DNA from: a virus
Virus record (IMG/VR): IMGVR_UViG_3300017963_000720
Coordinates: 1 to 24,993 of that record
Direction: 5' to 3' (one strand)
DNA length: 24,993 bases
Of the stretch, positions 1 to 24,993 are shown piece by piece; position 1 is the stretch's first letter, and the number at the start of each line of letters is the position of its first letter. A program made the position numbers and the translations under genes. The notes beneath the pieces are model-generated. The model searched no databases. It saw nothing but the letters and a program-made list of their open reading frames with translations, and was not told the origin of the DNA.

Positions 1-303
1 CAGCAGCAGCAGCAGCAGTGGCAACCTCCTGTTCCTCAACAACAGAACCCACAGTTCAACAATCAATACCCTCAAGGCTATGAATTCCCTACACTTACAG
101 TACTCGAAAATCTTCATAGCCTACTCGAAAGATACAATCATATTCCTGGCGTTTATCCTGAGGGACTGCGCCAGGCCACAATGATGGAGATCGCCAAATT
201 ACAGCTCTATCAACAAAAATTACGGGGCATTCCAAACGAAACACGCAACATGGTTGACTCTGTATTTTCGCAGGTCATTATGCCATTTCTAAAAGGAGAA
301 TAA
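1..303 (+). CDS. C-terminal part of a Gln-rich hypothetical protein
   Basis: An open frame enters from the left edge and stops at TAA 301-303, leaving 100 residues; the start lies outside the window. It opens with six Gln codons (CAG repeat) followed by a Gln/Pro/Asn-rich stretch of about 25 residues. It then becomes a compact, ordinary segment rich in Leu and charged residues (LTVLENLHSLLERY, then MMEIAKLQLYQQKL). A low-complexity linker leading into a helical C-terminal domain is the simplest reading. The stop is 2 bases before the next plus-strand gene, whose ribosome binding site (AAAGGAG) lies inside this gene's last codons, so the two are very likely cotranscribed. I do not recognise the family. 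It is real because the frame is open throughout and coupled to a well-formed gene. Confidence 0.75.
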   Translation, partial: QQQQQQWQPPVPQQQNPQFNNQYPQGYEFPTLTVLENLHSLLERYNHIPGVYPEGLRQATMMEIAKLQLYQQKLRGIPNETRNMVDSVFSQVIMPFLKGE

Positions 304-305
304 AA

Positions 306-941
306 ATGACAAATGGAAACATCGGAACGGATACTGCAGCTGTATTAGCACTGCTTGCTGATACAAATCGAGCCGGTCGCGGATACGGATACTGGGGAGG
401 TGAAGGTGGCTATGGAGGTGCATTCGGACCTTACGCATCAGTATCCAGTCTACAGCACACAGTGGATCGAAATGGAGTGTCTGATCTGATCAGGGACTGT
501 AGGAATACCGTTCAAGAACAATCTGCAGATATCAGAGATGCATTCGCATCAGCGCAACTCAAAAATGCCGTAGAGCAACTTGGTGGTGGTCAAGCTCGAA
601 TGGAAGGACGAATTGCGGACACACTTGCTCAGCATCAATTAAATACCCTTCGAGAGCAGGCAGACATCTCAAGGCAGATTGCTGCTTGCTGCTGTGAAAC
701 GCAGAAAGCTCTGCTCCAACAATCACTCGAGTCTCAAAAATGTTGCTGTGAAACTCAAAAACTTGTTTTCCAAGAAAACCAATCTACTCGCGATGTGATC
801 ATGCAGAATGAACTTCGCAGAGCAACCGATGCAAATAACGTGTCAGCTACCGTTGGAGCCATTAATGCAGCGGCAGCGCAGAACACAGCAGCTATCATTG
901 CGGCCATCCAGGGATTGAATAATCATCATCACGGTCATTGA
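306..941 (+). CDS. Cys-triplet (CCCETQ) phage protein, function unknown
   Basis: 211 residues, ATG preceded by AAAGGAG at good spacing. The N-terminal 45 residues are Gly/Tyr-rich (around 24-45). The middle (about 55-170) is polar and probably coiled coil. It contains two copies of CCCETQK at residues 128-134 and 146-152, 18 residues apart, so the Cys triplets recur on about the same helix face. The end is Ala-rich (180-203) and closes with HHHGH. From memory, related CCCET-repeat proteins are common as uncharacterised phage genes; I know of no established function. Clustered Cys and terminal His suggest metal binding or disulfide-linked oligomers (inference). It sits between the Gln-rich gene and a second small Cys/His protein, all on the plus strand. 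Confidence 0.85.
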   Translation: MTNGNIGTDTAAVLALLADTNRAGRGYGYWGGEGGYGGAFGPYASVSSLQHTVDRNGVSDLIRDCRNTVQEQSADIRDAFASAQLKNAVEQLGGGQARMEGRIADTLAQHQLNTLREQADISRQIAACCCETQKALLQQSLESQKCCCETQKLVFQENQSTRDVIMQNELRRATDANNVSATVGAINAAAAQNTAAIIAAIQGLNNHHHGH

Positions 942-962
942 CTGACATGTAATGGGAATACA

Positions 963-1211
963 ATGGTGATTTGCCACAGAACACCTTCTGGAGAGGAACA
1001 GACCATGGATCTACCGATCCCAGCAGCCATGGCACACATTCGCAATCACCCATTGGATACCGTGGGACCTTGCCAGGCCGCAATTTCTATGCCAGAAGAG
1101 ATTGTCATAGAAATGGATCAAGAGATACCATTGGATCCTTCACCATTGGATCCTTCACCTGTGCAGGATGTACAGGACGTCGCATTAAAAAAAACACAAT
1201 CTATCAAATAG
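963..1211 (+). CDS. Small CH...H...D..G.C motif protein
   Basis: 82 residues, ATG with a GGGA ribosome binding site about 5 bases upstream, 21 bases after the CCCETQ gene. Residues 2-37 carry a recognisable pattern: VICHRTPSG, then AxxxH at 22-26, HPLDTVGPC at 29-37. This matches the short cysteine/histidine motif (ICHxPxG...A.xxH..H.D..G.C) seen in many small or secreted bacterial proteins of unknown function; Cys4, His5, His25, His29 and Cys37 would be the candidate ligands. The C-terminal half is acidic and holds a tandem PLDPS PLDPS repeat. No signal peptide is visible. An overlapping frame (971-1246) is also open, but the motif match and the ribosome binding site favour this one. Confidence 0.65.
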   Translation: MVICHRTPSGEEQTMDLPIPAAMAHIRNHPLDTVGPCQAAISMPEEIVIEMDQEIPLDPSPLDPSPVQDVQDVALKKTQSIK

Positions 1212-1221
1212 GGAGTGAATT

Positions 1222-1635
1222 ATGTCTTTCACTCGATCAATCCTGATGAATCACATCCTAAATCCACAGAAGGTGGATAATGAATATAAACCAACGGTTC
1301 ATCAAGAAGAAACCACAGAGGATAAAATGGATAAAAACAGTGATATGGTGCAAGCCATCGCCGAGCTGATAAAGAATCATCAACCAGCACCACCACCACA
1401 AGCAGAGATGAAATTACCCAGGCCACGGATTGGCGAACGAATAGGAATAATGCTGAGCCAACACATGTTGGGATTCGATCCAAGCGATGAAGTGGCACGC
1501 CTTGTGAATGAAGTCAAGAGACATCATCCAATTGACGATACTCATAGGCTTATAAAATTGGAGCTGAAAAGAATGGATGATGACACGTTCTCACTCTTCG
1601 TCGAGTGGGAAAAACACGAATACTCTCCATATTAA
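1222..1635 (+). CDS. Hypothetical protein
   Basis: 137 residues, ATG preceded by AGGGAGTG at normal spacing, 10 bases after the previous stop. The first 60 residues are polar and probably disordered, with a Pro/Gln patch (QPAPPPQ near 54-60). The remainder (about 62-137) is denser: PRIGERIG, DEVARLVNEVKRHH, LIKLELKRMDDDTFSLFVEW. No family recognised. It is the last gene of the plus-strand cluster and its TAA stop lies in the same TTAA tetramer as the stop of the converging minus-strand gene. An internal ATG at residue 9 is a possible alternative start but lacks a better ribosome binding site. Confidence 0.7.
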   Translation: MSFTRSILMNHILNPQKVDNEYKPTVHQEETTEDKMDKNSDMVQAIAELIKNHQPAPPPQAEMKLPRPRIGERIGIMLSQHMLGFDPSDEVARLVNEVKRHHPIDDTHRLIKLELKRMDDDTFSLFVEWEKHEYSPY

Positions 1636-1979
1636 TTTTTGTTTTTCCCCCCTTTTATTGGTATAACCGTTTCTCCAAAACCCAAAGATCCCTGACGATG
1701 ATCTTCGGTAATCGCTTTCCCTCCAGAAATAAATGCTGATAGGGATTTGATTTGATGTTTCGGTTCTGATACACCAACTGATGACTCGATTACTAATGAC
1801 GTGTCATTCGTTTTGCTAAGCTTGATTTTGATAGTAATCGATGCTTTTTCATCACGATTACTATCAAAAATAACACATGCCAATCTTCTGAGTTCTCGAT
1901 TCACCACGGCTTCCAATGATTCATCATCAGAAGTCCCTCCGAGACCCAACATGTCAAATTCTATCTCATCGAATTTCAT
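1632..1979 (-). CDS. 'Replication terminator protein'-like phage protein
   Basis: 115 residues; ATG preceded by AAGGAG, overlapping the end of the zinc-ribbon gene by 14 bases. The arrangement LEAVVNRELRRLACVIFDSN (residues 22-41), then DEKASITIKIKLS, an extended polar strand region and a conserved-looking SSVGVSEPKHQIKS resembles a family of about 100-residue phage proteins labelled 'replication terminator protein' in databases. Those have a similar 'N..L..VL.NI.DPNTD...KR.I.I.I.' layout. That label rests on annotation tradition more than on experiment, and I could not run a profile search. It is the last gene of the replication operon. Confidence 0.5.
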   Translation of the reverse strand: MKFDEIEFDMLGLGGTSDDESLEAVVNRELRRLACVIFDSNRDEKASITIKIKLSKTNDTSLVIESSVGVSEPKHQIKSLSAFISGGKAITEDHRQGSLGFGETVIPIKGGKNKN

Positions 1980-2526
1980 TTTGCTCCTTTTTTGAAATCT
2001 TCTTTGTTCTATAAATAAACCTACCAGTGTCAGATAGAAATATATAATTCATACATGATAAGCAAAATCCATTCCGAGATACCGACTCTTTGAAAAGAAA
2101 TCTATTTTCACATGAGGGGCATGATCCCATGCCAACTCTAATCGCGACCATTGGATCATTGATGGATTTGATATGAAAAACATAATGTTTTCTATCTATT
2201 AATTCATCAGAAATCACAATAGGACTCAAATCCACACAACTTTCATGCCTTAATATATTCGATCGCTTCTCTGGAATAGAAACATCTCTCAACCTCACAA
2301 ATGAGGAATATTGTTCCCATCCATTTGTGGAATATGCTGGGCATTTTGCGCATGTAAATGCACGCCATTTTTCTACTGACGCGCGCCAGAGACACGCCCA
2401 ATAGCAAGAACAATCATCCTTCATGTGTTTATCGATGCATTTAGACCCCAGATTGTAGACCGATGCCAATGGTAGCGGCATTGGCACTTTATATTTTCTG
2501 CTATTTTTGATCATTTTTGATCGCTT
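1966..2526 (-). CDS. Zinc-ribbon / Cys-rich phage protein
   Basis: About 186 residues from the ATG at 2526, which has GGAG 4 bases upstream; an ATG at 2514 (MIKNSRKY) and one at 2544 are alternatives. Two cysteine-rich units are visible. The N-terminal one has CIDKH, then CSCYWAC and, 13 residues on, CAKC (about residues 30-62). The C-terminal one is a classic CPSC ... CLSC zinc ribbon with 17 residues between the pairs. The protein is therefore probably zinc-binding and may contact nucleic acid, fitting its place between a putative replication initiator and a replication-associated gene. It overlaps the upstream gene by 26 bases, typical of translational coupling. No specific family assigned. 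Confidence 0.65.
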   Translation of the reverse strand, partial: KRSKMIKNSRKYKVPMPLPLASVYNLGSKCIDKHMKDDCSCYWACLWRASVEKWRAFTCAKCPAYSTNGWEQYSSFVRLRDVSIPEKRSNILRHESCVDLSPIVISDELIDRKHYVFHIKSINDPMVAIRVGMGSCPSCENRFLFKESVSRNGFCLSCMNYIFLSDTGRFIYRTKKISKKEQNEIR

Positions 2527-3259
2527 CATCAAACTCCAGCTCAATCGCTTTTTTATAAATCACTTCTTTTTTCGGAACAGTAGCAAGGAATGGGTACTTG
2601 CTAAGAACATTATTGATAATTTGAATTTTTTTGTGTTCTGGATAGATCACCCAGAGCTTGCGCAGCTCCTCAGTGCGCTTTCGATCTCGTGCCAAACGTT
2701 CATTTCGTTCTTTTTCCTCCTTTTCTATCATCCTCCTCTTTTCTTCTTCTTCTTGAATACTGATTGGAGGATCAGGATTTTGCTCCACATATGCAATGAA
2801 TGCACCAGGATCCCCCCTTCTCGCCCAAGAATTATCGCGATAATTAAACCATTTCAATTGATTCTCAATCCTATCAACACCATGTTTTTCAATCAGGCTC
2901 TCTATTACATTTTTAGAGATTTTAGAATCAAATCTCCTGATAATCTTAGAGATCAAATCTGTTTTTTGATCTCCATTTAAATTGATAGGAATATGTTTTA
3001 TAGGCATTGTTTGGCTCGGTTCTTGAATACGCTTAATTCTAATCAATATACCATCATCAAAGATACAATTTACCAGTGTTTCATCAATTTCTATCAATGC
3101 ATCCTGAATAGTATATTGATTGGAAAAAAATCTTTCTACCAAACCAGGTATGTCAATGTCTATTTCATCGTTCCAAGCAGCAAAGAAGAAGATTTTAATG
3201 GCGAGAGGGGAGAGATTTGGTATGATTTCTGCTTCCCTTTTCGTTATAACCATGGTCAT
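2501..3259 (-). CDS. Putative phage replication initiation protein
   Basis: 252 residues from the ATG at 3259, chosen because it overlaps the upstream RusA-like stop as ATGA (a longer frame reaches 3307). The N-terminal 60 residues (ITKREAEIIPNLSPLAIKIF onward) look like a winged-helix domain of the kind found in phage and plasmid replication initiators. A middle segment (IENQLKWFNYRD ... GAFIAYVEQN) resembles the DNA-binding or loader-interacting part of O/DnaD-type replication proteins. A long charged Glu/Lys/Arg helix (about residues 170-205) follows, then a basic C-terminal domain. Position beside a RusA-like resolvase supports a replication role. Function is inferred from layout; it could instead be a general DNA-binding regulator. 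Confidence 0.55.
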   Translation of the reverse strand: MTMVITKREAEIIPNLSPLAIKIFFFAAWNDEIDIDIPGLVERFFSNQYTIQDALIEIDETLVNCIFDDGILIRIKRIQEPSQTMPIKHIPINLNGDQKTDLISKIIRRFDSKISKNVIESLIEKHGVDRIENQLKWFNYRDNSWARRGDPGAFIAYVEQNPDPPISIQEEEEKRRMIEKEEKERNERLARDRKRTEELRKLWVIYPEHKKIQIINNVLSKYPFLATVPKKEVIYKKAIELEFDEAIKNDQK

Positions 3260-3756
3260 AATGGTATCACTTTCACCCATGTTCCTGGCCCTGGAAGATC
3301 TTTCCAATGTCCGCGGGGTCTATCCTCAATAGATCCCAATGTGACATATTTTGGAGAATCTTCCTTGAATAATCCTATACCAGGATAATCACGGAGATTA
3401 CCTGTTTTTCTCATCTGAACGGTGCGAGAACATTGGAGCACATCGATAATGCTCTTCAATCCACCAATGATATTCGCAGTGTCAGCCATCACAGTCCCCA
3501 TTGAACATCTCACGAACTCAAGAATAACTTTATTCCAAATTGGCTGAGTGTACCCCCCACCTGCCAACCTTCGTATTTGATCTCTGAGAATTGAATATGC
3601 CAAATTTCTATATTTGTTTTTTGTGGACCAATGCTGTCTATCGCGGACATTTTGAGTGGGAGAAAGGGGTGCGCACAAAAGAATTGAATTGTCAATAATC
3701 ATGCCAAGCTCCGAAGGATTGCCATCTGGAAGTATCTTTTTTCTATTTTTTTTCAT
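3256..3756 (-). CDS. RusA-like Holliday junction resolvase
   Basis: 166 residues. RusA enzymes are small homodimeric nucleases that resolve branched phage DNA. The family pattern is visible in order: an N-terminal SPTQNVRDRQHW (residues 32-43, the N...HW part), then ADTANIIGGLKSIIDVL at 91-107. There Asp92, Asn95, Lys101 and Asp105 fit the D.DN..K...D signature, although the second Asp of the usual D-x-D is replaced by Ala94. KEDSPKY at 131-137 matches the usual 'DDSP' strand. Its start overlaps the previous stop as ATGA and its own stop overlaps the next start as ATGA. The altered D-x-D could affect metal binding, so catalytic activity is not certain. Confidence 0.65.
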   Translation of the reverse strand: MKKNRKKILPDGNPSELGMIIDNSILLCAPLSPTQNVRDRQHWSTKNKYRNLAYSILRDQIRRLAGGGYTQPIWNKVILEFVRCSMGTVMADTANIIGGLKSIIDVLQCSRTVQMRKTGNLRDYPGIGLFKEDSPKYVTLGSIEDRPRGHWKDLPGPGTWVKVIPL

Positions 3757-3986
3757 TCATCCCCCATTTCTTTTTCGTACTCTTTTATTCGCTCTGCTAC
3801 ATTCCTGGAGTGCTCGAGCGACTGATAAAAACGGAAAAAATCACATTGAATTTCGTAATTTATGCAGAATAGAATGTTGGACATGAGGAGCGATCCGTGA
3901 GCGCGAATTAGCGCATTTGGACTCCTCTTTGCATTTTGAGCAATTTCTCTCAAATTGCTCAAAATTTCGGTGGATTCACTAGGCAT
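3753..3986 (-). CDS. Small hypothetical protein, first gene of the replication operon
   Basis: 77 residues from the ATG at 3986, chosen because GGAGGTG lies 4-6 bases upstream; the longer frame to 4034 runs through the promoter. It is mostly helical and polar: ESTEILSNLREIAQN, an aromatic/Cys segment in the middle (LFCINYEIQCDFFRFYQSL), then ERIKEYEKEM. No family recognised. It leads a five-gene leftward operon joined by ATGA or short overlaps and stands immediately behind a promoter with a dyad operator, so it could be an early regulator or accessory replication factor (inference from position only). Confidence 0.65.
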   Translation of the reverse strand: MPSESTEILSNLREIAQNAKRSPNALIRAHGSLLMSNILFCINYEIQCDFFRFYQSLEHSRNVAERIKEYEKEMGDE

Positions 3987-4004
3987 GATACACCTCCAAT
4001 ATAA

Positions 4005-4034
4005 AGTATATACTGAAGTATAGATGATGCGCAA
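4005..4034 (-). promoter_or_regulatory. Sigma70-like promoter of the replication operon
   Basis: On the minus strand TTGCGC (4034-4029) stands 18 bases before TATACT (4010-4005), followed by GGAGGTG and the ATG at 3986. The predicted transcript would begin near 3998 and carry a very short leader. An A/T-rich tract surrounds the -35 side. Seen directly; promoter activity is inferred. Confidence 0.55.
4009..4022. promoter_or_regulatory. Dyad operator-like site TATACT-2-AGTATA
   Basis: A 14-base inverted repeat with 6-base arms and a 2-base centre lies between the -35 and -10 boxes, touching the -10 box. The overlapping octamer GTATATAC (4006-4013) is shared with the promoter of the 107-aa gene at the right end of the window. 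This is the usual place for a repressor operator; the binding protein is not identified. Confidence 0.45.
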
Positions 4035-4052
4035 GTTTTTTTTATTTATGAA

Positions 4053-4466
4053 TTATTTTTGTTTTTTGTGAACATCAGCGCGCGCTACGATGGTTGTAGT
4101 GGCATCGCCACCTGTTTTTGCGAATGACACTTTCCAATCGTACCCACCCATCATAGGAACCCAGAATTGATGGCGAGATGTATCATTTGGGAGGTCATGA
4201 ATGTTATCGTCCCAATCGGTTATTCCTCCAGACACACCGTTTATTTGAGGCACTGACCCCCTGGCTACATTCCCAGTGTCATGTGGATTCTCGAGTTCAA
4301 CTTTTGCGTAGAGTTTCGTAGGAGCTGTCCCGGTGCGAATGAAGGTGATCACGAGATGATCATGATCATCGCCCAGACTGCCACTCTGTAACGTTCCTGC
4401 TGTAAATGTGGGATAGGTTGCTAGAGATCCCGCATTAAAAACCTCACCTACTGTTTTGATTATCAT
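4053..4466 (-). CDS. Hypothetical virion-associated protein
   Basis: 137 residues, ATG preceded by GAGGT at short spacing. The composition is beta-rich with many Gly, Thr and Asp residues (TFTAGTLQSGSLGDDHDHLV, later WVPMMGGYDWKVSFAKTGG) and a basic KKQK end. No membrane segment or signal peptide. It is the last gene of the structural operon, after the fibre and small membrane genes, which suits a minor virion, decoration or fibre-associated protein, but the family is not recognised. Its start lies inside the end of the 58-aa membrane ORF (23-base overlap). Confidence 0.65.
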   Translation of the reverse strand: MIIKTVGEVFNAGSLATYPTFTAGTLQSGSLGDDHDHLVITFIRTGTAPTKLYAKVELENPHDTGNVARGSVPQINGVSGGITDWDDNIHDLPNDTSRHQFWVPMMGGYDWKVSFAKTGGDATTTIVARADVHKKQK

Positions 4467-4620
4467 AATGACCTCGACGTTTTTTTTGATTCACTTTGAA
4501 TTTGGCACACTTAATGACAGCAAAGAATACAATAAACAGAAGGAAAGAAAATGCCAATATTGGTAGAATCATCTTTTTTTTTAAAATTTTATAAATATGT
4601 CTAATTATTCCGTCTTCCAT
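4444..4620 (-). CDS. 58-aa single-span membrane protein (possible holin/lysis gene)
   Basis: An ORF of 58 residues starts at ATG 4620, inside the last codons of the 119-aa gene, and ends at TGA 4444-4446, inside the first codons of the 137-aa gene. It has a basic N-terminus (residues 6-16, with three consecutive Lys), one strong hydrophobic segment (about 17-40, MILPILAFSFLLFIVFFAVI) and a basic tail (KKRRGH). A basic-hydrophobic-basic layout in a very small protein suits a phage holin-like or other inner-membrane protein. There is no good ribosome binding site, so translation would depend on coupling to the gene before it. The Cys at 38 is not in a lipobox context (Lys before it). Without this ORF, positions 4467-4600 would be empty. 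Confidence 0.5.
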   Translation of the reverse strand: MEDGIIRHIYKILKKKMILPILAFSFLLFIVFFAVIKCAKFKVNQKKRRGHYDNQNSR

Positions 4621-4960
4621 GATGCCATCTGCTTATCTCTTCACTTCTTCGTCGATCGAGTTCCGCTTGTGTTTTGAGCGCTTCGATTGACGCTTCTATT
4701 TTTCCGAGTGAAGTCACGATCTCTCTATGGTCCTTCTCATTTGCTTTTTCGAGTTCACGAATGTCTGATCGGATCTCTTTTACAGATATTCTGGTGTTCT
4801 GATTCTCTTTTCCCATTTCTTCAATTCGAGCCTCCGCCTCTCCATATCTCACGGCTACGAGAACCAGTGCGGTAATAAGAGTCAGGATTACTGACGAAAC
4901 AGCTATCAATTTCGATGATTTTCTATCTATGATTCGATGAATGCCATTTTCGTCAGCCAT
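4601..4960 (-). CDS. Membrane-anchored coiled-coil protein (possible lysis accessory)
   Basis: 119 residues, ATG preceded by GGAGG. A basic N-terminus (RIIDRKSSK) leads into one transmembrane segment at about 18-38 (LIAVSSVILTLITALVLVAV). A long charged heptad-like helix follows from about 40 to 105 (EARIEEMGKENQ, IRELEKANEKDHREIV, KIEASIEALKTQAEL) and a basic C-terminal tail. An N-terminal anchor with a soluble coiled coil is the general design of an inner-membrane spanin (Rz type); XhlA-type proteins have the reverse order. With the overlapping 58-aa membrane ORF it may form a lysis pair, but there is no endolysin in the window, so this stays a hypothesis. Confidence 0.7.
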   Translation of the reverse strand: MADENGIHRIIDRKSSKLIAVSSVILTLITALVLVAVRYGEAEARIEEMGKENQNTRISVKEIRSDIRELEKANEKDHREIVTSLGKIEASIEALKTQAELDRRRSEEISRWHHGRRNN

Positions 4961-4961
4961 T

Positions 4962-5330
4962 TTATTCCTCCGTCAGTATTCTATCTCCATTCACGTCTGA
5001 ATACGAACACCATCGTCCATTGACATGGCAATCCCAGGATCCATCCTCATTCATCCGCACATCACCAGGGAGACATCCTGCTGGGAACGGACCATCAGGA
5101 ATATTTTCACCATACAGCGGGTGATCTAGAGGGAGAGCCCTAGCACGTTTGACAGCGTTTCTCGCTGTAGTAACATCAACAATGATAGCTCCATCAACCA
5201 ATTGAATACGTTCAGATCCATCCATCAGTATCCAGTAATTGGACTCTTTTATCCGAATAGCAGAGCTAGCAGGTAATTTTATTTGTCCATTTTGATTCGG
5301 TTCTCCGGGATAGTATTCTATTACCAACAT
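4962..5330 (-). CDS. Hypothetical fibre-associated protein
   Basis: 122 residues, ATG preceded by AGGAAT, starting 1 base after the stop of the LamG-like fibre. The N-terminal part is beta-like (IRIKESNYWILMDGSERIQ). The C-terminal end, PGDVRMNEDGSWDCHVNGRW (about 91-110), looks like a short tryptophan/glycine beta motif. It contains three Cys residues. Its place directly behind a tail fibre gene is the usual place for a fibre chaperone or a small virion component, but I see no signature of the known tail fibre assembly families. Function unassigned. Confidence 0.65.
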   Translation of the reverse strand: MLVIEYYPGEPNQNGQIKLPASSAIRIKESNYWILMDGSERIQLVDGAIIVDVTTARNAVKRARALPLDHPLYGENIPDGPFPAGCLPGDVRMNEDGSWDCHVNGRWCSYSDVNGDRILTEE

Positions 5331-5331
5331 T

Positions 5332-7176
5332 TCAATTCCTCAAAAATCTAATATTTTTTATGTGAACAGGTGATGTCGCTGAAATGCTACCCAAATGGAT
5401 TGCACCGGATATTCCCCAGCTACCGTCATAAGGAGCGGTATCAGATATATTATCAACAGTTAATGTATGCGTGCCAATATTTGCGTTCCAAGAAATTTCA
5501 ACGTCATGCCAATTGCCATCACAAACGTTCACTGATGTGACTACTGCCTGATTAATCCCATCATAAGTCCGTAAGTAATTGTTTCCATTTAAGAAATATA
5601 CTATTGCACTCCCCCAAATATATGAAGTAATGCCAACTGGACCTGTAAAAACAGTTTTTATTTTAAATTGCATTTTTCCACTAATATCATTGATTTCATA
5701 TCCAGTATTGAAATCATGAAGAGATCTTGACACTGTCGATCCTGATAAATTATTAGGAATAGGAGATGTGCACGTCCAAAATTCCTCCATTTGATGAAGA
5801 ATAAAATAAATTTCAGTATTATTTGGGATCTCTAATGCCCACGAATCTGTAGATAACGGCGTCAAATTAGGATTCTCGGTTCTAGTATAATCATCCGATA
5901 TCGCAACACCCTGTGAAAAAGACGTGCCAACTTGATCGTAAAATCCAAGATTTGCATTTGATCCAGAAATATATCGCGCAAAAACAGACAACGAATGCTT
6001 ATTTGTGTTTCCAGTTTGCGGTGTAGCGTATACGTATTGCGTAGATCCAGTCGTATTTTGCACTCTAAAAACAGATGGTCCAAAATCCAATAAATCAATA
6101 TTGGCCGATGATAATGCACTATTATCATTGGCGACTGTAGCTAATGTCATTCCTCCAGTAGCCGTTAGACCGGTGGTAGCAGACGGATTGAAATTTTTAT
6201 AAACTTTATTTGTGACACTTGGCTCGATAAGGAGTCCATTTTCATCTCCGGAGCAGGGCGAATCTAAAGACATCATGAAATATTTTGAATCATTTCGATT
6301 TGTAGCAGAGCTATTCCGTTGTAACGATCCTATTGTCCCCATTTGATTATGGATGCCATTCATACTATTTATTATTTCAGCTGCATTTTCATCACTCCAT
6401 CCAGATAAAAGATCGACACCCTTTGCCACTATGATCCTAGATATGTGACCCTTATAGGCAGAATATCCCGACGCCTTTGCTATTGCACAAGAATCTGTTT
6501 GAAACAGGCTGCCTGCAGGCGTGCCTGCCGTCCCCTTGTTGTCGTCCGCATACAGGATTGAAAGTCCACCACGTCGTATCGCTAGAATTATACTTGTCCA
6601 TCCTAGAGATACGTTCACAATCGGATAAACCGTAGTGGATGTCCCCTGTATTCTCCCCCATATTTGATTTGGTCCCGAACTATGTTTTATCAAAGCAATG
6701 GATTGCACGCCTATTACTGAAAGTTCGAAAAACTGATAACTTACAGCATTAGTTAGATATACTGGGTCCATAAAAATCTGCATAGCGATAAAAACGTCAT
6801 CGTCGGATGTGATGCCAAAACCAGTAGTTACCTTCGAATAGCTTTCGGTGCCATCAAAATATGTTGATTTCATACTTTCATTAGAAAATAAATTCCACGG
6901 AGTTTTTTGGTTCAATAATGGTGTGCCAACAATAGCCCAATTCGATGGACCAACAAATGGATTTTCCTCATCCGGAGAATACCAATCTAAAATCAATGAA
7001 TCCTTAAATTTGGCATTCCATCCAAGTCGGTCATTATTGCGATGATCTCCGATATGATCCAATTGAAAATGCTGAATTGTATGTTGACCGTATCCACCTA
7101 ATGGACGACTGGGATAGATAGGAGGTATAAAAATATTAGGCTCTTGACCTATTATGTGAGGAGACGTATCTTTCAT
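5332..7176 (-). CDS. Large tail fibre / adhesin with LamG-like domains
   Basis: About 614 residues from the ATG at 7176, which has GGAAGG 5 bases upstream; the frame extends to a TTG at 7194 but that is not needed. Three regions are visible. A concanavalin/LamG-like unit lies at about 80-260 (YFDGTESYSKV ... WTSIILAIRRGG ... LYADD). A middle beta-rich region (about 310-480) holds SLSVFARYISGS, typical of carbohydrate-binding jelly rolls. A second LamG-like unit closes the protein (MQFKIKTVFTG ... GNWHDVEISWN ... HTLTVDN). Such domains bind glycans, which suits a receptor-binding fibre. It lacks the N-terminal anchor shared by the two fibres to its right and has its own promoter and leader, so it may be a separately controlled fibre. 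Confidence 0.75.
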   Translation of the reverse strand: MKDTSPHIIGQEPNIFIPPIYPSRPLGGYGQHTIQHFQLDHIGDHRNNDRLGWNAKFKDSLILDWYSPDEENPFVGPSNWAIVGTPLLNQKTPWNLFSNESMKSTYFDGTESYSKVTTGFGITSDDDVFIAMQIFMDPVYLTNAVSYQFFELSVIGVQSIALIKHSSGPNQIWGRIQGTSTTVYPIVNVSLGWTSIILAIRRGGLSILYADDNKGTAGTPAGSLFQTDSCAIAKASGYSAYKGHISRIIVAKGVDLLSGWSDENAAEIINSMNGIHNQMGTIGSLQRNSSATNRNDSKYFMMSLDSPCSGDENGLLIEPSVTNKVYKNFNPSATTGLTATGGMTLATVANDNSALSSANIDLLDFGPSVFRVQNTTGSTQYVYATPQTGNTNKHSLSVFARYISGSNANLGFYDQVGTSFSQGVAISDDYTRTENPNLTPLSTDSWALEIPNNTEIYFILHQMEEFWTCTSPIPNNLSGSTVSRSLHDFNTGYEINDISGKMQFKIKTVFTGPVGITSYIWGSAIVYFLNGNNYLRTYDGINQAVVTSVNVCDGNWHDVEISWNANIGTHTLTVDNISDTAPYDGSWGISGAIHLGSISATSPVHIKNIRFLRN

Positions 7177-7194
7177 TTCGACCTTCCGAGGCAA

Positions 7195-7255
7195 TGACCC
7201 AGCTCATGAATTGCGATGGGTGGAAGGATTCCCAGTAACAATCCGAGCCGGGTCA
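7195..7255 (-). promoter_or_regulatory. Structured 5' leader of the LamG-like fibre gene
   Basis: The arms TGACCCAGCTC (7195-7205) and GAGCCGGGTCA (7245-7255) pair over 11 positions with one mismatch, which becomes G-U in one strand. A second pairing, GGATT with AATCC, lies inside. The element is 19 bases upstream of the fibre start codon and downstream of a promoter on the minus strand, so it would be in the leader RNA. There is no T-run directly after it, so it does not look like a terminator. Confidence 0.5.
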
Positions 7256-7339
7256 CAGAAAGGAGGCTTTGATGCATAAAAAAAAATCCTTCCAAAAGGG
7301 AAAAATTAATCGCATTAAAAAAATCAGATTGCATGTAAT

Positions 7340-7369
7340 ATTATGAGACAAAAACAAATAAAATGGCAA
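7340..7369 (-). promoter_or_regulatory. Sigma70-like promoter for the LamG-like fibre gene
   Basis: On the minus strand TTGCCA (7369-7364) is 18 bases before CATAAT (7345-7340); each box differs from consensus at one position. It lies in the 207-base space between the two fibre loci and points at the 614-aa fibre, giving a leader of roughly 155 bases that contains the hairpin at 7195-7255. Confidence 0.5.
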
Positions 7370-7383
7370 GCTTTTTGAATATT

Positions 7384-8604
7384 CTATTCGCCAAGAAGCC
7401 TAATAGAGTATGAACAATCAGTCCTACCGACTGAAACAAATCTATCAGTCCCCCATTTGATTGCCCCTTTGTGCATTATTTCTACATAAGATCTGTGCCA
7501 AGTTGCGCCGTTGTCTTTTGAAATATGCCTCTCTCTGATACTCGTAGAGAGGTCTGGACAATAATGGAATATCCATCCGTCCTGTCCATCTGAATCAATG
7601 TATCCTCTACTATAATCAAGCGTTACGCTTCCGAGGCCGAACGGATCCGACACCTGTGTCCATGTCTGGCCCTGATTATCACTGTAAGCGATGTCTTCAT
7701 TCGTAAGCAATAGAATCCAACGTTTCGACTCTTTATTGTACGCCATTTTGGTATGCAGAGGTGCCGATGTAAGTCCGTGAGACGCATACGACCATGTGAT
7801 TCCATCCGAAGACCAAAGCGTTTCGGTGTTTGTGAGTGCGACCCAACGCGCATCATCGCCAGTCTCCTGGTTGTGTTTTATCGTTTCGATAGTATTTGAA
7901 ACGCCAGATGTCCTGGCTGTCCATGTGGTTCCATTTGGTGATGTGTTTATTGCTCCACTTGCGCCACCAATCGCCCAGAGACCACCATTATGATCGTGAT
8001 CCACACTTTTCCATACCACTGATGAAGCAGCTGCCTGCGTATTCCACGTGTTCAGTGCTGTACTTATCATCATCATTATGAGGGAGTTACCCTCTATAGC
8101 AATTCTCTGGCCATTATTATTACATGCCAAGTCTCTGACTTGATATCCTAGTGTGCGAGGATTTGTCGTCTCATTCTCCCAAACAAGACCTTGCCCTCCC
8201 ATTGAAGGGGGAGTAGATCCGTCAGTAGGATCATATGAATAAATAGTCTCACCAGCGGCATCTACCGCCGTAAAACACTCATTTGAATCATCATAACAAA
8301 TCGTTCTAGGATGAATATTAGTGGCACACCACCCTCCGGTTCCTAGAGTTACATTAGTGAAATCTCCAGGCTTCCAACTCAAAAGTTGGATACCGGAGAT
8401 AAACTCGAGGAATTTAGAAACATAATATCTCCACCAATTAAATTCCGGACAATCAGGATAATCAGCCGGTTTGAAACCCTCTGCAATAAATCCAGGCGTG
8501 TATTCAATTTTATTAAGATCACCATGCCATGGCTCTGTAAGCTCGGTGTATGTAGCATCTGAAGCCCAGATTTCTTCTTTTGGTCGTCTTAATGTCGTAC
8601 CCAT
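7384..8604 (-). CDS. Asp-box beta-propeller tail fibre, copy B
   Basis: 406 residues, ATG preceded by AGGTGG. It is a clear paralogue of the next gene to the right (402 residues). Residues 1-70 form a fibre anchor (GTTLRRPKEEIWASD ... FNWWRYYVSKFLEFI), a pattern typical of phage fibre N-termini that dock to the baseplate. The remainder is a propeller with Asp-box (BNR) repeats of the S-x-D-x-G-x-x-W type: SPNGTTW, SSDGITW, SDNQGQTW and SKDNGATW. Such propellers bind or cleave surface glycans. No catalytic sialidase residues can be assigned, so receptor binding is more likely than hydrolysis. The gene starts 8 bases after copy A ends. Confidence 0.85.
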   Translation of the reverse strand: MGTTLRRPKEEIWASDATYTELTEPWHGDLNKIEYTPGFIAEGFKPADYPDCPEFNWWRYYVSKFLEFISGIQLLSWKPGDFTNVTLGTGGWCATNIHPRTICYDDSNECFTAVDAAGETIYSYDPTDGSTPPSMGGQGLVWENETTNPRTLGYQVRDLACNNNGQRIAIEGNSLIMMMISTALNTWNTQAAASSVVWKSVDHDHNGGLWAIGGASGAINTSPNGTTWTARTSGVSNTIETIKHNQETGDDARWVALTNTETLWSSDGITWSYASHGLTSAPLHTKMAYNKESKRWILLLTNEDIAYSDNQGQTWTQVSDPFGLGSVTLDYSRGYIDSDGQDGWIFHYCPDLSTSIRERHISKDNGATWHRSYVEIMHKGAIKWGTDRFVSVGRTDCSYSIRLLGE

Positions 8605-8612
8605 CGAACCAC

Positions 8613-9821
8613 CTATGCGCCCAGCAGTCTGACTGAATATGAACAGGCCGCACTACCAACACAAACGAATTTGTCGGTCCCCCATTTTATTAACCCGTTA
8701 CGCAACATTCCCTCATAAACTCTATGCCAATTTTCGCCATTATCTTTTGAAACATGTCTCTGCTGAATGGACGTAGTTCCGGTCGGACAATAATGAAAAA
8801 TCCATCCATCCTGTTCATCTGAATCAATGTAACAAGTATTGTATGAAAGGCTTACGGCTCCGAGTCCGAATGGATTTGACACCTGAGTCCACGTCTGACC
8901 TTGATTATCACTGATCCCAATGTGACCATTTGTGAGGACCGCAATCCAGCGTTTTGATTCTTTATTGTATGCTAATCTTTTTGAAACGGGATTGGAAGTC
9001 AATCCATGGGAGGCATACGACCATGTGATTCCATCAGAAGACCATACCACTTGAGTGGTGGTAAGTCCCACCCATTTAGGATCATCGGTGTCATTATTGT
9101 GCTTCATTGCTACAATTGTGCCAGACACGCCAGATGTCCTGGCTGTCCATGTGGTTCCATTTGGAGATGTATTTATTGTTCCACTTGCACCTGCCACTGC
9201 CCAGAGACCACCATCATGATCATGATCCACACACCCCCATACCACTGAAGAAGCAGTTGCCTGTGTATTCCACGTGTTCAGTGCTGTACTTATCATCACC
9301 ATCACAAGGGAATTGCCTTCTATAGCAATTCTCTTGCCATTATTATCACATGCCAAGTCTCTGACTTGATACCCTAGTGTGCGAGGATTAGTTGTTTCGT
9401 TTTCCCAAATGAGACCCTGCCCTCCCATTGCAGGAGTAGCAGCTCCGTCAGTAGGATCATATGAATAAATAGTCTCACCATTCCCAGATACAGCCGTAAA
9501 TGCCTCTATCGAATCATCATAACAGCATTCTACCGGAACAGATCCACCTGCGCACCAATTGGCATCTACATCTGAAAAATCACCAAGATCCCAATTCGCA
9601 AGTTGTATGCCACCTATGAATTGCAGAAATCTGGAGACGTAATCTCGCCACCAATTCCATTCTGGTGCATCAACACAATCGCCAGGCTTTATTCCCTCTG
9701 CTATATAGCCCGCAAGCGGTTTCTCTTTATTATCCTCTCCGTCCCAATCCTGGCCATGCGTTCCATAAACATTATCAGTGGCCCACATTATTTCTTTTGG
9801 CCGTCTTAATATCGTGCCCAT
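8613..9821 (-). CDS. Asp-box beta-propeller tail fibre, copy A
   Basis: 402 residues, ATG with GAAAGG 8 bases upstream, 4 bases after DUF2612. Anchor region 1-70 (GTILRRPKEIMWATD, then PEWNWWRDYVSRFLQFI). Asp-box motifs at 218-225 (SPNGTTW), 261-267 (SSDGITW), 304-311 (SDNQGQTW) and 358-365 (SKDNGENW). Residues 113-232 are nearly identical to copy B, whereas the anchor-distal segment at 75-110 and the last 130 residues differ more. Gene order (gp47/J, DUF2612, fibre) places it as the main baseplate-attached receptor-binding protein. The HDHDGG segment at 200-205 could bind a metal ion (inference). Confidence 0.85.
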   Translation of the reverse strand: MGTILRRPKEIMWATDNVYGTHGQDWDGEDNKEKPLAGYIAEGIKPGDCVDAPEWNWWRDYVSRFLQFIGGIQLANWDLGDFSDVDANWCAGGSVPVECCYDDSIEAFTAVSGNGETIYSYDPTDGAATPAMGGQGLIWENETTNPRTLGYQVRDLACDNNGKRIAIEGNSLVMVMISTALNTWNTQATASSVVWGCVDHDHDGGLWAVAGASGTINTSPNGTTWTARTSGVSGTIVAMKHNNDTDDPKWVGLTTTQVVWSSDGITWSYASHGLTSNPVSKRLAYNKESKRWIAVLTNGHIGISDNQGQTWTQVSNPFGLGAVSLSYNTCYIDSDEQDGWIFHYCPTGTTSIQQRHVSKDNGENWHRVYEGMLRNGLIKWGTDKFVCVGSAACSYSVRLLGA

Positions 9822-9825
9822 ATCA

Positions 9826-10461
9826 TTAGCCTTTCAGGATAGCCCCGGCTATCCGCCCACCCAACGTATATTTTTTTGATCCAGCTCCTTTATTGTAGTC
9901 GTATGTTCCGGTCGTTCCATATGTCTCAGATAGTTGAAAAACAGTTGTCTCAGCAAGTTCTTCATATTGAAAAAGTAGTCTGATCCCAGCACCTATCGAC
10001 CGTGCTATCACACTTAATGTATCGTGAAGGTATGGAAAATAGTATCCGGCTGTTCCCCATCCATACAATTCTATCCGAAGTGCAGCGGGTTCCTCCTCAG
10101 AGTAACCGGACATGGTTGCACCATAGGCATCCTCAAAAATATTCACTACCGCCTGAATCATATCAGCTTTACCGTGGCTGAGATTTGCAAGAATTACGCC
10201 ACGTAAGAAAATGCGATATATTTTATCTATTTTTTGTCCTCTTGGCTCTTTTATTATCTCACCTATCCCATCGAGCTGAACGCCATCTCCATTTTCTAAA
10301 TCCCGTTCAGAAACGAGTTGCCAATAAAAATTTTCTATACCTTGAAGTCTCCCAAGGAAAGCCGATGTAATTCCTTGAATTCTATCCCTTTTTAGATGAT
10401 CTCGAAGGTTATTTTTCCAATCATCATAATTCGTTATTTTTTCTAAATCGAACGTCCACAT
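9826..10461 (-). CDS. DUF2612 baseplate / tail protein
   Basis: 211 residues, ATG preceded by AGGTAAAG. DUF2612 proteins occupy the place of tail protein I/gp48-like adaptors, linking the gp47/J wedge to the fibres. Family-like features: an N-terminal helical part (DDWKNNLRDHLKRDRIQG), the conserved-looking GDGVQLDGIGEIIKEPRGQ (about 58-76), then YRIFLRGVILANLSHGKAD and a C-terminal beta part. The end (about 170-205, TYGTTGTYDYNKGAGSKKY) is Gly/Tyr-rich and may contact the fibres. It lies 11 bases after gp47/J and 4 bases before the fibre gene. Family assignment rests on pattern memory and gene order. Confidence 0.8.
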   Translation of the reverse strand: MWTFDLEKITNYDDWKNNLRDHLKRDRIQGITSAFLGRLQGIENFYWQLVSERDLENGDGVQLDGIGEIIKEPRGQKIDKIYRIFLRGVILANLSHGKADMIQAVVNIFEDAYGATMSGYSEEEPAALRIELYGWGTAGYYFPYLHDTLSVIARSIGAGIRLLFQYEELAETTVFQLSETYGTTGTYDYNKGAGSKKYTLGGRIAGAILKG

Positions 10462-10472
10462 TTTGACTTTAC

Positions 10473-11675
10473 CTAGCTTGTTATCGTAATGTTTGTGGAG
10501 ATTAAATAGACGAGTTCGTCAAAATCAACAGGTAGATTCACCGTGCCAGTTGGAGAAGCCGTCCATCCAGCCTCTACGAGTGTCACGTCCTCAACGCCTG
10601 TCTCGGTCGTCGTGCCATCATCATTTATAATTGGCCCAATCACCACACTCGATATTTGAGAGAGGATTACATCGTGTCCGATCCCCCAATTCGCAGTGAC
10701 CCAATCGGCTACAGCATTTTTCACTGCAGCACTGCCGATGTAATTCATCCCCTCTGTGATACTGATGTCAAGATAGAGAGTTCGTTGCGTTACTTTAGTA
10801 AAATCAACCCCATGATACAGCCCATATGTATCAATAAAAACCTCAGTTGTAGACCCGTTTGTGCTTATTCCTGAGGGTTTGCCTCCATAAATCAGAGTCG
10901 CAATCTCAAAATCGGATAGTGTTGGGGCGTGAATGTAAACAGCTATCGAATGCGGTTTTAATCCATCCATATCATAATTATCAGTTTCGTTTTCAAGCAC
11001 GAGCACCCATAGAACGCCAGCCTGGGCCGATAGATTGGCCATAATGGCATAGGATGTTGTTGAGCCAGCCTGCGCCACCTCTTGTCGTCTCCGTGCTCTT
11101 AGGGCTGGATCCGTCTCTTCCAATTGGCCCAAACTGGTATGAGGATTATCATTGTCAATCGAATTGAATCCGGTCACTGATTCCGCAATATTATCAAGGG
11201 TATGAGCATACGCCGGAATAGGGCCGGTGTCTTCACACTCAAAATCAATGTCGAAATCAGCGGCTGCCCCTCCGGAATTAGTCACCGATTCCATATTACT
11301 GAATCGTAAATCAGGATTGCCGTCAATGTAGCCAATTAGCGTGCCAGCACCATAAGTGCCAGGATCGATATTCACCGTGCATTCTACGAGAGTTTTCGTT
11401 GCTGCTCTGCGTTCGGTTCCGGTGTATTGGCATACCATATTTAATTGAAATCCACCTGCAGAACTAGGATACGATCCGGCATAAATCTCCTGTGCCAATT
11501 CTGCGAGCGCCTGTTCGCGTTCGGCAAAAATTCTAATGATGCCACCTAGCGGCGTCTCACTCTCGAGATTGGCAGCTGAAAGCCCCTGAACAGAATGCAC
11601 CGAATCTTTTATCTCGGATATCCGTGTCTCTAAATCCATTATTGAGAGACCCCATGCGGTCATTGAATCTGCCAT
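10473..11675 (-). CDS. Baseplate J / gp47-like wedge protein
   Basis: 400 residues, ATG preceded by GAGGT. Typical BppJ/gp47 features: an N-terminal helix region (SETPLGGIIRIFAEREQALAELAQEIY at about 40-66), then PSSAGGFQLNMVCQYTGTERRAAT, a central beta domain and DNPHTSLGQLEETDPALRAR (about 176-195), which matches the 'G...ETDEELR.R' signature of the family. The C-terminal domain (YLDISITEGMNY..) is the usual alternating strand-helix unit. It forms the wedge with the gp25-like protein next to it. Length is normal for the compact myovirus group. Confidence 0.88.
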   Translation of the reverse strand: MADSMTAWGLSIMDLETRISEIKDSVHSVQGLSAANLESETPLGGIIRIFAEREQALAELAQEIYAGSYPSSAGGFQLNMVCQYTGTERRAATKTLVECTVNIDPGTYGAGTLIGYIDGNPDLRFSNMESVTNSGGAAADFDIDFECEDTGPIPAYAHTLDNIAESVTGFNSIDNDNPHTSLGQLEETDPALRARRRQEVAQAGSTTSYAIMANLSAQAGVLWVLVLENETDNYDMDGLKPHSIAVYIHAPTLSDFEIATLIYGGKPSGISTNGSTTEVFIDTYGLYHGVDFTKVTQRTLYLDISITEGMNYIGSAAVKNAVADWVTANWGIGHDVILSQISSVVIGPIINDDGTTTETGVEDVTLVEAGWTASPTGTVNLPVDFDELVYLISTNITITS

Positions 11676-11684
11676 TTTTTTACC

Positions 11685-12092
11685 TCACGCAATCTTTATC
11701 GTAAATGGCGCAAAATCATCAGACGAATAAATTTTGTTGTCCACAAAAACAGCTGTCCATTCAATTGACAGCACTCGCGTGGAATTGTCGTATAACGTCT
11801 CGAATTTTGTCACTGAATTCACACCTGGAGTTTCAGCGATTGCTTTTCTGATGTATTTTCCAGCATTTATCTCGCCACCTTTTTCGCCAATAATTTCATG
11901 GAACCACGGGATACCCTCAAGTAAATCAATATACCAATCTCCCATTACCGATTTCAATCTAAATTCTATTCTTTGGGCGACGGCTTTCGGATCATTTGGC
12001 TCGAGCCAATTAATGTCACCATTGATGACACGGATATCTCCGAGGTTAGGATTGGAGGCATCAACCTCTGTTACTATTTCGAGTTCAGACAT
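11685..12092 (-). CDS. gp25-like baseplate wedge protein
   Basis: 135 residues, ATG with GGAG 6 bases upstream. It has the gp25/lysozyme-like wedge pattern: an N-terminal beta strand (VINGDINWLEPNDPKAVAQR), then RIEFRLKSVMGDWYIDLLEGIPW (about 41-63), which fits the 'q.i...L.t..GE...d...G.p' core, and ETPGVNSVTKFETLYDN further on. It partners gp47/J, which follows 9 bases downstream. No catalytic lysozyme residues are expected in this family despite the historical name. Confidence 0.82.
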   Translation of the reverse strand: MSELEIVTEVDASNPNLGDIRVINGDINWLEPNDPKAVAQRIEFRLKSVMGDWYIDLLEGIPWFHEIIGEKGGEINAGKYIRKAIAETPGVNSVTKFETLYDNSTRVLSIEWTAVFVDNKIYSSDDFAPFTIKIA

Positions 12093-12095
12093 GAT

Positions 12096-12731
12096 CTACT
12101 CCGTAAAAACCTTATCGGACTCAGCATCTTTGGATGCATCTTTGTAGTCATCAGCAGCTAATTTGAATGTATTACTTGCCCCACTAATAGAAGGAAGGGC
12201 AGTAGTTACTGCATCAACCCACGCCTTAAGAGCAAGAATATATGTGCTCAACGCAGTATTATAGGCATCGCCTTTGATAACTGAATCAACGGCATTTTTG
12301 CATAATTTTATTTTCGTTGCTTCGAGGACACATGCGCCAGCTTCGTGTGTTACAGTGTGTCCATTGGGATACAGTCCTGGAAAAAAAACGGCATTAGCAA
12401 TACTATGAGCGGCCAGATCGCCTGGATCGCCAATTTCACCGCGCTCCCGCCACAACCCAATATCGGTTTTGCTGAAAATAAGCAGACCACAATCATCTGT
12501 ATTGACATCAAAGACCAAATAACCACCGCCACCACGCGGCCAACAAACGGGAACATTTTGTAAAACAGGAACTGCCTCACCATTTTCCTTAACTTGAGGT
12601 TGAATGTTTGCGACGGTATTAACTCGATCATACGATACTATCCTGCCGGGAATGGCAGTGTAGACCTGATCGAGCCTACTGTCCATCATCATCCTAAGTA
12701 GAGCGGTCATTTCTGGGGGTTCATTTGGCAT
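12096..12731 (-). CDS. Gp138-family membrane-puncturing spike protein
   Basis: 211 residues, ATG overlapping the previous stop as TAATG, with GAGAGA upstream. The N-terminal domain carries the family sequence pattern: GRIVSYDRVNTVANIQPQVK (residues 29-48), PVLQNVPVCWPRGGGGYLVF (54-73), DDCGLLIFSKTDIGLW (79-94) and HSIANAVFFPGLYP (108-121), as in the Gp138 N-terminal OB-fold. The C-terminal part is Ala/Thr-rich (about 145-200) and probably helical or trimeric, where other members carry a beta-helix tip. Role: the central spike at the end of the tube. Length is ordinary for the family. Confidence 0.85.
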   Translation of the reverse strand: MPNEPPEMTALLRMMMDSRLDQVYTAIPGRIVSYDRVNTVANIQPQVKENGEAVPVLQNVPVCWPRGGGGYLVFDVNTDDCGLLIFSKTDIGLWRERGEIGDPGDLAAHSIANAVFFPGLYPNGHTVTHEAGACVLEATKIKLCKNAVDSVIKGDAYNTALSTYILALKAWVDAVTTALPSISGASNTFKLAADDYKDASKDAESDKVFTE

Positions 12732-13591
12732 TATGATTCTCTCGTTTCATATGGCTCCAATTCCAGATTGCAGTACCAATCTGTACTGCTTGTGTCTCCA
12801 GAATACTCCACTTTTTTGATGTGATATTGTCCTGACAGCTCTCTAGTACTCAAAAAAACAGATCTTCCGGGAAGTGCACCTGGTATTAGCAATGTCTGTG
12901 CCGAAACCTTCCCGTCCTTATCTCGCGAAGGATTGCTTATCAAACCGGTAGTAGGTTTTAATACTAGTGCTGTCCGGAATGTGGGTTGTCCGGGTACCCT
13001 CAGCTGAAAATTCCCATTTTGAATGCTCCAGCGCAATCCACACGATCGAACTATCCGATCGACCTGTTCTCTGGCCGGACCGTGGAGAGTCGTTCCGGAT
13101 GGGTAATTATCCCCAGCACTACTTAAACGCAATGTACTTTCATAGTCTGATAGGTTACCGGTTCCGATCCCAAGTGAATTTATTGCTGCTCTGAGAACAG
13201 TAGCAACTCTCGTGCCAGGCGCAAAGGTTTGGGATATTCTGGAATTCCTGTATGTGTTTCCACCATCGGAACCGGCTATCCGAGTAAGCACCTCTGTGCC
13301 TTCCCAATAGGACCATGCCTCCGATACATCTCCTGAAAAAATAGTTTCATGAACATCTCTGTATCCAGCTACCAGAATGACCTGAACGGTCGCCATCTGA
13401 TCGATTTGATTTCGATGGCGAGGATTGAGATTTCGGATTAGAATTTCTGCTTTATTTGGTTCTCTGGCTGTTGTTTTTGTCACTTTGAACGAGATATCGA
13501 GCATGTGAGGCTCGTTGGGTTTTGAATATGATTCGAGCTCAAGGTTGCCAACTCTGAGTGACCAGTATCGATTTTTTAACCGTTTGGTCAT
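12731..13591 (-). CDS. Baseplate hub protein (gp27/protein D-like)
   Basis: 286 residues from the ATG at 13591, chosen because it overlaps the preceding stop as ATGA and has GGGAG 8 bases upstream; the frame also has a GTG five codons earlier. Sequence features fit the compact hub: ISFKVTKTTAREPNKAEILI (N-terminal beta domain, 'N.a.i.I.NL'), VQVILVAGYRD...IFSGDV, then TRVATVLRAAINSLG and WSIQNGNFQL. In Pam3-type baseplates the order plug-hub-spike is the same as here (122 aa, this gene, Gp138). It links tube and spike. Confidence 0.78.
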   Translation of the reverse strand: MTKRLKNRYWSLRVGNLELESYSKPNEPHMLDISFKVTKTTAREPNKAEILIRNLNPRHRNQIDQMATVQVILVAGYRDVHETIFSGDVSEAWSYWEGTEVLTRIAGSDGGNTYRNSRISQTFAPGTRVATVLRAAINSLGIGTGNLSDYESTLRLSSAGDNYPSGTTLHGPAREQVDRIVRSCGLRWSIQNGNFQLRVPGQPTFRTALVLKPTTGLISNPSRDKDGKVSAQTLLIPGALPGRSVFLSTRELSGQYHIKKVEYSGDTSSTDWYCNLELEPYETRES

Positions 13592-13956
13592 TCTATTGGC
13601 TCCCACTCAAAGAATGCCGTCTCAGCCTCCGCCGATTCGGACTCAAAATCATCAACGTAAACGAGCTGACATCTGAACCCCAAATCCCTCAGATTGGCTT
13701 CACCTTGGCCGTCGACATCAACCAGAATTAAAAAACCATCGGGACGTACTGATGGACTGATAGTGAGAAGAAGATTTTGATACACGACCATTGGATGGGA
13801 TAAGATGAGATTGCCAGTTTCGTCACGAATATGTATCCACCATCGATTCGATCGTTCAAGCCAACGCATGTCGATGTCATAATATCTACCACCCATTGGT
13901 ATAGTTTTTGTAATGTGAGAAACTTTGCTCGAATCCAATGAGAATTTTTTAAACAC
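13588..13956 (-). CDS. Baseplate plug protein (Pam3 gp18-like)
   Basis: 122 residues starting at GTG 13956 with GGAGAG 6 bases upstream; the codon after GTG is TTT, giving MFKKFSLD. It is a beta-rich small protein with WLERSNRWWIHIRDETGNLI (about 33-52), VVYQNLLL and PDGFLILVDVDGQGEANLRDLG (about 73-94), the layout of the baseplate plug family described from cyanophage Pam3 and related phages. It ends in an acidic tail. It sits between the Dit-like gene (3-base gap) and the hub (4-base ATGA overlap), exactly as in the Pam3-like arrangement. Confidence 0.75.
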   Translation of the reverse strand: MFKKFSLDSSKVSHITKTIPMGGRYYDIDMRWLERSNRWWIHIRDETGNLILSHPMVVYQNLLLTISPSVRPDGFLILVDVDGQGEANLRDLGFRCQLVYVDDFESESAEAETAFFEWEPIE

Positions 13957-13959
13957 CGA

Positions 13960-14730
13960 TTACTCTCCGATGATTCTTCTTACAGAAGGACCGAATCCAT
14001 TCTGACTAATGTCATTCATAAAATCCATGCCATCATGCCACCATGACGTCTCTTGCGATGCAGGAACTTCACTACCCTCGTCTCTTCCGGTATTCTGTCT
14101 TCCGCGCGCGCGCTCGACTGCAGGCTCCGGAGCCTGCATTTCAGTCAGATAAACAAATCTTTGATGAGTGAGCGCCAGAGTAAACTGAATCGCGGACAGA
14201 GGAGATGAATCAACATTCATGGCGTCAGAAAACTGAGTAATAACCATATCTTCAAGCAATCCTCTAGGGGTATTTTCAATGTCGATTATAGCAGCCTGAT
14301 CAGATAATTGCATAATAGTATCATACACTTCCTGAGCCCTATTCACCTCGCGGTCATGCTGTAGTGTCCATGCCCCAACTTTATAGGTTTCCACTCCCCA
14401 TCTCGCAGGATCTTTCGGGGATGCTCCCACTTCAAGTATGCGTTTTCGAACAGGATTTAAATCAAGTTCTTGGTACGATGAGAGATCATCAGTCGTAAAC
14501 GTTGGAGTGTTTGAGACGAGACATTCCATTGTAATTTTTAATGGGAGGCGAATAGAGTGATCTGAAATCATTGATCCGTTTTCTACAGGATGTTCAGTCA
14601 CTTCGACAGATTTATCGATGGTCATAGATATCACTGAATCAATGTACAGTATTCCCGCCTGAATATCGATAGTTGATCCGCCTTCAGGCTGCACATGCGT
14701 GTCTGTAGTATCCCACACTATTCGGATCAT
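13960..14730 (-). CDS. Dit-like baseplate hub adaptor
   Basis: 256 residues; its ATG overlaps the tape measure stop as ATGA. Residues 30-80 match the Dit-like N-terminal domain: IDSVISMTIDKSVEVTEHPV, ENGSMISDHSIRLPLKITME, then LVSNTPTF. The central part (QAAIIDIENTPRGLLEDMVI) is the usual second half. The C-terminal 60 residues are polar with the run AVERARGRQNTG, probably disordered, encoded by an unusually CG-rich stretch with a 20-base palindrome. Role: ring between tail tube end and baseplate. Confidence 0.8.
   Translation of the reverse strand: MIRIVWDTTDTHVQPEGGSTIDIQAGILYIDSVISMTIDKSVEVTEHPVENGSMISDHSIRLPLKITMECLVSNTPTFTTDDLSSYQELDLNPVRKRILEVGASPKDPARWGVETYKVGAWTLQHDREVNRAQEVYDTIMQLSDQAAIIDIENTPRGLLEDMVITQFSDAMNVDSSPLSAIQFTLALTHQRFVYLTEMQAPEPAVERARGRQNTGRDEGSEVPASQETSWWHDGMDFMNDISQNGFGPSVRRIIGE
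14119..14138. repeat. 20-base perfect palindrome next to a CG run
   Basis: TGCAGGCTCCGGAGCCTGCA is a perfect palindrome. It lies 5 bases from an alternating CG run (14103-14112) inside the disordered C-terminal coding part of the Dit-like gene, which is far richer in G+C than its surroundings. Confidence 0.8.
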
Positions 14731-16277
14731 TGTTCTGCCTCTATCCGTCTGGAGTCAACCAGTTGTTCCGCAATCATTTGTCGTTGTCGTCTATTATTCG
14801 CCTCCAATTCGGTAGCAATCATTTGCCGTGTGACATTGGCATCAGTGGCCTCATTTACAGTAATGCTTTGGGTCGCCGGTGCCGTCACCTGGATACTCAC
14901 CGGAGCTGGTCTCGCTGGCAGCATGGGCGATACACCTATCCCGGCAACTTGTGGTCCGGCTGGACGAAATCCGGCTGTCCGCCTTTGCCTTTGTGCCTCT
15001 TCTTGTACCCTCCTGACACCTGCCGTCACTCTGATTGTCTCTCGTGTGGGCAAAGTTTCTGCCGTTCTTATGATTGCTGGCCGTGCAGGCGGAGTTTCTG
15101 TTGTTCTTCCACCTGTTCTACCGGCAGTTTCCGGAGCTCTCATTGCGCCTGTTTCACTGAGTACATCTCGAATATTCCATAATGTACTCATGAGACCTCT
15201 CGCCCCAATTGTTTCCATCAAATGATTGAATTTTGATATTACGAAATCGATTGCTTCACCGATATTATTCGCGAACTGGGCGGCACCTATTCGACCTCCG
15301 GAAAGCCATTCTGCTATCTCGCCGAAAAATTCTCCAATTACACTCCGTCCTCCTTTGAACATGACAATCAAATCTTGTATGAACAGCGAAACAACACCGA
15401 TGGCAGCTACGAGGAGAACGAATGGCCATGCAGCTGCAAGCCACGCGATAATAACTTTTCGAGCCGCAATGGTTGCAGCTATGCCTAATCCAGTGAAAAC
15501 AATTTTGAGGTATCCTGAGAATCCCGACATTTTATTGAGAACACCACCCAATTTAGTCATAATCATTATGACTTTAGTTATTATTGGAAAAAATGCAGTG
15601 GCGAGAGCAGATCGCAAACCAAGAGTCACTTGACGCCATCGCGTTTTTGCATCCGTTAGCGCAACGGATGTATTTACGTATTCCTGAGTAGCTCCCCCTA
15701 AATTATCCAATTCAGCGGCACTCGCATTGATAGCCTCAGCCCCTCCGGTAAGCATTGGCAACAGCCGACGACCTGTTTCTCCCATCAATTGCTGAGAAAT
15801 ACCTACACGTTCAGTTGAGTTTGACATGCCCTGCAGGCCCGTAGCAACTTCACGAATTAGAACGTCAGCATTTTTTATTTGTCCGTTGGAGTCTCTGACA
15901 TCAATACCTAGTCGTCTGAATATTCTGGCAGCCTCTGCACTGCCGGTTGCAGCTTCAAGAGCTTTCTGTTGAAGATGAGATAGTGATTGCGTAAATGCCG
16001 TATTATCAACACCGGCCAACTCAGCTGCATGCCGAAGACCTTGCAATTGACGTACTGTCAGTCCTAATTGCTGAGATGTTTTATCGAGTTCGTCACCTAT
16101 TCGAGCAGATGAATCGATGAAATTTCGGATGGTTGAAACAACGTAAGCACCTGACAATGTAGTAATGAGATCTTTTAGAGTCTTATCGAAATCTTTTGCT
16201 TTTTTGTCTGCTTTTTCAAGAGGTTTACTGTCAACTATAAATCCGTAGTGTGACAGAATTTCTCTAAATATTGTCAT
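14727..16277 (-). CDS. Tail tape measure protein
   Basis: 516 residues, ATG preceded by AGGAAAA. Typical tape measure features: an N-terminal helical region, ARIGDELDKTSQQLGLTVRQ (58-77), LQGLRHAAELAGVDNTAFTQ (78-97) and LMGETGRRLLPMLTGGAEAI (164-183), the conserved segment of many tape measure proteins. A strongly hydrophobic membrane-active segment follows at about 255-308 (IVFTGLGIAATIAARKVIIA, then PFVLLVAAIGVVSLFIQ). The C-terminal 130 residues are Arg/Thr/Pro-rich and low-complexity. At 516 residues it is short and predicts a short contractile tail. It follows the frameshifted chaperone, as expected. Confidence 0.88.
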   Translation of the reverse strand: MTIFREILSHYGFIVDSKPLEKADKKAKDFDKTLKDLITTLSGAYVVSTIRNFIDSSARIGDELDKTSQQLGLTVRQLQGLRHAAELAGVDNTAFTQSLSHLQQKALEAATGSAEAARIFRRLGIDVRDSNGQIKNADVLIREVATGLQGMSNSTERVGISQQLMGETGRRLLPMLTGGAEAINASAAELDNLGGATQEYVNTSVALTDAKTRWRQVTLGLRSALATAFFPIITKVIMIMTKLGGVLNKMSGFSGYLKIVFTGLGIAATIAARKVIIAWLAAAWPFVLLVAAIGVVSLFIQDLIVMFKGGRSVIGEFFGEIAEWLSGGRIGAAQFANNIGEAIDFVISKFNHLMETIGARGLMSTLWNIRDVLSETGAMRAPETAGRTGGRTTETPPARPAIIRTAETLPTRETIRVTAGVRRVQEEAQRQRRTAGFRPAGPQVAGIGVSPMLPARPAPVSIQVTAPATQSITVNEATDANVTRQMIATELEANNRRQRQMIAEQLVDSRRIEAEQ

Positions 16278-16282
16278 TTTTC

Positions 16283-16489
16283 CTATCCGCTTTCCTCTAG
16301 ATCGAGAATCTCATGAGCGTCTAATACCTGCATTATATTCCATTTTTCAAGAATTTCAAAGGGACTGCCCATTCCAGATCGAACCAATCTCATTACGTCC
16401 CAGTCTATATGATCCGGAACTTTTATGCGTCTTTCGCCTTCTCGTTCGCGGCCTCTTCCATGGATTTTAGGCCGAGGCCGCTCAAAAAA
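16283..16489 (-). CDS. Second frame of tail assembly chaperone (-1 frameshift product)
   Basis: In the -1 frame relative to the chaperone, an open stretch runs from the slippery site to TAG 16283-16285. After a slip at 16483-16489 translation would continue ERPRPKIHG..., giving 66 residues whose end (DHIDWDVMRLVRSGMGSPFE, then ILEKWNIMQVLDAHEILDLE) looks like a genuine small domain of the tail-assembly second polypeptide (the T part of lambda G/GT; short DUF6889-like proteins hold this place in related phages). The fusion would be about 208 residues. The first 20 residues are Arg-rich and serve only as linker. There is no strong ribosome binding site for independent translation (ATGs at MRLV and MGSP lack one), which favours frameshifting. 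Confidence 0.7.
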   Translation of the reverse strand, partial: FFERPRPKIHGRGREREGERRIKVPDHIDWDVMRLVRSGMGSPFEILEKWNIMQVLDAHEILDLEESG

Positions 16490-16908
16490 TCCTCAAATTG
16501 CACCTGCATAGCAAATGCCAACCATGGAAGAAAATTGGCATATTTGTTTTTTAACCAATACAATTCCTGAGTCTGTAAATCCAGAAATCCATTGGCGTCG
16601 CTTGCTGTTGTTTCCTGTCCGAGCAGTTCAATCACGCGATCGTAGTCATTTTTTTCCAAGGTTTCGAGCACACCAGAAATGGCCTTTCCAATAGCCGTCC
16701 ATGGAATACCTTCTAGGAATCCATCGAGCACAGCTCCGGATACCACGTAAGTGCCCGGCTGTGCTCCTGACATTGCATCGCCCAGATGTTCAAGAGCTTT
16801 TCCAATTTTTTTAAATACGATGTATTGGAGTTCTCGATGCCTTCCAAATGGCATGAGTTTAACGGTATATTCTATTCCATTGATCATTTTTTTCTTTTGA
16901 GGAATCAA
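16423..16908 (-). CDS. Tail assembly chaperone (zero-frame product)
   Basis: 161 residues starting at TTG 16908: AGGAGG stands 5 bases upstream of this TTG, whereas the next ATG (16887, MINGIEYTVKL) has no ribosome binding site near it. The protein has the beta start and helical body usual for myovirus chaperones: EYTVKLMPFGRHRELQYIVF at 13-32, IPWTAIGKAISGVLETLEKN at 68-87 (repeated GV.E.L pattern), then WLKNKYANFLPWLAFAMQVQ. It sits between tube and tape measure, the fixed place of this gene. It has its own near-consensus promoter at 16949-16976. Confidence 0.75.
   Translation of the reverse strand: MIPQKKKMINGIEYTVKLMPFGRHRELQYIVFKKIGKALEHLGDAMSGAQPGTYVVSGAVLDGFLEGIPWTAIGKAISGVLETLEKNDYDRVIELLGQETTASDANGFLDLQTQELYWLKNKYANFLPWLAFAMQVQFEDFLSGLGLKSMEEAANEKAKDA
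16483..16489 (-). promoter_or_regulatory. Slippery heptamer T TTT TTG for -1 frameshifting
   Basis: Within the chaperone frame (GAT TTT TTG) the heptamer fits X-XXY-YYZ. Both tRNAs could re-pair with TTT TTT after a one-base backward shift. The site is 58 bases before the zero-frame stop (16423-16425) and downstream of the last stop of the -1 frame, so the shift opens a 66-residue extension. Confidence 0.65.
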
Positions 16909-16948
16909 CTAAGCCTCCTTTTTTGGCATGTATATTGATATTTAATAC

Positions 16949-16976
16949 ATTATATATACTGCTTCTCAAGTGTCCA
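16949..16976 (-). promoter_or_regulatory. Near-consensus promoter of the tail assembly / tape measure genes
   Basis: On the minus strand TGGACA (16976-16971) is 16 bases before a perfect TATAAT (16954-16949). It reads toward the chaperone gene, with the ribosome binding site AGGAGG and TTG start 40 bases downstream. Among the candidate promoters in the window it is the strongest by sequence. Confidence 0.6.
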
Positions 16977-17121
16977 TATTTTGTAAAAAATGTGTACACT
17001 CAAATAAAAAATACATGGCACGAATTTCGCTATATAGACTGGAAGGGGATTGGTCGACCCTGCTTAACTGAATACGAATTCAGTCTCTCTAGACGGACAA
17101 GTGCCAGCACGACGAGAAGAA

Positions 17122-17302
17122 GCAGCAGCAGCAGCAGATTTTTTCTTTTTTTAACTTCTTCTTACTGCTGCTAGCTACTGCTTTAAGTTGATAATTGAAT
17201 CTTTGGATGGTCTAAGCTTGACCAATCGTTCAGGTAATCCCTACGTTTCAATGTTCAAGCAGACTTTTCTTAGAACTGTTTTTCTTCTGCTGCTGCTACT
17301 GC
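17122..17302. repeat. GCA/CTG trinucleotide runs in opposite orientation
   Basis: A (GCA)5-type run at 17122-17137 faces interrupted CTG runs at 17165-17172 and 17287-17302. In single strands the GCA and CTG runs can pair over about 12 bases. The window also begins with six CAG codons inside a gene, so this phage carries CAG-type runs at more than one place. Confidence 0.75.
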
Positions 17303-17305
17303 TTA

Positions 17306-17418
17306 GGATACGTTTGATTCGTTGAGAGTCTTTGAGAGACCAATTACGCTTCTTCATGACCAGGGTATGTTTGATTAGGTTGAGGGTCTTCGATTACCAA
17401 CTGCGTTTCTTCTATCCC
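17306..17418. repeat. 57-bp imperfect tandem repeat, two copies
   Basis: Copy 1 starts at 17306 (GGATACGTTTGATT...) and copy 2 at 17363 (GGGTATGTTTGATT...). Roughly three quarters of positions agree over 57 bases, including GTTTGATT, the following GAG.GTCTT and the closing CCAA..CG.TTCTTC. The period is a multiple of three. Weaker echoes may lie upstream (around 17240-17290). Confidence 0.6.
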
Positions 17419-17483
17419 TTAAGGGTTCCACCAGAAAGGCCCCAGGTCTTAAATAAATTTTTTTCTGAGGTCTGTCAATCCTT

Positions 17484-17569
17484 AAAAGTGTCCCGAAATT
17501 ATTTTGTTACAACAACACGTAATCATTTAAATGAGACAGTGAATGAGACACCTATTTCGAGACACTTTT
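17484..17569. mobile_element. 86-bp inverted-repeat element with TGTC...GACA ends (MITE-like or operator cluster)
   Basis: AAAAGTGTCCCGAAAT (17484-17499) and ATTTCGAGACACTTTT (17554-17569) are inverted copies with one mismatch over 16 bases. Inside the right arm GAGACA occurs three times at 13-14 base spacing (starting 17533, 17546 and 17559). Ends of the TGTC...GACA type with repeated internal motifs are known from Tn552/Tn7/Mu-type transposon ends. No transposase and no flanking target duplication are visible, so a regulatory hairpin or repressor-binding cluster is equally possible. Confidence 0.4.
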
Positions 17570-17651
17570 TATACCAGTTATCCTTTTTGGTGACAGTTAT
17601 TACGACAGGGGTAATCGAAAGAAGAAGTTGTGATTGTAAATAGAATTGATT

Positions 17652-18086
17652 CTAAGCAGGAGGACCATTGAAACTGATGACAAGTTGATCAATTGTCCCC
17701 TTCCAAACCATTTCTGGTACACTATTATTGAAAGCGATTTCAGGCTCATCAGTCAGCCTACACGTCCCCGATATCACTATCCCATTTTCAAGATCTTTTA
17801 CAAGAAATGGACCAATTCCAGCGCCATTAGGACGATAGTAATCATTTTTAATAAGGCTGGATAATATCTGATTCCCCTCTGCACCTGAAAGAAGCGTGAG
17901 TTCAAATCGAGCTGTTCTATTATGATTTTTTACCGATGTCCAGCTACCATCCTGGCCAATCTTGTCTTTGAATCTCGGCTCATTGGGGGTTATTTTTATA
18001 TAGTCATTTTCTCCAGCCCCACCTCTAATGACAGCATTCGAGATGCTTACCGTTACGCGACGAAGGTCGAATACATACTGTGCCAT
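17652..18086 (-). CDS. DUF3277 tail tube protein
   Basis: 144 residues, ATG preceded by AGGAGGG. The DUF3277 pattern is clear: YVFDLRRVTVSISNAVIRGG (4-23), then IKITPNEPRFKDKIGQDGSW (about 30-49), NHNRTARFELTLLSGAEGNQ and GPFLVKDLENGIVISGTCRL. It forms the inner tube of the contractile tail and follows the sheath gene by 9 bases, the standard order. Length matches the family. The normally adjacent chaperone is displaced by the 743-base gap. Confidence 0.9.
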   Translation of the reverse strand: MAQYVFDLRRVTVSISNAVIRGGAGENDYIKITPNEPRFKDKIGQDGSWTSVKNHNRTARFELTLLSGAEGNQILSSLIKNDYYRPNGAGIGPFLVKDLENGIVISGTCRLTDEPEIAFNNSVPEMVWKGTIDQLVISFNGPPA

Positions 18087-18095
18087 AATACCCTC

Positions 18096-19457
18096 CTAGA
18101 GGTAAAGCTCCCCTGCAATGGTAGTTTTGTGAATGGCTCCTATGAGCCTAGCTCCAAAAGTCACTGGATTGAGATTTCGAGCTGTGATGTCTGCAGTATC
18201 AATGTCATCGAGCGCAGGAACATCCACCACGATGGAATTTACATCGATGGCTCGTGGAACCGATGAGAGTACTCGAGTGATAGCTGCCTCAATCTGTGCG
18301 ATTCCATCATCATCGAAATCGATTTTGTCGTTCGACACCAGACCGAGGAAAATCTCCTCTTTAATCCGTGCCTCGATGTAATGTGTGGTACGGATTATGT
18401 CGATAAATTCTCCGGAGGATACTACGCCAGGATAGGTGTGAGAATAACTCGCTGTAGTCGTGTAATGATTCGCATTTTTCCCATTAGCTGAGTCTGCTGT
18501 GTGACCAATGTAATCCATCTGGGTCTGAGTCCACGCGTCCGCCTGCACGCCCGTGAGACGCTTGTACGCCCACGTAGCATTGCCTGGAGTAGTAGAGAGC
18601 ATGTACCCAGACCACCCAGCAGCCGGCATGTTCGCCATAGTGTCTTTTTTTACAATGAGCCAGCTGTTTTCTCTACTGTCATCCTGCAGTTCACTCGCGA
18701 CATCATCAGTGGCACTGGTAGGAACACCGGCATCCTGAGTCTGAGCACCGAAGAGAATTTTTTTCGTTGATGCCCATGTGGCAATCGCATCAATCTGTGC
18801 CTTCGAGAATGCGTCTGCTGCCACCATACAGTAGAAATCCTGAGTGCCATTGAGATCGATAGCAGCAAGATCTGCAGCAAGACCAGGATCAGCAGTCTGA
18901 TCGGTAGCAGTCATCAAAGCTAAGTCATCGAAAAACCACATCATTCCGTAATAACTCGATCCTGATGCTACCATACTAACAACAGCTCCGGAGGATGTGA
19001 TTGTGAGTTCAGCAGATCCGGAAGACCCCCATCCGCTCGCATCAGCATTCATTTCAGCAGCAAGTGCAGTTGCCTCCGCCGTTGTTCCGGTTCCAAGACC
19101 GGTCCGGCCATAGGTGCGACTTGTCCCACCTTTGCTTACAGTAACCGCATTATCGCCAGTGTCGGAAGTGATCTCCAAATCCAAATCAAAAACAAATGTG
19201 GTCGCCCTCCTAAGTACCTCGATATATTTGTTTCGTGGATTTTGACCCACCGCTGCAAGTGCAGCCAGGTAAATTGGATCAGTTGTTGCAAACCCCTCAG
19301 AAACTAACGTATTTAATGCCGTAGATGCCAAATATCTCCTATTATAGTCAGCCCATTTAGTGTGATACCCTAATATTCCGGTCGTCCCAAACCCTTTCCT
19401 GGATACCGTCGGAGTATTTCGAGTGATAGTCAGGCTGATAATATTATCAAATTCCAT
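18096..19457 (-). CDS. DUF3383 tail sheath protein
   Basis: 453 residues, ATG preceded by GAGAGGT. It begins in the usual way (ISLTITRNTPTVSRKGFGT) and proceeds through an ILGYHTKW...YLAALAAVGQNPRNKYIEVL segment, a variable central insertion (about 110-190, serine/glycine-rich) and a FYCMVAADAFSKAQIDAIAT core. The C-terminal part has the conserved GKNANHYTTTASYSHTYPGV (about 325-344) and SNDKIDFDDDGIAQIEAAIT. It is the contractile sheath. The central serine-rich part may be exposed on the sheath surface. Confidence 0.9.
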   Translation of the reverse strand: MEFDNIISLTITRNTPTVSRKGFGTTGILGYHTKWADYNRRYLASTALNTLVSEGFATTDPIYLAALAAVGQNPRNKYIEVLRRATTFVFDLDLEITSDTGDNAVTVSKGGTSRTYGRTGLGTGTTAEATALAAEMNADASGWGSSGSAELTITSSGAVVSMVASGSSYYGMMWFFDDLALMTATDQTADPGLAADLAAIDLNGTQDFYCMVAADAFSKAQIDAIATWASTKKILFGAQTQDAGVPTSATDDVASELQDDSRENSWLIVKKDTMANMPAAGWSGYMLSTTPGNATWAYKRLTGVQADAWTQTQMDYIGHTADSANGKNANHYTTTASYSHTYPGVVSSGEFIDIIRTTHYIEARIKEEIFLGLVSNDKIDFDDDGIAQIEAAITRVLSSVPRAIDVNSIVVDVPALDDIDTADITARNLNPVTFGARLIGAIHKTTIAGELYL

Positions 19458-19467
19458 TTTTTACCTC

Positions 19468-20058
19468 TCATGTGATGTCTATTATCCCGCTGATTTGCAC
19501 ATCATCAGGTAGCAGATTCCCAGCGGGATCTCTGAGCGTCGATCTCGGGTTGATTTGAACCGTTTCAATCCATGTCCCAGGATCGTCTGTGGCAATGTCC
19601 ACAGTACGTATTTCTACGTCGAGACGAGCTATGGACCATACTCGTCCAGATATCGTTCGAGACAATGCAATCCGCCCGAGAACCCTCCCAATGGCTACAT
19701 TTTGCGCCCTGAATGATGAACCACTGGTAGGGAACTCTAGTGCATTTTCTATATTATCTAGAATCTGTTCGGCATCGTAACCTGCTCTCTGATCGGACGT
19801 TTCAATTTTTATGCCAAGAGTGGATGTCCTCCAAATGACTACCGTCCGACTCCTGTCCTCACCGGCAGGCCCGGCTGGGATATCATCTGAACGTCGTTCA
19901 CTGGCACCCATTCGACGGGGAGATAATATCGATACTATCGCTCTCGTTCCGGTGACGAGTTTGCCTCCGGAAGATGATGAGTTCTCTTTAAAAGCAGGAA
20001 TGCCAAATCGGTCGTAAATCCAGGTCTCAAACATGGTATGTATGGCAGCCCTGTCCAT
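19468..20058 (-). CDS. Tail terminator / neck protein (gp12-like, LIC_12616 family)
   Basis: 196 residues, sharing the A of a TAATG with the previous stop. Gene order (after the gp10-like protein, before the sheath) and pattern fit the neck terminator family: an N-terminal helix, VSILSPRRMGASERRSDD with a Ser/Arg linker, YDAEQILDNIENALEFPTSG (about 99-118), then VGRVLGRIA-like and SIARLDVEIRTVDIATDDPG (about 147-166), the last part being the usual beta strand followed by a conserved 'd.g.ie.v'. It caps the tail for head joining. Assignment is from gene order plus layout, so moderate confidence. Confidence 0.68.
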   Translation of the reverse strand: MDRAAIHTMFETWIYDRFGIPAFKENSSSSGGKLVTGTRAIVSILSPRRMGASERRSDDIPAGPAGEDRSRTVVIWRTSTLGIKIETSDQRAGYDAEQILDNIENALEFPTSGSSFRAQNVAIGRVLGRIALSRTISGRVWSIARLDVEIRTVDIATDDPGTWIETVQINPRSTLRDPAGNLLPDDVQISGIIDIT

Positions 20059-20528
20059 TATCCTGATGGTCTCCCTTTGACCACTTCATGAGTGATTGAA
20101 CTGCGAAATTGCCCCGTGTCAATGAGTGGCGTGGATGATCCTTTTCTGGCCTTCGTTCGCTCGGAATTCTCAGGGGGTATTCCTGCTGAAATTCTCTCTT
20201 GAATCTCACCGACTATTACTGCACCGAAAACATCTAAATCTTTGAGTATTTCAGATTTTCCTTCTAATGCCCTCTTTGCTATGATTCCCAGCTGTCGCCT
20301 TTTTTCAGATTCAGTCTCATCGACATATCCAGAAAGCCACGGCCTTTGAGGCTGTCCAATGCCTAGCTCAGCATTCGCGCCAATGTCAGCATTCGTAATG
20401 TTACCTCGTGATGCAGACCCTTTTTCACCGAAAACACCTACCTTTACATATGCCGGCGTCAACTTTTTGACAGTATCCTCCATCAGTTTTTTATATCCGT
20501 TATCTTTGATTGTCATTCTAGCTGGCAT
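20058..20528 (-). CDS. HK97 gp10-like tail completion protein
   Basis: 156 residues, ATG with AGGAG 8 bases upstream, overlapping the previous stop by 1 base. It has the virion-morphogenesis layout: YVKVGVFGEKGSASRG (about 26-41), NADIGANAELGIGQPQRPWL (45-64, the 'A.ihEfG...iP.RpFl' signature), a helical middle, then PLIDTGQFRSSITHEVV (about 134-150, the 'L.DTG.L..si.' signature). Such proteins help join head and tail. Confidence 0.82.
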   Translation of the reverse strand: MPARMTIKDNGYKKLMEDTVKKLTPAYVKVGVFGEKGSASRGNITNADIGANAELGIGQPQRPWLSGYVDETESEKRRQLGIIAKRALEGKSEILKDLDVFGAVIVGEIQERISAGIPPENSERTKARKGSSTPLIDTGQFRSSITHEVVKGRPSG

Positions 20529-20806
20529 CAGTATGGGCTCCTAGTCGATCCGACGATGATCCGGAGTTCCTTAAACCTTTTGATCCATCGGTTGTCGTCC
20601 GTCTCTGGCTCCTGAAGCATCGGGAATGCCTCCGGAGCATCTGCACAAAGACCACATGCGAGCATCATCACACCCTCAGACTCGAATGGTCCCCATTGAG
20701 CCGTCACTTCAATCTCCGCTTGATCGATGAATATTTGAAGATCGGCATCGTCAACGTTTTCAAATATTCGATAGCGAGCCTTTATTTGAGAGGGTGTGAT
20801 TGGCAT
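20528..20806 (-). CDS. DUF4054 head-tail connector
   Basis: 92 residues, ATG with AAGGA 10 bases upstream. ITPSQIKARYRIFENVDDAD, LQIFIDQAEIEVTAQWGPFE and VMMLACGLCA match the small helical DUF4054 adaptor that follows the capsid gene in this phage group. DUF4054 proteins are often somewhat longer (about 120 residues), so this is a compact version. It joins capsid and tail; translation overlaps the next gene as TGATG. Confidence 0.78.
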   Translation of the reverse strand: MPITPSQIKARYRIFENVDDADLQIFIDQAEIEVTAQWGPFESEGVMMLACGLCADAPEAFPMLQEPETDDNRWIKRFKELRIIVGSTRSPY

Positions 20807-20808
20807 GA

Positions 20809-21156
20809 TTATTTTTTCCTTGGATTTTTCTCTGACGAAAGCTGTGACAATTTGTCATCGATCAATTTTTCGATAGTGATCCGCTCGTCCGCTTCCTTCC
20901 ACCTGGCCAGAATTTCAGGATTATTTTGATCCGCAATCAGAAGTTTCGCATCATTCACCGTGAGTCCTCCGAGATTCTCTGCAGTCGGATTCACAGGATT
21001 AGATTCTTCAGAAGCTTCTGTGAGTCTTCCACCACGAAGAAGTACTTGAATGCCTGGATTCCCAGGATCCGCTACCCCAACCTCATAGGGACGAACCCAT
21101 CCGCCATTTGGGAACTGAATTGCGCTAATTCCGGTATTTCTATACGTTTTATTCAT
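20809..21156 (-). CDS. Hypothetical head protein
   Basis: 115 residues from the ATG at 21156, which has GGAAGGA 6 bases upstream; the frame extends to 21240 but that would run into the capsid gene and has no ribosome binding site. The N-terminal half is beta-like (RNTGISAIQFPNGGWVRPYE, then IQVLLRGGRL). The C-terminal half is helical and charged (NDAKLLIADQNNPEILARWK) and ends in a lysine-rich tail. Proteins of this size between DUF2184 capsid and DUF4054 are usual in the group but mostly uncharacterised; a minor head or scaffold-like role is inferred. Confidence 0.65.
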   Translation of the reverse strand: MNKTYRNTGISAIQFPNGGWVRPYEVGVADPGNPGIQVLLRGGRLTEASEESNPVNPTAENLGGLTVNDAKLLIADQNNPEILARWKEADERITIEKLIDDKLSQLSSEKNPRKK

Positions 21157-21170
21157 AGCAGATCCTTCCG

Positions 21171-22151
21171 TTAGCATCCGTCCATGTACGCAATTGTCAA
21201 TGGATAAGGGATAATCGTGCCAGCTGATTTGCAAAAACAATTCGTTATGTAGCTGAGATTTCGCTCTTGAGCTGGTCTCATATCGAAATCAACCGGAACC
21301 TCTATCCATGACGCCATTCGATTTTTTTCATATGCAACAATACGAGGACCGGTTCCGGCAGCATCAGCCAGATTGAGTCGTTCAGTCGAATCCATTACCT
21401 GAATACCGGGAAGATTCGCAAACAAATATTTGCGAATCGTCATGTCAGTCTCGGTCGTTCGACGATCCAGATATCCCCATGATGTTTCATCAAAAAGCAA
21501 ATGGGTAGCATTGTGAACTTTTTTTGTTGCTACTCGGATTGAATTCCACAACTTCATAACATCATTGATGATTTGGTCTGAGGTTGCTGTCGACCATGTT
21601 CCGGTAATAGGAGTGATTACCGGAACACTTGCGTTGTTAAAAAATCCGGTCTTCGTTGTTTCCGGGTCGCCAAATGCAGCCAGGTAATCGATTGCCTCGT
21701 CGCACACTCTCCTGGCCGCTGCAGGTTTTTCAGCAGAAATTGGCACGCCTGCCATAGCTGCCGCCTGGAGATCATTGATCGAGATTTGGAACGCTGCGCC
21801 GTAAGCCTCAACCGAATTCGTAAATGATTTACCAATTCCTTCGACAAGTGGAAGGTCGTCAGCGTAACTTGCTATTTTTTTCGCTTGTCCGAAATACTCG
21901 CGCTGAATGTACGTTATTGAGGTTGCGCCAGGACCAGCTGTGTTTTTTCTATCGAGCCAGGTGAACATTTCGAGCGGTGGTCGCTCGATGTTGAAAAATT
22001 CTTTCATCATGTGTTCTAACTGCTTCGATACGATCATTGTCTCGCCAGCGTCAGCACGTCGAGCTATGCCAGTAACCGGATCCCTCATTGCGTCATAACG
22101 TTGAGCGAAATCCCTGACGATAGATTCTATAAAAATTTGTGTGTATCCCAT
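21171..22151 (-). CDS. DUF2184 major capsid protein
   Basis: 326 residues, ATG preceded by AGGAGTG. It shows the DUF2184 / encapsulin-like HK97-fold pattern: FTWLDRKNTAGPGATSITYI (about 63-82), YGAAFQISINDLQAAAMAGV (117-136), DEAIDYLAAFGDPETTKTGF (149-168) and YEKNRMASWIEVPVDFDMRP (274-293), ending with NLSYITNCFCKSAGTIIPYP. It is the shell protein of the head. It lies 9 bases after the cement gene, and its product presumably assembles on the scaffold encoded by the DUF2213 gene to its right. Confidence 0.9.
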   Translation of the reverse strand: MGYTQIFIESIVRDFAQRYDAMRDPVTGIARRADAGETMIVSKQLEHMMKEFFNIERPPLEMFTWLDRKNTAGPGATSITYIQREYFGQAKKIASYADDLPLVEGIGKSFTNSVEAYGAAFQISINDLQAAAMAGVPISAEKPAAARRVCDEAIDYLAAFGDPETTKTGFFNNASVPVITPITGTWSTATSDQIINDVMKLWNSIRVATKKVHNATHLLFDETSWGYLDRRTTETDMTIRKYLFANLPGIQVMDSTERLNLADAAGTGPRIVAYEKNRMASWIEVPVDFDMRPAQERNLSYITNCFCKSAGTIIPYPLTIAYMDGC

Positions 22152-22160
22152 TGTTCACTC

Positions 22161-22988
22161 CTATGAAAGCTCGAGCAGTGCCAAACCATCAGCAGTGGCT
22201 TGAGTTGTGAGAAATCGAGCATTTGGATAAAGTGCGAAATTTGCAGCATAAGAGCCACGGAACTGGCCTCTCACGTCCGCCCCAGACTCTACCATGCGAA
22301 CGTAAGCCGGCGCTCCTTTGACGACAGCGACCTCAACCACAACCCAAATTTTTCCTTTGCGAATCAGATTGAATGTCTGATTATCTGCGATGGGGGTTGC
22401 AGCTGCGTATGGTTCACGGAATCCTGGATTTGACGCTATTCCAGGGTACGAATCTCTTGACAATGCGTACGTTGTCGGATCCGTTCCAACAAGCATCGTG
22501 CCATTTGTCCCAGATTGAGCCGGAATATAAAGCTCAAGAAGCATTGACGCATTACCCTCAGTGTAGAGAATCGTGTTTCCGGAGTCCGGAATTGGCACGT
22601 CCTCAATTACGATATCACCGCCTGCAGTGAGGTACTTAACTTTCATGATTGTTGCATCCCAATCTGCATGGTTATTCAAGGTAAACATCAGCCTTTGAGC
22701 TGGCACGATCTTCCCTGCAGCGTACGTTGCACCGGTAAAACTGTCCCCGAAAAGTCGCTGAGCCGAGGCCGCGGACGCAATATCACCGGCATTGGCTACT
22801 GAATCATCATCAGCAGCCGGAAGAGCGGCGATGGGTTTCGCTTCACCATCTGTCGTTCCCTTCTGAAGAAGTTTTCCGACCGGAAGAGCCCCCTCAGCCG
22901 TTGCGTTTTCGTAGATACAGCTCGAGAGATCCTCGACTTTCCCCTCAAATGCCTGAGTTGTTGCCAAGCTATATGATGTTTGAGACAT
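22161..22988 (-). CDS. Capsid cement / decoration protein (gp24-like)
   Basis: 275 residues, ATG preceded by GAGGAGT. The N-terminal sequence (LATTQAFEGKVEDLSSC), the Ala-rich middle and the C-terminal QRLMFTLNNHADWDATIMKV, then SRDSYPGIASNPGFREPYAA and KIWVVVEVAVVKGAPAYVRM resemble the DUF2190/gp24-like structural cement proteins encoded next to DUF2184 capsids. They stabilise the shell from outside. Assignment is from pattern and gene order; confidence is good but not as high as for the capsid itself. Confidence 0.72.
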   Translation of the reverse strand: MSQTSYSLATTQAFEGKVEDLSSCIYENATAEGALPVGKLLQKGTTDGEAKPIAALPAADDDSVANAGDIASAASAQRLFGDSFTGATYAAGKIVPAQRLMFTLNNHADWDATIMKVKYLTAGGDIVIEDVPIPDSGNTILYTEGNASMLLELYIPAQSGTNGTMLVGTDPTTYALSRDSYPGIASNPGFREPYAAATPIADNQTFNLIRKGKIWVVVEVAVVKGAPAYVRMVESGADVRGQFRGSYAANFALYPNARFLTTQATADGLALLELS

Positions 22989-23009
22989 TTTTTACTCCTC
23001 TAGCAGCAA

Positions 23010-23555
23010 TTAGTTGTTTTCTTTTTTCACGAGATGAGACCGAGTCGAATCAAATTTCATCTCAAGTTCATCGAATTCGGCCCATTTATTGCATTTGTTT
23101 TCCTTTAATATGCTCTTTGAGAACCCATCAAATGCATCATTGCGAATCTCTTTTTCCGGTTCATTTTCCACTTTCGATAATGCGTAATTGAATGCACCAT
23201 CAATGAAATCATCGCTGGAATCCACCCTGAAACCATCACCGAGAGCCCTGAGTTTGATCTCTCGAGCTGACAGCCCATTGGCATCCTCCGGCTTTACGCC
23301 AAGCTTTACAGCATTCGCAATGAGTTCAAATCTATCGTTGACTACTTTGTCTATGACCTTTTGATCCGATGCAGAGTCAGCTCGTTTTTTTTCTATTTCT
23401 ACTTCTTTTTCTGCTGCTGCTAACTTCCCCTTCATTGTCTCGAACTCGGATTTCAGGGAATCGTATCGAGACCTCTCCTGAGAGAGCGCATCCGTGAACG
23501 AATCGTCCGCCTCGTAACTATAGGTTATTCCTCCAATTGTGATTTTTTTTGGCAT
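23010..23555 (-). CDS. Possible internally initiated scaffold protein (nested in DUF2213 gene)
   Basis: An in-frame ATG at 23555 (residue 205, MPKKITIGGITYSY) follows a purine-rich AGAGAGAAAACC. From here 181 residues remain, consisting of a short beta start, a long coiled coil and a charged C-terminus, which is the whole scaffold-like half without the protease-like half. Lambda C/Nu3 is the classic case of a scaffold made from an internal start of a protease gene. The ribosome binding site is weak, so confidence is low. Confidence 0.35.
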   Translation of the reverse strand: MPKKITIGGITYSYEADDSFTDALSQERSRYDSLKSEFETMKGKLAAAEKEVEIEKKRADSASDQKVIDKVVNDRFELIANAVKLGVKPEDANGLSAREIKLRALGDGFRVDSSDDFIDGAFNYALSKVENEPEKEIRNDAFDGFSKSILKENKCNKWAEFDELEMKFDSTRSHLVKKENN

Positions 23556-24167
23556 GGTTTTCTCTCTACTTTCAATAATGATTTCTCTATTTGAGTCGAG
23601 CCTATAAATTGGTTCGACTGAATCCATTTTCATTGTGAGCTGACGCCCCCCTCGCGCGCGCCCGGGCTCGAGCAATGCCACATGGTTATTCCTGATTTCG
23701 GTCTGTATAGCGTCATAACGTTGGCCGTTCCACTCTCCAGACTCATCCACTGGTTTCATCATGTAGCCACATGAGAGTTCACGAAGATTTTTATTCAGCA
23801 CAGCATCTATTGCATCCGCACGTGAAATGATCAGCGATGACGCAAGAAAATCGCCATCTTTTCGAACGTCGTATCCGACATGACCTACCGCGAAATCAGA
23901 CCAGTTAGATGGATCAACGTAAACTCTCTCACCACCTCGAATAGGGTGGTCAATGGTGAGAGACGATCCGACGTAAGACGCCATTGAGTCGGCATGAAAA
24001 ACCTCCTCTGGTGTCCTCAGCTCATTCCATTCGGAACCATCGGGGTTGAAATATTTTTGTATGCCAACTCTAGCCAACCTTGCGTATTTTATACGAATTG
24101 AACCATTGGACAAACGCTCGATCGTATCCGAATCAAACCGACAATGAAATGGTCGAAATTTTCTCAT
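23010..24167 (-). CDS. DUF2213 prohead protease-scaffold protein
   Basis: 385 residues. The first half has the DUF2213 layout: RIKYARLARVGIQKYFNPDG (about 24-43), TPEEVFHADSMASYVGSSLT (52-71), DHPIRGGERVY, VGYDVRKDGDFLASSLIISR and LNKNLRELSCGYMMKPVDES (129-148), the part that resembles prohead protease. The second half is a coiled-coil, lysine/glutamate-rich segment (about 230-275) followed by a charged tail, a scaffold-like region. An in-frame ATG at 23555 (residue 205) may start a separate scaffold product. It is the first gene of the head module; the portal and terminase that usually precede it are not found to the right, where the strand changes. Confidence 0.85.
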   Translation of the reverse strand: MRKFRPFHCRFDSDTIERLSNGSIRIKYARLARVGIQKYFNPDGSEWNELRTPEEVFHADSMASYVGSSLTIDHPIRGGERVYVDPSNWSDFAVGHVGYDVRKDGDFLASSLIISRADAIDAVLNKNLRELSCGYMMKPVDESGEWNGQRYDAIQTEIRNNHVALLEPGRARGGRQLTMKMDSVEPIYRLDSNREIIIESREKTMPKKITIGGITYSYEADDSFTDALSQERSRYDSLKSEFETMKGKLAAAEKEVEIEKKRADSASDQKVIDKVVNDRFELIANAVKLGVKPEDANGLSAREIKLRALGDGFRVDSSDDFIDGAFNYALSKVENEPEKEIRNDAFDGFSKSILKENKCNKWAEFDELEMKFDSTRSHLVKKENN

Positions 24168-24291
24168 CCTGGAATGAATTTTGAATCAAGTTGGCATAAC
24201 AAGTCAAGCTTTCGGAAAAAAACAGGATTTCATTGAATATATGTAAAATTTGAAAAAATGTGTTGTTCTTTGAAATTACAAGAACTTACGT

Positions 24292-24325
24292 GAAAAGACC
24301 AACGGCGGCATCCGTTGGTCTTTTC
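24292..24325. terminator. 14-bp perfect hairpin, terminator-like in both directions
   Basis: GAAAAGACCAACGG pairs perfectly with CCGTTGGTCTTTTC around the loop CGGCAT. The A-run at the foot of one arm gives a T-run in each direction, the form of a bidirectional terminator, although the T-runs are only four long. It sits in a divergent intergenic region, so what it would terminate is not obvious. Confidence 0.65.
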
Positions 24326-24371
24326 GGGCTAATTCCGTCCGACCCGTTGCGGTGGATGGTTAGCTGGTTAC

Positions 24372-24411
24372 ATCTATACTCTTGCATTTTGAATGCATGA
24401 GTTCAATAGAT
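24372..24411 (+). ncRNA. Leader RNA hairpin upstream of the 27-aa ORF
   Basis: ATCTAT plus ACTCTTGCATT (24372-24388) pair with AATGCATGAGT (24392-24402) and, after a 3-base bulge, ATAGAT (24406-24411); one mismatch in 17 pairs and a 3-base loop. It lies directly before the RBS-sequestering hairpin. Strand is assigned by the gene to the right; the transcript is inferred. Confidence 0.4.
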
Positions 24412-24422
24412 AATTCAGAAAA

Positions 24423-24480
24423 CCTCCTTTAACGAACGCACACGTTGCCACAGTGGACGGACACAAACGTTAAAAGGAGG
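24423..24480 (+). promoter_or_regulatory. Hairpin that sequesters the ribosome binding site of the 27-aa ORF
   Basis: CCTCCTTTAACG (24423-24434) pairs with CGTTAAAAGGAGG (24468-24480), 12 pairs with one bulged A. The right arm ends in the AGGAGG that serves the ATG at 24486, so folding would block ribosomes. The 33-base loop contains smaller stems (AACG-CACA-CGTT at 24435-24446; CCA-CAG-TGG at 24448-24456). The left arm also copies the anti-Shine-Dalgarno sequence. Confidence 0.6.
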
Positions 24481-24485
24481 AAATA

Positions 24486-24569
24486 ATGACCAATCAAAAC
24501 GGTCATAATTATCCCTCTGCGCCTCCGGGTTTTCGGTGGATCTTTGTTAAACAGTTTTTTTCTTTCTAG
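24486..24569 (+). CDS. 27-aa small protein or truncated gene behind a regulated leader
   Basis: ATG 24486 has a perfect GGAGG 5 bases upstream and runs 27 codons to TAG. The peptide is MTNQNGHNYPSAPP followed by GFRWIFVKQFFSF: a polar start, a Pro pair, then an aromatic/basic end. The PPGFRWIFVKQF phrase reminds me of the N-terminus of short phage proteins that continue with a GK-rich segment; if so this is a frameshifted remnant (the T-run at 24555-24561 is a natural slip site). Otherwise it is a genuine small protein. The elaborate leader argues against a chance ORF. Confidence 0.5.
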   Translation: MTNQNGHNYPSAPPGFRWIFVKQFFSF

Positions 24570-24601
24570 ATGTCTTTTTGAATATTTTTTTACGAAAAGT
24601 A

Positions 24602-24630
24602 TTGACTATGGTATATACCAGTGCTATATT
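24602..24630 (+). promoter_or_regulatory. Promoter with palindromic operator for the 107-aa gene
   Basis: TTGACT (24602-24607), a 17-base spacer and TATATT (24625-24630) form a good sigma70 promoter. The spacer contains a perfect 12-base palindrome, TGGTATATACCA (24609-24620), ideally placed for repression. The GTATATAC core is also present at 4006-4013 in the replication promoter. Confidence 0.65.
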
Positions 24631-24655
24631 AGAAGTACAGCCAAAGGGAGACAAA

Positions 24656-24979
24656 ATGGCAAAAAAAATCAAATTAGGAGAAACCGAGTTCAATTTTGTG
24701 ACCATGAAAGCAACTGCAGATAATTTCACGGGAAGAGGACTGCCTAAGGAACTAGAAAGTGCCTTAGGATGGATGCGTTTGCTACAGAAAATTAAGAAAG
24801 GAGAAAATCCATTAAATCTTGGAATTGGGTATGAAAATGGATGCTTTTATTTTGATGGAAAAAATTTATCAAGTTCTCAATTGAGAATATGGGTTGCGCA
24901 CACCCTCCTCAAAGAAAAGGGCGAGACGTTAGTCCCGTTTGAATTCGGTGGCAAAAAAATTGCATCTTTCAAAGAATAA
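24656..24979 (+). CDS. Hypothetical 107-aa protein under operator control
   Basis: ATG 24656 is preceded by AAAGGGAG; the frame extends to 24578 but that start would precede the promoter. The protein begins MAKKIKLGETEFNF, contains a helical middle (LPKELESALGWMRLLQKIKK), an aromatic/Gly segment (IGYENGCFYFDGKNL), then SSSQLRIWVAHTLLKEKGE and a short beta end. No family recognised. The GK/lysine-rich composition and its own repressible promoter suit a small regulator or early phage protein, but no DNA-binding motif can be claimed. The plus strand and its promoter separate it from the structural operon. Confidence 0.7.
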   Translation: MAKKIKLGETEFNFVTMKATADNFTGRGLPKELESALGWMRLLQKIKKGENPLNLGIGYENGCFYFDGKNLSSSQLRIWVAHTLLKEKGETLVPFEFGGKKIASFKE

Positions 24980-24993
24980 TCAATGTATTAGCA

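Follow-up and report, generated by a model that had tools for sequence, protein, structure and literature searches.

A probable bistable translational leader ahead of a truncated small-protein gene in a contractile-tail phage

A structured leader in a divergent gap

The window analysed here, 24,993 bases long, is the IMG/VR virus record IMGVR_UViG_3300017963_000720, whose minus strand carries structural genes of a contractile-tail phage (DUF2213 prohead protein, capsid, sheath, and baseplate J). The leader occupies the divergent gap before the DUF2213 gene and precedes a plus-strand 27-aa open reading frame (ORF) (Table 1). Direct searches of phage and viral collections yielded no close relatives of the leader, the DUF2213 gene, the capsid gene, or the ORF motif, so that the window stem around the Shine-Dalgarno sequence (SD) itself has no covariation to back it. 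Further downstream, the region 24602-24979 contains a promoter-like site (TTGACT-17-TATATT, with TG preceding the second hexamer) ahead of a 107-aa ORF (24656-24979) without Pfam, NCBIfam, or PADLOC match. A second strong SD (AAAGGAGG) lies at 7260-7346, directly 5' of a short lysine-rich plus-strand ORF (MHKKKSFQKGKINRIKKIRLHVIL) situated in a gap separating minus-strand genes.

Table 1. Plus-strand features of the leader and the short ORF in the window
Feature	Positions	Strand	Remarks
P0 hairpin	24291-24326	+	15 bp, loop CGGCAT; at this place relatives form a hairpin whose loop is CGCCAA, CTGCAA, or CGGCAA
P1 imperfect hairpin	24327-24365	+	3' side GGATGGTT (24354-24361) has the anti-SD strand as an alternative partner
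CTGG, 5' strand of the helix likened to the CUUG of relatives	24364-24367	+	pairs with TCAG 24415-24418; presumed equivalent
P3 hairpin	24372-24411	+	-
TCAG, likened to the CAAG of relatives	24415-24418	+	presumed equivalent
Anti-SD strand AACCTCCTTTAACG	24421-24434	+	partner is the SD strand or P1
SD strand CGTTAAAAGGAGG	24468-24480	+	AGGAGG at 24475-24480
27-aa ORF	24486-24569	+	ATG at 24486; N-terminal half of the ~45-aa family, C-terminal half missing

The first-pass annotation had proposed that the ribosome binding site of the ORF is hidden, and this holds: CCTCCTTTAACG (24423-24434) pairs with the SD strand so that AGGAGG lies entirely within the resulting 12-bp stem, made of 8 bp and 4 bp flanking a bulged A at 24472. 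Shuffle tests confirmed that the stem exceeds chance. An upstream strand pairing equally well with the SD strand occurred in only one of 5000 dinucleotide shuffles, and the 83-nt fold (z = -3.5) and the 331-nt region (z = -4.4) were matched in stability by none of 200 and none of 100 shuffles, respectively. The predicted probability of the SD being unpaired is 0.07, against 0.51 in shuffles, none of which (0/200) reached an equally low value.

The two further hairpins that had been described upstream are also present (P1 and P3), but the structure begins further upstream than had been described, at 24291 with an additional hairpin, P0. The loop of P0 differs by one base from the CGGCAA seen in two relatives. 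P0 resembles a terminator; that it merely terminates an upstream gene is unlikely in the window because no plus-strand gene precedes it. The possible long-range pairing mentioned in the same annotation can take either of two forms. One candidate, which joins GGA/GGTT (24354-24361) to AACCTCC (24421-24427) together with CTGG to TCAG, beats shuffles (24 of 3000 as good); the other, between TCCGTCCG (24334-24341) and TGGACGGA (24454-24461), does not (774 of 3000). Shuffles do as well as the CCGTCC/GGACGG portion of the open-state fold. Minimum-energy folds place the anti-SD strand with its upstream P1 partner in transcripts ending between 24436 and 24473 and in the SD stem in transcripts that include the SD, with predicted energies of -75.6 kcal/mol for the closed state and -68.7 kcal/mol for that with the SD open. 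P1 and the ORF share a near repeat (TTGCGGTGGAT / TTTCGGTGGAT, at 24347-24357 and 24531-24541, respectively).

The short ORF and a family of ~45-aa proteins

Alone, the 27-aa ORF has no Pfam, NCBIfam, or PADLOC match and hits phages at chance level only. Relatives were first found with a chimeric probe made of the window N-terminus and a presumed family C-terminus, which served as a lead only. Genuine members turned up with it in plasmids and a phage record, and later searches extended them to 60 genome loci and 51 viral contigs; in all, roughly 100 different full-length sequences were read, drawn from genomes, plasmids, and prophage contigs. One pattern match (L005) was discarded as a chance match in a different reading frame. 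Against a profile of 53 members, the window ORF scores 25.2 bits (E = 5e-7 among 758 frames), a value that is mildly circular as the search probe included the window N-terminus; the next frame reaches 6.7, and 15,160 shuffled frames give at most 11.0. It is also matched by profiles restricted to class A (2e-5) or class B (7.6e-8). These comparisons show computationally that the ORF is homologous to the family, and the idea that it is a free-standing gene has to be given up: it corresponds to the N-terminal half (SAPPGFRWIFVKQF) of a longer protein. It retains the N-terminal motif AP-x-G-[FY]-[RK]-W-[VI]-[FY] and lacks the C-terminal half ending in FLVR, the profile match and the ORF both finishing after FVKQFFSF. 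The ORF thereby ends past the stretch that aligns with the initial beta-strand predicted for family members. We considered a frameshift at the poly-T tract where the stop falls, but the other frames bear no resemblance to the missing half. Since the ORF is truncated with respect to its full-length relatives (42-61 aa), the small peptide earlier suggested as its product is probably not a working one; the window copy probably makes no functional family protein, and its intact part is the leader.

Members of the family are basic and have no significant Pfam or NCBIfam match, and most relatives give nothing with PADLOC. AlphaFold predicts a small beta structure with confidence (mean pLDDT 88.6, pTM 0.52), for which fold and sequence comparison gave no PDB match. 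Two PHROG families for which no function is given match some of them, phrog_33859 three class A proteins (1.5e-26 to 1.7e-19) and phrog_30400 one class B protein (1.4e-4), and neither model finds the window ORF. Our literature search returned nothing on the ~45-aa proteins, nor any description of their leader. The family is widespread, occurring on chromosomes, plasmids, and prophages of Proteobacteria, Planctomycetota, Nitrospirae, Acidobacteria, and others, and it is rare (one class sample of 274 genomes yielded 3 carriers, including the seed genome).

The neighbourhood of the relatives does not support the link to a phage structural operon that the position of the window copy had suggested, as most of them are found instead behind regulator or defence-like genes. 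BLAST places an ImmA/IrrE gene ahead of the family gene at 26 of the 60 genome loci, with an HTH gene also detected at 25 of these 26. Other loci lie behind members of a winged-helix-like protein family or behind a SAM-like integrase-N protein, and some have no recognised partner, including three located behind a ribonucleotide reductase gene. At locus L024 (1224-2315), the partner combines a winged-helix-like N-terminus, related to other partners, with a CAP12/PDC-S35-like TIR C-terminus. On a Pseudomonas putida plasmid (L012), the family member (1489-1617) is directly followed by a gene annotated as a CBASS phospholipase (1675-2685).

A covarying helix in leaders of the relatives

The leaders of the relatives have a common plan, read by eye first and then tested, in which P0, a hairpin lying shortly after the partner gene (CGCCAA being the best-hairpin loop in 19 leaders), is followed by P1, a long-range CUUG/CAAG helix, and a strand just 5' of the SD. 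This last strand can pair either near the SD or with the loop of P1; the latter helix, H1, and P1 together form a pseudoknot. Pairing in subgroup A2 extends to 97% of H1 cells, and five of seven H1 pairs have compensatory changes, so that covariation of the alternative helix is shown computationally in the relatives; the whole structure reaches 98% in this subgroup versus 38-53% in slid controls. In class B, the H1 strand begins 1 nt past CAAG in eight of nine leaders (0 nt in the remaining one; L052 and L073 are included in the nine), and the helices are perfect in seven of the nine when G-U pairs are allowed. When own leaders were compared with swapped ones, the pairing proved specific, with 14 of 62 ranking in the top 5% (p = 2e-6), though the median rank was only 0.20. 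Hiding of the SD across the family goes only modestly beyond shuffles (median unpaired probability 0.28 versus 0.36, with 39 of 54 leaders below). In 32 of 53 leaders, adding the SD is predicted to detach the SD-adjacent strand from its upstream partner; these predictions omit the pseudoknot, as the folding program does not allow P1 and H1 at the same time. Out-of-frame ATGs occur 1-10 nt 5' of the family start codon in 55 of 98 leaders (for example at L004, L006, L028, L036, and L048), exactly 4 nt before it in 28 of these 55, as if initiation were held inefficient.

The order of elements in the window (P0, P1, P3, anti-SD strand, SD, ATG) agrees with this plan, and the helices are presumably equivalent to those of the relatives. 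The window segment TTCAG-AAAA-CCTCC resembles the CAAG-AAAAAT-CTCC of relatives such as L036, the exact CAAG motif being absent. Because the window was not detected by the covariance model R1, for which eight class B leaders were used and which also misses most class A leaders, the case for the window leader is based on architecture and on the ORF; what we claim is a shared architecture, sequence homology not being proven.

A candidate bistable switch

We propose, with a probability of about 0.6, that the window contains a bistable translational leader within a phage copy, orphaned and truncated at the C-terminus, of a module composed of such a leader and a ~45-aa protein. During transcription, the upstream P1 region would hold the anti-SD strand, and the predicted nascent fold would leave the SD free; completion of the SD would then allow the anti-SD strand to swap partner and close the SD stem. 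Steady-state translation would be low, and synthesis would occur only as a burst or when conditions stabilised the upstream pairing. We infer this two-state behaviour in the cell, as well as its kinetics and trigger. Of the translational switch originally put forward, the SD-hiding leader is supported both by shuffle statistics and by the relatives, in which the strand adjacent to the SD has a compensated upstream partner, and the thermometer variant falls away.

The chief rival is that the window copy is a relic, a module that was acquired, then lost its C-terminal half and its partner, and whose leader is no longer under selection. The stop at the poly-T tract just past the conserved N-terminal motif, with no other frame restoring the rest, speaks for such decay, and no partner gene for the ORF exists within the window. 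We nevertheless consider this reading less likely, as leader, SD, and start codon are all intact, most relatives have a shorter SD stem than the window, and orphan copies with intact ORFs and leaders do exist (L019, L038, and L044, behind the ribonucleotide reductase gene). An intact leader beside a shortened protein in a phage, combined with the resemblance of most relatives to mobile regulator or defence-like loci, could also suggest a decoy, in which retaining the leader together with a harmless stub would let the phage titrate some factor of the host's module or interfere with that module; this is improbable given that the leader has no known trans-acting partner and that the 16 viral-contig matches to the N-terminal pattern include no second truncated phage copy. 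Least credible of all is an RNA thermometer, in which heat would melt the single stem that contains the SD, since the predicted accessibility of the SD stays flat at 0.072-0.075 from 15 to 42 °C.

A bistable leader would have parallels among known systems. In riboswitches and other translational leaders, anti-SD pairing competes with anti-anti-SD pairing. As in riboswitch-type leaders, the predicted pairings of the window anti-SD strand are mutually exclusive; unlike them, the window leader has no known ligand and no Rfam match at gathering score (only noise below it), and the gene family regulated is that of a ~45-aa protein without assigned function, no Rfam, Pfam, or NCBIfam family fitting either leader or protein. 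Type I toxin mRNAs, such as hok and AapA1/AapA3, have a hidden SD and metastable folds (PMC6733600), and they share with the window a short ORF, an anti-SD that traps the SD, and folds predicted to shift as transcription proceeds. AapA3 of Helicobacter is a precedent for a short ORF protected by folds that change; there, a distant anti-SD forms the final trap and transient hairpins already hide the SD (PMC6733600), whereas the window has its anti-SD upstream, and its nascent transcript is predicted to fold with the SD free. The proteins differ as well, those of our family being basic and beta-rich, not hydrophobic.

More tentatively, the leader and the ~45-aa protein, often located behind a DNA-binding or ImmA/IrrE regulator, might constitute an undescribed mobile defence- or toxin-like system under a pseudoknot-controlled translational switch, of which the phage carries a truncated copy. 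One odd phage leader has in this way led to an apparently undescribed module of RNA and small protein. From the covarying helix between loop and anti-SD strand comes a sharp and easily tested model for a bistable translational switch. Because regulator and TIR partners recur, a role in defence or as a toxin can be tested directly.
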